This document shows positions 1 to 64,000 of a stretch of 64,000 nucleotides of DNA, in pieces. Each line of letters opens with the position of its first letter. Position 1 is the first letter of the stretch. The position numbers and the translations under genes are program-made. This DNA is from Nonomuraea sediminis (GTDB lineage Bacteria > Actinomycetota > Actinomycetes > Streptosporangiales > Streptosporangiaceae): positions 496,001 through 560,000 of the forward strand of contig NZ_JAHDTI010000003.1 in assembly GCF_018531495.1 (NCBI RefSeq), given 5' to 3'. The notes beneath the pieces are model-generated. The model was given only the letters and a program-made list of their open reading frames with translations. It was not told the origin of the DNA and did no database searches.

Positions 1-45
1 CAGATCGCCGCGGTGGCGGGCGGGAACGCGCGGAGGCTGCTGTGA
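1..45 (+). CDS. C-terminal end of an amidohydrolase (partial)
   Basis: The frame open from the window edge ends at TGA 43-45 and encodes QIAAVAGGNARRLL. The GGNA-RRLL ending is the usual C-terminus of amidohydrolase-2 (PF04909) proteins. The stop overlaps the GTG start of the next gene (GTGA), so the two are translationally coupled and probably paralogous. Only 14 residues are visible. Confidence 0.6.
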   Translation, partial: QIAAVAGGNARRLL

Positions 46-767
46 TCATCGACGTGCACGCCCACTGGGGGCCGTGGTTCTTCACGATGGACGTGGCGGG
101 GCTGAGCCTGGCGGCGATGGACCGCTACGGGATCGACATGGCGATCGTGTCGGCCACCGAGGCGGTCATCTACGACGCCCCGGCCGGGAACCGGGCGCTG
201 GCCAATTTCCTCGCGACGACCGAATCGACCCGGCTGTTCGGATACGTCACGATCAATCCGCGCCGCCTGGCCGAGGGCGAGCGGGACCTGCGCGAACTGC
301 TGCCCACCGGGCTCTTCCTCGGCGTCAAGATCCACACTGACTACACGGGGTCGCCGATCCCGCGGCTGCGCGAGACGCTGGCGCTGGTGGCCGAGGCGGG
401 GTGCCCTGCGCTGGTGCACACGTGGGGCGCGTCGGTGCTCGACCTGGCGCAGGTGTGCCTGGACACGCCGGGGCTGCGGGTCATCGCCGGGCACATGGGG
501 GCCGACGGGCACAGGTACGCGATCGAGGCGGCCTCCGCCTGCGACCGGCTGTATCTGGAGCCGTGCTACTCGCACGCGCCCGCCGGGCGGATCGCCGAGG
601 TGGTGGCCGGGGTGGACCCGCGGCGGCTGCTGTTCGGCACCGATTCCACGCTGATCGACCCGGCCTCCGCCTTCGGCGCGGTGGCCGCGGCGCGGCTCGA
701 CCGGGAGACCGCCGAGCTCATCGCCTGGCGCAACGCCGCCGAGCTGTTCGACATCCCCCTGGGTTAG
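42..767 (+). CDS. Amidohydrolase family protein (TIM-barrel metal hydrolase)
   Basis: A 241-residue cytoplasmic protein of the amidohydrolase-2 family, which hydrolyses or decarboxylates small carboxylates and lactones on a metal-bearing TIM barrel. Visible metal and catalytic residues are H6-x-H8 at the end of strand 1 (DVHAHWG), H98, H126 (VHTWG), H151 (AGHMG) and D201 (FGTDS), in the expected order. It is slightly shorter than most members (260-300 aa). The GTG start is preceded by GGAGG at 32-36 and overlaps the stop of the upstream gene. It lies in a plus-strand run ending with the exported propeller protein and converges on the ABC importer operon. Substrate unknown. Confidence 0.85.
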   Translation: MIIDVHAHWGPWFFTMDVAGLSLAAMDRYGIDMAIVSATEAVIYDAPAGNRALANFLATTESTRLFGYVTINPRRLAEGERDLRELLPTGLFLGVKIHTDYTGSPIPRLRETLALVAEAGCPALVHTWGASVLDLAQVCLDTPGLRVIAGHMGADGHRYAIEAASACDRLYLEPCYSHAPAGRIAEVVAGVDPRRLLFGTDSTLIDPASAFGAVAAARLDRETAELIAWRNAAELFDIPLG

Positions 768-777
768 GAGAACCCGC

Positions 778-2700
778 ATGATCCCTCGCCGCCGGTTCCT
801 GCAGTTAGCCGCCGCTACCAGCGCCGCCGTCGCCGTGCTCCCCGAGACCGCGCACGCCGAGACCGAGGGCACGATCACCGACCTGGGGCCCGCCAGCGTG
901 GCGAGCCCGCTGGGCAACGGCGAGTTCGTCGGCGACGTGCTCTACGCCGGGTCGCGCGGCCTGTCACCGAACGTCGTCGGCGCCTACGACCTGACCGCCG
1001 ACCGGGTCACCAGGCACTTCGACATCCCCACCGGGATCGGCATCTGGGCGATGTGCAAGCACGGCACCGACGTCTACGTGGGCACGCACGCGCCGTCCGA
1101 CCTCTACAGGATCGACACCGTGGCGGGCACCGTCACCAGGCTGGCCTCGCTGCCCGACCACTTCGTCTGGTCGATGGCCGCCGCGCCCGACGGCAAGGTC
1201 TACCTGGGCACCTCGGAGCCGGGGCGGCTGGTGGAGTACGACCCGGCCACCGGGACCACGCGTGACCTGGGGCAGCCCGCGCCCGGCGAGGCGTACGTGC
1301 GGGCCGTACAGGCCGACGAGAAGTACGTCTACGCGGGGATCGGCACGCACGCGCACCTGATCGCGATCGACCGGGCCACCGGCGACAAGCGCGACCTGCT
1401 GCCCGCCGAGCTGGCCACCCGCGACTGGGTGTCGAGCATGTCGGTGTCGGACACGCACGTGGCGGGCGGCATGAACTCCCTCGCCGAGCTGATCGTCTTC
1501 CCCAAGGCGGACCCCTCGGCGTACAAGGTGGTCAAGGCGAGCGCGGCGGGCGAGAAGTACATCGTCTCTGTGCTGATCACGGGCGACTGGGTGTACTTCG
1601 CCGGGCGGCCGAGCGGGACGCTGTACCGCTGCCGGCTGGATGGCGGCGGGCTCGAGGCGGTCGGCGTGCCCTTCCCCGAGGCGGCCACGGTCAGGCTGCT
1701 CGAGCACGGCGGGAAGGTGTACGGACTGCAGGACAACGGGGTGTTCGTCTACGACGGCACGCTGGAGTACCGCAACCTGGTGCAGCGCGGCTTCAAGGCG
1801 ACGCCGGAGGAGCCGATGTCGGTGCACTCCGACGGCGAGCGCGTCTACGTGGGCGGCAAGAGCGGCGCCGACATCCACGACCTGGCCACGGGGAAGGTCA
1901 CCCGCCTGCCGATCGGCGGCGAGCCCAAGACCATGATCACCGTAAAGGGCGTGACGTACCTGGGCGTCTACACCCAGGCCGCCCTCTACTCCCACCGGCC
2001 GGGCGACCCCGACGCCGAGCTCGTCAAGCGGACGGGCAACGAGCAGGACCGCCCGCGCGACCTGGCCTACGACGCCAGGACCGGCCTGATCGTGATGCCC
2101 ACCCAGCCGGAGCCCGGCCACATCAACGGCGCGCTGTCGCTCTACTCGCCGCGCCGCGGCGCCTACGACACCTACCGCCCGGCCGTCGAACGCCAGACGG
2201 TCTACACGGTCGTCACCCGCCACGGCACCGCCTACCTGGGCACCCTCATCCAGGAGGGCCTCGGCCTGCCCCCGGTCACCACGACCGCCCGCCTGGCGGC
2301 CTTCGACCTGGTCGCGCGGAAGCTCCTGTGGCAGGTCGAGCCCGTCCCCGGCGCCCGCCATATCTCCTCGCTCAGCCTCGGCCACACCCTCCTGTACGGC
2401 ATGGCAAGCACCGGCGACGTCTTCGAGTTCGACCCGGTACGGCGGCAGGTGACCAGGATGCTCAAGGTGGGCGCCAAGGGCGGCGAGATCTTCGTCGTCG
2501 GCCGGGTGGCGTACTGCGGCGACGGCGACAGGATCTACCGGCTCGACCTCGAGACCTTCACCGCCGAGACGATCGCCGCGGGCCTGGCGGGGCAGTGGTT
2601 CGGCGGCGAGCCCAAGCTCGCCCTCGACCCGTCGCGCCGGGCGCTGTACGCGGTGAAGGCGCGCAACCTCGTCCGCGTCGCCATCAACCCGGCTGGGTGA
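778..2700 (+). CDS. Tat-exported beta-propeller protein
   Basis: A 640-residue protein starting with a twin-arginine signal (RRRFLQL, then an Ala-rich segment and cleavage-like AHA-E near residue 27), so it is probably exported folded. The rest is a chain of about 40-50-residue repeats with the pattern of beta-propeller blades (for example VYLGTSEPGRLVEYDPATG and VYVGGKSGADIHDLATGKV), like PQQ/YncE or SMP-30-like propellers. No catalytic motif was recognised. The ATG follows AGGAGA at 767-772, ten bases after the amidohydrolase stop. Its 3' end overlaps the convergent aldolase gene by 17 bp. A role in binding or processing the cluster's substrate outside the cell is a guess. Confidence 0.75.
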   Translation: MIPRRRFLQLAAATSAAVAVLPETAHAETEGTITDLGPASVASPLGNGEFVGDVLYAGSRGLSPNVVGAYDLTADRVTRHFDIPTGIGIWAMCKHGTDVYVGTHAPSDLYRIDTVAGTVTRLASLPDHFVWSMAAAPDGKVYLGTSEPGRLVEYDPATGTTRDLGQPAPGEAYVRAVQADEKYVYAGIGTHAHLIAIDRATGDKRDLLPAELATRDWVSSMSVSDTHVAGGMNSLAELIVFPKADPSAYKVVKASAAGEKYIVSVLITGDWVYFAGRPSGTLYRCRLDGGGLEAVGVPFPEAATVRLLEHGGKVYGLQDNGVFVYDGTLEYRNLVQRGFKATPEEPMSVHSDGERVYVGGKSGADIHDLATGKVTRLPIGGEPKTMITVKGVTYLGVYTQAALYSHRPGDPDAELVKRTGNEQDRPRDLAYDARTGLIVMPTQPEPGHINGALSLYSPRRGAYDTYRPAVERQTVYTVVTRHGTAYLGTLIQEGLGLPPVTTTARLAAFDLVARKLLWQVEPVPGARHISSLSLGHTLLYGMASTGDVFEFDPVRRQVTRMLKVGAKGGEIFVVGRVAYCGDGDRIYRLDLETFTAETIAAGLAGQWFGGEPKLALDPSRRALYAVKARNLVRVAINPAG

Positions 2701-3514
2701 GCGGCGGGCAGTGCGGGTCGTGGGCGTGGGTCGCCGGGATGCGGCCCTCCTGCGCGGCCAGCGTGAGCATCCGCTGGACGTAGCCCTCCATGGGTTCGAT
2801 GAACGTGGTGGCGGCCAGGGCGTCGAGCCGGGCCGCCGCCTTCTCGAAGGCGCGCAGGTCGCCTCCGGCGTAGGCGCGCATGACGTCGGCCGTGACGGGG
2901 ACGTGCGCGGCCGCCAGGCCGACCAGGGCGGCCTCGCACCCCCACAGCAGGGAGGCGGCGAACATGCGGTCCTCGCCGGTGATCGCCAGCCGGCCCGCCG
3001 CCCGGGTGATCGCGATGGTCTGCTGGCAGGCCATCGCGTCCGACAGCAGCGCCGCCTTGACGCCCGCCACGCCGGGATGCGCCGCCAGCTCGCGGAGCAC
3101 GTCCGGCGGGCACGGCCGGGTGTAGAGGTCGAAGGCGATCATGGGCATCCGCGCCCCCCGCCAGATCGCCTCGTGCACGGACAGGCGGTCGCCGAAGGGG
3201 AAGACCAGGACGCCGTGTGCGCCGAGGTCCTTGGCGACGCGGGCCTGGCCAGGGCCGTCCACGCCGACCAGGACGGGCGCTCCGAGTGCCACCGCGCGCT
3301 CGATCAGCCCGGCCCGCACGTCCGGCGCCAGGTACGGCCCGCGGCCCGTGTGGGCCAGCACGGCCAGCGCGTCGGCGCCGTCAGCCAGCAGGCCCGCGTA
3401 GTAGCGGGAGGCCACGTCCATGGACACCTCACCCGAGGCCGTCATGGGGGTGGCCGCGGCGGCGATCAGGGCGCCGCGCAGCGAGTCACGCAGATGTTCA
3501 GCGCGCGAGTCCAT
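2684..3514 (-). CDS. Dihydrodipicolinate synthase/N-acetylneuraminate lyase family aldolase
   Basis: A 276-residue TIM-barrel class I aldolase. The Schiff-base lysine is most likely K153 in AGVKAALLSD, the place of the GxKxA...D motif of DapA/NanA proteins. Y131 (FDLYTRP) may fill the role of the catalytic Tyr. The N-terminal TPMTASGEV matches the family TPf..dG.iD pattern. It is the last gene of the importer operon and probably cleaves or makes a 2-oxo acid derived from the imported compound. True DapA is unlikely, because the sequence is divergent and the context catabolic. Confidence 0.8.
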   Translation of the reverse strand: MDSRAEHLRDSLRGALIAAAATPMTASGEVSMDVASRYYAGLLADGADALAVLAHTGRGPYLAPDVRAGLIERAVALGAPVLVGVDGPGQARVAKDLGAHGVLVFPFGDRLSVHEAIWRGARMPMIAFDLYTRPCPPDVLRELAAHPGVAGVKAALLSDAMACQQTIAITRAAGRLAITGEDRMFAASLLWGCEAALVGLAAAHVPVTADVMRAYAGGDLRAFEKAAARLDALAATTFIEPMEGYVQRMLTLAAQEGRIPATHAHDPHCPPLTQPG

Positions 3515-3525
3515 GGGGCAACACC

Positions 3526-4482
3526 CTACGCGGTCCAGCGAAGGGCGTCCTTGGTGATCTCGTGCCGCAGGGGTTCGCCCCGCAGGAAGCGGGCGATCTC
3601 CTCGACCACGAGCTCGCCCTGGCGTTGGCGGGCCTGCATGGTCCCGGCGGCCTGGTGCGGGGTGAGCAGCACGTTGGGCAGGCCGCGCAGCGGGCTGTCA
3701 GGGGGCAGCGGCTCCTCGTCGAAGACGTCGAGCGCCGCGTCGAGCCGCCCGGAGGTGAGCTCGTCGAGCAGCGCCGCGGAGTCGACGAGCCACGAGCGGG
3801 CCGTGTTGACCAGGGCGGCGCCGTCGGCCATGAGCGCCAGCTCCCGGCGGCCGAGCAGGTGCCGGGTGGCGGGGATCGCGGGCGCGTGCAGGGCCACGAC
3901 CTGGCTGCGTGTCAGCAGCTCGTCGAGCGGGACGAGGGAGGCGCCGAGCGCTTCGGCCTCGCCGTGGGAGATGAGCGGGTCCGACAGCAGCGGGACGGCG
4001 CCGAGCGCGCGCAGCAGCTCCAGGTAGGCGCGGCCGGTGCGGGAGGCGCCGACCACGCCGACGACGCAGCCGCGCAGCTCGACGCGCGGCCGGGCGGCCG
4101 CGATCAGTTCGTGCCAGTCGCCGCCGCCGTGCAGGCCCCACGAGAAGCGGTGCGTCTGGTGCAGCAGCGACAGCGTGAACGTCAGCGCGGCCTCGGCGAC
4201 GGCGGGCGCCATCGCGGCGCCCGTCTGGGTGACCTTGATCCCTCTGGCGAACAGCTCGTCGGAGACCAGGAAGCCGACGGCGGCCCCGGTGTGGGCGACC
4301 AGCCGCAGCCGGGGCAGCTCCGCCAGCAGCGCCGCGTCGAGCCGGGGCGCGCCCCACCCGGTGACCAGCACCTCCGCGTCGCGCAGCCCGGAGACGACCT
4401 CGTCGAGGGACTCCAGCCGCGCCCAGAGCGGCGCCGGCATGAACATCTCCCGCAGCTCGGGAGACAGGTCCACGGCGATCAT
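3526..4482 (-). CDS. D-isomer-specific 2-hydroxyacid dehydrogenase family protein
   Basis: A 318-residue NAD(P)-dependent dehydrogenase of the phosphoglycerate dehydrogenase type, interconverting 2-hydroxy and 2-oxo acids. The nucleotide loop is VGVVGASRTGR near residues 141-151 (a GxxGxSRxGR variant). The catalytic triad is R229 (NTARS), E257 (DVFDEEP) and H276 (TPHQAAG). The ATG is chosen because it overlaps the permease stop as ATGA and gives the normal family length; the frame stays open further upstream. It is followed 11 bp later by the aldolase, so the two may act in sequence on an imported hydroxy acid. Confidence 0.88.
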   Translation of the reverse strand: MIAVDLSPELREMFMPAPLWARLESLDEVVSGLRDAEVLVTGWGAPRLDAALLAELPRLRLVAHTGAAVGFLVSDELFARGIKVTQTGAAMAPAVAEAALTFTLSLLHQTHRFSWGLHGGGDWHELIAAARPRVELRGCVVGVVGASRTGRAYLELLRALGAVPLLSDPLISHGEAEALGASLVPLDELLTRSQVVALHAPAIPATRHLLGRRELALMADGAALVNTARSWLVDSAALLDELTSGRLDAALDVFDEEPLPPDSPLRGLPNVLLTPHQAAGTMQARQRQGELVVEEIARFLRGEPLRHEITKDALRWTA

Positions 4483-5342
4483 TTCAGTCCCGTCATCGCG
4501 ATGCTGTTGACCAGGTAGCGCTGCAGCAGCGCGAACACCAGCAGGCACGGCACGACCGAGATGGCCGCCGAGGCCATCACCAGCGACAGCGGGTGCTCGT
4601 CGCCCTTCAGCGTGGTCAGCCCCACCGTGAGCGTCCGCAGCTCGTCGCTCTGCGCGATCACCAGCGGCCACAGGAAGTCGTTCCAGTGCCACAGGAACAC
4701 GAACACGCCAAGCGTGGCCAGGATCGGCTTGGTCAGCGGGATCACGATCTGCCAGTAGATGCGCCATTCGGAGGCGCCGTCGACCTTGGCCGCCTCGAAC
4801 AGCTCGTCCGGCAGGTCCCTGATGAACTGCCGCATCAGGAAGACCGCCTGCGAGTTGGCCAGCGTCGGCACGATCATCCCCCAGAACGTGTCGACGCCGT
4901 CCAGGTCCGACACGAGCACGAACATCGGGATGAGCAGGGCCTGGAAGGGCACCATCACGGTCGCCAGGAACGCCCACATGAGCGCGTCCCGCCCGGGGAA
5001 GCGCTTCTTGGCGAAGGCGTACCCCGCCATCGACGCGGTGAGCAGGATGATCACCACCGAGACCCCGGCGTAGATCAGCGAGTTCACCGTCCAGCCGAGG
5101 AACCCGGCCGCCGACAGCGTCTGCGCGAAGTTGTCGAACGTCAGCTGCTCGGGCCACTGGCGCGGCACGGTCGGCTTGCGCGGCGGCGACAGCGCCAGCA
5201 CCAGCATCACCAGGAACGGGCTGACCGTCAGCATCGACACCAGCCCGAGCAGCACGGTCAGCGGCCAGCGCCGTCCGGTACGGCGGGCCCCCGACCGCCC
5301 TGGCGCCACCCGCGTGACCGGCCGGGTGGCGGTGAGCGTCAT
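4479..5342 (-). CDS. Carbohydrate-type ABC transporter permease (MalG-like)
   Basis: A 287-residue inner-membrane permease with about six hydrophobic segments. The EAA loop reads EAAKVDGASEWRIYWQIVIP, the CUT1 permease signature that docks the ATPase. Start MTLTATRP is chosen from the ATGA overlap with the upstream permease stop; the N-terminus is Arg-rich and cytoplasmic. It pairs with the MalF-like permease. No ATPase gene lies in this operon, so the importer probably borrows a shared MsmK/UgpC-type ATPase, as many actinobacterial CUT1 systems do. Confidence 0.93.
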   Translation of the reverse strand: MTLTATRPVTRVAPGRSGARRTGRRWPLTVLLGLVSMLTVSPFLVMLVLALSPPRKPTVPRQWPEQLTFDNFAQTLSAAGFLGWTVNSLIYAGVSVVIILLTASMAGYAFAKKRFPGRDALMWAFLATVMVPFQALLIPMFVLVSDLDGVDTFWGMIVPTLANSQAVFLMRQFIRDLPDELFEAAKVDGASEWRIYWQIVIPLTKPILATLGVFVFLWHWNDFLWPLVIAQSDELRTLTVGLTTLKGDEHPLSLVMASAAISVVPCLLVFALLQRYLVNSIAMTGLK

Positions 5343-6208
5343 GACGTGCTCCGATCCAGGAAGCGGCGCTGGATCATCGACACCACGAACACCAGCAGGA
5401 ACAGCACGATACCGATCGTGGCGGCGTAGCCCAGGTCGAAGAACTTGAAACCCTGGTCGTACAGCGCGTACACGAGGTTGTAGCTGGCCCTGGACGGCCC
5501 TCCCCCGGTCATCACGTAGATCGAGTCGAAGGTCTGGAAGGCCCCGATCGTCTCGATGACCAGCACGAAGAACAGCGCCGGCCGCAGCAGCGGCAGCGTG
5601 ATCGAGCGGAAGCGCTGCCAGGCGTTGGCCCCGTCCACCCGGGCCGCCTCCAGGTAGGACGGCGGGATGGACTTCAGCCCGGCCAGCAGGATCAGCATCG
5701 AGTAACCGAAGCCCTTCCACGTCTGCACCAGCGCCAGCGACGGCAGCACCAGCGAGGCGTCATCGAGGAACCCGACGGGCCCGAGATCGAGATGGGCCAG
5801 CAGCCCGTTGATCAGCCCGTCGAAGTCGTAGACCCACTTCCAGAGCACCCCGGCGAACACGAAGCTGGTCACGTACGGCAGGAACAGCATGCCCCGGAAC
5901 AGCCCGCGCAGGAACACCACCGCGTTCAGCAGCAGCGCCGTGCCCAACGCGATCACCACGGTGAGCGGGACGTAGATCGCCACGTACACCAGCGTCACCC
6001 GCAGGCTGCTCAGGAAGATCGGGTCGTCAAGCAGCTTGGCGTAGTTGCCGACACCGGTGAACGTCCACTCGCCGCTGATCTTGTAGTCCGTGAGGCTCAT
6101 GCCCGCCGCCCCGAGGGCGGGCACGAACCTGAAGATCACGAACAGGACCAGCATCGGCAGCACGAACAGCAGGCCGGTGATCGGGTCCCGCAGGCGGTGA
6201 CGCATCAT
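5339..6208 (-). CDS. Carbohydrate-type ABC transporter permease (MalF-like)
   Basis: A 289-residue permease with about six membrane segments. It starts MMRHRLRDPITGLLFVLPML and carries the EAA loop EAARVDGANAWQRFRSITLP. It forms the heterodimeric channel with the next gene. It overlaps the binding-protein gene by ATGA at 6205-6208 and the second permease by ATGA at 5339-5342, so all are translated from one message. Confidence 0.93.
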   Translation of the reverse strand: MMRHRLRDPITGLLFVLPMLVLFVIFRFVPALGAAGMSLTDYKISGEWTFTGVGNYAKLLDDPIFLSSLRVTLVYVAIYVPLTVVIALGTALLLNAVVFLRGLFRGMLFLPYVTSFVFAGVLWKWVYDFDGLINGLLAHLDLGPVGFLDDASLVLPSLALVQTWKGFGYSMLILLAGLKSIPPSYLEAARVDGANAWQRFRSITLPLLRPALFFVLVIETIGAFQTFDSIYVMTGGGPSRASYNLVYALYDQGFKFFDLGYAATIGIVLFLLVFVVSMIQRRFLDRSTS

Positions 6209-7443
6209 CCGCCGCCGGCCACCACGGCGTTGGCGGCCTTGGCCGCGTCGTCGAGCGCCTGCTTGGCCGTCTTCTTGCCCTGCAGCGCGGCCTGGATCTC
6301 CGGCACCAGCAGCGCCATCACCTGGCGGGCGGCCGGGTGGGCGTCACCGGGGTAGGCGTACTCCAGCGACTTGGCGAACTCCTTGAGCGTGGGGCTCGAG
6401 TCGTCCACCTGAGCGTCGGTGCGGGCGGGGAAGTAGCCGGACTCCTTGGCCAGGTCCGTGGCCACCGGGGCGGAGGCGACGTACTGGATAAACTTCTTGG
6501 CCGCGTCGGCGTTCTCGGAGTGCTTGGCCAGCAGCAGGCCGCCGGGGATGCCGAAGGTCACCTGCTTGGCGCCCTTGAACGGCAGGCCCACGGCCACGTT
6601 CTCGGCGCCGATGGCGGCGCCCAGCTTGACGGCGTCGATGTTGGCCGCCGCGTTCAGGATGCCGGCCTTGCCCTGCTCCAGCGGGCCGCCCTCGGTCTTG
6701 GTCAGCGTGGCCGCGTTCTCCGGCAGCCCGCCCGCGGCCTTCAGGTCGAGCAGGTACTGCAGCGACTGCACGCCTTCGGGGCCGTTGAAGGCCACGCTCT
6801 TGCCGTCGGGGGCGAAGACCGAGCCGCCGTTGGACCACAGGACCGGGTAGAAGCTGAGGTTCAGCGTCGTCTCCGGGCCTCCCGGGTACATCAGGATGGC
6901 GATCTTCTTGGCGGCCAGCTTCGGCGCGTCCGCCTTCACCTCGTCGTAGGTCTCGGGAAGCTTGGTGATGCCGGCCTCGGCGAAGGCCTTCTTGTTGAAG
7001 ATCGGGGCGGTGACCGTCTGGTAGATCGGCACGCCGTACAGCTTGCCGTCGGTCGTCAGCGCGGTCAGCGCGCCGGGACGGAAAGCGGCCTTGTCCTGCG
7101 CCACCACGTCGTCGACCGGGGCGAGCGAGCCCTGCTTGGCGTACTGCGGGATCTGGTCAGGGCCGAGCAGGACGATGTCGAAGCCCTTCTTCGAGGCCAG
7201 CGACGTGGTGACCTTCTCCTGCCTGCCCTCCCAGGGCTGCAGGTCGATCTTGATGTCGACGGTGGGGTTCTTGGCCTCGAAGTCCTTCTCGACCTTGGTC
7301 CAGAACGCCTTGCTCTTGGCCTGGTCGTCGATGACCGGGTACATCCACATGGTCACGGTTTTCTTGCCGCTCGCATCGCCAGAACCACTGGATCCGCAAC
7401 CTGCCAGTGCTAACAGCAGGGCGGCCGCGAGGATCTTCCTCAT
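6205..7443 (-). CDS. Extracellular solute-binding lipoprotein of a CUT1 importer
   Basis: A 412-residue lipoprotein. The signal peptide ends in lipobox LALAGC near residues 11-16, so the mature protein is anchored by a lipidated Cys. It has a family 1 solute-binding (MalE-like) fold pattern: DIVLLGPDQIPQYAKQGSLAPVDD and the C-terminal hinge helices. First gene of a five-gene operon (binding protein, two permeases, dehydrogenase, aldolase) joined by 4-bp overlaps. A perfect 12-bp palindrome lies 25-36 bp upstream of its ATG. The substrate is unknown; the downstream enzymes suggest an acid or amino-sugar-like compound rather than a simple sugar. Confidence 0.92.
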   Translation of the reverse strand: MRKILAAALLLALAGCGSSGSGDASGKKTVTMWMYPVIDDQAKSKAFWTKVEKDFEAKNPTVDIKIDLQPWEGRQEKVTTSLASKKGFDIVLLGPDQIPQYAKQGSLAPVDDVVAQDKAAFRPGALTALTTDGKLYGVPIYQTVTAPIFNKKAFAEAGITKLPETYDEVKADAPKLAAKKIAILMYPGGPETTLNLSFYPVLWSNGGSVFAPDGKSVAFNGPEGVQSLQYLLDLKAAGGLPENAATLTKTEGGPLEQGKAGILNAAANIDAVKLGAAIGAENVAVGLPFKGAKQVTFGIPGGLLLAKHSENADAAKKFIQYVASAPVATDLAKESGYFPARTDAQVDDSSPTLKEFAKSLEYAYPGDAHPAARQVMALLVPEIQAALQGKKTAKQALDDAAKAANAVVAGGG

Positions 7444-7467
7444 CGGCTCTTCCTTTCCGTTTAATAC

Positions 7468-7479
7468 CGGTCTAGACCG
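7468..7479. promoter_or_regulatory. Operator site 1 (CGGTCTAGACCG) before the importer operon
   Basis: A perfect 12-bp palindrome in the 40-bp gap between the DegT gene and the binding-protein gene. On the minus strand it is preceded by TTT and followed by GGTATTA, nearly the context of site 2 at 8663-8674. The repeat of this core at three island promoters supports an operator for one local regulator. Confidence 0.7.
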
Positions 7480-7483
7480 AAAC

Positions 7484-8650
7484 CTAGCGAGCGGATGGAG
7501 GAGGGGTCAATGCCTGATACAGGACCGTAACGACAGCCTCGACGTGCTCGGCGGTGTAGTGCTCGTTCCAGTCGATGACCAGCAGCGTTTCCGCCACCAT
7601 CCGCTCGGCCTGCGGGCAGGCCGCCATCGGGCCTGTCAGCGGGTAGCGCGAACGGCCGTATATCGGACCGTCCCAGATCGGCGCGCGGTTCAGCGGCTCG
7701 TTCAGGTAACCGGCCCGCGCGGGGATTCCGGCCTGCCGCAGCTCGGCCGCCACCCCGGGCGCGCCGCCGCCGGGCAGCACGAGCGGGAACAGCCACCACG
7801 CGTGCCCGTCGGGCCGCGGCAGCCGTACTCCGTCGAGCCCCTTGAGCGCCTCCACGAGCTGTACGGCGGTGCCGCGGCGGGAGGCGACCACGCCGGGCAG
7901 CTTGGCCAGCTGGGCGCGGGCGACGGCGGCCTGCAGCTCGGTCATGCGGTAGTTGAGGCCCAGACCGGCGTGCGAGCGGCCCGCGGCGCGGTCCCAGCCC
8001 TTGTCGGCGAACAGGCGCATGGCCCTGGCCATCGCGTCGTCGTCGGTGATGGTCAGGCCGCCGTCGCCGCAGGTGATGTGCTTCCACTGCTGCAGGCTGA
8101 GCGTGCCGACGTGGCCCGCCGTGCCCGCGTAGCCGCCGCCCGGCAGCTCGGTGAGCCAGGCCTGGGCGCAGTCCTCGACGAGGGTCAGGCCGTGCTCGTC
8201 GGCGAGTTCTCTCAGCGCGCCGGCCTTCGCGGGGGCGCCGAAGAGGTGGACGGCCGTGATCGCTTTCGTCCTGGGGCCGATCAGCCTCTCGACGGCCTCG
8301 GGATCGAGATTGCCGTCGGCGGGGTCGACGTCGGCGAAGACAGGGACCGCGTTCTGCGCCAAGATGGGGGCCACGGTCCCGAAGTCCGTGATCGGCGTGG
8401 TGATGATCTCGTCCCCCGGGTCAGGCGCCGCCGCGACGACCGCCAGGTGGAGCGCGGCCGTGCCGGAGCTGCAGGAGATCGCGTGGCGAACGCCGTACAT
8501 GGCGGCGACCTCGCCCTCGAGCGCGCGGGCCTCGGTCCCCCAGACCGAGCTCAGCATGCCGGAACGGATCACCCGCTCCGCCGCGGCGACCTCCTCGTCC
8601 CCGAGGGTTCGGCCGTCGGGTTCGGCCATGCTTGGGAATTTCGGGATCAC
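7484..8650 (-). CDS. DegT/DnrJ/EryC1/StrS family PLP-dependent aminotransferase
   Basis: A 388-residue fold-type I PLP enzyme. The PLP lysine is K190 (SLQQWKHITCGDGG), D160 (VEDCAQAW) contacts the pyridine nitrogen, and SSGTAALHLA at 61-70 binds phosphate. Members usually transaminate keto-sugars, and a few use other ketones. It is transcribed towards the importer operon, with an operator in its own promoter (8663-8674) and another just after its stop. Together with the epimerase and Gfo/Idh genes nearby it points to amino-sugar or cyclitol-like chemistry, but no full sugar biosynthesis set is present. Confidence 0.9.
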   Translation of the reverse strand: MIPKFPSMAEPDGRTLGDEEVAAAERVIRSGMLSSVWGTEARALEGEVAAMYGVRHAISCSSGTAALHLAVVAAAPDPGDEIITTPITDFGTVAPILAQNAVPVFADVDPADGNLDPEAVERLIGPRTKAITAVHLFGAPAKAGALRELADEHGLTLVEDCAQAWLTELPGGGYAGTAGHVGTLSLQQWKHITCGDGGLTITDDDAMARAMRLFADKGWDRAAGRSHAGLGLNYRMTELQAAVARAQLAKLPGVVASRRGTAVQLVEALKGLDGVRLPRPDGHAWWLFPLVLPGGGAPGVAAELRQAGIPARAGYLNEPLNRAPIWDGPIYGRSRYPLTGPMAACPQAERMVAETLLVIDWNEHYTAEHVEAVVTVLYQALTPPPSAR

Positions 8651-8662
8651 GAGTTAACCTTT

Positions 8663-8674
8663 CGGTCTTGACCG
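8663..8674. promoter_or_regulatory. Operator site 2 (CGGTCTTGACCG) in the divergent DegT/regulator promoter
   Basis: Arms CGGTC/GACCG with a TT centre, 13 bp upstream of the DegT start and 16 bp upstream of the regulator start. Only 39 bp separate the two genes, so one bound protein could control both. TTGACC inside the site followed by TATTAG looks like overlapping promoter elements for the regulator gene. Confidence 0.7.
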
Positions 8675-8689
8675 TATTAGGGAGGCTGG

Positions 8690-9895
8690 GTGGGTATCGT
8701 CATCGGGGTCGTCGGGCCGCACGATCTGGTCGACGACGTGGCCGCCACCTGCGAGGAGCAGCCCGGCGTGAGCACGCTGCGGCTCGACTACGACCACGAG
8801 TCGCAGGCCCCGGCCATCGTCGAGGCGCACGCGCAGGCCGTGGAGGGCTGGCTGTTCACCGGCATCGTGCCGTACATGCTGGCACGCGACGCCGAGGCGC
8901 TGACCCGGCCGGCCTCCTTCGTCGACTACTCCGGCGCGACGCTGCTCAGCGCGCTGGTACGGATGCAGCACTCCGGACACGACGTCACCCGGCTGTCGAT
9001 CGACACGCTGTCGGCCGCGGACGTCGGGACCACGTTCGCCGAGGCGGGGCTGCCCGCCGACCACCTGCGCACGCTGCCCTACCGGGCCGGGATGACCTCC
9101 GACAAGGCCGTCGCCTTCCACCGCCGCGGGCCCGCCCATCCGGTGATCACCTGCCTCAGCTCGGTGCACGAGGCGCTGCGCGACGAGATGCAGGTCATGC
9201 GGCTGGTGCCGTCGGTGCACTCGGTGCGGGTGGCGCTGCGGCAGTTGCTGCTGACGGCCGAGGGGCAGGCGCAGGAGGACGCGCAGATCGCGCTCGGGCT
9301 GATCGAGGTGGACTCCGAGGAGGGGCTGCTGCGCGAGGCCACCGCGCTCGGCGGCACCCTCGCGGCCTTCCGCGGCGGCACCCACCTGCTCGTCACCACC
9401 CGCGGGCCCCTGTACGACTCCACCGGCGGCTTCACCGGACTGCCCATGCTGGGACGGCTGGCGGGTCACAACCCGCACGTGCGGGTGGGCTTCGGGCTCG
9501 GGCGCAGCGCCGCCGAGGCGGAGAGCCTGGCCCGCCGGGCGCTGGCGCGGGCGCGGCGCATCGGGGACGTGGCGGCCGTGCTGTCGCTGCGGGCGGACAC
9601 GGACATCGTCCTGGAGTCGGTCTCCGCGCCGCCCGCGGCCGCGCAGAACCTCACGGTCCTGGCCCGCCGGGTCGGCCTTTCCGTGCCCACGCTGGAGAAG
9701 CTCCTCGAGGCCCGCGCCGCCGTCGGCGACGAGCCCCTGACGACCCGCGAGATCGCCGACCGCCTGGCCGTCCAGCAGCGTACGGCGCGCCGCATGCTGC
9801 ACCGGCTGGAGCTCGCCGGCCTCGCGGAACGCACCGGCAACCTCACCAGCGGCTCCAGCGGCCGCCCCCTCACCCTCTACCGCCTCACCCTCTAG
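8690..9895 (+). CDS. Candidate cluster regulator: sensor-like domain, GGDEF/GCH3-like palm motif and C-terminal winged helix
   Basis: A 401-residue cytoplasmic protein. Residues 1-200 form an alpha/beta region (VVGPHDLVDD..., LFTGIVPYML) that may sense a ligand. Near 265-285, VGFGLGRSAAEAESLARRAL resembles the palm motif shared by GTP cyclohydrolase III and degenerate GGDEF domains. Residues about 350-385 (LTTREIADRLAVQQRTARRML) form a winged helix-turn-helix. The GTG start follows GGAGG at 8681-8685. It is divergent from DegT with an operator between them, so it is the best candidate to bind the three CGGTCnnGACCG sites; this is inference. I do not recognise a characterised homologue. Confidence 0.65.
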   Translation: MGIVIGVVGPHDLVDDVAATCEEQPGVSTLRLDYDHESQAPAIVEAHAQAVEGWLFTGIVPYMLARDAEALTRPASFVDYSGATLLSALVRMQHSGHDVTRLSIDTLSAADVGTTFAEAGLPADHLRTLPYRAGMTSDKAVAFHRRGPAHPVITCLSSVHEALRDEMQVMRLVPSVHSVRVALRQLLLTAEGQAQEDAQIALGLIEVDSEEGLLREATALGGTLAAFRGGTHLLVTTRGPLYDSTGGFTGLPMLGRLAGHNPHVRVGFGLGRSAAEAESLARRALARARRIGDVAAVLSLRADTDIVLESVSAPPAAAQNLTVLARRVGLSVPTLEKLLEARAAVGDEPLTTREIADRLAVQQRTARRMLHRLELAGLAERTGNLTSGSSGRPLTLYRLTL

Positions 9896-9968
9896 CCCCA
9901 CACCCTGCCTCCCAACCCCACTCCGCCCAAGCCGCGCATCACGTCGCGTACCCAGTCCGTGCATGGGG

Positions 9969-11024
9969 CTAGGAGAGCCAGCGGGTCAGGCCGGAGGTTA
10001 CGAAGTCGTCGTCCCGGAGGTGGGGGTAGGCCTGCCAGATGCGGTCGATCTCGGCCAGTTGGCCGGGGGAAAGGTCTTCTGCGGGGTCCAGGCACCAGCG
10101 GCCCTCCAGGAGGCCCTGGCGGCGCAGGATCTCGTGGATGCCGGGGATGCAGCCGTGGAAGGCGTTGGCCGAGTCGAAGATGGCGGCGTTGGCGTCCGTG
10201 AGGTGGCCGTCGAGCGTGAGGAGGCGGCGGGCCGCGTCGGGGTCGCCCGCGCGGGCGCGGCGGGCCTCCTCGAGGAGGTCGACGGCGCGGCGCACCCAGA
10301 CCGCCCACTGGCCGAGGAGGCCACCGACGAACTCGACCTCGACCGTGCGGCCGTCCACGACCACGGAGTGGGGCGTGATGAGGTCCGTCAGGATGTGGTC
10401 GTCGTTGCCGGTGTAGAGGGCGACCTCACCGGCACGGCCGGCACGGACCACGCCGTGCAGCACGTCCAGCGTCCGGTAGCGGTCGAAGGGGGCGACCTTG
10501 ATCCCGACGACCGCCTCGATCTCCGCCAGCCGTGTCCAGAAATTTCGCGACAGGGGGCGGCCGCCTACCGCCGGTTGCAGGTAGAAGCCGATGACCGGCA
10601 GCACCTCCCCCACGGCCCGCGCCCGGTCGATCAGCTCGTCCTCGGAAAGCTCGGCATGGGGACTCAGCAGCACCATGTGGTACCCGAGCGACCGCGCCGA
10701 CTCCGCCTCCGCGACCGCCTGCGCCGTAGGCCCGGTCGCCCCCGCCACCAGGACGACGTCGCGCGAGAACTCCCGCGAGGTCACCGCCGCCAGTTCGAGC
10801 ACAGGCGCGAGCAGCGGGGTCCCGTGGATGGCGAACTGCGTGGTGTGCACCCCCACGGCCAGCCCGCCCGCGCCCGCCTCCACGTAGTAGCGGGTCAGCG
10901 CCCGCTGCCGCCGCTCGTCCAGCTTCCTGGAGGCGGTCAGCGCCAGCGGGTGCGCCGGAATCACCAGACCGCGCCTGAACAGGTCACGCACGGACGTCTG
11001 CGCCTCGGGCGCCGCGCGAAGCAC
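9969..11024 (-). CDS. DapA-family aldolase, extended form
   Basis: A 351-residue TIM-barrel aldolase with Schiff-base lysine probably K176 (VVGIKVAPFDRY) and Tyr 148 (GFYLQP). It is about 50 residues longer than DapA (about 290), with a C-terminal helical extension after residue 260. The GTG start is preceded by AGAGGGGG. It follows the epimerase gene by 37 bp in the same direction, so both are probably driven from the promoter with operator site 3. It is the second DapA-like gene of the island but clearly not a recent duplicate of the one at 2.7 kb. Confidence 0.8.
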   Translation of the reverse strand: MLRAAPEAQTSVRDLFRRGLVIPAHPLALTASRKLDERRQRALTRYYVEAGAGGLAVGVHTTQFAIHGTPLLAPVLELAAVTSREFSRDVVLVAGATGPTAQAVAEAESARSLGYHMVLLSPHAELSEDELIDRARAVGEVLPVIGFYLQPAVGGRPLSRNFWTRLAEIEAVVGIKVAPFDRYRTLDVLHGVVRAGRAGEVALYTGNDDHILTDLITPHSVVVDGRTVEVEFVGGLLGQWAVWVRRAVDLLEEARRARAGDPDAARRLLTLDGHLTDANAAIFDSANAFHGCIPGIHEILRRQGLLEGRWCLDPAEDLSPGQLAEIDRIWQAYPHLRDDDFVTSGLTRWLS

Positions 11025-11061
11025 GATATGCCCCCTCTTTCTCAGAAATTTCGCAACAGAA

Positions 11062-12060
11062 TCAGAAACGCCCGTCGCGGCGTTCGAACTTGGTCGGCTT
11101 GCCGAGCAGCCGCCCGCCCGCGGACACCCACGCCGCCACGTGCTCGATCAGCTCGGCGGGCGTCATCGACGGGTATCCGAAGGTCCGATGGCAGCGCCCC
11201 GCGTTGGACAGCAGCGCCGTGGCCGCCTCCTCGCCGGTGAAGACGGGCTCCTTGCCGAGCGCCCGCCCCAGGTCCGTCGCGGCCTGCCGTACCGACAGCA
11301 GCTCGGGCCCCGTCAGGTTGAGCACGTACGGCGGGGCCGCGGCGTGCCGCAGGGACCGCAGGGTGACCTCGTTGGCGTACCCCTGCCAGACCACGTTGAC
11401 GTGGCCCGTGGACAGGTCGACGGGCTCGCCGGCGAGCACCTTCTGCGCCAGGTCGACCAGCACGCCGTACCGGAGTTCGACGGCGTAGTTGAGGCGGATG
11501 AGCGCCAGCGGCGTGCCGTGGGTCTCGGAGAAGTGCGTCATGACCCGCTCGCGGCCCAGGCAGCTCATCGCGTAGTCGCCGACGGGGCCGACGAGGGTGT
11601 CCTCGGTGGCGCCGCCGGAGGTCACGGGCACGAGCGGGTAGACGTTGCCGGTCGACAGCGCGGCGATGCGGCTGCCGCGGAAGCGCTCGGCGACCCGGCC
11701 GGGCAGGTAGGTGTTGGTGAACCAGGCGGTCGACTCGCGCCCCGACGTGCCGAACTTGGCGCCGACCAGGAAGACGACGTTCTCGGCGTCCGGCAGCGAT
11801 TCGACGTCGGCGACGTCGGCGGCCACGACCGCGGCGCCGTCACCCTCCAGCGCCTCGGCCAGGCCGGGCTCGGAGAAGCGGGAGACCGCGATCACCCGGC
11901 GCGAGCCCCGCACCGCGTTGAGCGCCAGCCGCACCAGGCTGGGGCCGAGCTTGCCCCCTGCGCCCAGGATCATGATGTCGCCATCGAGCTCGGCCAGGTC
12001 GTGGACGAGTGCCTCGCTCGGCCGGGCCAGGCGCTCCTCGAGTTCTTCCAGCGTGCGCAA
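11062..12060 (-). CDS. NAD-dependent epimerase/dehydratase family protein
   Basis: A 332-residue extended SDR-like protein with a Rossmann loop ILGAGGKLGPSL near residues 31-42 and D48-like acidic end of the next strands. The usual YxxxK is not clear: the region reads GDYAMSCLGRERV, so catalysis may differ from classical GalE-type enzymes. It starts at TTG 12058-12060 after GGAGCTGAG. The 18-bp operator lies 17 bp upstream. It is the first gene of a two-gene operon with the extended DapA-like aldolase. Confidence 0.8.
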   Translation of the reverse strand: MRTLEELEERLARPSEALVHDLAELDGDIMILGAGGKLGPSLVRLALNAVRGSRRVIAVSRFSEPGLAEALEGDGAAVVAADVADVESLPDAENVVFLVGAKFGTSGRESTAWFTNTYLPGRVAERFRGSRIAALSTGNVYPLVPVTSGGATEDTLVGPVGDYAMSCLGRERVMTHFSETHGTPLALIRLNYAVELRYGVLVDLAQKVLAGEPVDLSTGHVNVVWQGYANEVTLRSLRHAAAPPYVLNLTGPELLSVRQAATDLGRALGKEPVFTGEEAATALLSNAGRCHRTFGYPSMTPAELIEHVAAWVSAGGRLLGKPTKFERRDGRF

Positions 12061-12076
12061 TCTCAGCTCCTCTCAT

Positions 12077-12094
12077 TTACGGTCCAGACCGTAA
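12077..12094. promoter_or_regulatory. Operator site 3 (TTACGGTCCAGACCGTAA)
   Basis: The longest of the three island sites: 8-bp arms TTACGGTC/GACCGTAA around CA. It lies just upstream of the epimerase TTG start. It shares the CGGTCnnGACCG core with the sites at 7468 and 8663. Confidence 0.72.
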
Positions 12095-12113
12095 CCATCA
12101 AAGAGCCGAGGTG

Positions 12114-12434
12114 TCAATGCAGGAAGGCGACGACCCGGGCGGGGGCCGCGGTGGCACCGATCAGCCTGAGCGGGAAGAAGCCGGTCGGCGGGAGCGCGGC
12201 GAGGTTGTCGAGCTGCTGCGCGATGAAGGCTTCACGCAGCGCGGAGATGGGCCGGTCCCCGCGCTGCGCGATAAAGGCCTCGGGCAGCGCGGGGATGGGC
12301 CGGTCCCCGCCGACGGCGTCGGTACCGAGGATCTTGGCGCCCTGGCCGATGAGGAAACAGGTGCCCGCGCGCGACACGACGTCAAGAAGCCGGCGGCGGT
12401 CCTGTCGCAACGTGATCCACGAGCTCGACGACAC
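12114..12434 (-). pseudogene. Remnant of a cyclase-family (KynB-like) metal hydrolase
   Basis: This open stretch ends in QLDNLAALPPTGFFPLRL then IGATAAPARVVAFL, close to the conserved C-terminus of putative cyclase/kynurenine formamidase-like proteins (PF04199). Upstream, GAKILGTDAVGGDRP resembles the family's conserved GvkxxGxDxxxxDRP strand. Only about 100 of the usual 250-300 residues remain. The N-terminal half with the HxGTHxD metal motif is missing, TGF-FPLRL looks a few residues short, and a 48-bp tandem duplication repeats GDRPI-AL-EAFIAQ. I read it as a decayed gene at the end of the HyuA-HyuB-Gfo/Idh operon. A short expressed protein is not excluded. Confidence 0.55.
12215..12310. 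repeat. 48-bp tandem duplication inside the cyclase remnant
   Basis: Two adjacent copies with the shared elements CTGCGCGAT(G/A)AAGGC and GATGGGCCGGTCCCCG, period 48 bp, a few substitutions apart. The length is a multiple of three, so the frame is kept and the copies encode near-identical 16-residue segments. Confidence 0.8.
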
Positions 12435-12463
12435 TGTGGATCACGAGGGCGGGCTGCGGTCGG

Positions 12464-13366
12464 TCAGGCGGTTCCCGGAGCCGGCGCTGCTTCGCGGGCG
12501 CTGACAAGGATCTCCAGGATCGCCCTGGTCTGCTCCCAGGGCACCGGGCTGGGGGCGCCCGCGACCATCGCGAGGAACGCCTCGATCGTGCCCTCGTAAC
12601 CCAGGCCCTTCAGCGGGTCGTCACCGGCCTCGATGACGATCTCGCGGTCGCCCGCGCGGGTGTGCACGGTGACGGTGTAGCGCTCCTGTTCGGAGACGCC
12701 GAGGATCTCGACCGTGCCGGTGATGCCGCTCCCCCACCGCAGCGCCATCACCCCGGTGTCCTCCGAGCGCAGGCCCTCGTAGTGGCGGACCGCGCCGGCC
12801 GCCCCGGCCAGCCGTACGTCGGGGCCGAGCAGCGCGACCAGCAGCTCCACGCCGTGGACGCCCATCGTGACCATGGTGCCGCCGCCCTGGCCCGGCGTGT
12901 CCTGCCAGGCGTTGTAGCCGTTCGCCCACATGCCCACGTCGTGGCGGACCGTGGCCCGCACCGCCAGCACCTCGGCCGGGTCCACGGTGACGCCTGCGAA
13001 CGACGGCGCGAAGCGCAGCACCGAGGCCGACATCACCCGGTCGCCGATGGGCAGCCGGTCGAGCGCGTCGAGCTGCTCGCGCGAGGCGGCGGCCGGCTTG
13101 TTCATGAAGACGGGCGCGCCCGTCTCGAGCACGCGCGCCAGCGCGGCGGGCGCCCGCGGGTTCGGCACGGTGAGCACCACGCCGTCGGGCCCTGACTGCA
13201 TCAGGGCCTCGAGCGACGGGGCAACATGAGCGCCGGGATGCTCGTCGGTGAAGCGCCTCAGGCGCTCCTGGTCGGGTTCCCAGACGGCCAGCTCGCCGTG
13301 CTTGGAGAGAGTGTGCGCGTCGGTGTACGGGTGGCTCGTGGCCAGCCCGGCCAGCGCGATCCTCAC
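12464..13366 (-). CDS. Gfo/Idh/MocA family oxidoreductase
   Basis: A 300-residue NAD(P)-dependent oxidoreductase: N-terminal Rossmann domain (MRIALAGLATSHPY), a C-terminal alpha/beta domain (GGTMVTMGVHGVELL) and GYEGTIEAFLAMVAG near the end. The family EKP motif reads MNKPAA, so the Glu is replaced by Asn while the catalytic Lys is kept. GTG is chosen because it overlaps the HyuB stop (GTGA at 13363-13366), which gives the normal family start. It is the third gene of the HyuA-HyuB operon. Confidence 0.85.
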   Translation of the reverse strand: MRIALAGLATSHPYTDAHTLSKHGELAVWEPDQERLRRFTDEHPGAHVAPSLEALMQSGPDGVVLTVPNPRAPAALARVLETGAPVFMNKPAAASREQLDALDRLPIGDRVMSASVLRFAPSFAGVTVDPAEVLAVRATVRHDVGMWANGYNAWQDTPGQGGGTMVTMGVHGVELLVALLGPDVRLAGAAGAVRHYEGLRSEDTGVMALRWGSGITGTVEILGVSEQERYTVTVHTRAGDREIVIEAGDDPLKGLGYEGTIEAFLAMVAGAPSPVPWEQTRAILEILVSAREAAPAPGTA

Positions 13367-15243
13367 AGCTCGTCCACCTCGGCGTGCGTCCGCCCGCCCG
13401 CCAGCTTCGGATAGCCGGGCCCGCGGTCGAAGAAGCGCCCGGTCGAGGGCCGCAGCCGGGCGCGCAGCTCGGCGGTGCCCTCCTCGTCGATGCGGTCGCC
13501 GTCGAGCACCACGCCGTAGTCGCCGAGCGCGCCCGCGATCGACACCTTGCCGTCGCGCACGTCCGCCGCCACCGCACGCGGATCCCTGTCGTACGGCGAG
13601 CCCCAGCCGCCCCCGCCGGTGGTGCGGATGCGGATGACCTCGCCCGCCTGCACCGGGTGGTCGTCGACCAGGCCCTCCATCTCCTTGCCCGCGATCTCCA
13701 CCCGGAACGGCCGCCCGGCAAGCCCGCCGTTCACGCCCCAGCACGACAGGATCGACCGGTCGGCGATGGACATGTAGGACGCGTCGCGCAGCATCCTGAT
13801 GTGCTTGTCGTAGCCGAGCCCGCCGCGGAACATGCCGGGCCCGCCGGAGTCGGTGGCCAGCGCCAGCCGCTCCACCCGGAACGGCCAGCGGGCCTCGGCG
13901 AACTCCACCGGGATGTTGCGCGAGTCGGGCACCACGTGGATGGTGTCCTCCCCATCGGCGTACCAGCGCCCGCCCGACCCGCCGCCGAGCACCTCGCGCA
14001 TGAGGTACGGGTGGCCCTCGCCGTCGGCGCCGTAGACGCCGGTGTAGCGGATGGTCTCCTGGTCGGCGGGCATGCGGCCGCCGGTGGCCTTGGCCAGCAC
14101 CCCGGCGAGCACGCCGAGCAGGCGCAGGATGACGAACGTGCGGGCGTTCGTGGGCGCGGGGAAGACCGGGGTCAGCAGCGTCCCCTTGCCGGGGAAGCGC
14201 ATCTCGATGAGGGGGACGACCCCCTCGTTGACGTCCAGCTCGGCCATCCGCTCCGGGGTGTCGGCCAGGTTGCGCAGGACGGGCGCCAGCCACTTCTTCA
14301 GGAACACCCCGTCGGCGTAGTCGCCCGCGTGGTTGATCGGCCCCTTGGCCTGCGGCGAGGTGCCGGTGAAGTCGATCGTGAGCGGCGCGGGCGCGTGTTC
14401 ATGGTCGAGCCCGCTTCGCTCCTCGTTGGCTCCTTCGTCGCTCTCTCGTCGCGAGCTCCTGCTCTCCGAGTGGTCGACGGTGAGCGTGATGCGCTGGGCG
14501 TGCAGCCGGGGCTCGTCCACGCCGTCGTGCTCGGCGTAGTCCTCCCAGACGTAGGTCCCCTCGGGGATCTTGGCCAGCAGTTCCCGCCGGAACGTCTCGG
14601 TGGTCTTGTCGATGATGGCGTCGAAGCAGGCTTCGACGTTCTGCTTGCCGTACCTGTCGAACAGCTCGCCCAGACGGCGGGCGCCCATGAGGCAGGCCGA
14701 GCACTCGGCGTCGAGGTCGCCGGCCAGCGAGTCGGGCATCCGGGAGTTGCGCGTCATGATGCGCAGCGCCGCCTCGTTGGGCACGCCCTGGTCCCACAGC
14801 TTGATCGGGGGGACCATCAGGCCCTCCTCGTAGACGCTGCGGGCGTGCGAGGGCATGCTCCCCGGTACGGCGCCGCCGATGTCGTCGTGGTGGCCGAAGG
14901 CCTGCACGAACGCGACGACCTCGCCGCCGTGGAAGACGGGGACGGTGACGCACAGGTCGGGCAGGTGGCCGATGCCGCCTTCCGACAGGTAGACGTCGTT
15001 GTGGAAGTAGACGTCGCCCGGCTTCATCGTCTCGATCGGGAAGTCGCGGACGACCGGCTGGACCAGCGCGCTGTAGGAGCGGCCCGTCAGCTTGCGCAGC
15101 TTGACGTCGTGGATGCCGGCCCTGAAGTCGTGCGCGTCGCGGATCATCGGTGACCGCGCCGTGCGGGCGATGGCGGTCTCGACCTCCTTCTCCACGGAGG
15201 CCAGGGTGCCCTCGACGATCTCGATCAGGATGGGATCAGCCAC
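13363..15243 (-). CDS. hyuB: Hydantoinase B/oxoprolinase family subunit
   Basis: A 626-residue HyuB-type subunit. The start DPILIEIVEGTLASVEKE, then GDVYFHNDVYLSEGGIGHLPD and the C-terminal TTGGGGWGSPYDRDP, are hallmarks of the hydantoinase B family, which opens cyclic amides in an ATP-dependent complex with HyuA, or acts as acetone carboxylase-like subunits. Residues about 255-283 form a Ser/Arg/Glu-rich insertion (SESRSSRRESDEGANEERSG) absent from a typical member. It overlaps HyuA by 8 bp and the oxidoreductase by 4 bp. Confidence 0.92.
   Translation of the reverse strand: MADPILIEIVEGTLASVEKEVETAIARTARSPMIRDAHDFRAGIHDVKLRKLTGRSYSALVQPVVRDFPIETMKPGDVYFHNDVYLSEGGIGHLPDLCVTVPVFHGGEVVAFVQAFGHHDDIGGAVPGSMPSHARSVYEEGLMVPPIKLWDQGVPNEAALRIMTRNSRMPDSLAGDLDAECSACLMGARRLGELFDRYGKQNVEACFDAIIDKTTETFRRELLAKIPEGTYVWEDYAEHDGVDEPRLHAQRITLTVDHSESRSSRRESDEGANEERSGLDHEHAPAPLTIDFTGTSPQAKGPINHAGDYADGVFLKKWLAPVLRNLADTPERMAELDVNEGVVPLIEMRFPGKGTLLTPVFPAPTNARTFVILRLLGVLAGVLAKATGGRMPADQETIRYTGVYGADGEGHPYLMREVLGGGSGGRWYADGEDTIHVVPDSRNIPVEFAEARWPFRVERLALATDSGGPGMFRGGLGYDKHIRMLRDASYMSIADRSILSCWGVNGGLAGRPFRVEIAGKEMEGLVDDHPVQAGEVIRIRTTGGGGWGSPYDRDPRAVAADVRDGKVSIAGALGDYGVVLDGDRIDEEGTAELRARLRPSTGRFFDRGPGYPKLAGGRTHAEVDEL
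14395..14470. other. Low-complexity in-frame insertion in hyuB
   Basis: The DNA here is made of imperfect repeats of GCTCCTCG / GCTCCTTCG / GCTCTCTCG and separates VDH from the conserved LTIDFTGTSPQAKGP strand. Composition differs from the flanking coding DNA. It may be a small dispersed repeat that inserted in frame. Confidence 0.5.
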
Positions 15244-17233
15244 GGCGGATCTCCAGATTTCCGTATTCGTCCACCGTCGCGGTGAAGCCGGGGTGGAGGG
15301 GAGTGGTGGAGCCGTACTCCTCGATGACCGCCGGGCCCTCGACCACGGTGCCGGGGGCGAGCGTGTCGCGCTGGTGGACCGGGGCTGTCACGGACTCCTC
15401 GAAGTGGACCGTCCGCTCCGTCGGCTCCCCCGCGGTGGCCGTGAAGCGGTGGATCGCCGGGCGGGTGATCGGGCCGATGCCGGACACGCGCAGGTTGACC
15501 CATTCGACCGCGTGGCGCGGGTCGTCGCGGTAGGCGTAGCCGTACAGCTTCTCGTGCGCGTCGTGGAAGCGGCCGGCCACCTCGGCGAGCCAGTCATCGT
15601 CGACGGGTCCTGCAGGAGCCGCGACGCGCACCTCGTAGGCCTGGCCGTAGTAGCGCAGGTCGGCGCTGCGGGCGAAGACCGGCTCGTCGAAGCCCTCCCT
15701 GTCCAGCGCCTCGGCCGCCTCGGCCTCCAGCTCGCCCAGGATCCTGGCCGCCGTGTCCGGCGCCGGGTCGCGGGTGACGTGGGTGCGCACGTAGTCGTTC
15801 TTGACGTCCACGGTCAGCAGGCCGAACGCTGAAACGTTCCCGGGCTGGCGCGGCACCAGGACCGCGGGCAGGCCGAGGATGTCGATGAGGCGGCAGGCCA
15901 GCAGAGGCCCCGAGCCGCCGAAGGTGACCAGCGGGAAGTCGCGCACGTCCAGGCCGCGCTTGACGGTCAGCTGGCGGATGGCGTTGCTCTGGTTGAACGC
16001 GCTGATCTCCAGGATGCCGGTGGCGGTGCGCTCGGGGCTGAGTCCCAGCTTGTCGGCCAGCGCCTCGATCCCGGCGCGGGCGGCGTCGGCGTGGAGCGGG
16101 ATCTCGCCGCCGAGCAGGTGCGGCGGGATGCGTCCCAGGAACACGTGCGCGTCGGTGACGGTCACCTCGGTGCCGCCGCGGCCGTAGCAGAGCGGTCCCG
16201 GGTCGGCGCCCGCCGAGCGCGGCCCGACCTTCAGCGTGCCCTCGGGCGAGATCGAGGCGATCGAGCCGCCCCCGGCGCCGACCGTCACGATGTCGATCAT
16301 CGGGATCTTGCACGGGTAGCGGCCGACGCTGCCCTCGGTGGTCAGGGAGGGCTCGCCGTCCAGGACCACCGCCACGTCGGTGGAGGTGCCGCCGCCGTCC
16401 AGGGTGATCACCGAGCCGTGGCCGGCGGTGGAGGCGATCAGCGCCGCGCCGAGCGCCCCGGCCGCGGGGCCCGACAGCACGGTGGAGATGGGCTGGTTGA
16501 CGACCTCACGGGCCGACAGCACGCCGCCGTTGGACTTCATGACCGCGAACGGCATGCCCAACCTGCCCGACAAATTGGCGATATATCGCCGCATGGTGGG
16601 CTTGACGGCGGCATCGACGAGCGTCGTGACCGACCTCTCGTACTCGCGGTACTCGCGCAGCACGTCGCTGGACAGCGAGACCACGGCCTCGGGATGCTCG
16701 GCGGCCAGCACCTCCCGCATCCGCCGCTCGTGCTCGGGGTTGGCGTAGGAGTGCAGGAAGCACACGCCGATCGCGGTGATCCCGCGGGCCCTGAACCAGC
16801 GGGCCACCTCGACGGCCTGCTCGATCGAGAACGGCCTGACCTCGTTGCCCAGGTGGTCGAGCCGTCCCCCGACGGTCCTGACCAGGTGCACTGGAACGAT
16901 CCTGGGCGGTTTGACCCAGAAGTAGGAGTTGCCGTAGCTGTCGGGGACGCTCTGCCGGGCGATCTCCAGGACGAACTCGAACCCCTCGGTGGTGATGAAC
17001 CCCAGGTTCGCGATCCGGTCCTCGAGCAGTTGGTTGGTGGCCACGGTGGTGCCGTGCACGACCGAGCTTACGTCGAGCTCCCCCAGCTTCTGGATGCCCG
17101 CGATGAACCCGTCGGCCGGGTTGGCCGGGGTGGAGGGTGTCTTGGTCGTGACGATCTCACCGGTCTGCTCGTCCACCGCCACCACGTCGGTGAAGGTGCC
17201 CCCGGTGTCGACCCCGATACGGACGCTCTGCAT
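15236..17233 (-). CDS. hyuA: Hydantoinase/oxoprolinase family subunit A
   Basis: A 665-residue HyuA-type ATPase subunit with an actin/ASKHA fold. The phosphate-1 loop is RIGVDTGGTFTDVV (residues 5-18), and later GGGTSTDVAVV and GAGGGSIA complete the nucleotide site. It hydrolyses ATP to drive ring opening or carboxylation with HyuB, whose gene overlaps its 3' end by 8 bp. The length matches HyuA rather than the single-chain eukaryotic 5-oxoprolinase. It is the first gene of the operon; no CGGTCnnGACCG site was found upstream of it. Confidence 0.93.
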   Translation of the reverse strand: MQSVRIGVDTGGTFTDVVAVDEQTGEIVTTKTPSTPANPADGFIAGIQKLGELDVSSVVHGTTVATNQLLEDRIANLGFITTEGFEFVLEIARQSVPDSYGNSYFWVKPPRIVPVHLVRTVGGRLDHLGNEVRPFSIEQAVEVARWFRARGITAIGVCFLHSYANPEHERRMREVLAAEHPEAVVSLSSDVLREYREYERSVTTLVDAAVKPTMRRYIANLSGRLGMPFAVMKSNGGVLSAREVVNQPISTVLSGPAAGALGAALIASTAGHGSVITLDGGGTSTDVAVVLDGEPSLTTEGSVGRYPCKIPMIDIVTVGAGGGSIASISPEGTLKVGPRSAGADPGPLCYGRGGTEVTVTDAHVFLGRIPPHLLGGEIPLHADAARAGIEALADKLGLSPERTATGILEISAFNQSNAIRQLTVKRGLDVRDFPLVTFGGSGPLLACRLIDILGLPAVLVPRQPGNVSAFGLLTVDVKNDYVRTHVTRDPAPDTAARILGELEAEAAEALDREGFDEPVFARSADLRYYGQAYEVRVAAPAGPVDDDWLAEVAGRFHDAHEKLYGYAYRDDPRHAVEWVNLRVSGIGPITRPAIHRFTATAGEPTERTVHFEESVTAPVHQRDTLAPGTVVEGPAVIEEYGSTTPLHPGFTATVDEYGNLEIRRG

Positions 17234-17240
17234 GGATTCC

Positions 17241-17612
17241 TCAGCTTCGACGGCGGCCGAGCACTTCGTCGATGACCCGCGGCGCGTTCTCGGTCCCCAC
17301 GTATGCCGCCAGCCGAACTACCAGTTCCTGGGCCTTGGCCAGTTCGGCCTCCACCTTTGCCTTACCCGACTGACCAGCCTGCACGCCGAAATATGCCCCG
17401 ATGATCGTGCCGACCACCCCGGCCACGCCGGCGAACAGCGCCGCGAACTCCCTGGTGGCGAAGACCGCAGCACCGAAGGCGACCAGGACGGCCACGATCC
17501 CGGTCACCACGACGAGGAAGCCGTAGCGCCACCTGGCGGCGTCGGCCTGGGCGGCCGTCACATCGTCCGGTGTCATCATCGCTTCCAATGCTTGCGGTTT
17601 GTCGGTGACCAC
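17241..17612 (-). CDS. Small membrane protein with two transmembrane segments
   Basis: About 123 residues: a short N-terminal tail, two hydrophobic helices (YGFLVVVTGIVAVLVAFGAA and FAALFAGVAGVVGTIIGAYF), then a charged C-terminal helix (KAKVEAELAKAQELVV) that could be coiled coil. GTG 17610-17612 is chosen because AGGAGG precedes it, although the spacing is only 4-5 nt; an upstream start at 17648 is also open. It lies 7 bp before hyuA in the same direction. Function unknown. Confidence 0.65.
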   Translation of the reverse strand: MVTDKPQALEAMMTPDDVTAAQADAARWRYGFLVVVTGIVAVLVAFGAAVFATREFAALFAGVAGVVGTIIGAYFGVQAGQSGKAKVEAELAKAQELVVRLAAYVGTENAPRVIDEVLGRRRS

Positions 17613-17687
17613 AGTTCCTCCTGATGCGTCAGGAGAGAAATCTCCCACGAGGTCATGGATTGAGCCAAGCCGCTAGGGTGGCACCCC

Positions 17688-18305
17688 GTGACCGATCTGT
17701 CTCGACGCGATGCCGTACTGAAGTTCTACTTCGGCCCCATGGATTGCGGGAAGTCCACCCTGGCCCTGCAGATGAACTACAACCATGGGCGCCGGGGCAG
17801 GCGCGGGCTGGTGCTGACCAAGCACGACCGTTCCGGCGGCCCGCAGGTCACCAGCCGGATCGGCCTGGGCCAGGAGGCCGTCGAGGTGCACGACGGGCTC
17901 GACCTGGTGGAGCTGGTCACCTCGCACGCCGGGATCGACTACCTGATCTGTGACGAGGCCTGCTTCTACTCCGTGGAGCAGATCGAGCAACTGGCCGACC
18001 TGGTCGACGAGCACGGCGTCGACGTCTACGCCTTCGGGCTGGCCTCCGACTTCCGTTCGGTGATGTTCCCCGCGGCGCGGCGGCTGTTCGAGCTGGCCGA
18101 CGAGGTGTGCCGGCTCCAGGTCGAGGTGCTGTGCTGGTGCGGACGGCCCGGGCTGCTCAACGCCCGGGTGGTGGGCGGCGTGATGGCGCGCGAGGGCGAG
18201 CAGGTGGTGATCGGCGACACCGACGCCGCGCCCGTGCGCTACCAGGTGCTGTGCCGCCGCCACCACCGCTCGGGCGACCTGGGCGAGGGTACGGCTGCCG
18301 CCTAG
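17688..18305 (+). CDS. tdk: Thymidine kinase
   Basis: A 205-residue type II thymidine kinase, phosphorylating thymidine with ATP for nucleotide salvage. P-loop GPMDCGKST at 16-24, the Walker B/catalytic region IDYLICDEACFYS (Asp and Glu), the FGLASDFRS substrate segment, and zinc-binding Cys in VLCWCGRPG and VLCRRHH near the C-terminus. The length is normal. It converges on the monooxygenase gene and overlaps it by 4 bp. Confidence 0.96.
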   Translation: MTDLSRRDAVLKFYFGPMDCGKSTLALQMNYNHGRRGRRGLVLTKHDRSGGPQVTSRIGLGQEAVEVHDGLDLVELVTSHAGIDYLICDEACFYSVEQIEQLADLVDEHGVDVYAFGLASDFRSVMFPAARRLFELADEVCRLQVEVLCWCGRPGLLNARVVGGVMAREGEQVVIGDTDAAPVRYQVLCRRHHRSGDLGEGTAAA

Positions 18306-19429
18306 TTCTCCAGCTCGGAGAGCGTGAGCGCCATCTTCCTGTGGACGGCGGGGATGAAGTCGAGCGTGCGCAGGGCCGCGTTGCGGATGCCGCGCAGCGG
18401 CGAGTTGCCCACGGTGGCGATGCGGGTGATGCGGTGGGTGAAGGCCACCACTTCCTCGGCCACCGGCCGCCGCTCGGCCTCGTACTCGTCGAGCACGCTG
18501 TCGGGGGCGCCCTTCTCCAGGACGGCGACCAGCTTCCCCGCGAGGTTGACCGCGTCCTGGATGCCGGTGTTCATGCCCTGCCCGCCGGCCGGGCTGTGCA
18601 CGTGGGCCGCGTCGCCCGCCAGGAAGAGCCGACCGGCGCGGTAGTGGTCGGCCAGTCGGTGGTGGACGCGGAAGCGTGAGCTCCACACCACGTCCTTCAC
18701 GGTGACGTACTCGTCCAGCAGGGACTGGACGTACTCCAGGCCCGGCTCGTGCGGCGCCTCCTCCACGGTGGCGACCAGCCGGTGCCGCCCGCCGGGCAGC
18801 GGCGCGAGCACCAGCACGCCCTCGGCGGTCAGGTGGAGCCTGACCTCGGCGCCGAAGTCCTGGTCCAGGTGCATGTCGGCGAGCACGAACGACTGCGCGT
18901 AGGTGTCGCCGGTGAAGCCGATCCCGGTGTGCTCGCGCAGCGTGCTGTGCATGCCGTCGGCGCCGACCACGTAGCGCGCGCGGATCGTCTCGCCGGTGGC
19001 CATGGTCGCGGTCACGCCGGACTCGTCGGTCTCGACGCCTGCCAGCTCGAGCGGCCTGTGCACGTGGCCGCCGACCTCCTCAAGCCGCTTCAGCAGCAGT
19101 TCCTCGGTGACGTCCTGCGGGACGAGCAGCGTGAACGGGTAGTCGGTGGGCAGCTCGCCGAAGTCGACGGTGAGCAGGACCTTGTCGTGGTCGCGGATGG
19201 TGAAGCGGGGCACCACGATGCCCCGCTCGACCAGCTCGTCGGCGATGCCGACCTCGCGCAGGACCTCGAGGGTGCGGGCGTGGACGACCGCGGCGCGCGA
19301 GGTGTTCAGACCTTCGGCCAGCTTGTCGACGAGCACCGCGTCGACGCCCTGCGCGGTGAGGGAGGCGGCCAGGGTGAGGCCGACGGGACCGGCTCCGACG
19401 ATGAGGACGGAGGTTTCCGAGGGGAGCAT
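18302..19429 (-). CDS. FAD-dependent monooxygenase (PheA/TfdB type)
   Basis: A 375-residue group A flavoprotein hydroxylase. Dinucleotide motif VLIVGAGPVGLTLA near residues 7-20, the DG motif VVGADGMHSTLR, and GDAAHVHSPAGGQGMNTGIQD which binds the FAD ribityl. It lacks the extra C-terminal thioredoxin-like domain of phenol hydroxylases. Start MLPSETS is chosen where the Rossmann strand begins. It is divergent from a TetR gene with an operator-like inverted repeat between them, so it is probably the target of that repressor. Substrate unknown, probably aromatic. Confidence 0.88.
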   Translation of the reverse strand: MLPSETSVLIVGAGPVGLTLAASLTAQGVDAVLVDKLAEGLNTSRAAVVHARTLEVLREVGIADELVERGIVVPRFTIRDHDKVLLTVDFGELPTDYPFTLLVPQDVTEELLLKRLEEVGGHVHRPLELAGVETDESGVTATMATGETIRARYVVGADGMHSTLREHTGIGFTGDTYAQSFVLADMHLDQDFGAEVRLHLTAEGVLVLAPLPGGRHRLVATVEEAPHEPGLEYVQSLLDEYVTVKDVVWSSRFRVHHRLADHYRAGRLFLAGDAAHVHSPAGGQGMNTGIQDAVNLAGKLVAVLEKGAPDSVLDEYEAERRPVAEEVVAFTHRITRIATVGNSPLRGIRNAALRTLDFIPAVHRKMALTLSELEN

Positions 19430-19447
19430 GACTGATGCCAATCCGTG

Positions 19448-19509
19448 TTTGCCAACAGTTGTGGGCAAACGCTAACACGGCCCACGGCTGTTGGCCTACA
19501 CTTGTTGGC
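19448..19509. promoter_or_regulatory. Operator/promoter region between the monooxygenase and tetR
   Basis: An imperfect 22-bp inverted repeat with TTTGCC/GGCAAA outer arms spans 19448-19469. The heptamer TGTTGGC occurs at 19489-19495 and 19503-19509 and inverted (GCCAACA) at 19451-19457. TACACT at 19497-19502 sits 7 nt before the tetR ATG, as expected for a -10 box of a leaderless transcript. Confidence 0.65.
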
Positions 19510-20076
19510 ATGGCCTTCACCGAGCGATCCGCCCAGACCAGAGCCGCCATCCTGGCCGCCGCGCAGGGCCGCTTCGCCGTTGAGGGCTACGAGCGGGCCA
19601 CGATCCGGGCCATCGCCGCGGACGCCGGGATCGACCCGTCCATGGTGATCCGCTACTTCGGCAGCAAGGCCGAGCTGTACGCGGCGGCCTCCGCCATCGA
19701 CCTCGCAGTGCCCGACCTGCCGCCCGACCAGGCGGCCCACCGCTACGCCAAGGCCTTCCTGGACCGCTGGGAGGCGGGCGAGAACGCCGCAGAGGCCATC
19801 CTGCTGCGGACGGCACCCACCCATCCCGAATCGGCGCAGCGCGTCCAGGAGATCTTCGGCACGCAGATCGTGCCCGCGCTGCGCGCCGCCTTCCCCGACG
19901 ACCCCGACATCGAGCCGCGGGCCGCGCTGGTACTCAGCCAGACTCTGGGCGTCGCCTACGTCCGCTACCTGCTCGGGATCGAGCCGCTGGCCTCCATGGA
20001 TCCCGCCGTGATCGCCGCCGCCGTGGGCCGGGCGATCCAGTCACACCTCACCGCGCCGCTCGAACCAGGCGACTGA
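19510..20076 (+). CDS. TetR family transcriptional regulator
   Basis: A 188-residue repressor. The N-terminal helix-turn-helix is ATIRAIAADAGIDPSMVIRYFGSKAELY near residues 33-60. The C-terminal ligand domain is of the TetR_C type (QTLGVAYVRYLLGIEPLASM). ATG 19510 is chosen because the HTH domain normally starts about ten residues before TRAAIL; there is no Shine-Dalgarno, in line with leaderless translation. It overlaps the convergent MarR gene by 29 bp. Confidence 0.92.
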   Translation: MAFTERSAQTRAAILAAAQGRFAVEGYERATIRAIAADAGIDPSMVIRYFGSKAELYAAASAIDLAVPDLPPDQAAHRYAKAFLDRWEAGENAAEAILLRTAPTHPESAQRVQEIFGTQIVPALRAAFPDDPDIEPRAALVLSQTLGVAYVRYLLGIEPLASMDPAVIAAAVGRAIQSHLTAPLEPGD

Positions 20077-20461
20077 GCACGTCCCTGAACAGCCTGGCGT
20101 CCTCGTCCGCGACCTCGGCGAGGAACTCGCGCTCCGCCCGCTCCACCGCGAGGCCGCCGTCGCGGTGCGTCTCACGCCCCTTGACCGTCAGCTCGACGAG
20201 GTTCCTGCGCCGGTCGGCCGGGTCGGGGCGCCGGGTCACCAGGCCCTTGCCCTCCAGGGTGTCGACCATCGCGACCATCGTGGTGCGGTCGATGCCCAGG
20301 CGCGTGGCCGCCTCCTGCTGCGAGATCGGCTCCGCCACGTCGAAGACGGCCAGCACGGCCAGTTCCCGCCCGTCGATCCTGTAGGGCGCCAGGGCGGGGC
20401 CCGTCAGCTCCGTCAGGCGGAGCTGTGCGTGCTTGAGCAGGTATCCCAGACGACTCGACAC
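20048..20461 (-). CDS. MarR family transcriptional regulator
   Basis: A 137-residue winged-helix dimer. The recognition region is ISQQEAATRLGIDRTTMVAMVDTLEGKGLV and the wing is RRPDPADRRRNLVELT, the classic MarR DxRxxxxxLT pattern. It is divergent from the LLM oxidoreductase across 62 bp containing a 21-bp near-palindrome, so it probably regulates itself and that gene. Confidence 0.93.
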   Translation of the reverse strand: MSSRLGYLLKHAQLRLTELTGPALAPYRIDGRELAVLAVFDVAEPISQQEAATRLGIDRTTMVAMVDTLEGKGLVTRRPDPADRRRNLVELTVKGRETHRDGGLAVERAEREFLAEVADEDARLFRDVLSRLVRAAR

Positions 20462-20484
20462 GTTCCGATTCTCGCACTAGGGTA

Positions 20485-20505
20485 ATCATCAGTGGCACTG
20501 ACGAT
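20485..20505. promoter_or_regulatory. Probable MarR operator
   Basis: Arms ATCATCAGTG and CACTGACGAT flank a single G; 9 of 10 arm positions pair and the inner TCAGTG-G-CACTGA is perfect. It sits in the middle of the divergent MarR/LLM promoter region, where MarR proteins normally bind. Confidence 0.68.
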
Positions 20506-20523
20506 TTGTGGAGCTGACTTTCG

Positions 20524-21393
20524 ATGAAGCTGAGCTTTGGCATCAAGACCGTGCCCGTCGACACGACGTTCGACGAGCTCGCGGAGATCTGGCAGGAGGC
20601 CGACGGCATCCCCGCCATCGAGCACGCCTGGCTGTGGGACCACTTCCTGCCGCTGCGCGGGCCGGTCGAGACGCCCATCCACGAGGGCTGGACGATGCTG
20701 TCCGCGCTGGCCGCGCGCACCCGGCGGCTGCGGCTCGGGCTGATGGTGACGGGCAACATGACCAGGCCGCCCGCCGTACTGGCGAAGATGGCCGCGACGG
20801 TCGACGAGATCTCGCACGGGCGGCTGGTGCTGGGGCTGGGCGCGGGCGCGACGCGACAGCAGGGCGACACGCTCGGGCCGCGCGAGTTCGGCGCGTACGG
20901 CCTGCCGCTCGTGTCACCGGGTGAGGGGGTGGCCAGGCTCGCCGAGTCGTGCGAGATCATCCGGAGGCTGTGGCGCGAGGACCACTTCGACTTCGACGGG
21001 CGCCACTACCAGCTGCGGGACGCCGTCCTCCGGCCCAAGCCGGCGACCGCGCCGCCGCTGCTGATCGGCGGCTGGGGCGACAGGACGCTCGGGGTGGTGG
21101 CCGAGCACGCCGACGTGTGGAACGTGCCCGGGCCGCCGCACAACACGCTCGACTTCCTGGCCGACCGGAGCAAGGCGCTGGACGAGCGGTGCGCCGCGAC
21201 CGGGCGCTCGGTCGTGCGCTCGACCCAGCTGTTCGTGGACTACGCCGACCCGGCCGCCACCCGGCGCACGATCGGCGACCTGGTGGCGATCGGGTTCAGC
21301 CACTTCGTGCTGAACATCCTGCGGCCCGCACCGGACCACGTGGCCCGGTGGGTGGCCGAGGAGATCATCGAACCGCTTCAGACGGCGCAGTAG
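20524..21393 (+). CDS. LLM class (F420-dependent type) oxidoreductase
   Basis: A 289-residue luciferase-like TIM-barrel protein. It has the family segments LWDHFLPLRGP, LRLGLMVTGNMTRPPAVLAKMAATVDEISHGRLVLGLGAG and PPLLIGGWGDRTL. Members use F420H2 or FMN to reduce or oxidise small molecules; the actinobacterial background favours F420. ATG 20524, with the MarR gene divergent. Its last 16 bp overlap the convergent DsbA-like gene. Confidence 0.9.
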   Translation: MKLSFGIKTVPVDTTFDELAEIWQEADGIPAIEHAWLWDHFLPLRGPVETPIHEGWTMLSALAARTRRLRLGLMVTGNMTRPPAVLAKMAATVDEISHGRLVLGLGAGATRQQGDTLGPREFGAYGLPLVSPGEGVARLAESCEIIRRLWREDHFDFDGRHYQLRDAVLRPKPATAPPLLIGGWGDRTLGVVAEHADVWNVPGPPHNTLDFLADRSKALDERCAATGRSVVRSTQLFVDYADPAATRRTIGDLVAIGFSHFVLNILRPAPDHVARWVAEEIIEPLQTAQ

Positions 21394-22046
21394 CCGTCCT
21401 CGCAGCCGTCGGCGGGGGCGGCCAGGCTGACGATCGGGGTCTGACCCGTGCGCTCGGCCACCTCGTCGATGGCGGCCTCGAAGGCCTCCAGCGGCTGGGC
21501 GCCCGAGACGGCGTACTTGCCCTCGAACAGGAACAGCGGCACGCCGGAGATCCCCAGCTGCCCGGCCCTGTCGAGCTGCTCGCGCACCTCGGCCGCACCC
21601 TCGCCGGTGTCCTCGACGCCCACGTCGGCGGCCAGCTTGGCCAGCACCTCGGGGTCACCGACGTTGAGGGCGTCGGTGAAGTACGCCTTGAACAGCCGCT
21701 GGGCCATCTCCTCACCCTTGCCCTGCTCGGTGGCCAGGGCGATGAGGCGATGGGCTTCGAAGGTGTTGGCGCTGACGGCGGTGTCGAAGTGCATCTCCAG
21801 CCCGTCGGGCTCGGCCGCGGCGGAGACGCGGGCGCTCATCTGAGCCGCGTTCGCGCCGAACTTGCGCTCCAGGTGGGTCAGCAGCGGCTCACCGTCGGAG
21901 GTGGCGGCGGGGTTGAGCTGGAAGGGGCGCATCGTCACCTCGATCTGGCCGCCCTTGGCCCTGAACGCCTCGGCGGCGCGGGCGAATCGAGCGTGACCGA
22001 TATAGCACCAAGGACAGGCTACGTCCGAAAAGATCTCGACTTTCAC
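21378..22046 (-). CDS. DsbA family oxidoreductase (FrnE-like)
   Basis: A 222-residue cytoplasmic thioredoxin-fold protein with the redox motif C11-P-W-C14 near the N-terminus, a helical insertion, and cis-Pro region ISGVPLFLFEGKYAVSGAQP near residue 170. It matches the FrnE/2-hydroxychromene-2-carboxylate isomerase-like group. GTG start (KVEIFSDVACPWC) is chosen because the family begins with this strand. No signal peptide. Confidence 0.9.
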   Translation of the reverse strand: MKVEIFSDVACPWCYIGHARFARAAEAFRAKGGQIEVTMRPFQLNPAATSDGEPLLTHLERKFGANAAQMSARVSAAAEPDGLEMHFDTAVSANTFEAHRLIALATEQGKGEEMAQRLFKAYFTDALNVGDPEVLAKLAADVGVEDTGEGAAEVREQLDRAGQLGISGVPLFLFEGKYAVSGAQPLEAFEAAIDEVAERTGQTPIVSLAAPADGCEDGYCAV

Positions 22047-22128
22047 GGACAAGCACAACCGCTTCGGGACGCGAACAATTCCGGCGCAACCCAGACGCCA
22101 ACTCCTCCAGGCGGGCCGAAGTCGTCCG

Positions 22129-23025
22129 CTACCCCGACGCGAGCTCCTCCAGGCGGTAGGGCAGGTAGCCGGAGTCGTCCACGAGCGCGGAGGCACCCCG
22201 CCACCAGCCGAACCACTCGGCGCTGCGCCACATCCAGTCGACCCGCTCGATGGCGGCCACCACGTCGCCCACGTTCTTCCACCGCTCGCCCAGCTGCTCG
22301 TGAGTGGCGCCGTGGCGCAGCCCCCAGGCCCGCAGGATGCCGACGGCCGTGCTGTCGACCTCGCGCGCGTACGGGTCGGGGTCCTCTCCCGGCAGCGGGT
22401 GCGGCCCGAGCCCGGCGGCCACGCCCCAGCTCCACTGCGCCTCGGCGGGCCTGGAATAACGCAGCGAGTGGAAGTCCAGGTTCGAGCCCAGGTCGTCGTC
22501 GGGGCGGCGGGTGACCACGGCGTCCAGGCGGCCGCCCGCGTCGAAGTGCACGACCAGCCGCTGGCCGGGCTTGACGCCCGGCGGCAGCTCGAAGCGGTCC
22601 TCGGCCTGCCAGGAGTTCAGGTCGACCCCGGCCACGGCCGGGCCCCACAGCTCGTCGGCGGTGTCGTCGGCGATCCAGGCGGCCAGCATCTCCAGCGCCG
22701 TCAGATCGGTCCACGGCTCGATGGCGACGGCCGTCTCCAGCACCTCGTCGGGGGCGGGCAGCTTGCCGCCTCTGGCCCTTCCCCACCACTCCTGGCCCAG
22801 GTCGCGCGTGCCGACCAGGAGCGCGGCGACGGCGGACAGCTCGGCGGAGCGCCTGGTGAGCGAGGCGCCCAGCGCGAGCGCGAGACACCGGTCGGTACGA
22901 GCGTCACCCAGCACCGGCCGCGCGTCCGCGATCAGCGTGCCGGCGGTCGGGTGCTCTTCGCCCAGCAGGTTGCGCACGACCCGCCGGGCCTCGGTGCGCG
23001 CGTCTTCAGCGTGTGCCTGCCGCAT
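22129..23025 (-). CDS. Hypothetical protein with Trp-rich C-terminus
   Basis: A 298-residue soluble protein that I do not recognise. It begins MRQAHAEDARTEARRVV with a helical first half (HPTAGTLIADARPVLGD), then a beta-rich centre (GQRLVVHFDAGGRLDAVVT), and a Trp-dense C-terminal stretch (RVDWMWRSAEWFGWWRG). No signal peptide, membrane segment or catalytic motif is visible. The start at 23025 is chosen over upstream in-frame codons, which would add Arg/Gly-rich sequence. Confidence 0.6.
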   Translation of the reverse strand: MRQAHAEDARTEARRVVRNLLGEEHPTAGTLIADARPVLGDARTDRCLALALGASLTRRSAELSAVAALLVGTRDLGQEWWGRARGGKLPAPDEVLETAVAIEPWTDLTALEMLAAWIADDTADELWGPAVAGVDLNSWQAEDRFELPPGVKPGQRLVVHFDAGGRLDAVVTRRPDDDLGSNLDFHSLRYSRPAEAQWSWGVAAGLGPHPLPGEDPDPYAREVDSTAVGILRAWGLRHGATHEQLGERWKNVGDVVAAIERVDWMWRSAEWFGWWRGASALVDDSGYLPYRLEELASG

Positions 23026-23265
23026 ACTCGCCACGCTACGCCCGGAGATCCTTTTCCTCCAGAGCTCACGCCACCCACCCCCACGCCCGATCCCGACCAC
23101 CACACCATCCGAGCCACCCCGGCCCCGGCCGGGCCGCCTCGCCCCAGCCCATTCCGATCGCCACCCCCGGCAGATCCCACTCGGGCCCCGGCCCCGGACA
23201 TCACGCCGCTCAGATCGCCCCCGGCCGCCACACCGGTCAAGCCGCCGCCAGCCGGATCCGGGCCG

Positions 23266-23934
23266 TCAGGAGCGGCGGCCCGCGCGGCCGAGGAGCCAGC
23301 CGACCGCGACGCCGGTGATAGCGATGCCCGCACCCATCCCGAACGCCGCCAGCATCACCCACGGCCTGGTCTGCGCCTGCTCCTTGAGCGGCCGCTCGTA
23401 CACCGGACGAGCCTGCGCTCCGCCCGGCTCGACCCCCGCGACCTGAGCGGACTGCGCCGCCACAGCGCCGTCGGGGGCGCCCGACAGCAGCGCCTGCTCG
23501 ACGGCCGCGAAGAACTCGTCCGCGGTACGGCGGGCCACCGAGCCGAGCATCCGCTGCCCCACGCCGCCGATCATCCCGCCCACCACGGCGTCGGCGTCGT
23601 AGTCGACCCTGGTGCGGCCTTCCTCCTCGGCCAGCCGTACCAGGATGGTGGCGTCCACTGTGCCCGGCGCGCCCTGGCCGCGGGCCTTGAGCACGAAGCT
23701 CTCGGGCTGGTGCTGGTCGGCCAGCGCGACCTCGCCCTGATAGACGCCCTTCACCGAGGCGACCCCCGCGTTGACCGTCATCCGGTAGGTGTCGGCACCG
23801 GTCTCCTCCAGACGCTCGCAACCCGGGATGGTGCGCACCAGCACCGCCGGATCCTGCAGCGCGGACCACACGCGCTCTCTGTCGATGCCGATCACGGCAC
23901 TGCCTGCGACCTTCACACCCGCCACTGTAGGCAA
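23266..23934 (-). CDS. CoxG-like SRPBCC protein with C-terminal membrane anchor
   Basis: About 222 residues. The first 150 match the carbon monoxide dehydrogenase subunit G/SRPBCC fold (VAGSAVIGIDRERVWSALQDP, IPGCERLEE, GMIGGVGQRML). An Ala/Gln-rich linker follows, and then a hydrophobic helix (WVMLAAFGMGAGIAITGVAV) that likely tethers it to the membrane; CoxG recruits CO dehydrogenase to the membrane in known systems. The start is uncertain: TTG 23934, GTG 23925 or GTG 23916 are all possible. The nearest molybdenum hydroxylase genes are 10 kb away. Confidence 0.8.
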   Translation of the reverse strand: MPTVAGVKVAGSAVIGIDRERVWSALQDPAVLVRTIPGCERLEETGADTYRMTVNAGVASVKGVYQGEVALADQHQPESFVLKARGQGAPGTVDATILVRLAEEEGRTRVDYDADAVVGGMIGGVGQRMLGSVARRTADEFFAAVEQALLSGAPDGAVAAQSAQVAGVEPGGAQARPVYERPLKEQAQTRPWVMLAAFGMGAGIAITGVAVGWLLGRAGRRS

Positions 23935-24030
23935 ATCCTCGCCCCGACGACAGGATCACAACACACGCGCCCACCACAACTACCAGGACCCGGCCACCCG
24001 GCACCCACCAACCGCAATCCCCACCCGCCC

Positions 24031-24430
24031 GCGCCGATCGCCAGGCCGTCGTGCACCCCGGTCGGTTAGGCCCTCCCCGATGCCGATGCCCAGGTCCTGG
24101 CCGTGCTGCACCCGCCGCCCGCAATCCCAGCCCGCCCACGCCGCCCGCGCCGATCGTCAGGCCGTCGAGCACCCCGGTCGGTTAGGCCCTCGCCGATGCC
24201 GATGCCAGCGCCTGGCCGTGCTGCACACACCGACCGCGGTCCCCGCCTGCTAGGGCCGCCCGTGCCTATCGCGGCCGTCGTGCACCCCGGCCAGTTGGGC
24301 TCTCCCCGATGCCGATGCCCAGGGGCCTGGCGGTGTTGCACCCGCCGACCGCGGTCCCTGCCCGCTAGGGCCGACCGGGCCGATCGCCAAGCCGTCGAGC
24401 ACCCCGGTCGGCAGCCCTGTCCCTATGCCG
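24031..24430. repeat. 115-116-bp degenerate tandem repeat, about 3.5 copies
   Basis: Units begin near 24031, 24147, 24262 and 24377 with a core like CGATCGCCAGGCCGTCG followed by GCACCCCGG, and later CCGATGCCGATGCCCAG. The unit length is not a multiple of three, so successive copies fall in different frames. The 3'-most copy runs into the MFS-like fragment from which the unit appears to derive. Confidence 0.75.
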
Positions 24431-24566
24431 ATCAGCACGAACGGCACCAGCCGCCCGGGCAGCGCGCTGTCGAGCCCGATCGTGACCAGCGGCAGCGTGC
24501 CGAGCCCGTTCACCTCCACCAGCACCACGCCGGGCGACCCTCCAGCCAGCCGTACCCGCTGCAGAG
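24377..24566 (-). pseudogene. Fragment resembling an MFS transporter
   Basis: Read on the minus strand this encodes VRLAGGSPGVVLV, then GLGTLPLV and FVLIGIGTGLPTGVLDGLAIG. The second part resembles the GxGxGLPtGvLDG region of DHA-type MFS transporters and the first resembles the NTvRLAG segment that normally follows it. The order is reversed, as expected if a tandem duplication kept parts of two copies. No start, stop or flanking helices remain. Identification rests on motif memory only. Confidence 0.4.
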
Positions 24567-24761
24567 GGCGGCAGCAGCGTGGGGAGAGTGAACACCGACA
24601 CCCCGTGATCTTGAGGGGAAAGGCGAGACAGGCCGTGGGAAACGTGAGGCGAGCCGTATCGGGTGGAGGGTGCTGACGCGGCGGAAGCGATGGCTGCGTG
24701 CCGGTGCTGGAGGCAGGGTGATCTGTCCCAAAGGGGCGCGCGGGTGCGTTTTGTGGCTGGC

Positions 24762-25631
24762 ATGATGTGCGCCATGTTCCGGGGGCGAAATGGGGGGCCA
24801 CGCCTGGCGGGTGTGGCGGGTGTTGTGGTTGTGCTGGTCACGGGGTGTACGGCCGGGCGGGCACAGAGTCCGCCTGCTGTGGAGGAGACGGAATCCGGGG
24901 CGCCCACGGCCTCGGCGTCGCGGCCTGCCGTACAGGGGCCACCCGGGGTACGGCCACGGCCCGGGGAGGTCGGGCGTGTTCAGTCGGGCAGTGGGCCGTT
25001 GCCGGTGATCAGCTCGATCCCGACCAAGCGGAAGGTGGTCTTCCTGACCATCGACGACGGGTGGGAGCAGGATCCCGGCTTCGTCAGGCAGGTGCGCGAG
25101 GAGCGGATCCCGATCACCGTGTTCGCGATGCGCGACGCCGTGGAGGCCAGGGGGAAGCCGGATCCCGCCGGGGGCGTGGGGCGGTACGTGGGCGCCGGTA
25201 AGTGGGGATATTTCCGGCAATTGCGTGATGCGGGCGCGCCGATCGAGGACCACACGCTTACCCATCCCAACCTGCGGCTGCTCGGGTACGACGCGCAACG
25301 GCGGGAGATCTGCGGCTCCGCGCAGGTCATCAGGAAGGAGATCGGGGTCAGGCCCACGCTTTTCAGGCCGCCGTTCGGCAACTACAACACCGACACGCTG
25401 CGTGCCGCCGCCACCTGCGGGATCAAGAAGGTGCTCCTCTGGACGGCCACGGTCCAGCCCGGCGGCAAGATCGCCTACCAGGTACCGGACAAGCGACTGC
25501 GGCCGGGAGATGTCCTCCTCATCCACTTCCGCCCACACCTGGCCGGAGACTTCCGCATCCTGGTCGACAAGATCCACCGCCGCGGCTTCGAACTGGGCAA
25601 CCTCCAGGCCTACCTGCACGCCATGCCCTAG
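24762..25631 (+). CDS. Secreted polysaccharide deacetylase (CE4 family) lipoprotein
   Basis: About 289 residues. The signal peptide has lipobox-like VLVTGC (VVVVLVTGCTAG), then a Pro/Ser/Gly-rich linker and a NodB domain. The CE4 motifs are FLTIDDGWEQ (catalytic Asp plus metal Asp), EDHTLTHPN (metal HxxxH), RPPFGNYN and VLLIHFRP. It probably removes acetyl groups from cell-wall or other polysaccharides outside the membrane. Start choice is uncertain among ATG 24762, 24765 and 24774 and GTG 24744, the last preceded by AAGGGG. Confidence 0.88.
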   Translation: MMCAMFRGRNGGPRLAGVAGVVVVLVTGCTAGRAQSPPAVEETESGAPTASASRPAVQGPPGVRPRPGEVGRVQSGSGPLPVISSIPTKRKVVFLTIDDGWEQDPGFVRQVREERIPITVFAMRDAVEARGKPDPAGGVGRYVGAGKWGYFRQLRDAGAPIEDHTLTHPNLRLLGYDAQRREICGSAQVIRKEIGVRPTLFRPPFGNYNTDTLRAAATCGIKKVLLWTATVQPGGKIAYQVPDKRLRPGDVLLIHFRPHLAGDFRILVDKIHRRGFELGNLQAYLHAMP

Positions 25632-25656
25632 AACCTGTAGGCCTGCGCGCCATGGT

Positions 25657-26361
25657 CTAGGAGGCGCCGGTGGCCTTCGATCGTAGGGTCTGCTTCTTGG
25701 CGCGGTTGCCGCAGGTGTCCATGGAGCACCACCGGCGGGTGCCCGGCCGTGACCCGTCGAGGAACAGGGCGGCGCAGCCCTCCCCCGCACACGCCCGCAC
25801 CCGCTCGATCGCCGGCGAAGTGACCAACTCCAGCGCGTCCCGCGCCACCAGGGCCAGCATCGCCGCGACGGGATCCTCGGCCGCCCACCGCAGCCGCCCG
25901 TCACCCCCGAGCCACGGCGCCGGCGCCGGTCGCGCAGCCGCCCGGTTCACCACGTCCCGCTCGCCCTGACCCGCCGCACGCCCGTCCCGCGCCGCTCGCA
26001 CCAGCGCGTTCACCGCCTCACGCAGTTCCCACGCCTCCTCCACCCGCACACCGGAGCTCCACCCAGCAGCCCCTGCACCACCCCGCACGACGGACCTTCC
26101 CGCCGCGTTACCCCGCACAACGGGCTCACCCCCACCGCCATCCCGCACAACGGGCTCACCCCCACTGACGTCCCGCACGGCGGGCCTTCCCTCGCCGGAA
26201 GCGTCTGCGGTGGGGGTCAGGGGGCCTGGGGAGAACTGGTGGGTCCACGCGGCGAGGGCCCTGACATCGGGCAGCTCCTCCACCTCGCCGGCTAGGCCGC
26301 GGCGGCGCAGCGTGCGGATGAAGTCCAGGCTCAGGCGGCCCGCCCCTTCGCGGAATTCCAT
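25657..26361 (-). CDS. CGNR zinc-finger protein (ABATE-like), probable transcription regulator
   Basis: About 234 residues. The C-terminus carries CAGEGCAALFLD followed by RRWCSMDTCGNRAKK, the CGNR treble-clef zinc finger (four Cys) of actinobacterial stress-type regulators. The N-terminal ABATE-like domain starts MEFREGAGRLSLDFIRTL. Between them lies a Gly/Val/Arg-rich linker made of four 10-residue repeats (VVRDGGGGEP-like) encoded by 30-bp DNA repeats. It is divergent from the MFS exporter across 75 bp with a large inverted repeat, so it probably controls that exporter. Confidence 0.85.
   Translation of the reverse strand: MEFREGAGRLSLDFIRTLRRRGLAGEVEELPDVRALAAWTHQFSPGPLTPTADASGEGRPAVRDVSGGEPVVRDGGGGEPVVRGNAAGRSVVRGGAGAAGWSSGVRVEEAWELREAVNALVRAARDGRAAGQGERDVVNRAAARPAPAPWLGGDGRLRWAAEDPVAAMLALVARDALELVTSPAIERVRACAGEGCAALFLDGSRPGTRRWCSMDTCGNRAKKQTLRSKATGAS
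26081..26200. repeat. In-frame 30-bp tandem repeat, 4 copies, inside the CGNR gene
   Basis: Copies start at 26081, 26111, 26141 and 26171 with the core CCCGCACAACGGGCTCACCC. The exact 30-bp period keeps the frame and yields a repeated VVRxxxGGEP-type linker. Confidence 0.88.
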
Positions 26362-26379
26362 GGTCCACACCCTACCCCG

Positions 26380-26425
26380 GGAACCGGTTTAACTGGTACC
26401 GTCCCGAACCAGTCAAACCGGTTCC
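26380..26425. promoter_or_regulatory. Large inverted repeat in the CGNR/MFS divergent promoter
   Basis: The 18-bp arms 26380-26397 (GGAACCGGTTTAACTGGT) and 26408-26425 pair at 17 of 18 positions around a 10-bp spacer. Each arm contains the palindrome AACCGGTT. The element lies 11 bp before the MFS GTG and 18 bp before the CGNR start, so it is a likely operator for both genes. Confidence 0.7.
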
Positions 26426-26436
26426 GAGGGGGAAGC

Positions 26437-27903
26437 GTGATTCTGATCCTGGCGATCGCCTGTGGGGTGGCCGTGGCCAACATCTACTTCCCGCAGGCCG
26501 TCAGCCCGCTGATCGCCGCGGGGCTCGGACTGCCCCCTGACGGCGCGGCGCTGGTGGTGACCGCCGCCCAGTTGGGTTACGCGGCCGGGCTGTTCCTGCT
26601 CGTACCGCTCGGCGACCGGGTGCCGCACCGGCGGCTGATCGTGACCTTGCTGGTGCTCACCGGGGCGGGGTTGCTGGTGGCGGGGTTCGCGCCGGGGCTG
26701 CCGATGCTGGTGGCGGCCAGCGCGGCGGTCGGCGTGACGACCGTGGTGCCGCAGATCATCATCCCGGTGGCCGCCGGGCTCGCGGGTGACGAACGCCGCG
26801 GCGCCGTCACCGGGACGCTGCTCAGCGGCCTGATCGGCGGCATACTCCTGGCCAGGACGTTCGGCGGCACGCTCGGCGAGTGGCTCGGCTGGCGCGCCCC
26901 CTACTGGGTGGCCGCCGCGATGGCCCTCACCCTCGCCGCCGTCCTGCGCGCCGCCCTCCCCCACCAACGAGCCAAGCCCGAACAGGACCGACACCCCCGA
27001 TCACCCGCCGAACCCGAACAGGGGCGACACCCCCGGTCGCACGCCGAACCCGAACAGGGGCGACACCCCCAATCGCACGCCCAACCCGAACAGGGGCGAC
27101 ACCCCCAATCGCACACCGAACCCGAACAGGGGCGACACCCCCAATCGCACACCGAACCCGAACAGGGGCGACACCCCCAATCGCACACCGAACCCGAACA
27201 GGGGCGACGCCCACGGTCGCCCGTCTCGGGTGGACAGAGGTGGCATCCGCGGTTGCTGGTTGAGCCCGTTCGGCTGTTGCTGGACGAGCCGGAGTTGCGT
27301 AGGTCGTGTCTCTACCAGGCGATGATGTTCGGCGGGTTCAGTGCCGCGTGGACGAGTCTGGCGCTCCTGGTCACCGGGCCCGTCTACGGGCTTGGCGCGC
27401 AGGCCGTGGGGCTGATCGCGCTGGTGGGCGCGGGCAGCATGGTGTCGGCGCCGATGGCCGGCAGGTGGGTGGATCGGGGTGGACCCGACCGCGTGAACCT
27501 GGTGTGCCTCCTCGGCGCCGTGGCGGCGGCGGCCGTCCTGCTGATCGGCGCGCGAGGCGGCGCGACTGGACTGGTGGGCCTGGGGGCGGGGATGCTGCTG
27601 CTCGACGTGGCGATGCAGTCGGGCCAGGTGGCCAACCAGGCGCGGATCTTCGCGCTCCGCCCCGAGGCGCGCGGCAGGCTGAACACGGCCTACATGACGT
27701 GCTCGTTCGCCGGCGGCAGCGCGGGGTCGTGGCTGGGCGTGCAGGCCTACACGCATCTGGGCTGGCCGGGTGTGTGCGCGCTGGTGGCCATCGCGGCCGG
27801 GATCGCGCTGCTCAGGTGGTGGCGAAGGTCGCCATCATCGCCGCGTCCTCGCCCAGCCGCGGCGCGGCGTCGACCCGATCGGCCACGTGCGGCAGGCCGT
27901 TGA
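26437..27903 (+). CDS. MFS transporter with repeat-expanded central loop
   Basis: A 488-residue MFS protein of the YgaY/PenT-like exporter type. Helices 1-6 lie within residues 1-170 (VANIYFPQAVSPLIAAGLGL, then PLGDRVPHRRLIV between helices 2 and 3) and helices 7-12 from about 290. The central cytoplasmic loop (residues about 176-270) is expanded by seven repeats of 12 residues, EPEQGRHPQSHT-like. The C-terminus beyond ALLRWWRR is Arg/Pro-rich and probably runs past the ancestral stop. The GTG start follows GAGGGGGAAGC. Likely drug or metabolite efflux under CGNR control. Confidence 0.85.
   Translation: MILILAIACGVAVANIYFPQAVSPLIAAGLGLPPDGAALVVTAAQLGYAAGLFLLVPLGDRVPHRRLIVTLLVLTGAGLLVAGFAPGLPMLVAASAAVGVTTVVPQIIIPVAAGLAGDERRGAVTGTLLSGLIGGILLARTFGGTLGEWLGWRAPYWVAAAMALTLAAVLRAALPHQRAKPEQDRHPRSPAEPEQGRHPRSHAEPEQGRHPQSHAQPEQGRHPQSHTEPEQGRHPQSHTEPEQGRHPQSHTEPEQGRRPRSPVSGGQRWHPRLLVEPVRLLLDEPELRRSCLYQAMMFGGFSAAWTSLALLVTGPVYGLGAQAVGLIALVGAGSMVSAPMAGRWVDRGGPDRVNLVCLLGAVAAAAVLLIGARGGATGLVGLGAGMLLLDVAMQSGQVANQARIFALRPEARGRLNTAYMTCSFAGGSAGSWLGVQAYTHLGWPGVCALVAIAAGIALLRWWRRSPSSPRPRPAAARRRPDRPRAAGR
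26977..27228. repeat. In-frame 36-bp minisatellite, 7 copies, in the MFS gene
   Basis: Copies start at 26977, 27013, 27049, 27085, 27121, 27157 and 27193, each opening CCCGAACAGGGGCGACACCC and ending AATCGCACACCGAA or a close variant. The period is exactly 36 bp with no spacer. Central copies are nearly identical and outer ones more divergent, the usual signature of recent slippage or unequal exchange. Confidence 0.95.
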
Positions 27904-27935
27904 TCAGCCACCTGCCGGAGCCGTGCGGCCGAACC
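27812..27935 (-). pseudogene. C-terminal gene fragment of unknown origin, overlapping the MFS 3' end
   Basis: On the minus strand this encodes GRWLINGLPHVADRVDAAP followed by RLGEDAAMMATFATT and a stop at 27812-27814. It reads like a genuine folded-protein C-terminus, but a TGA interrupts the frame just upstream (near 27970) while a neighbouring frame continues with protein-like sequence (MRLARVERLDPARAVGARE). This suggests a frameshifted remnant. Family not recognised with certainty. Confidence 0.35.
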
Positions 27936-28034
27936 GCCGCTCCCTCGCGCCCACGGCACGGGCCGGATCAAGCCGCTCGACCCTGGCCAGCCGCATGGGG
28001 ACCCGGGAACCTGCCGGCCACCCTGCGCTTGCCT

Positions 28035-28215
28035 TGAAGCGCGTCACCAGGGTCGTCGTCCGACCCGCGCGCGCCCCTGAAGCGGCTCACCAGGGCCGCC
28101 GGCCAACCCGCGCGCGCCCCTGAAGCGCGTCACCTGGCCTGTCGGCCGACCCGCGCGTGCTCTTGAAGCGCGTCACCTGGGCTGTGTCGGCCGCCCTGTG
28201 CGTGGCCCTGAAGCG
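28035..28215. repeat. 43-bp tandem repeat, about 5 copies
   Basis: The core TGAAGCGCGTCACC recurs at 28035, 28078, 28121, 28164 and 28209 (periods 43, 43, 43 and 45), followed by GGCCGACCCGCGCG-like sequence. The period is not a multiple of three and no conserved frame is evident. Confidence 0.85.
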
Positions 28216-28352
28216 CATCCCCGCCCGCCGCCCAGCGTGTTACGCATGGCGACCTCGCCACCCGACCGCACCCCGGGAAGCTGACGACGACGCTCCCCCG
28301 CCGAGATCTGGATCCCGGCGGGCGTCACCGGGCGCTCGAGCAGCCGCCGTTC

Positions 28353-28500
28353 GACCCGATCCACGTGTACGGCAGGCCGAAGCGCCGACCCGATCCGCGT
28401 GTACGGCAAGCCGAAGCACCGACCCGATCCGCGTGTACGGCAAGCCGGAACGCCAACCCGGTCTGCATGCACGGCAGGCCGAAGCGCCGGCCCGTAGCGC
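28353..28500. repeat. 34-bp tandem repeat, about 4.5 copies
   Basis: GACCCGATCC followed by GCGTGTACGGCAAGCCGAAGC repeats from 28353, 28387, 28421, 28455 and 28489. The copies are contiguous, with no spacers. The GTACGGC element recurs in other intergenic stretches of the window. Confidence 0.85.
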
Positions 28501-28776
28501 CGCGCGTTGAAGGCGTCGAGCGGCCGTAGCCGGTACCGCGCGGGCTCCGCCTCGAACGCGGGCCACGCCACGGAGCCCCGTTGACCAGCACGACGCCGTG
28601 CGACGGCGTCGCGGCCGGGGAGGGCGGGCCGTACCACTGAGGGCGGCTGATCGACGGTGTGCTCGTCCGCCCAGAGAGGTAGAGGCGAGTCAACCCGCCG
28701 GGGGACGCCCGGAACGTCAGGGTTCGGGACCCTGGAATCACCGAGGAGAGCGCTTGTGACGAAGATCGCATCGCGT

Positions 28777-28831
28777 TGCTCTACGACCTGTAGTACTACT
28801 TTACGTAGATGCTCTACGAGCTGTAGAGCAA
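28777..28831. promoter_or_regulatory. Nested palindromic operators before cydAB-1
   Basis: Outer inverted arms TTGCTCTAC (28777-28785) and GTAGAGCAA (28823-28831) enclose two dyads: CTACGACCTGTAG (28781-28793) and GCTCTACGAGCTGTAGAGC (28811-28829), plus TAGTACTA between them. The CTAC-n5-GTAG spacing recalls operators of BlaI/CopY-type winged-helix repressors. It ends 18 bp before the cydA ATG. No typical Rex site (TTGTGAA-n4-TTCACAA) is present. Confidence 0.65.
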
Positions 28832-28849
28832 CGGTCCGGTGAGGGGACT

Positions 28850-30229
28850 ATGGACGCACTTGATCTCGCACGGTGGCAGTTCGGGGTGACCACCGTCTAC
28901 CACTTCTTGTTCGTGCCGCTGACGATCGGGCTGGGCATCTTCGTGGCCGGGCTGCAGACGGCCTGGCACCGCACGGGCAAGGAGCAGTACCTGCGGCTGA
29001 CGAAGTTCTTCGGGAAGCTGTTCCTGATCAACTTCGCGATGGGCGTGGTGACCGGGATCGTGCAGGAGTTCCAGTTCGGGATGAACTGGAGTGAGTACTC
29101 CACCTTCGTCGGCGACGTGTTCGGAGCGCCGCTGGCGATGGAGGCCCTGCTGGCGTTCTTCCTCGAGTCCACCTTCCTGGGGCTGTGGATCTTCGGCTGG
29201 GACCGGCTGCCGAAGCGGGTCCACCTGGCCACGATCTGGGCCGCCGCCCTCGGCTCCAACCTGTCGGCGTACTTCATCCTGGCGGCCAACGCGTGGATGA
29301 AGCACCCGGTCGGCTACACCGTGGAGAACGGCAGGGCCAGGATGACCGACCTGTGGGCGGTGCTGACGAACTCGACCGCGCTGGCCCAGGTGCCGCACGT
29401 GATCGCGTCGGCGTTCATCGTGGCGGGCGGGTTCGTGCTGGCCATCAGCGGCTACTGGCTGCTGAGGACCAAGGCTCGGAAGGAGCGCGGTCAGACCAAG
29501 GCCGCCGCGTTCCAGGGGTGGCGGAGCGCGGCGCGGGCCGCGCTGGTGATGACGGCGCTGGCAGGGGCCGTCGTCGCGTTCACCGGCGACAGCTCGGCCC
29601 AACTGCTGCACACCCAGCAGCCGATGAAGCTGGCCGCCGCCGAGGGCCTGGAGCGCGACACCGCGGGCGCGCCGTTCTCGGTGGCGCCGGGGATCGAGAT
29701 CCCGAAGCTGCTCAGCTTCCTGGCCGCCCACGACCCCGGCGCCACCGTCGCGGGCACCGAGGACCTGCAGCAGCGCTTCGAGAAGCAGTTCGGCCCCGGC
29801 GACTACCGGCCGAACCAGCCCGTGGTGTTCTGGTCGTTCCGCCTGATGATCGTCTTCGGCCTGTCGACCGTCGGGCTGTCGGTGCTGGGGCTCTGGCTGA
29901 CCCGCAGGAAGCGGGAGGTGCCCGCGTGGCTGTCGAAGCTCATGCTGCTCGCCCTGCCGCTGCCACTGCTGGCGGTCATCGCCGGGTGGCTGCTCAGCGA
30001 GATCGGCCGCCAGCCATGGACGGTCGCCGGCGAGCTGCTGACCGCCTCCAGCGTCTCCCCCGGCGTCTCGCTCGCCGAGGTGGCCACCTCACTGACGATC
30101 TTCACGCTCCTGTACGGCGGGCTCGCCGTGGCGGAAGCCGTACTGATCACCAAGCACGTGCGCAAGGGCCCCGAGGAGCCCGAGCTCGCGCCGCAGGCAG
30201 AGAAGCTCGAACCGTCGCTGATGTACTGA
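28850..30229 (+). CDS. cydA: Cytochrome bd quinol oxidase subunit I (first copy)
   Basis: A 459-residue integral membrane subunit that oxidises quinol and carries hemes b558, b595 and d. H18 in TTVYHFLFVPLTIG is the conserved N-terminal heme ligand; FLESTFLGLWIFGW and GRQPWTV (quinol-site region) are family signatures. The Q loop is short, as in most actinobacterial enzymes. About nine membrane helices. Followed by cydB after 10 bp. The palindromic region just upstream implies dedicated regulation, probably by oxygen or respiratory stress. Confidence 0.96.
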   Translation: MDALDLARWQFGVTTVYHFLFVPLTIGLGIFVAGLQTAWHRTGKEQYLRLTKFFGKLFLINFAMGVVTGIVQEFQFGMNWSEYSTFVGDVFGAPLAMEALLAFFLESTFLGLWIFGWDRLPKRVHLATIWAAALGSNLSAYFILAANAWMKHPVGYTVENGRARMTDLWAVLTNSTALAQVPHVIASAFIVAGGFVLAISGYWLLRTKARKERGQTKAAAFQGWRSAARAALVMTALAGAVVAFTGDSSAQLLHTQQPMKLAAAEGLERDTAGAPFSVAPGIEIPKLLSFLAAHDPGATVAGTEDLQQRFEKQFGPGDYRPNQPVVFWSFRLMIVFGLSTVGLSVLGLWLTRRKREVPAWLSKLMLLALPLPLLAVIAGWLLSEIGRQPWTVAGELLTASSVSPGVSLAEVATSLTIFTLLYGGLAVAEAVLITKHVRKGPEEPELAPQAEKLEPSLMY

Positions 30230-30239
30230 GGACACCAAC

Positions 30240-31118
30240 ATGATCAACCTGTGGTTCGTCATCATCGCCTTCCTCTGGACCGGCTACTTCGTGCTCGAGG
30301 GCTTCGACTTCGGCGTCGGGCTGCTGGCGCCCTTCATCAGCCGCGGGCCGCGCGAGCACCGGCAGAGCCTGGAGACCATCGGCCCGGTCTGGGACGGCAA
30401 CGAGGTCTGGCTGATCACCGCGGTGGGCGCCATGTTCGCCGCGTTCCCCGCCTGGTACTCGGGCCTGTTCAGCACCTTCTACCTGCCGATGGTGCTGATC
30501 CTGGTCGGGCTGATCGTGCGCGGCGTGGGCCTGGAGTGGCGCGGCAAGGTGGACAACCCGTTCTGGTGCGATCTGGGCATCGTGCTCGGCAGCGCCCTGC
30601 CGGCCTTCCTGTGGGGCGCCCTGTTCGCCCAGCTGCTGTACGGCTCGGCCCTGGCGGCCATGGTCGGCGGCGCGTTCACGCTGGCCGTCTGCGTGCTGCA
30701 CGGCGGGGCGTTCCTGGCGCTGCGGACGACGGGCCCGGTGCGTGCCCGCGCCAGGATCGCGGCGCTGATCGCGGGGGCGTTCGCGATCCCGCTTGGCGTG
30801 GTGGCGCTCTCACAGCTGGGCACCGTCCCCGCGCTGATCGCCATGGCCTCCTTGGCCGCTGCGGCGGTGCTGAACTGGCTGCGGCGCGAGGGCTGGGCGT
30901 TCGCCGCCACGGCCGCCGCGATCGCGCTGGCCTCGGCGTCGGTCTTCATGGAGCTGCGCGGGGCGCCGATGCCTGGGCTGACGCTGGCGGAGGCGGCCTC
31001 GGGCCCGTACACGATGCGGATGCTGACCTGGATCGGCCTGATCGCGCTGCCGTTCGTGCTGGCCTACCAGGGCTGGACCTACTGGGTGTTCCGCAAGCGG
31101 GTGACCGTCCCGGCCTGA
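30240..31118 (+). CDS. cydB: Cytochrome bd quinol oxidase subunit II (first copy)
   Basis: A 292-residue membrane subunit with about eight helices. It starts MINLWFVIIAFLWTGYFVLEGFDFGVG and has GPVWDGNEVWLI near residue 60, both CydB signatures. It is shorter than the second copy in this window (331 aa), the difference lying mainly in the central loops. No cydD/cydC maturation genes follow. Confidence 0.95.
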   Translation: MINLWFVIIAFLWTGYFVLEGFDFGVGLLAPFISRGPREHRQSLETIGPVWDGNEVWLITAVGAMFAAFPAWYSGLFSTFYLPMVLILVGLIVRGVGLEWRGKVDNPFWCDLGIVLGSALPAFLWGALFAQLLYGSALAAMVGGAFTLAVCVLHGGAFLALRTTGPVRARARIAALIAGAFAIPLGVVALSQLGTVPALIAMASLAAAAVLNWLRREGWAFAATAAAIALASASVFMELRGAPMPGLTLAEAASGPYTMRMLTWIGLIALPFVLAYQGWTYWVFRKRVTVPA

Positions 31119-31336
31119 CCGCAGCCGGACCTGTACGGCGGGCCGCCGTTATGCCGTACGGAACCCGAAACAAGCGATACCGGGATGCCCGCATCACGAA
31201 GGGTCGTGACGGTGGGCAAGCGGCACCGACTCGCCGGAAGCGCCGGTCGCGGGCCCTGCGCCGAAGTGCGGCGGGCGGCCGGTGGCGGCGGCTTGCCGTA
31301 CAGCAGCGATCGAGAGAAGCCGCCGCATGACCAGCC

Positions 31337-32161
31337 TTATGAGGAGAAGTCGGAGGCGTGGTCGTGGGCCCACTGGGCGAAGGTGTGAGCGGGGCGGCCG
31401 GTCAGGTCGGGGACGGTCGTGGAGGTGCGGGCGGGAACGCCGACGCCGGACGCCCACACGCGCATCATGGTCTCGACCCCGAGCGGCGGCATGGTCCTGC
31501 CCAGCTCCACCCGAGCCTCCTCGGGCGTGAGCTCCTCGACGCGGATGTCGCGGCCGATGGCGTTCCCGATGTGCTTGACCAGCTCGCGCTGCGTCAGGGA
31601 CTCGGGCCCGTAGACCGTGTAGGCCTGCCCGGCGTGCCCCGGCCGGGTCAGGGCGGTGACGGCCAGGGCGGCCATGTCCTTCTCGTGGATGGGCGCCGTC
31701 TGCGCTTCCGGGTACGGCATGCGGACGCGGCCCTCCTCCCTGATCGAGCGGGCCCACCACCACAGCGTGTTCGTGGCGAACATGCCGGGCCGGATGAATG
31801 TCCACTCCAGCCCCGACTCCTCGAGCGCGGTCTCGACCCTCCGGTGGCTGATCGCGATGGGATCGCGGTCCGCGCCGGGATTGACCACCGCGCCCGAGGA
31901 CAGCAGCACCACGTGCCGCAGCCCCGCGTCCCTGGCCGCGGCCACGAACCCGTCGATGCCCTCGGGCTTGGCGTAAATGAAGGCCCGGTCCGCGCCCTCC
32001 AGCGCGGCGGGCAGCGTCTCCGGCCGCTCCAGGTCCGCCACGACGAACCCGGCGGCAGACTCCCTGCTGGTGACGCGGAACCGTACCCCGGCCTCGGCCA
32101 GGCCCGCGGCGACGTGGCGGCCCACGCTGCCCCTTGCTCCGAAGACGACCGCGACCATCAT
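31337..32161 (-). CDS. NmrA-like NAD(P)H-binding protein
   Basis: A 274-residue atypical SDR with nucleotide loop VVFGARGSVGRHVA near residues 5-18 and the NmrA-type segment RHVVLLSSGAVVNPG. The catalytic YxxxK is absent, as in NmrA/QOR2-like proteins that sense NADP(H) or reduce quinones. It overlaps the upstream TetR gene by ATGA at 32158-32161, so repressor and enzyme form one operon. Confidence 0.88.
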   Translation of the reverse strand: MMVAVVFGARGSVGRHVAAGLAEAGVRFRVTSRESAAGFVVADLERPETLPAALEGADRAFIYAKPEGIDGFVAAARDAGLRHVVLLSSGAVVNPGADRDPIAISHRRVETALEESGLEWTFIRPGMFATNTLWWWARSIREEGRVRMPYPEAQTAPIHEKDMAALAVTALTRPGHAGQAYTVYGPESLTQRELVKHIGNAIGRDIRVEELTPEEARVELGRTMPPLGVETMMRVWASGVGVPARTSTTVPDLTGRPAHTFAQWAHDHASDFSS

Positions 32162-32763
32162 GCTCCTCCCAACAGCTTGACCAGCTCTTCCCGGCAGCGG
32201 CCGCGGTACTCCGGCGACATCGGGTCCAGCCCGAGCATCCCCTGGACGAACTGCGGCATCGTGATCGGCGCCAGCACCAGCGCGTACGTCACGAGCAGCG
32301 CGAACGCGGGATCAAGCTCCTCGGAGACCTCGCCGTCGCGCTGGCGGCGGCGCATGCCCTCCACCGCCTCGGCCAGCCGCGAGCGCTGGGACCGCGCGAA
32401 GCGCTCACCGTCGGCCTCGTCGGCGAACGGGCAGTCGCCGAGTGCCTGCCACACCAGCAGCCTGGCCCAGTCGGGCCGCTCGAGCGTGGCGTCCAGCGCC
32501 TTGCCGATCGCCTCGTCGAGGGGACCCTCGATGGTGTCCTCGGTCTCCTGCCAGCGCTCGCGCAGCGCGTCGAGCAGTCCCTGCTTGCCGCCGAAGTAGT
32601 AGGCGATCAGCTGCTGGTTGACGCCGGCCCTGGCCGCGATGCCCGCCGTGCGAGCGCCCGCGTAGCCCTTGGCGCCGAACTCGGCGACCGCGGCCTCCAT
32701 GATCCGCTCGCGCGTCCGGGCGGCCGCGACGCCGCGTTCCTCCGGAGCCCTCCGTGCTGCCAT
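32158..32763 (-). CDS. TetR family transcriptional regulator
   Basis: A 201-residue repressor. The HTH is ARTAGIAARAGVNQQLIAYYFGGKQGL near residues 37-63, with a TetR_C-like ligand domain. It is the first gene of the NmrA operon. A 42-bp inverted repeat lies immediately upstream (32780-32821), the expected place for autoregulation. Confidence 0.92.
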   Translation of the reverse strand: MAARRAPEERGVAAARTRERIMEAAVAEFGAKGYAGARTAGIAARAGVNQQLIAYYFGGKQGLLDALRERWQETEDTIEGPLDEAIGKALDATLERPDWARLLVWQALGDCPFADEADGERFARSQRSRLAEAVEGMRRRQRDGEVSEELDPAFALLVTYALVLAPITMPQFVQGMLGLDPMSPEYRGRCREELVKLLGGA

Positions 32764-32779
32764 GAGGGCGACCGTACTT

Positions 32780-32821
32780 CATCAATCAATTGAATGACAA
32801 ATGTCATCCAATCAATTGATG
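32780..32821. promoter_or_regulatory. Operator-like inverted repeat upstream of tetR-nmrA
   Basis: Arms CATCAATCAATTGAATGACA (32780-32799) and TGTCATCCAATCAATTGATG (32802-32821) pair at 17 of 20 positions around AA. It is strikingly AT-rich for this genome. Its right part overlaps the last codons of the adjacent lipoprotein gene. Confidence 0.7.
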
Positions 32822-33213
32822 GTCTTCATGGTCCTGTGGTCCTTCAGGTGGAGGTCGCCGCCGAGCCGCTCCTTGAGCAGTTCGAGGACCTGCCGGCTGG
32901 ACAGCGCGGTCCACAGGTAGCCGACGAGGTGGGGGTTGTACTCGGGCGCGGTGTCCATCCAGGCGTCCTTGCCGGCCTGGGTGGAGAAGGTCGTCAGGAA
33001 GAACTCCCCGTCGACCGTCTTGCAGTAGGCCTGCCGCATGTCGGTGGCGTTGACCTGGATGCGCGGCGTGCAGCCGACCTTGGCGGCGAGCTGCTCGACC
33101 GAGAGCGGCTTGGCCGGTTTCTGGGCGGCGGCCAGGCGCGCGCCGCCGGAGGAGCAGGCGGCGCTCAGCCCCACGGCCATCACGCACACCACCAGGCGCC
33201 GAAATGTCGTCAT
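32812..33213 (-). CDS. Small putative lipoprotein
   Basis: About 133 residues. MTTFRRLVVCVMAVGLSAACSSGG is a lipoprotein signal with LSAAC lipobox. The mature part has two Cys (VGCTPRIQ, QAYCKTVD) that could form a disulfide, followed by a mixed alpha/beta region. ATG 33213 is chosen because the signal peptide starts there. Function unknown. Its 3' end is overlapped by the tetR operator. Confidence 0.75.
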   Translation of the reverse strand: MTTFRRLVVCVMAVGLSAACSSGGARLAAAQKPAKPLSVEQLAAKVGCTPRIQVNATDMRQAYCKTVDGEFFLTTFSTQAGKDAWMDTAPEYNPHLVGYLWTALSSRQVLELLKERLGGDLHLKDHRTMKTIN

Positions 33214-33245
33214 GTGCCGAGATACGCACCCTCGCGAGCCCGGGT

Positions 33246-34199
33246 TCAGCGCAGGATGACGCACCCGCGTTCACGCAGCCGGTCCAGGCAGGCGGGCTCG
33301 TGGTCGAGCTTGTTCCAGCGCAGGTCGAGCTTCTCCAGGGCGGGCAGGTCGCCGAGCGTGTCGGGCAGCGTCCTGAGACGGTTGTTGCGCAGGTCGAGGT
33401 GCCTGAGCCGGGTCAGCTCACCGATCTCGACGGGGACCTGGCCGAGGTGGTTGTTCCTGAGGTCGAGCTGCCGCAGCTCGCCGAGTCCCGCGATCGAGGC
33501 GGGCAGGGCCGTGAGCCGGTTGCCCTGCAGGTGGAGCTCCCTGAGCTTGGCCAGCCGTCCGATCGTGCCGGGCAGGCTCGTCAGGAGGTTGTTGTAGAGG
33601 CGCAGCTCGACCAGCGACTCCAGGTCGCCGAGCGCGTCCGGGAGCGTGGTGAGGCGGTTGTCCGTCAGGTTGAGGTACGGCAGGCGCCGCAGCCTGCCCA
33701 GCGCGGCGGGCACCTCGGTGAAGCCGTTGTCGCTCAGGTAGAGGTACTCGGTCAGGTCCAGGTCGCCCAGCTCGGCGGGGATGGCGGGCAGCCGGTTGTG
33801 GCCGAGGTCGAGCATGCGCAGCCGCCCGAGCGCGCCGATCCCCGGCGGCAGGGCGGTCAGCCCGCACTCGGCGAGGTTCAGGCTCTCCAGCTCGCGCAGC
33901 TCCCACAGCGTCTTCGGCACGCCGGACAGGGGGTTGCCGCCGACGGCCAGGTGGCGCAGGCCCGGCGGGAGCCGTTCGGGCAGGGTCTCGATCGCGTTGC
34001 CGTAGGCGAACAGGACCCGCAGTCCCGGCGGGCACTCCGGCAGCTCCCGCAGCCGGTTGCCGTCCAGGTGCAGCTCCCGCAGCGAGCCCAGGTGGGCCAG
34101 GCTCGGCACCCGCGTCAGCCGGTTGCCGTCCAGCCGCAGGACGTCGGGCTCGCCCACCTCCGCGGGCATTTCGGTCAGTCCGCGCCATGCAAGATCCAT
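33246..34199 (-). CDS. Leucine-rich-repeat protein
   Basis: A 317-residue protein made almost entirely of about 12 LRRs of 21-23 residues (for example LRELHLQGNRLTALPASIAGLG and LRHLDLRNNRLRTLPDTLGDL), the LxxLxLxxNxLxxLPxxxxxL type seen in plant-like intracellular and bacterial LRR proteins. There is no signal peptide or other domain, so it is probably a cytoplasmic binding scaffold. The stop lies 32 bp upstream of the lipoprotein ATG, same strand. No partner is evident. Confidence 0.9.
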   Translation of the reverse strand: MDLAWRGLTEMPAEVGEPDVLRLDGNRLTRVPSLAHLGSLRELHLDGNRLRELPECPPGLRVLFAYGNAIETLPERLPPGLRHLAVGGNPLSGVPKTLWELRELESLNLAECGLTALPPGIGALGRLRMLDLGHNRLPAIPAELGDLDLTEYLYLSDNGFTEVPAALGRLRRLPYLNLTDNRLTTLPDALGDLESLVELRLYNNLLTSLPGTIGRLAKLRELHLQGNRLTALPASIAGLGELRQLDLRNNHLGQVPVEIGELTRLRHLDLRNNRLRTLPDTLGDLPALEKLDLRWNKLDHEPACLDRLRERGCVILR

Positions 34200-34220
34200 G
34201 CCGCGTATCCTCCCAGAGCC

Positions 34221-36563
34221 CTAGGGGCGCTGGGCCCGCAGGTCGAACAGGTCCGACGGGGAGATCGGCATGCGGTCGACGGGGAAGCCCTCGGCGTCCT
34301 CGACCGCGGAGGCGATCACCGCCGAGACCGGGATGACGCCCGCCTCCCCCGCGCCCTTGATGCCGAGCGGGTTGAGCGGCGACGGCGTCTCCAGGTGCGC
34401 GGTCTCCACCTTCGGGATCTCGGTGGCGTAGGGCATCAGGAAGTCCATGAACGAGGCGTTGAGCAGCTGCCCGTGCCCGTCGTAGACCATCTTCTCGTAC
34501 AGGGCGCCGGCGATGCCCTGCGCGACGCCGCCGTGGATCTGGCCCTCGACGATGGCCGGGTTGATCAGGCGCCCGCAGTCGTGCACCACGGCGTAGCGCA
34601 GCACCCGGATCTCGGCCGTGTCGGGATCGGTCTCGACGATGGCGGCGTGCATTCCGGAGGCGAAGGTGGAGCGGATCGGCGAGTAGTAGTCGCGCCCCTC
34701 CAGGCCAGGCTCCTCCCCCTCGGCCACCGGCGGCTTGTCGGGTGAGGACGTGCCGGAGAACTGGGTGGCCTTGGCCGCCTCGTCGTCGAAGGCGTACCGC
34801 AGCGGGTTGGCCAGCACGGCGACCGTGGACAGCGGGATCGAGACCTGCGGCGTGCCCACGACGTGCACGAGCCCGTCGATGATCTCCAGGTCGGCCGGGT
34901 CCGCCTCGAGCGCGTCGGCCGCGATCCTCAGCGCCTTCTCGCGGACCTTACGGCAGGCCAGCGCGATGGCGTTGCCGCTCATCACCGCGGCGCGGGAGGC
35001 GAAGGTGCCGACGGCGTACCCGAAGCGGCGCGTGTCGCCGGTCACCACCGACACCTGCTCGATGGGGACGCCCAGCTCGGTGGCCGCGATCTGGGCGAAG
35101 ACGGTCTGGTGGCCCTGGCCCTGCGAGGTGAGCCCGGTCGAGACGTGCACGCGGCCGTCGGAGGTGATCTGGACGTGGCCGCCCTCGTAGGGGCCGACGC
35201 CGGTGCCCTCGACGTAGCAGCCGATGCCGATGCCGAGGTTGGGCCGTTTCTCGAAGGACTCCCAGCCGATCAATTCCTTGATCATTCGCAACATTTCCGG
35301 ATAATCGCCGCTGTCATAAATAAGCGGCCTTCCGTCCTGAAAAATCATGCCTTGGTCGTAAGGGAACTCGTTCGACTGGATCAGGTTGGCGGCGCGTACG
35401 TCGGTGCGATCTTTCCCGAGATATGCGGCGATCTTGTCCATGGTCCGTTCCATGCAGAAGACGCCCTGCGGGCGCCCCGCGCCCCGGTACGGCGTCACCT
35501 GCACGGTGTTGGTGTAGACGGAGGAGAACTCGACCCGGTAGGAGCCGATCTTGTACGGCCCGAGCAGCTGCGTGGACGTGATGATCGGCACGATGATCCC
35601 GTACGGCGTGTAGGCGCCGTGGTCGTGCAGGAACGTCACCTCGAGCCCGAGGACGCGCCCGTCGTCGTCGAAGCCGACCCGCACGTACTGCACCTGGGCG
35701 CGCTCGTGGGCGCTGGAGACGAAGTGCTCGCGCCGGTCCTCGGTCCATTTCACCTCGCGGCCCAGCACCATGGCCGCCCACGGGACCAGCACCTCCTCCG
35801 GCCATGGGTGCACGATCTTCACGCCGAAGCCGCCGCCCACGTCGGGGGCGATGACCTCGACGTTGGTGAGGGGCAGCTCGAGCGCGGCGGCGACGGCCAT
35901 CCTGACGCTGGTCGAGGTCTGGGTGCTGGAGTAGACGCGCAGGTCGGTGCCGTCCCAGCGGGCGTAGACGCCGCGGCCCTCCAGCGGCATGCTGGCGCTG
36001 CGCTCGATGTCGAGCCGGAAGGCCAGCGTGTGCGGCGAGGTCTCGATGCTCTCCCTGGCGTTGCCGACTTCCTGCACCAGGTTGGCGCCGACGTTGCCGG
36101 GCACGTCCTCGTGCACCAGTTGGGCGCCCTGCACGGCCTCCTCCAGGCCGACGACCGCCTTGAGCGGCTCATAGTCCACCTCGATCAGGGCGCAGGCGTC
36201 CTCGGCCAGGTAGCGGTCTGCGGCCACGACCATCACCACGGGCTCGCCCACGTGGCGGACGATCTGCCTGGCCAGCGGGTAGGCGGTGCGGCCGTGGGTG
36301 AGCGCGGGGTGCGGGATCAGCAGCGGCAGCGGGCGTGCCAGGCGATCCGGCAGGTCCTCCCAGGTGTAAATCGCGATGAGCCCGTCCACGTCCAGGGCCC
36401 GGGAGACGTCGATGTCCCGGATCAGGGCGTGCGCGTGCGGCGACCTGACGAAGGCCGCGGCCACGGCGCCGGGCCCCAGGTCGTCGACGTACCGGCCCTG
36501 CCCGGTGAGCAGCCGCGGATCCTCCCGCCGCTGGACGGGCTCCCCGAACAGCCGGGTGGTCAC
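34221..36563 (-). CDS. Molybdenum hydroxylase large subunit (xanthine/aldehyde/CO dehydrogenase-like, form II type)
   Basis: A 780-residue molybdopterin-binding subunit that hydroxylates a heterocycle, aldehyde or CO. The N-terminal hammerhead domain starts RREDPRLLTGQGRYVDDL; the Mo-cofactor region has GGGFGVKIVHPWPEE and TPYRGAGRPQ, and the C-terminal GIKGAGEAGVIP holds the catalytic Glu. The PYRGAGR loop, not AYxCSFR, marks it as form II rather than a genuine form I CO dehydrogenase. GTG start overlaps the 2Fe-2S subunit stop (GTGA). With an NCS2 permease in the operon, a purine such as xanthine is the likeliest substrate. Confidence 0.9.
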   Translation of the reverse strand: MTTRLFGEPVQRREDPRLLTGQGRYVDDLGPGAVAAAFVRSPHAHALIRDIDVSRALDVDGLIAIYTWEDLPDRLARPLPLLIPHPALTHGRTAYPLARQIVRHVGEPVVMVVAADRYLAEDACALIEVDYEPLKAVVGLEEAVQGAQLVHEDVPGNVGANLVQEVGNARESIETSPHTLAFRLDIERSASMPLEGRGVYARWDGTDLRVYSSTQTSTSVRMAVAAALELPLTNVEVIAPDVGGGFGVKIVHPWPEEVLVPWAAMVLGREVKWTEDRREHFVSSAHERAQVQYVRVGFDDDGRVLGLEVTFLHDHGAYTPYGIIVPIITSTQLLGPYKIGSYRVEFSSVYTNTVQVTPYRGAGRPQGVFCMERTMDKIAAYLGKDRTDVRAANLIQSNEFPYDQGMIFQDGRPLIYDSGDYPEMLRMIKELIGWESFEKRPNLGIGIGCYVEGTGVGPYEGGHVQITSDGRVHVSTGLTSQGQGHQTVFAQIAATELGVPIEQVSVVTGDTRRFGYAVGTFASRAAVMSGNAIALACRKVREKALRIAADALEADPADLEIIDGLVHVVGTPQVSIPLSTVAVLANPLRYAFDDEAAKATQFSGTSSPDKPPVAEGEEPGLEGRDYYSPIRSTFASGMHAAIVETDPDTAEIRVLRYAVVHDCGRLINPAIVEGQIHGGVAQGIAGALYEKMVYDGHGQLLNASFMDFLMPYATEIPKVETAHLETPSPLNPLGIKGAGEAGVIPVSAVIASAVEDAEGFPVDRMPISPSDLFDLRAQRP

Positions 36564-37048
36564 GATTCCTCCGCGATGAGCTCGGCGGCCCTGCGGACGG
36601 CCTTGGTGATGTTCTGGTAGCCGGTGCAGCGGCACAGGTTGCCGGAGATGCCCTCCAGGACCTCCTCCTCGGTGGGCGCGGGGTTGTCGCGCAGGAACGC
36701 GGTCACCGTGCAGAGGAAGCCGGGCGTGCAGAAGCCGCACTGCAGTCCGTGGCACTCGGCGAAGGCGCGCTGCACGGGCGAGAGCTCGCCGTCGCGGGCC
36801 AGGCCCTCGACCGTGGTGATCGACTGCCCGTCCACCGTCACCGCGAACGTCAGGCACGAGCGCACCGGCTCGCCGTCCAGCAGCACGGTGCAGCAGCCGC
36901 ACACGCCGTGCTCGCAGCCGACGTGCGTGCCGGTCAGCCCGAGGTCGTGGCGCAGGCAGTCGGACAGCAGCCGGCGCACGGGCACCCGCACGCGCCGGGT
37001 CACGCCGTTGACGACCAGCGTGACGTCCCGCTCGCTCGCGCCGCTCAT
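36560..37048 (-). CDS. Molybdenum hydroxylase 2Fe-2S subunit
   Basis: A 162-residue electron-transfer subunit with two clusters. The N-terminal ferredoxin-like cluster is ligated by CEHGVCGCC plus the later SCLTF Cys; the C-terminal cluster by CGFC and CRCTGY. ATG 37048 is chosen over upstream codons because the ferredoxin fold starts at DVTLVVNG. It overlaps both neighbours by 4 bp, giving the order FAD subunit, FeS subunit, Mo subunit. Confidence 0.94.
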   Translation of the reverse strand: MSGASERDVTLVVNGVTRRVRVPVRRLLSDCLRHDLGLTGTHVGCEHGVCGCCTVLLDGEPVRSCLTFAVTVDGQSITTVEGLARDGELSPVQRAFAECHGLQCGFCTPGFLCTVTAFLRDNPAPTEEEVLEGISGNLCRCTGYQNITKAVRRAAELIAEES

Positions 37049-37890
37049 GCCGCAGCCTCCCTGCTCGCGTCCGTGAGAGCCCGCTCGGCCAGGATCCCGG
37101 CCAGGTGCCGCCGGTATCCGGCGCTGGCGTGGATGTCGGTCTCCGGATCGATCGCCTCCCGTACGGCTCGCGCCGCCGCACCCCAGTCGCCGCGCGTCTC
37201 GGTGACGTCGACCAGCACGGGCACGGGCCCGACGCCCACGCACCCGACCCTGGCCGACTCCACCCGCAGGTCCTCGTCCAGGGTCACCACCGCGCACACC
37301 CCGGCCAGCGCGTAGTCGCCGTGCCGCCGCGCCACCTCCAGGAACGCGGTGCCGGACCGCTCGGGCAGCGCAGGGAAGAACGCCGACACGGCCAGCTCCC
37401 TCGGCTCGATCGACGACTCCATCGGCCCGACGAAGAACCGGGACGCGGGCACGTCCACGAACTCGGGCCCGTCGCCGCCGCGCCGCGCCAGCCGTACCGA
37501 CCCTCCCAGGACGGCCAGGACGGCGGGCAGCTCGGCGGCCGGGTCGGCGTGCACCAGGCTGCCCACGACCGTGCCGCGGTTGCGGATCACCGGGTGGGCC
37601 ACCAGCCGCAGCGCCTGCCGCAGCAGCGGCGGGACGCCGGCCCGCTCCACCTGCGCGTGGCGGGCCAGCGCGCCGACCGTCACGCCCTCGGGGGCCGTCT
37701 CGACCACGGCCAGCGACTCGATCCTGTTGATGTCCACCAGGTGAGCGGGGGCCGCCAGGCGCATGTTGAGCATCGGGATCAGGCTCTGCCCGCCCGCGAG
37801 CACCTTGCCGTGCGAGCCCACCTCGGCCAGCACGTCGAGGGCCTCGCCGAGGTCCTCCGGTGCGTGGTGCTCAAAGGGCGGTGGCTTCAC
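37045..37890 (-). CDS. Molybdenum hydroxylase FAD subunit
   Basis: A 281-residue CoxM/XdhB-type FAD-binding subunit. FAD motifs are VLAGGQSLIPM (residues about 30-40) and RNRGTVVGSLVHADPAAELP (about 100-120). GTG (KPPPFEHHAPEDLGEAL) is chosen because it overlaps the permease stop as GTGA and matches the family start. Confidence 0.93.
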   Translation of the reverse strand: MKPPPFEHHAPEDLGEALDVLAEVGSHGKVLAGGQSLIPMLNMRLAAPAHLVDINRIESLAVVETAPEGVTVGALARHAQVERAGVPPLLRQALRLVAHPVIRNRGTVVGSLVHADPAAELPAVLAVLGGSVRLARRGGDGPEFVDVPASRFFVGPMESSIEPRELAVSAFFPALPERSGTAFLEVARRHGDYALAGVCAVVTLDEDLRVESARVGCVGVGPVPVLVDVTETRGDWGAAARAVREAIDPETDIHASAGYRRHLAGILAERALTDASREAAA

Positions 37891-39299
37891 CCTGTTTCGC
37901 TCCCCACTGGTGCGGCCGGACGTCCGGACAGCCACCGCAGCAGGTGGTAGCCGGCCACCACCACGATCGTGCCGAACGCGATGCCCTCCAGGCTGAAATC
38001 ACCGGTGATGACGTGCTTCACCGGTCCGACAGCCAGGATGATGCCCGCTCCGATCGGAACCATGTTCACCGGATCGGCGAAGTCGACCCGGTTCTCGACC
38101 CAGATCTTGGCGCCGAGCAGGCCGATCATGCCGTAGAGGATGACGGTGACGCCGCCGAGCACGCCGCCCGGCGTGGCGGCGACCAGGGCGCCGAACTTCG
38201 GGCACAGGCCGAACAGGATCGCGATCACGCCGGCGATGTAGTAGGCGGCCGTCGAGTAGACCTTCGTGGCGGCCATGACGCCGATGTTCTCGGCGTAGGT
38301 GGTGGTCGGGGAGCCGCCCACGGCGCTGGTGACCACGGTGGCCATGCCGTCGGCCATGACCGCCCGGCCCACGTACGGGTCGACGTCGGTGCCGGTCATC
38401 TCGCCGACGGCCTTGACGTGGCCGATGTTCTCGGCGATCAGCGCGATCACCGCGGGCAGCACCAGCAGGACGGCCGAGGCCTTGATGTCGGGCGCGTGGA
38501 AGTCGGGGATGCCGATCCACGGGGCCTTGGCCACGTTGGCGAAGCTCACCCGGTCGTGCTGGAACGCGGTGGCGACGCAGTAGGTGCCCTCGTTCTGGCA
38601 GAGCGCGCCGGCCGCGTCGCGCAGGTTCTGGCCGGGCAGCACGGAGCTGATCGGACCGGCCGTCTTGTCGAGCAGCCACGACAGGACGAAGCCGACGACG
38701 AGCCCGATCAGGATGCCGATGCGGCCGATGAAACCTTTGAACATGACGACGACCGCGAACGTGACGATCATCGTGATCAGCGCTATCCACTGGTCCTGCG
38801 GCCAGTAGACGTCCGCCACCACGAACGCCAGCCCGAACCCGATCAGCATGACCACCGCGCCGGTCACGACCGGCGGGAAGATCTTGTGGATGATCTGCAC
38901 GCCGAGGAAGTGGATCGCCACGCCGGCCAGCGCCAGGACGAGCCCGGCGACCAGGATCGCCCCCGTCACGATCGCGCTGGCGGCGGGCGTGTGGCCGCCG
39001 AAGGCCGCCCTGATCGCGAACACGCCGCCCACGAACGAGGCGCTGGTGCCCAGGTAGCTGGGGATCTTGCCGTTCACGATCAGCAGGAACATGATCGTGG
39101 CCACGCCGGACATCATCACGGCCACGTTCGGATCGAGCCCCATCACCAGCGGGAACACGAACGTGGCGCCGAACATCGCGATCACGTGCTGCGCCCCGAA
39201 CCCGATCATCCTCGGCCATGTCAGCCGTTCGTCGGGCCTGACCACCTCTCCCGGGGCCAGATGCTTGCCGTCGCCGTGTTTGGTCCAACCCAAAACCAT
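37887..39299 (-). CDS. NCS2 uracil-xanthine permease
   Basis: A 470-residue purine/pyrimidine:H+ symporter with about 14 membrane segments. Family features are GFGAQHVIAMFGATFVFP near the N-terminus, LIAENIGHVKAVGEMTG (substrate-binding region in helix 8) and GGSPTTTYAENIGVMA. ATG 39299 is used. It is the first gene of the operon and is translationally coupled to the FAD subunit, which suggests the hydroxylase acts on the imported base. Confidence 0.93.
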   Translation of the reverse strand: MVLGWTKHGDGKHLAPGEVVRPDERLTWPRMIGFGAQHVIAMFGATFVFPLVMGLDPNVAVMMSGVATIMFLLIVNGKIPSYLGTSASFVGGVFAIRAAFGGHTPAASAIVTGAILVAGLVLALAGVAIHFLGVQIIHKIFPPVVTGAVVMLIGFGLAFVVADVYWPQDQWIALITMIVTFAVVVMFKGFIGRIGILIGLVVGFVLSWLLDKTAGPISSVLPGQNLRDAAGALCQNEGTYCVATAFQHDRVSFANVAKAPWIGIPDFHAPDIKASAVLLVLPAVIALIAENIGHVKAVGEMTGTDVDPYVGRAVMADGMATVVTSAVGGSPTTTYAENIGVMAATKVYSTAAYYIAGVIAILFGLCPKFGALVAATPGGVLGGVTVILYGMIGLLGAKIWVENRVDFADPVNMVPIGAGIILAVGPVKHVITGDFSLEGIAFGTIVVVAGYHLLRWLSGRPAAPVGSETG

Positions 39300-39873
39300 G
39301 AGAGCCCCTTTGCACTTGGGCCGTCGGTTCGGTGGCCACCCCGCAGGCCGTTGCGGGCACATTAGGCCAGATCGCTATCGGTTACATCGGCATGATCTGC
39401 CAGTTCTTCCCCATGGTAGAGGTGGCTTCTCGCCGCGCACCGCCTTTCCCCCCAACTCCCTCCCGGCGAGTCTTCCCCACCCCCCGAAACCTCTACCCGA
39501 CGCCTCCCACACGCCAACCCCACCCCACGACGATCACCCCGTACCGCGAGCGTCCCTCCCCACGGCGAGCACTCCGTAAGACGGGCGTTTCCCCACGGCG
39601 AGCACTCCGTACAGCGGGCGTCCCTCCCTACGGTGAGCACTCCGTACGGCGGGCGTTCTCCCTGCGGCGAGCGCTTCCAGGCGCCGGGTCGGTGGGACGG
39701 TGTACGGCGAAGTCGGCGCCCTGTACGGCGCGCGACCGGAACCCAGGGACGCGGATCCCGTGCGTCGTAACGGCGCGCGACCCCGCATCACCGCAGAAGC
39801 GTCCCCCTGGACAGAGCCCAGCCGAAGTACGGCGGGTGGCGCAGGGGCGGCCCGCCGTACAAAGAGAAACAGG
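39300..39873. other. 574-bp intergenic stretch with short repeats
   Basis: The part next to the permease (39300-39420) should hold its promoter. 39540-39680 holds a 33-35-bp tandem repeat. 39680-39860 has further scattered GTACGGCG(A/C)G elements. No gene is supported. Confidence 0.6.
39562..39680. repeat. 33-35-bp tandem repeat, about 3.5 copies
   Basis: ACGGCGAGCACTCCGTA recurs at 39562, 39595 and 39630, each followed by a GCGGGCGT-like spacer, with a partial fourth copy near 39665. It lies between the permease operon and the S4-domain gene. Confidence 0.8.
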
Positions 39874-40083
39874 TCAGTGGACCCTGATCGAGAAACCCTC
39901 GCCCGAGACAAGAGCCCCCGAACGCACCTTGCGCGTCTTGCGGAGCTCCACCTCCCCGTCGACCAGCACCATCCCCTCGGCGATGAGCTGCTTGGCCATG
40001 CCGCCGGTCTCGGTGACGCCGCAGTACTTCAGCAGGTCGCACAGCGGGATGTAGTCGGTGTCGAGGTCGAATTCCAGGTCCAC
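39874..40083 (-). CDS. Small S4-domain RNA-binding protein
   Basis: A 69-residue protein: IPLCDLLKYCGVTETGGMAKQLIAEG then MVLVDGEVELRKTRKVRSG is an S4 fold with the RNA-binding basic strand, as in YbcJ/RlbA/YaaA-type single-domain proteins. It is probably involved with ribosomal or structured RNA. It lies 11 bp downstream of the pucR-like gene in the same direction. Confidence 0.88.
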   Translation of the reverse strand: MDLEFDLDTDYIPLCDLLKYCGVTETGGMAKQLIAEGMVLVDGEVELRKTRKVRSGALVSGEGFSIRVH

Positions 40084-40094
40084 AAGCCCCCAGC

Positions 40095-41699
40095 CTAGAT
40101 GCCTCGCATGCGCAGTACGTGCAGCGCCAGCGTCAGGTTGAGCCGCAGGTGGGGGTCGTCGGTGAAGTTGCCGAGCAGCCGTTCCAGCTTCCCGATCCGG
40201 TAGCGCAGCGTGTTGTAGTGGAAGTGCAGCCGCCGCGCCGTCTCGGCCACGTTGAGGTTCGTCTCCAGCAGTACTTGCAGCGTGCGGCGCAGGTCGGCGT
40301 TCTCGGCGTCGTCGTCGGAGGCCAGCGGCCCGAGCGTCTCCCGTACGAAGGCGTGCAGCTCGCCGGTGTCGTTGACCAGCGACAGCAGCCGGTAGACGCC
40401 GAGCTGGTCGAAGTGGGCGACGGCGCCGCGCCCGTGCAGCTGGCGGCCCACCCTGGCCGCCTTGAGAGCCTGGGCGTAGGCCTCGGGCAGCGAGTCCGCG
40501 CCGGGGCAGGGCCGCGAGGAGCCGGTGGAGAACGTGGCGGGCAGCATGTCGGCGAAGGCCGAGGCGGCGTCCTTGGCCACGCGGGCCGCGTCCACCGCGG
40601 CGTGGATCACGGCCACGACCTCGTGCGAGAAGCCTGCCACGGCGCCGCGCGGGTCGTGGCGGCGCATCGCGGCGGTCCAGGAGGTGATCAGCCGGTCCTG
40701 CGCGGTCCGCTCGTCGCCGTCGGGGTCGAGCTCGGCCACCAGGACCGTGACCGGGCGTTCCAGGTCCCAGCCGAAGGCGCGGGCCCGGGTGGTGATCCGC
40801 TCCGCCGTACCGGCCCTGCCGGTCAGGACGTCACGCAGGAAGTCGGCGCGGTACTTGGACTCGACGGCGTTGACCGCCTCCTGCCTGGTCACGACGAGGG
40901 CCGCGACCGTGGCGGCGCGCTCCAGGATGCCGATGTCGCTGTCGCGGATGTTGCCCTGCGGGCTGTAGGCGACGATGCGGCCGTGGTGGTGGCCGCCGGC
41001 GACGACGGGGACGGCGGCGTAGGACTGGCCGCGGCCCGCCGCGGCGGCGGGGGCGGGCGGGCCCTCGTGGGAGATCGACTCGCGCAGCGCGGCCAGGTGG
41101 TCGGGCGGCCCGGCGGCGGCCAGCATCCGGCCGGAGCCGTCGACGGCGGCGACGGCCACGTCGAGTAACCCGGCCACCTCGGCGGTCACCTCGTTCAGCC
41201 CGCCGCCGGCCAGCACGACCTGCACCAGCGCGCGGTGCGCCTCCTCGGCCCGCAGCAGGTCGGCGGCCTGGCGGTTGAGGATGTCGGTGAGCACCTGGTT
41301 GAGGATGTCGTCGAAGCCGACGTCGTTGGGCAGCAGGATGAGCGGGAAGCCGAGCCTGTCGGCCTGCTCCACCATCTCCTCGGGCAGTTCGTCGACGTAG
41401 CGGCCGAGCTTGATGGCCAGCGCAGCCAGTCCCCTGTCGTCCAGGTCGGCGACCAGCCGGCCCAGCGACTGCGGGGTGTTGCGCAGCGGGTAGCCGGTGG
41501 TGAGCAGCAGTTCGTGCGGCTTCACCCACGCCAGGATGTCGGGCACCTCCATCACGTTGAGGCGCTGCACGATGCGACCGAGCCCGCTCTCCCCCGCGAT
41601 CAGACGGGCCTCTGCCAGGGTCGACACGCCCAGAACCTCCCCCACGGACACGCCGTGGATGATCGTTCCTGTACTGGCAAGACGGACAGGGGGCTCCAT
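40095..41699 (-). CDS. pucR: PucR family transcriptional regulator
   Basis: A 534-residue regulator with the three PucR parts: N-terminal purine catabolism domain (VGEVLGVSTLAEARLIAGES, residues about 18-140), a central GAF/GGDEF-like region, and a C-terminal HTH_30 domain (LETNLNVAETARRLHFHYNTLRYR). PucR-type proteins activate purine or ureide catabolism genes. The ATG is divergent from the DUF2877-FdrA-DUF1116 operon with two dyads between them, and lies next to the permease/hydroxylase operon. Confidence 0.9.
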   Translation of the reverse strand: MEPPVRLASTGTIIHGVSVGEVLGVSTLAEARLIAGESGLGRIVQRLNVMEVPDILAWVKPHELLLTTGYPLRNTPQSLGRLVADLDDRGLAALAIKLGRYVDELPEEMVEQADRLGFPLILLPNDVGFDDILNQVLTDILNRQAADLLRAEEAHRALVQVVLAGGGLNEVTAEVAGLLDVAVAAVDGSGRMLAAAGPPDHLAALRESISHEGPPAPAAAAGRGQSYAAVPVVAGGHHHGRIVAYSPQGNIRDSDIGILERAATVAALVVTRQEAVNAVESKYRADFLRDVLTGRAGTAERITTRARAFGWDLERPVTVLVAELDPDGDERTAQDRLITSWTAAMRRHDPRGAVAGFSHEVVAVIHAAVDAARVAKDAASAFADMLPATFSTGSSRPCPGADSLPEAYAQALKAARVGRQLHGRGAVAHFDQLGVYRLLSLVNDTGELHAFVRETLGPLASDDDAENADLRRTLQVLLETNLNVAETARRLHFHYNTLRYRIGKLERLLGNFTDDPHLRLNLTLALHVLRMRGI

Positions 41700-41738
41700 A
41701 GTGGTGATTGTGACCCCAGAAGCGGTCTGTCAGGAAGA

Positions 41739-41797
41739 GCCAACCTTCCCGCTGGCTGTTGGCAAATTTCTCCGTACGAGGGGTTGAACGCGCGTTC
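41739..41797. promoter_or_regulatory. Dyads in the pucR/ureide-operon divergent promoter
   Basis: GCCAAC (41739-41744) and GTTGGC (41758-41763) form an inverted repeat with a 13-bp spacer. GAACGCGCGTTC at 41786-41797 is a perfect 12-bp palindrome overlapping TTGAAC. Both lie in the 131 bp between the two starts and are candidate PucR sites. Confidence 0.5.
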
Positions 41798-41830
41798 TAC
41801 GGTCAGGTCCAGGATCGGAAGGGAGCTCCT

Positions 41831-42676
41831 GTGACCGTCGGTACGCGCACCAGGCACGTGACGGGCGCCGCAAGCACAGCCGTACGCCCGGTGCTGGAGG
41901 CACCGCGCCGCCCCGCGCGGGTGCTCGCGGCCTTCCCTGCCGGGGTGTATCTCGAGGTCAGGACCGATCTTGAGCCGTCGGTGATCGCGATCATCACCGG
42001 GGCCGCCACCCGCCTGCCCAACTCGGTGCTGCTGGCGGCGGAGCTGCCGCACGTCACGGTGGGTGACGAAGCCGCGGTGGGCGACGGCTCGGTCGAGCTG
42101 GGCCACCTGAGCCTGCGCGCGCGACGCTGGTGGGATCCCGCGCCGCCGCTCGGCCCCGTCGATCTCGTACGGCTGGCCGAGGCGCTGCCCCGGGTGGTGC
42201 CGCACGGCGCGGGCCTGGCGGGGAACTCCACGGTGGCGCTGCTGGCCGAGAGCTGCGCGTCCGGGTGGCTGCTCGGCGCGGTGAGCGCCGCCGAGCGGCT
42301 CGTCGGGCTGGGCCCGGGATTGACGCCCAGCGGCGACGACGTCCTGGCCGGTCTCCTGGTGACGCTGCGGCACCTGGGAGGCGCGGCCGGGGTCGAGCGG
42401 GCGGTGTGGCTGGCCGGATGGCTGGCCGCCACCGTCACCTACGACGCGCGCACCCGGACGACGCCCATCTCGGCGACCCTGTTGCACTGCGCGGCGCGCG
42501 GCGAGGCCAGCCCCGAGGTCACCGACGTGCTGCGCGCCGTGGCCGACGGCCTGCCTCTCGACCCCGCCCTGCTGCGCCTGCACGCCCTCGGGCACACCTC
42601 GGGGGCCGACCTCACCCAGGGCATCGCCATCGGCCTGTCCGCCGTCGTCGGCATGGGCGCGGGGGGCGGCACGTGA
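41831..42676 (+). CDS. DUF2877 protein (AllH/YlbF-like subunit of oxamate carbamoyltransferase)
   Basis: A 281-residue protein with the family signature GLGPGLTPSGDDVLAGLL near residues 162-179. In E. coli the homologue YlbF (AllH) acts with FdrA and YlbE as oxamate carbamoyltransferase, the step that splits oxalurate from allantoin breakdown into oxamate and carbamoyl phosphate. GTG 41831 follows AAGGGAG. It is coupled to fdrA by GTGA. Confidence 0.82.
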   Translation: MTVGTRTRHVTGAASTAVRPVLEAPRRPARVLAAFPAGVYLEVRTDLEPSVIAIITGAATRLPNSVLLAAELPHVTVGDEAAVGDGSVELGHLSLRARRWWDPAPPLGPVDLVRLAEALPRVVPHGAGLAGNSTVALLAESCASGWLLGAVSAAERLVGLGPGLTPSGDDVLAGLLVTLRHLGGAAGVERAVWLAGWLAATVTYDARTRTTPISATLLHCAARGEASPEVTDVLRAVADGLPLDPALLRLHALGHTSGADLTQGIAIGLSAVVGMGAGGGT

Positions 42677-43989
42677 CCCGCGACCTGGTGCTGGTGCGGC
42701 GCGGGGTCTACCACGACTCGGTGGCGTTGATGCGGGTCAGCCGGGCGCTGTCGGAGCTGCCGGGCGTCGAGGTGGCCACGGTGGCGATGGCGACCGAGCT
42801 CAACCAGGGCGTGGCACGCGATCTGGGGTTCGACCTTCCTGCCGCGGAGCCCGGCGACCTGCTGGTGGCCATCCGCGGGCAGGACGTGGACGCCGCGGCG
42901 GACGAGCTCGACCGCCAGCTGGGGGCGCTGTCGAGCCCGTCCGCCCAGGCGGCCGAACAGCCGCCGCTGACCACCCGCTCGGCCGTCCGCGCGGGCGGCG
43001 GGAACCTGGTGCTGGTGTCCGTGCCGGGAGAGCACGCCTTCTGCGAGGCCATGGACGCGATCGAGGCGGGCCTGGACGTGATGGTGTTCAGCGACGGCGT
43101 GCCCGTGGAGCAGGAGGTGGCGCTCAAGCGGCGGGCCGACGAGCAGGGCGTGCTAGTCATGGGTCCCGACTGCGGCACCGCGATCATCGCGGGGGCCGGG
43201 CTCGGGTTCGCCAACGTCGTCAGGCCGGGTCCCGTGGGCCTGGTGGCCGCCTCGGGCACGGGCGCGCAGCAGATCACCTCGCTGCTCGACCTGGCGGGTG
43301 TCGGCACCAGCCACGTGCTCGGCGTGGGCGGCAGGGACCTCACCCCCGAGGTGGGCGGCCGCTCGACGGCCAGGGCGCTGCGCCTGCTCGACGAGGATCC
43401 GGCCACCCGGCTGATCGTGCTGGTCTCCAAGGCGGCGGGAGCCGTACCCGAGACTCCCAAGAAGCAGGTCGTGAGCGCGATCATCGGCGAGATCGATCTG
43501 ACCGAGGCGGCGGAGGCGGCGCTGCGGGCGCTCGGCAGGTCCGTGCCCGAATGGCCGGCCTGGCCCGGCTGGTCGGGAAGGCCGGTGACGGGCACGATCC
43601 GCGGGATCTACTCCGGCGGCACGCTGTGCGCGGAGGCCGCGGCGATCGCCGGGCGCGGCGAGTTCGTGGACTACGGCGACGACGCCTACACCCGCGGCCG
43701 TGCCCACCCGATGATCGACCCGATGCTGCGCGTGGAGGCGATGGCCAAGGTGGACCCCGGCGACGTGGTGCTCATGGACGTGGTGCTCGGCCACGGCGCC
43801 GATCCCGACCCGGCCTCGTGGCTGGTGCACGCCATCCGCCGCTGCCCCGCCACGGTCGTGGTCGCGCTGGTCGGCACCGAGGGCGACCCGCAGGACCTGC
43901 ACCGGCAGGCGGCCGCGCTGCGCGAGGCGGGCGCGTCCGTCTTCACCTCCAACGCCCAGGCGGCAAGATACACGGGGAGCCTGCTGTGA
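42673..43989 (+). CDS. fdrA: FdrA-like acyl-CoA-synthetase-fold subunit (AllF-like)
   Basis: A 438-residue protein with succinyl-CoA-synthetase-like CoA-binding and ligase folds: SVPGEHAFCEAMDAIEAG, VMGPDCGTAIIAGAGLGFANVV and LVAASGTGAQQITSLLDLAG are FdrA hallmarks. It is about 100 residues shorter than E. coli FdrA, mainly at the C-terminus. It overlaps both neighbours by GTGA, and the three genes in the order H-F-G match the oxamate carbamoyltransferase set. Confidence 0.88.
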   Translation: MTRDLVLVRRGVYHDSVALMRVSRALSELPGVEVATVAMATELNQGVARDLGFDLPAAEPGDLLVAIRGQDVDAAADELDRQLGALSSPSAQAAEQPPLTTRSAVRAGGGNLVLVSVPGEHAFCEAMDAIEAGLDVMVFSDGVPVEQEVALKRRADEQGVLVMGPDCGTAIIAGAGLGFANVVRPGPVGLVAASGTGAQQITSLLDLAGVGTSHVLGVGGRDLTPEVGGRSTARALRLLDEDPATRLIVLVSKAAGAVPETPKKQVVSAIIGEIDLTEAAEAALRALGRSVPEWPAWPGWSGRPVTGTIRGIYSGGTLCAEAAAIAGRGEFVDYGDDAYTRGRAHPMIDPMLRVEAMAKVDPGDVVLMDVVLGHGADPDPASWLVHAIRRCPATVVVALVGTEGDPQDLHRQAAALREAGASVFTSNAQAARYTGSLL

Positions 43990-45377
43990 GCCTGCTGTCC
44001 GGCCCGCCCCGGGTGATCACCGTCGGCGCCGGCCTGCTGGAGGAGTCGCTGCGGGCGCAGGCCGTGCCCACCACGCCGGTGACCTGGCATCCGCCGCTGA
44101 CCGGCACCGAGGACGCGCTGGCCACGCTGCTCGCCGACCCGCGCCGCGAGGCCGCCAACGAGGTGGCCGTGGAGAAGCTGACCTCCGCCCGTCCCTTCCT
44201 GGTGGGAGTACGGCGGGCCGCCGAGATCCTGCCCGCGGGCACGTTCCTGCACGCGGGCCCGCCGATCACCTGGGAGCGCGCCTCCGGCCCGCTGCGCGGC
44301 GCGCTGATCGGGGCGATGCTGCTCGAAGGGCTGGCGGGCGACGAGCAGGACGCCGAGACCAAGCTGGCCGCCGGCCAGGTGCGGTGGGAGCCGTGCCACG
44401 AGCACGCCGCCGTGGGGCCGATGGCGGGCGTGGTGAGCCCGTCGATGTGGATGTTCGAGGTGCGCGACGCCGAGCACGGCGGCACCGCCTACTGCTCGCT
44501 CAACGAGGGCCTGGGCAAGGTGCTGCGGTACGGCGCCTACGGCCCTGAGGTGCTGGACCGGCTGCGCTGGATGGACCGCGTGCTGGGTCCCGCGCTGGCG
44601 GTCGCGCTGGAGTCGACCGGCCCGCTCGACCTGCGGGCGATGATCGCCCAGGCGCTGCAGATGGGCGACGAGCTGCACAACCGCAACAGGGCCGCCACCT
44701 CGCTGCTGTTGCGGGAGCTGGCGCCCGCCCTGGCCGAGACGTGTTCCGAGGCCGCCGAGGTGCTGCGCTTCATCGGCGGCAACGACCACTTCTTCCTCAA
44801 CATGGGCATGGCCGCCGCCAAGGCCGCCACCGACGCCGCGCGCGACATCCCCGGCTCGACCATGGTCGTGGCCATGGCCCGCAACGGCACCGACTTCGGC
44901 GTGCAGGTCTCCGGGCTGGGCGGGCGCTGGTTCACCGGGCCAGCCGGGGTGCCCGACGGGCTCTACCTCGGCGCGTACGGCCCCGAGGACGCCAACCCGG
45001 ACATCGGCGACTCGACGATCACCGAGACGTCGGGGCTGGGCGGGTTCGCGATGGCCGCCTCACCGGCGATCGTCCGCTTCGTCGGCGGCGACGTGTCGGA
45101 CGCGGTGGCCGCCACCCGGTCGATGTACGAGATCACGCTGGCCGAGCATCCCGCCTACCAGATCCCCGGGCTCGGCTTCCGCGGCACGCCCGCCGGGATC
45201 GACGTCACCCTGGTCGCCAGGACGGGCCTGCTGCCCGTGGTGAACACCGGCATCGCCGGACGCGTCGCCGGAACCGGGCAGGTCGGCGCGGGCCTCGTCA
45301 GGCCGCCGGCCGAGGCGTTCACCAGCGCTTTGATCGCTCTTGCAGCAGCCGTAACCCCAGGTCAGCCCGGCAGTTAA
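43986..45377 (+). CDS. DUF1116 protein (AllG/YlbE-like subunit of oxamate carbamoyltransferase)
   Basis: A 463-residue DUF1116 protein. LLSGPPRVITVGAGLLEESL at the start, PCHEHAAVGPMAGVVSPSMW near 140 and FIGGNDHFFLNMGMAAAKA near 265 match YlbE. It is the third gene of the overlapping operon. No carbamate kinase, allantoinase or ureidoglycolate dehydrogenase gene is in the window, so the pathway would be completed elsewhere. Confidence 0.85.
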   Translation: MSLLSGPPRVITVGAGLLEESLRAQAVPTTPVTWHPPLTGTEDALATLLADPRREAANEVAVEKLTSARPFLVGVRRAAEILPAGTFLHAGPPITWERASGPLRGALIGAMLLEGLAGDEQDAETKLAAGQVRWEPCHEHAAVGPMAGVVSPSMWMFEVRDAEHGGTAYCSLNEGLGKVLRYGAYGPEVLDRLRWMDRVLGPALAVALESTGPLDLRAMIAQALQMGDELHNRNRAATSLLLRELAPALAETCSEAAEVLRFIGGNDHFFLNMGMAAAKAATDAARDIPGSTMVVAMARNGTDFGVQVSGLGGRWFTGPAGVPDGLYLGAYGPEDANPDIGDSTITETSGLGGFAMAASPAIVRFVGGDVSDAVAATRSMYEITLAEHPAYQIPGLGFRGTPAGIDVTLVARTGLLPVVNTGIAGRVAGTGQVGAGLVRPPAEAFTSALIALAAAVTPGQPGS

Positions 45378-45474
45378 CTTCCATTTCTCAACAACCTGCC
45401 TATATCGTGGCGAATCTCATAATCTGGAAGCGTGGCGCGAATGTGACATTTGAGGCGGAAGATAGGGGCGGGAC

Positions 45475-47601
45475 ATGGCAGCCGACCGCTTGCTCAGCGG
45501 CCACGGAGACGCTCCACCTCCGCCGTCGCAGAGCCAGGGCCGACTGATCGGCAGGCGCTACCGGCTCATGTCGCCTGTCGGCAGGGGCGGCATGGGCATG
45601 GTGTGGCACGCCCACGACGTGCTGCTCGACCGCGACGTGGCGGTCAAGGAGCTGATCCTCCCCTACGGGCTCGACCACGCGGGCAAGCAGGTCGCCCACC
45701 GCCGGATGCTGCGCGAGGCGCGCTCGGCGGCCAGGCTCACGCATCCCGGCATCGTCACCGTGCACGACGTGGTCGAGGAGGACGGCCGGCCCTGGATCGT
45801 CATGGAGCTGGTCCGCGCCTGGTCCCTCGAGCAGGCCGTACGGCAGAGCGGCCCGCTGCCCGTCGTCCAGGCCGCCGAGATCGGGATCCGGGTCCTGGAC
45901 GCGCTGCGGCACGCGCACGCCGCCGGGATCCTGCACCGCGACATCAAGCCCGGCAACGTGCTGCTGACCTCCGACCGGGTGGTGCTGACCGACTTCGGCA
46001 TCGCCGCGATCGAGGGCGACGTGACCATCACCCAGACCGGGCTGCTGATGGGGTCGCCGGCCTACATCCCGCCGGAGCGGCTGTCGGGGCAGCCCATCAC
46101 GGTCGCGGCCGACCTGTGGTCGTTCGGCGCGACGCTGTACGCCGCGGTCGAGGGGCACCCGCCGTACGAGGGGCCCGACGCGATCGCGGTGCTGGGGGCC
46201 GTGCTGACGCAGCCGCCGATCGGGGCGCAGCGGGCCGGGGCGCTGCTGCCGGTGATCGACGGGCTGCTGCGCAAGGACCCGGCCGAGCGGCTCACGGCGG
46301 AGCAGGTGGGCGAGCAGCTCGAGCAGATCCTGCGGGCGCACGGGTCGAACCCGCCGCGCACGCTGCCCAGCCAGGGCGATCCGACGCCCGCCGGGCTGCT
46401 GCCGCCGCTCGATCCGCCCTCGGGGCCGATGCCCTCGCGCATCGTGGAGACGCCGTCGGGGCCGGTCCGCGTGCCGTACGATCCGCTGTCCGGTCCGTCG
46501 GACGCCTACGCGATGCCGTACGACAGCCCTTCCGGGGCGCACCGCACCGACCAGCTGCCGCAGCAGCCCTTCGACGCCTTCGCCAGCCACTCGGGGCCCC
46601 TGCCCGTGCACTCCGGCCCCGCCGAGTCCGCGCACGACGTCCTCGACGCCCCTGAGCGCGACCAGGCGCCGGACGGCCCGCACCGTCTCACGGAAGTGGC
46701 ACGCCGCCTGCCCGACGCCTTCGACGCCCCGCCTGACGGCTTCGGCGGGCCTTCCGGACCGTATGCCGTGCTCGGCGGGCAGCAGCCGTCCTTCGGCAGC
46801 CCGTCGGGGCCGCAGCCGATCCTGCCGCTGACCACCGACGCCAAGGCCGCGCCGTGGCCGCTGGCCTCGCCCGACGACCTGCGCGAGCATTCCAGGGACC
46901 TGTCGCGCGACCTGCGTTCCGGGCAGTCCGGCGCGCACGCGATCCCTGAACGGCCGCTGAAGGGCCGGCGCCGCCCCTCGGACGAGGACGGCGGCTGGAT
47001 CCGCGAAGGCCGCCCCACGCTCCGCCTGATCGTGACCGCGGTGGCCGTCGCGGGCGCGGCCGTGGCGGTGTTCGCGTTCCTCACCTCGGGCGGCTCGCAG
47101 TCCCCCGCGACCACCGCCTCTCCGCTGACCGCCCAGCAGGGCTCGAGCGGCGAGCAGACGGCCGCGGTGCCCGGCGGCTTCAAGGCCTTCACCCCGCCGG
47201 GGTTCACCGCGGCGGTGCCCGACGGCTGGAAGCTGGCCTCTTCCAGCTCGGAGGCCACCTTCTCCGGGCCCAAGGACTCGGGCATGAAGATCAAGGTCGT
47301 GCACGCCACGCCCCAGGCGGACGGCGGGCTGGCCGTACTGGGCCAGGAGGAGGCGGCGGGCGGCGTCGACGGCTACATCCAGGTGCAGCTGCAGGCGGTG
47401 AAGTACCGCGACTGGAAGGCCACCGACTGGGAGTACACCTACACGCTCCCCAACGGCGTCCCCATGCACGCCCTGACCCGCTACGTCACCATCGACGACA
47501 CGGCAGCCTTCAAAATCACCTTCGACCTGCCGGAACTCAAGTGGGACGACCAGGCCGACGCCCGCAGGACCTTCCTGTCCACGTTCCGCCCCACCCGCTG
47601 A
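45475..47601 (+). CDS. Membrane-anchored Ser/Thr protein kinase
   Basis: A 708-residue Hanks-type kinase. The catalytic domain spans residues about 27-290 with Gly loop GRGGMGMV, K58 (VAVKEL), HRDIKPGN at 154-161, DFG at 173-175 and the SPAYIPPE activation segment. A long Pro/Ser/Gly-rich juxtamembrane linker (290-510) with many SGP repeats follows, then one membrane helix (about 518-538, LIVTAVAVAGAAVAVFAFL). The extracellular domain of about 165 residues (FTPPGFTAAVPDGWKL...) has no PASTA repeats and may sense a ligand. ATG 45475. Confidence 0.93.
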   Translation: MAADRLLSGHGDAPPPPSQSQGRLIGRRYRLMSPVGRGGMGMVWHAHDVLLDRDVAVKELILPYGLDHAGKQVAHRRMLREARSAARLTHPGIVTVHDVVEEDGRPWIVMELVRAWSLEQAVRQSGPLPVVQAAEIGIRVLDALRHAHAAGILHRDIKPGNVLLTSDRVVLTDFGIAAIEGDVTITQTGLLMGSPAYIPPERLSGQPITVAADLWSFGATLYAAVEGHPPYEGPDAIAVLGAVLTQPPIGAQRAGALLPVIDGLLRKDPAERLTAEQVGEQLEQILRAHGSNPPRTLPSQGDPTPAGLLPPLDPPSGPMPSRIVETPSGPVRVPYDPLSGPSDAYAMPYDSPSGAHRTDQLPQQPFDAFASHSGPLPVHSGPAESAHDVLDAPERDQAPDGPHRLTEVARRLPDAFDAPPDGFGGPSGPYAVLGGQQPSFGSPSGPQPILPLTTDAKAAPWPLASPDDLREHSRDLSRDLRSGQSGAHAIPERPLKGRRRPSDEDGGWIREGRPTLRLIVTAVAVAGAAVAVFAFLTSGGSQSPATTASPLTAQQGSSGEQTAAVPGGFKAFTPPGFTAAVPDGWKLASSSSEATFSGPKDSGMKIKVVHATPQADGGLAVLGQEEAAGGVDGYIQVQLQAVKYRDWKATDWEYTYTLPNGVPMHALTRYVTIDDTAAFKITFDLPELKWDDQADARRTFLSTFRPTR

Positions 47602-47645
47602 CCCCTCGGCCGCCCGGCCGTGAGGCGTGAGATACGGTCGGCGGC

Positions 47646-48464
47646 ATGAGGCTGGCGAGCATCCACTACTACCCCGTCAAGTCGACCCGAGGTCACGACG
47701 TCGAGCACGCGCAGGTGGAGCCCTGGGGCCTGGCAGGAGACCGGCGCTACCTCATCGTCGACGCCAAGGGCGAGATGCTGACCGCCCGCGAGGAGCCCCG
47801 CCTGCTGGCCTGCCACCCGCGCCTGGAACCCGACGGCGGCCTGACGCTCACAGGACCGCATGCGGACCCGCTGCGCGTCACGCCCACCGACCGGATGGCG
47901 CCCGTCACCGTGTGGCGTACCGAGGTGAAGCTCACCGACTGCGGCGACGACGCGGCCGCCTGGCTGTCGGCGCTCGTGGAGGCCCCCGTCCGGCTGCTGT
48001 GGCTGGACGACCCGACCCGGCGCCCCGTCAACCCCGACTACAGCGAGCCCGACGACCGCGTCAGCCTCGCCGACGGCTACCCGCTGCTGCTGGCCTCCAC
48101 GACGTCCCTGGCGCAGCTCAACGACTGGATCGCCGAGACGGCCGTGGAACGCGGCGAGGAACTGCCCGAGCCGCTGCCGATGCGCCGTTTCCGCCCCAAC
48201 GTCGTCGTGGACGGCGCCGAGCCCTGGGCCGAGGACACCTGGCACCGCCTGCGCATCGGGGACGTCCCGTTCCGCGTCACCAAGCCGTGCGCGCGCTGCG
48301 TCCTCACCACGATCGACCCCGAGACCTACCGCAAGGGCAAGGAGCCCATCCGCACCCTGGCCCGCCACCGCCGCTGGGACGGCAAGACCTGGTTCGGCGT
48401 CAACCTCATCCCCGACACCCCCGGCGCCCTCACCACCGGCGACCCCGTCGTCATCCTCGCCTGA
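47646..48464 (+). CDS. MOSC domain-containing protein
   Basis: A 272-residue protein with the MOSC N-terminal beta-barrel (LASIHYYPVKSTRGHDVEHAQ, GLAGDRRYLIVD) and the MOSC domain (MRRFRPNVVVDGAEPWAED, TKPCARCVLTTIDPET, RRWDGKTWFGVNL). The conserved Cys of KPCARC is the candidate sulfur or molybdenum-cofactor ligand, as in YcbX/mARC proteins that reduce N-hydroxylated compounds. The start is 44 bp after the kinase stop. Confidence 0.92.
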   Translation: MRLASIHYYPVKSTRGHDVEHAQVEPWGLAGDRRYLIVDAKGEMLTAREEPRLLACHPRLEPDGGLTLTGPHADPLRVTPTDRMAPVTVWRTEVKLTDCGDDAAAWLSALVEAPVRLLWLDDPTRRPVNPDYSEPDDRVSLADGYPLLLASTTSLAQLNDWIAETAVERGEELPEPLPMRRFRPNVVVDGAEPWAEDTWHRLRIGDVPFRVTKPCARCVLTTIDPETYRKGKEPIRTLARHRRWDGKTWFGVNLIPDTPGALTTGDPVVILA

Positions 48465-48478
48465 CCCTTACGGCCGGG

Positions 48479-48886
48479 CTACGGGCTTTCCTGGGCGAGT
48501 TTGTCCGCGGCGGCCGCCGCCTCGGCGGCCTCATCGTCGCGGTGGAGGGCGCCGAGGACGTCGGCGAGGCAGGCGAGCGCGACCACCAGCGGCGCCCCGC
48601 CGTGGGGACGGCTGAGCGCGACCGCCTCCTCCGCGCGGCCAAGCGCGTCCCCTGGACGCCGGGCCCGCAGCAGCGCCCTGGCCGTGGTGCGCAACGCCCG
48701 GGCCAGCAGCGGCTCGTAGGCGGCGGGATCCGCCTGCGCCAGGTCACGGCAGAGCGCCACCGCCCGCTCGCACGCCTTCACCGCCCCGCGCCTGGACTGC
48801 GTCCGGGCGTGCGCCAGCAAGCCCTCCACCGCCTCGGCTCCCGTAGTGCCCCGCCGTACCGCGTCGTCGAAACCGTTCCTGGCCAT
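48479..48886 (-). CDS. Small TPR-like helical protein
   Basis: About 135 residues of amphipathic helices with tetratricopeptide-like spacing: ACERAVALCRDLAQADPAAYEPLLARALRTTA and DALGRAEEAVALSRP. ATG 48886 is chosen because GGGGGC precedes it and the upstream in-frame extension is not protein-like. It is convergent with the MOSC gene and divergent from the phosphatase gene. Function unknown. Confidence 0.65.
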   Translation of the reverse strand: MARNGFDDAVRRGTTGAEAVEGLLAHARTQSRRGAVKACERAVALCRDLAQADPAAYEPLLARALRTTARALLRARRPGDALGRAEEAVALSRPHGGAPLVVALACLADVLGALHRDDEAAEAAAAADKLAQESP

Positions 48887-49009
48887 AGAAAGCCCCCGGC
48901 CTAGGCAACCGCTTGGTTGTTGAGGCATGAGGTTACCGCACAGATACTCCGAGTAACAGAACCATATGAGTCGCTGCCCCCAGAGCAAGATCGCGGTAAA
49001 GATAGGGGC

Positions 49010-50497
49010 ATGGTGGAAGTCGCGGCAGAGCGTGGCAGGCAGGTCTCCTCACGGGTCTCGGAAGAGGGCGCCGGCTGGCGGTGCCAGCGGATCGGGACGT
49101 TCAAGGAGCTCAGGCCGAACAAGCGCAGCTTCTCCTGGTTCAACCTGCGGACGCTGTGGCACTCGCGCAACGAGATCCTGACAGGACTGTTCGGCGACCC
49201 GTCGGGGCAGGTGCGGCGGCGGTGGGTGGCCTCGCAGCAGGCACGCGGCGCCGACCCGGACTTCCGTGTCAGGCCGGAGGTGGGCGAGAGCTTCTCGTTC
49301 CTGCTGATGGGCGACACGGGTGAGGGCGACGCCTCGCAGTACGCCGTCATACCGGGGCTGCTCAAACTGGGCGAGGACACCGACTTCGCGGTGATCGCCA
49401 GCGACGTGCTCTATCCGGCCGGATCGGGCAACGAGTACGGCGACAAGTTCTTCCGCCCCTACAAGGACTACGAGGCGCCCATCTACGCGGTGCCCGGCAA
49501 CCACGACTGGTACGACGGGCTCGGCGGCTTCATGCGGGTCTTCTGCGACGCGCACCCGCTCAAGCCCGCGCCGGATCCCGGGTTACGCGGGCTGCTGTGG
49601 CGCAAGCCGGAGACCATCGACGAGGGCAGGCTGGCCCAGGCCAGGAAACTGCGCGACAAGCCGTCGCAGCAGGCGGTCCAGCCGGGTCCCTACTGGGCGA
49701 TCGAGACGCCGAGCCTGCTCATCGTCGGCGTCGACACGGGCATCGACGGCTCCATCGACCGCGACCAGGCGGAGTGGCTGCGCCGTACCTCGCGAGACCC
49801 GAGGCCGAAGATGCTGGTCACCGGCAAGCCGATCTACACCCGCAACGTGCACAAGCCCTCGAAGCTGGAGGGGGGCGGCACCATCGACGACATCATCCGC
49901 GATCCGGCCAACCGCTACGTGGCGGCCATCGGCGGCGACGTCCACAACTACCAGCGTTATCCGGTCAAGGTGGACGACCGACTCATCCAGTACCTCGTGT
50001 CCGGCGGCGGGGGCGCCTTCATGCACGCCACCCACACCACGCCCAGGGTCGACGTGGCAGGGGTGCACGAGGACGAGTTCAGGTGCTACCCGCTGCGCGG
50101 CGACTCCCTGTCGTTCTACAGCCAGCTCTACGCCCGCCGCCTGCACATGAAGTGGCTCTACCTCACCCCTGCCGAGGCGTCCGCGATCATGGCGGAGCAG
50201 ATCGGGAACACCCCGGTCAGGGCCCCGCAGGACGTGGAGATCACCTGGCGCATGCGGCTGGCGGCCCGCCTGCTCGGCGGCGTCTGGAACTCGCGCTTCC
50301 GCCTGCCCGTCGAAAGTGTCTTCCACCGGTATCTGTCGGAACTGTCCGACTGGGACACCCCGCCGTTCTTCAAGCAGTTCCTCCACCTCACCGTCACCCC
50401 CGAACGGCTCACGATCCGCTGCTTCGCCGCCACCGGCTGCCTCCAGCAGGAGACCGACCCACCTCTCGAGGACGAGGTGGTCATCGCTTTGTCGTAG
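49010..50497 (+). CDS. Metallophosphoesterase family protein
   Basis: About 495 residues with a calcineurin-like core between residues 105 and 320: LLMGDTGEGD, ASDVLYPAG (a GDNxY variant), PGNHDWYDG, and GGDVHNYQRY, which supply the dinuclear metal ligands. An N-terminal segment of about 100 residues and a C-terminal region of about 150 residues are unassigned. No signal peptide, so the substrate is probably intracellular. ATG 49010 follows AGGGGC. Frames upstream are open, so the start is moderately certain. Confidence 0.85.
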   Translation: MVEVAAERGRQVSSRVSEEGAGWRCQRIGTFKELRPNKRSFSWFNLRTLWHSRNEILTGLFGDPSGQVRRRWVASQQARGADPDFRVRPEVGESFSFLLMGDTGEGDASQYAVIPGLLKLGEDTDFAVIASDVLYPAGSGNEYGDKFFRPYKDYEAPIYAVPGNHDWYDGLGGFMRVFCDAHPLKPAPDPGLRGLLWRKPETIDEGRLAQARKLRDKPSQQAVQPGPYWAIETPSLLIVGVDTGIDGSIDRDQAEWLRRTSRDPRPKMLVTGKPIYTRNVHKPSKLEGGGTIDDIIRDPANRYVAAIGGDVHNYQRYPVKVDDRLIQYLVSGGGGAFMHATHTTPRVDVAGVHEDEFRCYPLRGDSLSFYSQLYARRLHMKWLYLTPAEASAIMAEQIGNTPVRAPQDVEITWRMRLAARLLGGVWNSRFRLPVESVFHRYLSELSDWDTPPFFKQFLHLTVTPERLTIRCFAATGCLQQETDPPLEDEVVIALS

Positions 50498-50518
50498 TCG
50501 CCTGGCACTCTTGGGAGC

Positions 50519-52090
50519 GTGTACGTGGTGCTGGCGGGGGACACGCTCCTCCCGGTCGGAGGAGAGCCTCGGCCTGCCCGCGACCTGGCCGAGCTCGAGC
50601 GGCAGCGGCCGCGCTGGGTGTGGGCCGACGCCCGCGCCGTCTACCCGCCGCTGCTGCGCGCGGGCGTGCGCCTGTCCCGCTGCCACGACCTGTCCCTCAC
50701 GGAAAACCTCCTGCTCGGCCACGAGGGCAGGTACGGCGAGCCGCACTCGGCCCGGGCCGCCTACGCCCGGCTGCACGGGCTGCCCGTGCCCGAGGACGAG
50801 GAGGAGCACACGGCCAGGCAGGACACGCTGTTCGAGCCCGAGCGGCCCGAGCTGACCGCCGGGCAGCTGGTCGAGGTGCTGCGCGACCAGTTGCGGCGCA
50901 TCGAGGCGCTGCCCGACCCCGGCCGGTTCCGCCTGCTGGTGGCCGCCGAGTCGGCGGGCGCGCTCATCGCCGCCGAGATGGGCCACGACGGCATGCCGTG
51001 GCGCCGCGACGTGCACGACGCGCTGCTGACCGAACTGCTCGGGCCCCGCCCGCGCCACGGCATGCGCCCGCCCAAGCTGCAGGCGCTGGCCGACGAGATC
51101 TCGGCGGCCTTCGGCGGGCAGGCGGTCAACCCCGACTCCGTGCAGCAGCTGGTCAGGGCGTTCAAGGGCGCGGGGGTGGCGCTCAAGACGACCCGGTCGT
51201 GGGAGCTGAAGCAGATCGAGCATCCCGCGATCGCGCCGCTGCTGGCCTACAAGGAGCTGGCCCGCCTCTACAGCTTCCACGGGTGGGCCTGGGCCGACCA
51301 GTGGGTGCGCGACGGCCGCTTCCGCGCCGAATACGTGGTGGCCGGGGTGGTGTCGGGCCGCTGGGCCACCAGCGGCGGCGGGGCGCTGCAGATCCCGAAG
51401 GTGATGCGGAAGGTCGTGGTGGCCGACGACGGCTGGGTCCTGGTCGTGGCCGACGCCGCCCAGCTCGAGCCGCGGGTCCTGGCCGCCATGGCGGACGACA
51501 CCGGGCTCGCCGGCGCCGCCGGGGAGATCGACCTGTATTCGGCGCTGGCCCAGTCCTTCGGCGGCGAGCGCGACAACGCCAAGATCGCGATGCTGTCCGC
51601 GATGTACGGCGGGACGAGCGGCGACGCGCCCAAGCTGCTCGCGGTGATGCGGCAGCGCTTCCCCAAGGCCTACCAGTTCGTGGAGGACGCGGCCAAGAGC
51701 GGCGAGGAGGGGCGGCTGGTGCGCTCCTGGCTCGGCCGCACCTGCCCGCCGCCGTCGGAACGCTGGAAGAGCCTGGTGTCCGGCCCGGAGGGCGCCCGCG
51801 CCGCCAGAGACCGGGGCCGCTTCACCCGCAACTTCGTCGTCCAGGCCACCGCCGCCGAATGGGCCCTCGTCCTCATGGCGGTCCTGCGCGGCCTCCTGCC
51901 GGCCCCGGCCAAACTCGTCTTCTTCCAACACGACGAGGTCATGATCCACTGCCCCCGCGCCCAGGCGGACACCGTCATCGCCGCCATCACCACCGCCGCC
52001 ACCCAAGCCACCACCCTCCTCTTCGGCCCCACCCCTGTCCGCTTCCCCATGCACTCCACCCCCGTAACCACCTACGCCGAAGCCAAATAA
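50519..52090 (+). CDS. Stand-alone family A DNA polymerase (Pol I-like, with N-terminal exonuclease-like region)
   Basis: A 523-residue protein. The polymerase domain keeps motif A VVADAAQLEPRVLAAMA near 308-325 (Asp plus the Glu of QLE), finger helix RDNAKIAMLSAMYGG near 350-365 (canonical RxxxKxxxxxxxYG), and motif C VFFQHDEVMIH near 467-477. The N-terminal 180 residues resemble the degenerate exonuclease region of actinobacterial bifunctional 3'-5' exonuclease/DNA polymerase proteins, but DEDD metal residues are not apparent. It lacks the 5' nuclease of PolA, so it is not the housekeeping enzyme and may serve repair. GTG 50519. Confidence 0.87.
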   Translation: MYVVLAGDTLLPVGGEPRPARDLAELERQRPRWVWADARAVYPPLLRAGVRLSRCHDLSLTENLLLGHEGRYGEPHSARAAYARLHGLPVPEDEEEHTARQDTLFEPERPELTAGQLVEVLRDQLRRIEALPDPGRFRLLVAAESAGALIAAEMGHDGMPWRRDVHDALLTELLGPRPRHGMRPPKLQALADEISAAFGGQAVNPDSVQQLVRAFKGAGVALKTTRSWELKQIEHPAIAPLLAYKELARLYSFHGWAWADQWVRDGRFRAEYVVAGVVSGRWATSGGGALQIPKVMRKVVVADDGWVLVVADAAQLEPRVLAAMADDTGLAGAAGEIDLYSALAQSFGGERDNAKIAMLSAMYGGTSGDAPKLLAVMRQRFPKAYQFVEDAAKSGEEGRLVRSWLGRTCPPPSERWKSLVSGPEGARAARDRGRFTRNFVVQATAAEWALVLMAVLRGLLPAPAKLVFFQHDEVMIHCPRAQADTVIAAITTAATQATTLLFGPTPVRFPMHSTPVTTYAEAK

Positions 52091-52123
52091 CCCACCCCAC
52101 GGCCCTGGAGCTGCGTGGTGGGG

Positions 52124-53392
52124 TCAGGTGGGTTGGCGGCGCCAGGTTATGAGGAGCCAGAGGCCGGCGGCGGTGACCATGATGCCGACCACCAGGCCGA
52201 GGAAGCCGTAGGAGAGGCCGCCGACGATGGCGCCCGCGACGATGGTGCCCGTGGCTCCGCAGACGTTCATGAGGAGGTCGGACAGGCCCTGCACGGCGGG
52301 GCGGCGTTCGATGGGCACCGACTCGGTGACGAGGGCCGATCCGGCCACCAGACCGCACGACCAGCCGAGGCCCAGGATGACGAGGGCTATGGTGACCTGC
52401 CCGACGTGGTGGCCCGCCGTACCGGCGAGCACGGCGGCGCTGAGCAGCAGCGCCATCCCCAGGATCAGCACGGGCACCTTGCCCGCCTTGTCCGCCAGCC
52501 AGCCCACCACGGGCGACATGACGTACATGCCGGCGATGTGCAGGCTGATCACCAGGCCGATGATGTCCAGGGTCGAACCGTCGTGGTGGAGTTTGACCGG
52601 AGTCATCGACATGACCGACACCATGGCCGTGTGGCTCACCGCGATCATGATGAGCGCGCGGCGGGCCATCGGCGTGACCCGCAGCGTACGCCAGGCGTCG
52701 CGGACGGCGCGCTCGTGCTTGGCGGCGGTGGCGTGGGTGCCGTCCAGGCGGCGGGCCAGCTTGAGCGGGTCGGGACGCAGGCCGGCCACGACGACGATCA
52801 GCGCCAGCGCGAAGGCCAGGGCCGCGAAGGCGAAAGGTCCCGCCTTCTCCACCAGGCCCAGGTTCATGCCGATCTGGTCGGCGGGCTTGGCCAGGTTCGG
52901 TCCGGCCACGGAGCCGATCGTCGCGGCCCACACGACCAGCGACAGGTGGCGCGCGGCGTGCCCCGGCGGCGACAGGTCGGTGGCCGAGTAGCGGGACGCC
53001 AGGTTCCCCGCGCTGCCGCCGCCGACCAGCACCAGCCCGCCGAGCAGCAGCGGCCAGTTGCCGATGGTGATCGCGGCGACCGAGATCGCGCAGCCGACCA
53101 GCGCGGCCACGTACGCCAGGGCCAGCCCCGCCCGGCGCCCGCCCCTACCGGCGGCCTTGGCGGTCGGCAACGCGAGCAGCGCGGCGCCCAGCACGGTCGC
53201 GGTCCCCGCGAATCCGCTGATCACCGTGGAGCCCGACAGCTCGTCGACCACGACGGAACTCAGCGCCAGCCCCACCGCGACCCCGACCCCGCCCACGATC
53301 TGCGCGGACGACAGGACCGCCAGCGTGCGGCGCTGGATCCCACGGATCCGATCGGGTGAGGTGCTCTCGCGTTTCGTGGGGGCGCTGGTCAC
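52124..53392 (-). CDS. MFS transporter
   Basis: A 422-residue 12-helix MFS protein. Features are an N-terminal helix with GGVGVAVGLALSSVVV, the helix 2-3 region GTATVLGAALLALPTAKAAGRGGRR, and the C-terminal half with VGWLADKAGKVPVLILG. GTG 53392 is chosen: GGGAG lies upstream at normal spacing, and the longer frame adds non-membrane sequence. Resembles actinobacterial drug-efflux type proteins; substrate unknown. Confidence 0.9.
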   Translation of the reverse strand: MTSAPTKRESTSPDRIRGIQRRTLAVLSSAQIVGGVGVAVGLALSSVVVDELSGSTVISGFAGTATVLGAALLALPTAKAAGRGGRRAGLALAYVAALVGCAISVAAITIGNWPLLLGGLVLVGGGSAGNLASRYSATDLSPPGHAARHLSLVVWAATIGSVAGPNLAKPADQIGMNLGLVEKAGPFAFAALAFALALIVVVAGLRPDPLKLARRLDGTHATAAKHERAVRDAWRTLRVTPMARRALIMIAVSHTAMVSVMSMTPVKLHHDGSTLDIIGLVISLHIAGMYVMSPVVGWLADKAGKVPVLILGMALLLSAAVLAGTAGHHVGQVTIALVILGLGWSCGLVAGSALVTESVPIERRPAVQGLSDLLMNVCGATGTIVAGAIVGGLSYGFLGLVVGIMVTAAGLWLLITWRRQPT

Positions 53393-53821
53393 CCGTGAAG
53401 TCTCCCATACCCCCCAAATCGGGACGACCTTATACTTCCACAATCTTGTACGGCAAAGCCCCCGCCCTACCTAGCTACGCCCCCACCGCCGACCCCGCGC
53501 CCGGGATGGCCGCACGAGGTGCCAACGCCTCTGAACCCGCCCACACGCACGCACCCAGGACTGCCCTGCAACGTCGCGACCAGGGCCCGCCTACCGCGCC
53601 CCCGCCATCCCGCGCGCCGCACAACGCGCCGACCTCCACCGACCACCTTCCCGCCGACCCCGGCGCCAGGGAGGGCCGCCCGTGGTGTCAGCGCACCCGG
53701 CCACGCCCGCACACGTCCTGGAGTCCCGCGGCGCCGCGCCACCGCCTGCCTACCGTGCCCCCTCGCCATCCCGCCGTACGGGGCGGCGGCCGTACCGGGG
53801 TGCAGGGTGACAGGCGAGGGG
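53393..53821. other. 429-bp intergenic stretch with a diverged long repeat
   Basis: Two diverged copies of a roughly 160-180-bp unit can be followed by GCCTACCGYGCCCC followed by CGCCATCCCG near 53590 and 53750 and by GCC-AGGGAGGGCCG-like segments before each. It lacks any convincing gene. The first 80 bp (AT-richer, CTTATACTTCCACAATCTTG) probably holds the promoter of the MFS gene. Confidence 0.5.
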
Positions 53822-55363
53822 TCAGGGGATCAGGGTGCCGGGGTTCATGATGGTGGTGGGGTCCAGGGTGGTTTTTATTGCGCGGAGGACTTCGGCGCCC
53901 AGGGGGCCGAGTTCTGTGGCGTAGGGGGCGCGGTGGTCGCGGCCGATGCCGTGGTGGTGGGTGATGGTGCCGCCTGCTTCGATGATGGCGGTGTTGACCG
54001 CTTGCTTGGCCGTTTCCCAGGTGTCGAGGCCGTGGGAGGTGACGACGGTGAAGTAGAGGGAGGCGCCGGTTTCGTAGACGTGGGAGATGTGGCACATGAT
54101 CAGCGGGTTCCCGAGGGAGCCCGTGAGTGAGCGGCGGACCGCGTCGTAGAGGGCGGGCAGGGTGGACCAGAAGGCGGCCGTCTCCAGCGTCTCCACGGTG
54201 GCGCCGACCGACAGGAGCGAGTCGCGCAGGTAGGGCGCGGAGAAGCGGCCGTGTTCCCAGGACGTGCCGGGTTCCTCGCCCAGGGGCGTGCCGCCGCAGC
54301 CGGTGAGGACCTCGGCGGCCAGGCGGCGACGGTCGGCGACCGAGGCGCCCTCGTAGCCGGCGATCACCAGGCAGCCGTTGTCCGAGGCGCCGCCGATCGC
54401 GTCGGGGCGGGCCAGGCCGATCATGGTCTCGGTCTCGTCCGACAGGCGCAGGACCGTGGGCAGCGGGCCGTCCTGGGCCAGCGTCCGCAGCGCGGCGGAC
54501 CCCGCGGCGAACGACGGGAAGCGCCACCCCTCGTAGACGCGCTCGGCGGGCGCCCGCCGTACCCGCAGAACCAGTGACGTGATGACGCCGAAGGCGCCCT
54601 CGGAGCCCAGGACGAGCTGCCGCAGATCGGGGCCCGCGGCCGACTTGGGCGCGCGGCCGAGGGTCAGCGTGCCGCGCGGCGTGGCCAGGGTGAGCCCGGC
54701 GACCATGTCGTCGAAGCGCCCGTACCCGGCCGAGGCCTGGCCGCTGGAGCGGGCCGCGGCGAAGCCGCCGAGCGTGGCGTACTCGAACGACTGGGGGAAG
54801 TGGCCGAGGGTGAGCCCGTGGGCGGCCAGCAGGCGCTCGGCCTCGGGGCCGGTGACGCCGGGTTCGAAGGTGGCCAGGCGGGACTCGGCGTCCAGGGAGA
54901 CGAGCCGGGACATCCGGCTGAGGTCCAGCGCGATCACCGCCGCATATCCCGATTTATCGGGAGAAAGCCCGCCGACGACGGAGGTGCCCCCGCCGAAGGG
55001 GACGACGGCGACGCGCGCCGAGGCGCACGCCGAGAGCAGCGCGACCACCTCGTCATGCGTCCCCGGCAGCACCACGGCGTCCGGCGCATCCGACCCGTCC
55101 CCGGATCGGATGCGCATCAGGTCCGGCGTGGACTTGCCGCGTGTGTGCCGCACCCGGCTCTCGTGATCGGTCAGCACGTGCGCGGAGCCGACGATCTCGG
55201 CCAGCGACACGGGCACCGGCGCGGGTGGCGGCAGCCGTACCTCTGCGAGAGAGACCGGCGGCGCGGCCGGCGGGCGCACGCCGAGCAGGTCGTGCAGCAG
55301 CGCGCGGACCTGGTCCGGCAGTTCGCGGGCGCGCGCGGGGTCGCCCCATCCCAACCACAGCAT
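53822..55363 (-). CDS. FAD-binding oxidoreductase, alkyl-DHAP-synthase-like
   Basis: A 513-residue VAO-family flavoprotein. The FAD domain has VVPFGGGTSVVGGL and GVTGPEAERLLAAHGLTLGHFPQSFEYATLGGFAAARSSGQASAGYG; the C-terminal HHHGIGRDH matches the His-rich active-site loop of alkyldihydroxyacetonephosphate synthase. ATG 55363 lies 16 bp from the divergent tetR. The arrangement flavoprotein/TetR/GlpD matches M. tuberculosis Rv2251-Rv2250c-Rv2249c (from memory), suggesting a shared glycerolipid role. Confidence 0.88.
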   Translation of the reverse strand: MLWLGWGDPARARELPDQVRALLHDLLGVRPPAAPPVSLAEVRLPPPAPVPVSLAEIVGSAHVLTDHESRVRHTRGKSTPDLMRIRSGDGSDAPDAVVLPGTHDEVVALLSACASARVAVVPFGGGTSVVGGLSPDKSGYAAVIALDLSRMSRLVSLDAESRLATFEPGVTGPEAERLLAAHGLTLGHFPQSFEYATLGGFAAARSSGQASAGYGRFDDMVAGLTLATPRGTLTLGRAPKSAAGPDLRQLVLGSEGAFGVITSLVLRVRRAPAERVYEGWRFPSFAAGSAALRTLAQDGPLPTVLRLSDETETMIGLARPDAIGGASDNGCLVIAGYEGASVADRRRLAAEVLTGCGGTPLGEEPGTSWEHGRFSAPYLRDSLLSVGATVETLETAAFWSTLPALYDAVRRSLTGSLGNPLIMCHISHVYETGASLYFTVVTSHGLDTWETAKQAVNTAIIEAGGTITHHHGIGRDHRAPYATELGPLGAEVLRAIKTTLDPTTIMNPGTLIP

Positions 55364-55379
55364 GTCTACACTGTGACAC
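55364..55379. promoter_or_regulatory. 16-bp divergent promoter between flavoprotein and tetR
   Basis: The two ATGs are separated by only GTCTACACTGTGACAC. With flanking T and A it contains inverted TGTC/GACA arms. TACACT at 55367-55372 sits 7 nt before the tetR ATG, as expected for a -10 box of a leaderless message. There is no room for Shine-Dalgarno elements. Confidence 0.6.
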
Positions 55380-55892
55380 ATGCCGTCGAATCGTCACAAT
55401 GATGATGTTCTGGATGCGGCGCGAGACTGCGTCCTGGCCTACGGCGTGCGGCGCACGACGCTGACCGACGTGGCGCGCAGGGCGGGCGTCTCGCGGATGA
55501 CCATCTACCGGCGCTGGCCCGACATACGCACGCTGGTCGGCGACCTGATGACGCGCGAGTGGGTGCACGTGATCGAGGACCTCGACATCTCGCAGGACCC
55601 GGTCAAGGCCGTGGTGGAGGGCGTCAGGGCGCTGCGCGGGCACCCGCTGTGGCGCAAGATCGTGGAGGCGGATCCCGAGCTGTTGCTGCCGTATCTGATC
55701 CAGCGCAGGGGCGCCAGCCACGAGGCGATACTCGCGGTGCTCGAACGCGCGACAGGCGACGTGCGCAAGGCCAGGGCGGTGCTGCTGGTGGCGCAGTCGT
55801 TCCTGCTGTCGGCGCCGACCATGCTCGACCCGGTGACGCTCGGCGACCTCGACGACGAACTGACGGCCCTGCTGGAGGGATACCTTGGATAG
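55380..55892 (+). CDS. TetR family transcriptional regulator
   Basis: A 170-residue repressor with the HTH TLTDVARRAGVSRMTIYRRWPDIRTLV near residues 27-54. It is coupled to glpD by an 8-bp overlap (55885-55892), and divergent from the flavoprotein by 16 bp, so it probably controls both sides. The ligand could be an acyl- or glycerol-phosphate metabolite (inference from context). Confidence 0.92.
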   Translation: MPSNRHNDDVLDAARDCVLAYGVRRTTLTDVARRAGVSRMTIYRRWPDIRTLVGDLMTREWVHVIEDLDISQDPVKAVVEGVRALRGHPLWRKIVEADPELLLPYLIQRRGASHEAILAVLERATGDVRKARAVLLVAQSFLLSAPTMLDPVTLGDLDDELTALLEGYLG

Positions 55893-57372
55893 CTCGCTGA
55901 ACGCCGCCCGCCGCGCCCGTGAGCTGCGCGAGGTGGCAGAGGAACAGGTCGACGTGCTGGTCGTCGGCCTGGGCGCGACCGGTGCGGGCGCCGCGCTCGA
56001 CGCGGCCTCGCGGGGACTGACGGTGGCCGCGATCGACGCGCACGACCTGGCGTTCGGCACCTCCAGGTGGAGCTCCAAGATGATCCACGGCGGGCTGCGC
56101 TACCTGGCCAAGGGCCAGGTGGGGGTGGCCTACGAGAGCGCCGTCGAGCGCGACGCGCTGCTGCGCGTCACCGCGCCGCACCTGGTCAGGGCATACCCGT
56201 ACCTGCTGCCGCTGACCCCGGAGGTCTCGCGGGCGCAGGCCGCCCTGGTGATGACCGGTTACCGCCTCGGCGACGCACTGCGGGCCGCCGCCCGCACACC
56301 GCGCCGCCTGCTGCCGGGCCCGTCCCGGCTGAGCGCCGCCCGCACCCGCGCCGCCGCCCCCGTCGTGCGCGAGTACGGCTTGCGCGGCGGGCTGCTGTCG
56401 TGGGACGGCCGCCTCCTGGACGACGCCCGCCTGGTGGTGGCCATCGCCAGGACGGCCGCCGCGCACGGCGCCAGGATCCTGACGCGCTGCAGGGCGCTGA
56501 GCCTGTCGGGGCGCGGCGCCCGGGTCCGCGACGAGCTGACAGGCGGAGAGCTCGCCATCCGGGCCAAGGTCGTGATCAACGCGGCCGGGGTGTGGGCGGG
56601 CGAGCTGGACCCGTCGGTCGAGCTGCGCCCCTCGCGCGGCACGCACCTGGTGCTGCGCTCCCTGCCCGGGCTCCGCACCGGCCTGCACGTGCCGATCCCC
56701 GGCTCGCTCAACCGCTTCGCCCTGGTCCTCCCCCAGGCCGACGGCCGCGTGTACGTGGGACTGACGGACGAGCCGGTCGACGGGCCGATCCCCGACGTGC
56801 CCGAGGCTCCCGAGGCGGACATCAGGACGCTCCTGGACCTCCTCAACTCGGTGCTCGGCACTCCTGTGCCCCGCGAGGCCGTGGCGGGCGCCTACGCGGG
56901 CCTCAGGCCGCTGCTGGCGGCCGAAGGGAGCACGGCGGACATCTCCCGCGAACACGCGGTCCTGTGCCGTGACGGGCTCATCACGGTCGTCGGCGGCAAG
57001 CTCACGACATACCGCCGCATGGCCGAGGACGCGGTGGACCGGGCGGTCTCGTTCGCGAACCTCCCGGCGGGCCCGAGTCGCACCTCCGGCATCCCGCTGG
57101 CCGGAGCGGGCCCCGTACGGCCCGGCGTCCCCGCCCGGCTGGCCGAGCGCTACGGCGGCGAGGCACACCTGGCGCTCCGGCTCGTCAGGGAGCATCCCGA
57201 GGGGGTGGGGCTCGGCCTGACGGAGGGCGACCTGCTCTGGTCGGTGCGGCACGAGGGCGCGCTCGACGAGTCAGACCTGCTCGACCGCCGCACCAGGATC
57301 GGCCTCGTCCCCGAGGACCGCCTGGCGGCGCTTCCCGCGGCGCGCCGGGCGTGCCGGCCACCTTCCCGTTAG
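55885..57372 (+). CDS. glpD: FAD-dependent glycerol-3-phosphate dehydrogenase
   Basis: A 495-residue respiratory enzyme oxidising glycerol 3-phosphate to DHAP and passing electrons to quinone. FAD motif VLVVGLGATGAGAALDAASRG near residues 24-44, the GlpD signature GTSRWSSKMIHGGLRYL near 60-76, and VVGGKLTTYRRMAEDAVD near the C-terminus. TTG 55885 follows GGAGGG. Its DHAP product is the substrate type used by alkyl-DHAP synthase, consistent with the divergent neighbour. Its TAG stop lies inside an iron box. Confidence 0.93.
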   Translation: MDSSLNAARRARELREVAEEQVDVLVVGLGATGAGAALDAASRGLTVAAIDAHDLAFGTSRWSSKMIHGGLRYLAKGQVGVAYESAVERDALLRVTAPHLVRAYPYLLPLTPEVSRAQAALVMTGYRLGDALRAAARTPRRLLPGPSRLSAARTRAAAPVVREYGLRGGLLSWDGRLLDDARLVVAIARTAAAHGARILTRCRALSLSGRGARVRDELTGGELAIRAKVVINAAGVWAGELDPSVELRPSRGTHLVLRSLPGLRTGLHVPIPGSLNRFALVLPQADGRVYVGLTDEPVDGPIPDVPEAPEADIRTLLDLLNSVLGTPVPREAVAGAYAGLRPLLAAEGSTADISREHAVLCRDGLITVVGGKLTTYRRMAEDAVDRAVSFANLPAGPSRTSGIPLAGAGPVRPGVPARLAERYGGEAHLALRLVREHPEGVGLGLTEGDLLWSVRHEGALDESDLLDRRTRIGLVPEDRLAALPAARRACRPPSR

Positions 57373-57387
57373 GTTAGTCTTACCTAA
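57369..57387. promoter_or_regulatory. IdeR/DmdR-type iron box
   Basis: TTAGGTTAGTCTTACCTAA is a 19-bp palindrome matching the actinobacterial iron-box consensus TTAGGTTAGGCTAACCTAA at 17 of 19 positions. It includes the glpD stop codon and lies 27 bp before the TTG start of the next gene, so that gene is probably repressed by Fe-loaded IdeR/DmdR. Confidence 0.82.
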
Positions 57388-57413
57388 TTCTCTGACGGGA
57401 GACGGGGGGAGAC

Positions 57414-58328
57414 TTGGCCAGGGGCTGCGCGCATCCGGACGGCTGCCACTCGGGCACGGTGCCAACGCTCGCCAGCGCGACCGTGGGCGCCCGGCTCTGG
57501 CTGCTCATCGAGCACACCGGCCCGTGGCCCTCACACCTGGAGCACCTGACCCTCCCCGAGGAGATCTCCGAGCTCGTACGGCGGGCCCTCGACCGTGGCA
57601 TCCGCCCCCAGCTGATCCGCCGCCCGGGAAGGCGCACCCGCTCACGGGACCAAGGGATCCGTGTGCTAGTGGCCTACGGCTGCGGACCCGAACCCTGGCT
57701 GGCCGGGGGCGTCATCGCAGGTCCTGACGATCTTGATCTGGACGCGCTGGTGGCCGGAGTGGTCCCGGAGTCCTGCATACTTGATGACGAGCCGGTATTT
57801 CTGGTCTGCACGCACGCCAAGCGCAATGCGTGCTGCGCCCGCATTGGACTACCCCTCGCTCGTGAGCTGGCGGAAATTTTGCCGGACAGAGTGTGGGAAA
57901 CGTCACACGTTGGCGGCGATCGCTACGCCGCCAACCTCGTGTGCTTGCCACACGGAATTTTCTACGGCAGCATGTCTCAGGCTGCTGCGATCGCAGCGGT
58001 CAACGCGTACCGGTCGGGCGAGGTCACTCTCGACCGTTTCCGGGGACGCGCAGGCATCCCTGAGCCATTGCAGGCCGTAGAGCATTTTGCCCGAACCCAT
58101 ACGGGAGAGTGCTCACTCGGCGCGGTGGCCGTGGAATCCTCCAGGTCGGACGGTGACGTCACCGAAGCCATTGTGCGCGTCGGCGACGTCCGGTTCCAGG
58201 TTGTGGTTGAGCCATCGGCGTTCCAAGCGCCGTGTGGTACGGCTTGCGCCGAGACGATCACCACCTACCGGCTGGTTTCGCTGGACAGGCTCACGCCTGT
58301 GCGGTACGCCACGCCAGCTCTCACCTGA
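57414..58328 (+). CDS. Sucrase/ferredoxin-like family protein (thioredoxin-like 2Fe-2S type)
   Basis: A 304-residue protein of PF06999. Family features are CTHAKRNACCARIGLPLAREL near residues 127-147 and SHVGGDRYAANLVCLPHGIFYG near 162-183; the Cys residues with the HVGGDRxA motif are thought to hold a 2Fe-2S cluster. The TTG start is preceded by GGGGGGAG. The iron box upstream implies induction under iron limitation, so a role in iron release or redox chemistry for siderophore iron is plausible but unproven. Confidence 0.87.
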   Translation: MARGCAHPDGCHSGTVPTLASATVGARLWLLIEHTGPWPSHLEHLTLPEEISELVRRALDRGIRPQLIRRPGRRTRSRDQGIRVLVAYGCGPEPWLAGGVIAGPDDLDLDALVAGVVPESCILDDEPVFLVCTHAKRNACCARIGLPLARELAEILPDRVWETSHVGGDRYAANLVCLPHGIFYGSMSQAAAIAAVNAYRSGEVTLDRFRGRAGIPEPLQAVEHFARTHTGECSLGAVAVESSRSDGDVTEAIVRVGDVRFQVVVEPSAFQAPCGTACAETITTYRLVSLDRLTPVRYATPALT

Positions 58329-58429
58329 TCACGGGAACATCACGGCTAACCCCTGCGTTGGAACAGTGACGCCGAAAGCGTCCAATGCGGCTCAATCAGC
58401 GAAATACCTCTCACGAAGGTGGTTTTCTC

Positions 58430-58741
58430 ATGTCTCAGGTACGTCGGCAGCTCGCCCGCCCGCGCCCCAGCTGGGGTTGGCAGGATGATGCCGCGTGCCG
58501 GGGTGAGGACCTCGTGCTCTTCTTCGGCCCCGACGGGGAGCGGCAGCCCGAGCGTGACGTACGTGAGCGGAAGGCCAAGGCGATCTGCGCCGGGTGCCCG
58601 GTCCGCAACGAGTGCCTTGACTACGCGCTGTCCCGTCCGGAGAAGTACGGCACGTGGGGCGGTCTCAACGAGGACGAGCGCGCTTCCGAGCGTCGCCGTC
58701 GTATGCGCCGCGCCGCCAGCGCCGGCATCTCCGCCGCCTGA
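58430..58741 (+). CDS. WhiB family iron-sulfur transcription factor
   Basis: A 103-residue Wbl protein. 4Fe-4S ligands are C23, C53, C56 and C62 (C-x29-C-x2-C-x5-C), followed by the turn GTWGG at 74-78 (usually GVWGG) and a basic C-terminus ERRRRMRRAA that contacts DNA. ATG 58430 follows GAAGG; the frame is open upstream but family members start near here. Wbl proteins bind the main sigma factor and tune developmental or redox genes. Which paralogue this is cannot be settled. Confidence 0.93.
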   Translation: MSQVRRQLARPRPSWGWQDDAACRGEDLVLFFGPDGERQPERDVRERKAKAICAGCPVRNECLDYALSRPEKYGTWGGLNEDERASERRRRMRRAASAGISAA

Positions 58742-58765
58742 TACTCCACCCGGCTCTCTTCCGCG

Positions 58766-58852
58766 TGATCACGCAGTTGTCCCGATGATCTGGGGCCCTG
58801 GCATCCCATGCCCGCGGCCCCGGCGAACCCGGTCGGGACAACTGCTTGATCA
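58766..58852. terminator. Long inverted repeat between convergent whiB and cydB-2
   Basis: Arms TGATCACGCAGTTGTCCCGA (58766-58785) and TCGGGACAACTGCTTGATCA (58833-58852) pair at 19 of 20 positions around a 47-nt GC-rich loop that itself can fold. The right arm includes the cydB stop codon. The position between convergent genes fits a bidirectional terminator, without the U-tract of a classical one. Confidence 0.55.
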
Positions 58853-59845
58853 GGCCGGAATGTCGCGCACGCCGATCCTGCGGCGGAACACCCAGTACGT
58901 CCACGCCTGGTACAGCAGCACCAGCGGCAGGAAGATCACCGCTACCCACGTCATGATGCCCAGCGTCTTGGGCGTGGAGGCGGCGTTGACCACAGTGAGG
59001 CTGTAGGCGGGGTTGAGCGTCGAGGGCAGCACGTTCGGGTAAAGCACCGCGAACAGGCTGATCACGGCCATGCCGATGGCGAACGCCGACAGCCCGAAGG
59101 CCCAGCCCTCCCGGCCCTTGTACGACAGGACCAGCGCGCAGACGAACGCCAGCGCGGCCACCCCGGCCAGGACCGCCGTCACGGCGTCGCCGCCGTGGAA
59201 CTGCGTCCACACCAGGAAGATCACGGCCAGCACCGCGGCCACCACGCCCGTCTTCAGCGCGAGCCCGACGGCCCGCTGCCTGATCTCGTCCCTGGTCTTC
59301 AGCGCCAGGAAGATCGCGCCGTGCGTGGCGAACAGCGTCAGCGTGACCAGCCCGCCCAGCAGCGCGTACGGGTTGAGCAGATCCCAGAACGTGCCCACGT
59401 AGTCGTGCCGGGCGTTCAGCTTCACACCCCTGACGATGTTGCCGAAGGCCACGCCCCACAGCACCGCCGGCACGACCGAGCCGAACACGATGGCCCTGTC
59501 CCACCCGGCCCGCCAGCGCTGCGAGTCCCGCTTGGCCCGGTACTCGAAGGCCACCCCGCGCAGGATCAGCGCCACCAGGATCAGCAGCAGCGCGAGGTAG
59601 AACCCGCTGAACAGCGAGGCGTACCACTCGGGGAAGGCCGCGAACGTGGCGCCGCCCGCGGTGATCAGCCACACCTCGTTGCCGTCCCACACGGGACCGA
59701 TCGTGTTGATCATCACCCGGCGTTCGGTGTCGTTCCTGGCCAGGACGGGCAGCAGCATGCCCACGCCGAAGTCGAACCCCTCGAGCACGAAGTAGCCGAC
59801 CCACAGCACCGCGATCGCCACGAACCACACGTTGTTGAGCGTCAT
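58850..59845 (-). CDS. cydB: Cytochrome bd quinol oxidase subunit II (second copy)
   Basis: A 331-residue CydB with about eight or nine helices, start TLNNVWFVAIAVLWVGYFVLEGFDFGVG and GPVWDGNEVWLITAGGATFAAFP. The length is normal for the family. It follows cydA-2 by 12 bp. It differs widely from the first copy except in the conserved motifs, so the two operons are old paralogues or separately acquired. Confidence 0.95.
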   Translation of the reverse strand: MTLNNVWFVAIAVLWVGYFVLEGFDFGVGMLLPVLARNDTERRVMINTIGPVWDGNEVWLITAGGATFAAFPEWYASLFSGFYLALLLILVALILRGVAFEYRAKRDSQRWRAGWDRAIVFGSVVPAVLWGVAFGNIVRGVKLNARHDYVGTFWDLLNPYALLGGLVTLTLFATHGAIFLALKTRDEIRQRAVGLALKTGVVAAVLAVIFLVWTQFHGGDAVTAVLAGVAALAFVCALVLSYKGREGWAFGLSAFAIGMAVISLFAVLYPNVLPSTLNPAYSLTVVNAASTPKTLGIMTWVAVIFLPLVLLYQAWTYWVFRRRIGVRDIPA

Positions 59846-59857
59846 CGCCGTTCCTCC

Positions 59858-61234
59858 TCAGTACGCGAAGGCCATGGCGCCGCCCTCCTCGGGCGCCTCG
59901 TCCGGCGGCGGGGCGGCCTTGCCGTACTTGATCATCAGGCCCAGCTCCACGACGGCGAGCGCGCCGTACAGCAGGGTGAAGACGATCAACGACAGCAGGA
60001 CCGTGCCGGCCGAGACGGACGGCGAGACGCCCTGGGCGGTCTTCATCTGGGAGAAGACGATCCACGGCTGGCGGGCCATCTCGGTGAAGATCCAGCCGAA
60101 GCTGTGCGCGAGCACCGGCAGCACGACCGACCAGACGGCCACCCGCCAGAACAAGGGCTTCTCGGGAAGCCGCCCGCGGCGGGTAGCCCAGATTAGGACA
60201 AGCGCCACCAGCGCCGTCAGCAGACCGAAACCAATCATGAGGCGGAAGCCCCAGTAGGCGATCGGGATGTAAGGGCGGTAGTCGCCTGGGCCGAACCTCT
60301 GCTGGTACTCGGCCTGCAAGTTGTTGATGCCCTGCACCTTGCCGTCGAAGGAGCCCGTGGCCAGGAACGACAGCAGGCCGGGGATGTCCAGCGAGTAGAT
60401 GGGCTGGGTGCCGTCCAGCGTGCCGATGGTGAACAGGGAGAACGGCGCGGGCTGCGCGGTCTCGTAGAGCGCCTCGGCGGCGGCCATCTTCATCGGCTGG
60501 GTCTGGGTCATCGTCTTGGCCAGCTGGTCGCCGGTCAGCAGCGCGCCGGCCATGCCGACCAGCACGGCGACCGCGCCGATCCGCATCGAGGGGCGGAAGA
60601 CCTCCAGATCGCGCTTCCTGCCCAGGTGCCAGGCCGAGACGGCCATGAAGATGGCGCCGCCCGACAACCAGCAGGCCACGATCGTGTGCGGGAACGCCGA
60701 CAGCACGACCTTGTTGGTCAGCACGGCGCCGAAGTCGGTGAGCTCGGCCCGGCCGTTGGCCTGCTTGAAGCCGACCGGCCACTGCATGAAGGCGTTGGCG
60801 GCCAGGATGAAGTAGGCCGACAGCGCGGTACCGATCGCCACCGCCCAGATGCAGGCCAGGTGGACTCCCTTCGGCAGCCGGTCCCAGCCGAAGATCCACA
60901 GCCCCAGGAACGTGGACTCCAGGAAGAACGCGAGCAGTGCCTCCATGGCCAGGGGCGCGCCGAAGACGTCTCCCACGAACCTGGAGTAGGAGCTCCAGTT
61001 CATGCCGAACTGGAACTCCTGCACGATTCCCGTCACCACGCCCATGGCGAAGTTGATCAGGAACAGCTTGCCCCAGAACTTCGTGGCCCGGCGGTAGGCG
61101 GGGTTGCCGGTCCGTACCCAGATGGTCTGCAGGATCGCCACCAGCAGCGACATCCCTATCGTGATCGGCACGAACAGGAAGTGGTACACCGTGGTGACCC
61201 CGAACTGCCAGCGCGCGATATCCAACGCGTCCAT
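59858..61234 (-). CDS. cydA: Cytochrome bd quinol oxidase subunit I (second copy)
   Basis: A 458-residue heme-bearing subunit: H18 in TTVYHFLFVPITIG, FLESTFLGLWIFGWDRLPKG, and MARQPWIVFSQMK (first copy GRQPW). Short Q loop. ATG 61234 (MDALDIARWQFG) is chosen by alignment with the first copy. None of the nested CTAC/GTAG palindromes of the first operon is present; TGTCATGACA at 61269-61278 is the only clear short dyad upstream. Confidence 0.95.
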   Translation of the reverse strand: MDALDIARWQFGVTTVYHFLFVPITIGMSLLVAILQTIWVRTGNPAYRRATKFWGKLFLINFAMGVVTGIVQEFQFGMNWSSYSRFVGDVFGAPLAMEALLAFFLESTFLGLWIFGWDRLPKGVHLACIWAVAIGTALSAYFILAANAFMQWPVGFKQANGRAELTDFGAVLTNKVVLSAFPHTIVACWLSGGAIFMAVSAWHLGRKRDLEVFRPSMRIGAVAVLVGMAGALLTGDQLAKTMTQTQPMKMAAAEALYETAQPAPFSLFTIGTLDGTQPIYSLDIPGLLSFLATGSFDGKVQGINNLQAEYQQRFGPGDYRPYIPIAYWGFRLMIGFGLLTALVALVLIWATRRGRLPEKPLFWRVAVWSVVLPVLAHSFGWIFTEMARQPWIVFSQMKTAQGVSPSVSAGTVLLSLIVFTLLYGALAVVELGLMIKYGKAAPPPDEAPEEGGAMAFAY

Positions 61235-61286
61235 GTCGATGACTCTAAGTTCATCGACAGACACGCATTGTCATGACACGCCCGGA

Positions 61287-61520
61287 TCAGGCGATCAGGT
61301 CGTCGAACTCCCCATCCTTGGCACCTAGGACGAAAGCGGTCATTTCCGCCCGCGTGTAGACCAGCGCGGGTCCGTCGGGGAATCGGGAGTTTCGCATGGC
61401 CACCTCCCCCGTCGGCAGGGGAGCCACCTCGACACAGTTGCCGTTGGGGTTGCTCCACCTGCTCTTGCGCCAGACCACTGACAGCCGTCCGGCGGGCGTT
61501 CCGTTGCGGAACTCATGCAT
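61287..61520 (-). CDS. DUF397 protein of a WhiJ-like module
   Basis: A 77-residue protein with the DUF397 core VVWRKSRWSNPNGNCVEVA and VAMRNSRFPDGPALVYT. DUF397 proteins accompany WhiJ-type XRE regulators in streptomycetes and relatives and can lift their repression. ATG 61520 is chosen over GTG 61526 because AAGGAG then has 7-nt spacing. The palindrome upstream shares two 10-mers with the one before the XRE gene. Confidence 0.9.
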   Translation of the reverse strand: MHEFRNGTPAGRLSVVWRKSRWSNPNGNCVEVAPLPTGEVAMRNSRFPDGPALVYTRAEMTAFVLGAKDGEFDDLIA

Positions 61521-61540
61521 GGACACGCTCCTTGCGCGCT

Positions 61541-61558
61541 TACAGATGCACGTGCATC
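61541..61558. promoter_or_regulatory. WhiJ-type operator before DUF397 gene
   Basis: TACAGATGCACGTGCATC contains the perfect 14-bp palindrome GATGCACGTGCATC. It shares TACAGATGCA and TGCACGTGCA exactly with the region at 62536-62565, so one protein, probably the XRE regulator, likely binds both. Confidence 0.72.
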
Positions 61559-61635
61559 GGTGGTTGCGAGCCGAGGATACGGGAGCGCAGTGATCGCTAT
61601 ATAGGTGATGACCAAAAATCCCTATATGGGGTGAA

Positions 61636-62517
61636 TCACAGCTTCTCTAGGAACCGCCGCGTCTCTGCCGGGGATTCGGCCTGAATGCTCAACCTGTCCA
61701 TGACCTGCATGTAGTGCTCCGACTCGGCAGGCTTGTCCAGATACAGGGCGCTGGTGAGCTGCTCCATGTAGACCACGTCCGGCAGGTCCCGCTCGGGGAA
61801 GCGCAGGATGGTGAACGGCCCGCCCGCGGCCGCGTGGCCGCCCCGGTCGAAGGGCATGAGCTGCACGGTGACGTTCGGGCGCGCGGTCATGTCCAGCAGG
61901 TGCCGGATCTGCTCGCGCATCACCTCCGGCCCGCCGCCGGGCGAGCGGCGCACGACGGCCTCGTCGATCACCGCCCAGAGCTTGACCGGCCGGTCGCCCA
62001 CCAGACGGTCCTGCCGGGTCATGCGCAGCTTGACGCGGCGCTCGATCTCCTCCTCGGGGGTGCGCTCGTGAGCCAGCCTGATCACGGCCCTGGCGTAGGA
62101 CGGCGACTGGAGCAGGCCGGGCATGAACTGGTTCTCGTAGGTGCGGATGACCGAGGCGGCGCCCTCCAGGCCGATGTAGACCTCGAACCAGCTGGGCAGC
62201 AGGTCGCCGTACTTGTGCCACCAGCCGGGCGCGTTGGCCTGGCGCGCCAGCTCGAGCAGAGGTGCCCGCTCGGCGGGGTCGTGCACGCCGTACAGGGTGA
62301 GCAGGTCGGCGACGTCACGCTCCTTGAAGCTGACCTGGCCGAGCTCCAGCCGCGAGATCTTGGCGTGGGAGGCCCGGATGGCGTACCCGGCGTCCTCCCG
62401 CGAGATGCCCATCTCCGTGCGAAGCCGGCGCAACTGGGTGCCCAGCAGTATCCGCAGCACCGTTGGGCTGCCCTGCGAGTAGCCCAGGATGTTACTCTCG
62501 GCACTCTCTGCTTTCAC
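61636..62517 (-). CDS. XRE family regulator with DUF5753 (WhiJ/Scr1-like)
   Basis: A 293-residue protein: N-terminal helix-turn-helix (LRRLRTEMGISREDAGYAIR, then ASHAKISRLELGQ, residues about 27-62) and a DUF5753 domain (ENQFMPGLLQSPSYARAVIR, VIDEAVVRR, PDVVYMEQLTSALYLDKP). GTG 62517 is chosen because GGGAG precedes it at 6 nt and the length matches the family (280-290). Such regulators act with a DUF397 partner and an anti-sigma-like ATPase; both flank it here. Confidence 0.92.
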   Translation of the reverse strand: MKAESAESNILGYSQGSPTVLRILLGTQLRRLRTEMGISREDAGYAIRASHAKISRLELGQVSFKERDVADLLTLYGVHDPAERAPLLELARQANAPGWWHKYGDLLPSWFEVYIGLEGAASVIRTYENQFMPGLLQSPSYARAVIRLAHERTPEEEIERRVKLRMTRQDRLVGDRPVKLWAVIDEAVVRRSPGGGPEVMREQIRHLLDMTARPNVTVQLMPFDRGGHAAAGGPFTILRFPERDLPDVVYMEQLTSALYLDKPAESEHYMQVMDRLSIQAESPAETRRFLEKL

Positions 62518-62535
62518 TGCGTGCTCCCAGATCAC

Positions 62536-62565
62536 CTGCACGTGCAGATGCGATTTGCATCTGTA
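62536..62565. promoter_or_regulatory. WhiJ-type operator before XRE gene
   Basis: CTGCACGTGCAG (62536-62547) is a perfect palindrome, overlapping the inverted repeat CAGATGC-n5-GCATCTG (62545-62563). TGCATCTGTA at 62556-62565 is the reverse complement of TACAGATGCA at 61541-61550. It lies 19 bp upstream of the XRE start. Confidence 0.72.
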
Positions 62566-62645
62566 AACTCCGAAAAGTCTTGCATCCGTAAGCATGCCCC
62601 GTAAAGATGGGCACTGGATCACCAGACCGCGCTTCGGGGGCCAGG

Positions 62646-63116
62646 ATGACGACTTTCGACGCACGGCCGCAAGCCGCCACCGGGTCCGCTCCTCCAGGAT
62701 GGCTCTCCTCCATTCTGCTGGACGGACGACCGAGCTCATGCGATGCGGTCTTCCCCTTCCATGAGCTCAGCTCGTTCGAGCCCACGTGCGTGGCCACGGC
62801 CAGGAGGTTCGTGGACACCACGCTCACCTCGTGGGGCGGAGACGGCGTCGTGTTCGACGCGCAGCTCGTGGTATCGGAGCTGGTCACCAACGCCATGCGG
62901 CACGGAGGCGGGGCGGTCCAGCTGCGGCTGCTGTGTCACGGACCCGAGTACGCCTGCGTCGTCACCGACTTCAGCAAGGCCGCCCCCATCGCCAGCTCCC
63001 CCGACGTCTTCGCCGAATTCGGCCGCGGCCTGCGCCTCGTCGAGGCCCTGTCGAGAGCCTGGGGCTGGCTCACCCCCGCCGGCCCTCGCAAGCTCGTCTG
63101 GGCCATCCTCGTCTAG
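62646..63116 (+). CDS. Anti-sigma-factor-like ATP-binding protein (HATPase_c_2)
   Basis: A 156-residue protein with GHKL-type boxes: N box VSELVTNAMRHGG near residues 78-90 and G box FGRGLRLVEALS near 125-137. Such short RsbW-like proteins accompany WhiJ/DUF397 modules in actinomycetes. ATG 62646 is chosen as the family start; GGGGGCCAGG precedes it. Divergent from the XRE gene, 128 bp apart, and overlapping the convergent phosphoribosyltransferase gene by 4 bp. Confidence 0.88.
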   Translation: MTTFDARPQAATGSAPPGWLSSILLDGRPSSCDAVFPFHELSSFEPTCVATARRFVDTTLTSWGGDGVVFDAQLVVSELVTNAMRHGGGAVQLRLLCHGPEYACVVTDFSKAAPIASSPDVFAEFGRGLRLVEALSRAWGWLTPAGPRKLVWAILV

Positions 63117-63742
63117 CCCTTGTTCAGCAGCGTCAAGACGTCCTCGTCCGTCAGCTGGTCGAAGCGGTCGTACCACTGACCCACCGCGCGGAAGTCCGGG
63201 GGCGTCGCCAGCACCACCACCTCGTCGGCCTCCGCCCGCAGGGCCCCGACGGTCTGTCTCGCCCCCACCGGTACGGCGAGCGTCAACCTCCCCGGCCGGG
63301 TCACCGCCACCGCCCGCAGCGCCGCCCTGGCCGTCCCTCCCGTGGCGAGCCCGTCGTCGACCACGATCACCTCGCGCCCGGTGAGCTCGGGCAGCTCCCT
63401 TCCGCCCCGGTACACCGCGACCCTGCGGGCCAGCTCCCGCCGTTCGTCCTCGACCACCCAGTCCACCGACTGCGGCGTCAGCCCCAGCCGTCGCAGCAGA
63501 TCGTGGTCGAACACCGGCTCCCCTCCCTCGGCGATCGCCCCCACGCCCAGCTCCGGGCTGGGCGGGTATCCGATCTTCCTGGTCACGAGCACGTCGAGCA
63601 GCCCGCCCACGCGGTGCAGGATCGGCACGGCCACGGCCACACCGCCCCTCGGGAGCGCCAGGATCACCGGGTCGCGCGCGAACAGCAGCCGCTCGGCGAG
63701 CAACGCGCCCGCCTCGGCCCGATCCGCGAACAGGTGCCCCAT
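63113..63742 (-). CDS. Phosphoribosyltransferase family protein
   Basis: A 209-residue type I PRTase fold with the PRPP-binding motif VIVVDDGLATGGTARAAL near residues 124-141, preceded by ALPRGGVAVAVPI and VTRKIGYPPSPELGVGAIAEGG. This subgroup (often linked with dienelactone-hydrolase or erythromycin-esterase-like genes) has no firmly known substrate. The C-terminal FRAVGQWYDRFDQLTDEDV is typical of it. Confidence 0.9.
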   Translation of the reverse strand: MGHLFADRAEAGALLAERLLFARDPVILALPRGGVAVAVPILHRVGGLLDVLVTRKIGYPPSPELGVGAIAEGGEPVFDHDLLRRLGLTPQSVDWVVEDERRELARRVAVYRGGRELPELTGREVIVVDDGLATGGTARAALRAVAVTRPGRLTLAVPVGARQTVGALRAEADEVVVLATPPDFRAVGQWYDRFDQLTDEDVLTLLNKG

Positions 63743-63898
63743 ACACGGGTGCTACCCATTCCCCACCACTTCCCCCACCCTCGCGAGCGTGTACGGCGGG
63801 CGGACCCCGCCGGACGAACGTCTCGCCGACGCGGTGTCTGACGGGGTTCGGGTGGGAGGGGGGTTCCCGCGCGGCCGATGAGGGGCGCGCGGGTGGGG

Positions 63899-63997
63899 TT
63901 AGGGGCGGTTGCGGTTGGAGCGGCGCATTTCCTTGTGGATGATTTTCCAGCGGTTTTGCTGCTCCTTGCGGAGGCGGGCGTCCGTTCGGGTGGCCAT
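63899..63997 (-). CDS. C-terminal part of a gene or small basic protein (window edge)
   Basis: The frame ending at TAA 63899-63901 reads MATRTDARLRKEQQNRWKII then HKEMRRSNRNRP, a strongly basic helix. It may be a 32-residue protein from ATG 63997 or the end of a larger gene running off the window. Not recognised. Confidence 0.35.
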   Translation of the reverse strand: MATRTDARLRKEQQNRWKIIHKEMRRSNRNRP

Positions 63998-64000
63998 CCA

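Follow-up and report, generated by a model that had tools for sequence, protein, structure and literature searches.

Background

Transporters of the major facilitator superfamily (MFS) have been altered experimentally in the loop that joins their two halves. LacY is described as tolerating the loss of five residues from this loop, and as inactive in transport once 12 or 20 are deleted; the loop of TetA(B) is said in the same source to behave much as in LacY (PMC4579554). For CaMdr1p, most loop deletions and alanine replacements are reported to abolish function, so that tolerance of the loop is, on that account, not general across the MFS superfamily (PMC4148622). Changes of protein length that leave the frame intact are described in Mycobacterium tuberculosis, where 17 of 25 intragenic structural variants of pe/ppe genes are in frame, a bias that the authors, in the part of their report bearing on it, credit to mechanism and not to selection (PMC12817950).

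Here we describe a tandem array in the linker between TM6 and TM7 of an MFS transporter of Nonomuraea sediminis. Our literature search found nothing on a tandem repeat in an MFS central loop, and we claim no absence from the literature. We are fairly confident that the array is an intragenic minisatellite, which arose in a permissive linker by slippage or unequal recombination and is tolerated because it is in frame. The place is unusual, but the process is probably an ordinary one that involves no new mechanism.

Results and discussion

The window, i.e. the whole stretch of 64,000 nucleotides that was analysed, belongs to a 1.25-Mb contig (C33) of a 12.09-Mb genome. It contains an intact transporter gene (positions 26437 to 27903, plus strand) with a GTG start and 488 codons for amino acids. 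The MFS_1 profile (PF07690, E-value = 1.2e-47) matches both halves of the protein in two stretches, the best covering residues 7 to 430, in agreement with the family named in the earlier note. An AlphaFold2 model built with 39 sequences (mean pLDDT 81.6, pTM 0.79) exhibits the MFS fold, with two helical bundles (residues 2-173 and 272-464) and a linker between them, the cytoplasmic side of which we infer from the family. Most of both halves have a pLDDT above 90. Residues 194-265 fall below 50, and the array is predicted to be disordered. DSSP fuses adjacent helices in the model, and the TM helices were therefore left uncounted.

The structure matches of the model are MFS carriers, the top PDB match being the DHA1 antiporter SotB, and the nearest solved chain by sequence profile is EmrD. 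An NCBIfam search of the transporter reached no cut-off. Motif C of DHA1 antiporters, located in TM5, reads G-x8-G-x3-GP-x2-GG. The corresponding residues here (G126-x8-G135-x3-A139-R140-x2-G143-G144) keep the spacing and carry AR instead of GP, so that the motif is incomplete; G126, G135, R140 and G144 are invariant in the homologue alignment. The protein is likely a putative exporter.

Seven units of 36 bp stand head to tail from position 26977 to 27228 (plus strand), starting at 26977, 27013, 27049, 27085, 27121, 27157 and 27193, each translating into a PEQGRHPQSHTE-like sequence. Their constant period, divisible by three, and the lack of any indel make this an in-frame minisatellite. Tandem Repeats Finder (TRF) delimits it at 26977-27212 (period 36, 6.6 copies, 94% matches, no indels, score 388). 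The coordinates and the perfect register given by the earlier note were thus borne out for all seven units; the about 84 residues it proposed are exactly 84, in frame, and both the model and the homologue alignment locate them in the loop between the two halves, where it had placed them. Its description of the central copies as almost identical can be sharpened: copies 4 to 6 (27085 to 27192, plus strand) are fully identical. Copies 1, 2, 3 and 7 differ from these at 6, 3, 2 and 10 positions, respectively, the first and the last copies being the most diverged of the seven. As the unit equals 12 codons, every step changes the length by 12 residues and keeps the frame. A frameshift off-switch is impossible, and the array is not a phase-variable contingency locus of the frame-switching kind.

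The copy number is that of the assembly. An assembly error, the true array being shorter or longer, could be suspected from the identical copies, with a longest exact repeat of 90 bp within the array, and from the draft state of the assembly (43 contigs). We hold it to be quite improbable, since the distinct outer copies anchor the array, and an error of this kind would alter the copy number and not the existence of the array. Reads of common length would span a repeat of 90 bp.

The length of the linker was measured between query residues 175 and 278 in 110 loci (80 from named genomes and 30 others including the own genome), chosen by similarity to the window's transporter with duplicates retained; eight of them gave no pair of halves and were left out of the lengths. 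The linker has 102 residues here. It has 17 residues in 81 of the 101 measured homologues and 16 to 20 in 95 of them, confirming the short loop that the earlier note had proposed to look for in homologues. The values of 13 (L022) and -7 (L024) cannot be relied on, as the matched C-half pieces begin about 105-113 residues beyond the linker, in L024 also in another frame. The same note had held that an equal copy number in distant relatives would refute its reading; the array was found in none of the 101 measured homologues, with eight loci unmeasurable. The sum 102 = 17 + 1 + 84 leaves the native linker complete, with the array simply added next to it.

Nearer relatives, compared with one genome per species, give the same picture. 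Near DNA matches to the C-half occur in four of 54 genomes of the genus, the own genome included, and the other three matches all lack the array, with linkers of 17 (G024), 42 (G015) and 17 aa (G043). The last of these loci shares 1,300 identical bases with that of Nonomuraea aurantiaca (L116).

Long linkers were found in four of the 101 homologues, with 65 (L018), 62 (L041), 48 (L042) and 42 residues (L013), all differing in sequence from the array. Tandem repeats overlap three of the four, with periods of 24 (L018), 42 (L041) and 27 (L042); L013 exhibits just a 14-bp match in two copies. L041 and L042 come from sister Planobispora species, and their lengthening may be one shared event. Among the loci examined, the linker seems to have been lengthened several times over at one place, in Nonomuraea and Planobispora.

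These four long linkers, together with the identical central copies, which suggest a recent change, could point to a selected length-tuning locus, where a strain-variable copy number would adjust insertion, turnover or transport kinetics like other bacterial VNTRs. That long deletions abolish transport in LacY and TetA(B) also indicates that loop length matters (PMC4579554). We regard such a locus as unlikely. The effects described in that source concern shortened and not lengthened loops, the other long linkers differ in sequence, and the differences among the copies match the non-selected expectation. The last two observations also speak against a sequence-specific role of the array. The seven copies exhibit 14 distinct changes, 9 non-synonymous and 5 synonymous, for a non-synonymous fraction of 0.74 expected in the absence of selection. 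There is no sign of purifying selection among the copies, which fits neutral evolution, with the low power of 14 changes.

The composition of the array (11 His, 12 Glu and 12 Gln per 84 residues) raises the alternative that this His/Glu-rich cytoplasmic loop has a function of its own, perhaps in buffering metal or as a docking site. Histidine-rich loops are known in ZIP and CDF transporters. This alternative appears highly improbable to us, given that the other long linkers differ in make-up, that residues change from copy to copy, and that the structure and profile searches place drug exporters and amine carriers at the top rather than metal carriers. At third codon positions, the array has a GC content of 0.68, lower than the 0.94 and 0.86 of the two halves, and glutamate is encoded by GAA in 12 of 12 cases in the array, against 1/2 and 0/4 in the halves. 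Both biases fit the copying of one arbitrary stretch of DNA.

A decayed eighth unit (GGQRWHPRLLVE, 27229 to 27264, plus strand), absent from the earlier note's list, follows the array in register. It is identical to copy 2 at 21 of 36 positions, a level reached by 0.10% of the 127,246 other 36-mers of the window (both strands). Codon shuffling gives p = 0.00001, or 0.00015 with matches permitted at any in-frame position of the array; these figures are somewhat favourable, since the downstream flank was picked by eye. Compared with the central unit, the eighth unit exhibits 18 differences, of which 13 are transitions. The upstream flank of the array has no outstanding likeness to the unit (16/36, reached by 10% of 36-mers). 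In the homologue alignment, the conserved QRYPxLLAxxLRLL stands where the eighth unit lies. Its register, and its location at the QRYPxLL site of the native linker, suggest that the native linker probably seeded the array, which is the simplest reading.

Of four runs of the same seed test in the Planobispora homologues, one reached significance: L041 gives p = 0.0018 with 24 bp and 0.13 with 36 bp, and L042 gives 0.17 with both. A broader proposal would make the TM6-TM7 linker a recurrent self-seeded expansion site in Streptosporangiaceae, its native codons being repeatedly amplified as a copy-number dial on the transporter. We consider this very unlikely.

Our preferred account, the minisatellite in a permissive linker, would run as follows. 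The first step would have been the tandem duplication of 36 bp from the native TM6-TM7 linker, a stretch that is now at 27229-27264. Replication slippage or unequal recombination may then have amplified it to seven further copies, in 36-bp steps each keeping the reading frame. The linker would act as a disordered tether on the cytoplasmic side, and beyond a minimum its exact length seems of little weight. The longer protein would be tolerated for these two reasons, the intact frame and the apparent unimportance of linker length above that minimum. Such slippage in a tolerant loop is probably near-neutral.

Two other origins were considered. In the 12.09-Mb genome, the search for another full copy of the unit returned a single full match, the next best being 24 bp at an E-value of 0.06, which leads us to reject the idea that the unit is dispersed or of mobile origin. 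Folding of the first four units as single-stranded DNA lends no support to hairpin-driven slippage: they form no better structure than shuffled sequences on either strand (z = -0.29 and -0.72).

Tandem arrays are common on this contig. Counting those with a TRF score of at least 100 and a period of at least 10, there are 78 (6.2 per 100 kb), so that the array at 26977-27228, the eighth of them in rank, is one of many. Their periods are divisible by three in 43 of 78 cases (p = 9e-5 against one third). Elsewhere in the genome, 400 kb contain 9 arrays (2.25 per 100 kb), array density thus differing between genome regions. Samples from the same genus contain 11 arrays in 200 kb (G024), 4 in 100 kb (G015) and 10 in 100 kb (G010), by which this genome is not exceptional. 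A non-random sample of 39 Streptomyces loci around homologues (311 kb) contains 5 arrays (1.6 per 100 kb). The densest 4.5 kb of the contig is at positions 24025-28494 of the window, with five arrays (periods 115, 30, 36, 43 and 34). Two of these, 43 bp × 4.7 (28015-28216) and 34 bp × 4.2 (28352-28494), lie between the genes for the MFS transporter and cytochrome bd subunit I.

The genome also harbours a short iterated sequence. The 11-mer GTACGGCGGGC occurs 1,109 times in it, against 80 for its reversed control (e.g. at window positions 5278, 23525, 30112 and 39644), with little further consensus in its flanks. This count is the highest of the 54 genomes of the genus, followed by 784 in G003 and 54-454 in the other 52. 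GTACGGCGGGC is a lineage-variable iterated motif.

Upstream of the transporter, a divergent gene (25657 to 26370, minus strand) encodes a 237-aa regulator with both an ABATE domain (PF07336, 1.1e-17) and a CGNR zinc finger (PF11706, 2.5e-17). The in-frame repeat ascribed to this gene by the earlier note was recovered as 30 bp × 2.5 (26112 to 26185, minus strand). It lies inside an insert mostly missing from 14 aligned homologues, two of which have about six residues there. Inspected by eye, the units of this repeat and the sequence flanking them (CCGCACAACGGGC, CCGCACGGCGGGC) look similar to the iterated 11-mer GTACGGCGGGC.

The region separating the regulator and transporter genes contains paired GAACCGGTTTAACYGGTAC-like sites (26381 to 26424): GAACCGGTTTAACTGGTAC at 26381-26399 on the plus strand and GAACCGGTTTGACTGGTTC at 26406-26424 on the minus strand. 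Within two mismatches, GAACCGGTTTAACYGGTAC occurs twice in the 12.09-Mb genome, both times here; the reversed control gives 0. A relative of the regulator lies upstream of the transporter in 16 of the 80 named loci. A GAACCGGTTTAACYGGTAC site with up to four mismatches accompanies it in 14 of these 16 (the exceptions being L052 and L091), and is found in 3 of the 64 named loci that lack the regulator, each time at four mismatches. The strict paired pattern was found in one of 54 genomes of the genus, N. aurantiaca having a diverged pair. Near the transporters of the closest relatives, G024 and G015, no match to the regulator was found even at an E-value of 10, so that the gene pair is not a genus-wide feature.

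From these sequence patterns, the paired GAACCGGTTTAACYGGTAC site is a good candidate for the operator of the ABATE/CGNR regulator. The lack of any other site within two mismatches in the genome suggests that the regulator may control mainly this gene pair. A 2009 paper on an ABATE/CGNR structure proposes DNA binding and, in its text bearing on this point, names no target site (PMC2954205). Among the matches listed in our literature search, nothing was found on this ABATE/CGNR operator, and again we do not claim its absence. The lengthened transporter would still work, probably as a proton-coupled exporter under the predicted control of the divergent regulator.

Conclusions

The array offers a natural experiment on the tolerable length of the tether between MFS halves, with its probable seed still visible alongside. 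Should its length differ among strains, it would serve directly as a marker and to test the effects of tether length. The neighbouring candidate operator is possibly more useful than the array.

The transporter resembles the DHA1 drug:H+ antiporters in fold (SotB) and profile (EmrD), and departs from them by staying short of the NCBIfam cut-off and by the AR in its motif C. The VNTRs of M. tuberculosis ppe genes, as described in PMC12817950, are likewise tandem units that alter protein length with the frame intact. Their copy number is reported to vary among sequenced genomes, whereas the comparison here covers one genome per species, and their hosts are ppe genes, whereas here the repeat sits in the linker of a transporter. 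In LacY, TetA(B) and CaMdr1p, the loop concerned is likewise that between TM6 and TM7, joining the halves, and the loop of TetA(B) is likewise predicted to be disordered, according to the accounts cited above (PMC4579554, PMC4148622). In contrast to those studies, which as described shorten or substitute the loop, the linker of the Nonomuraea transporter has become about six times longer through tandem copying.
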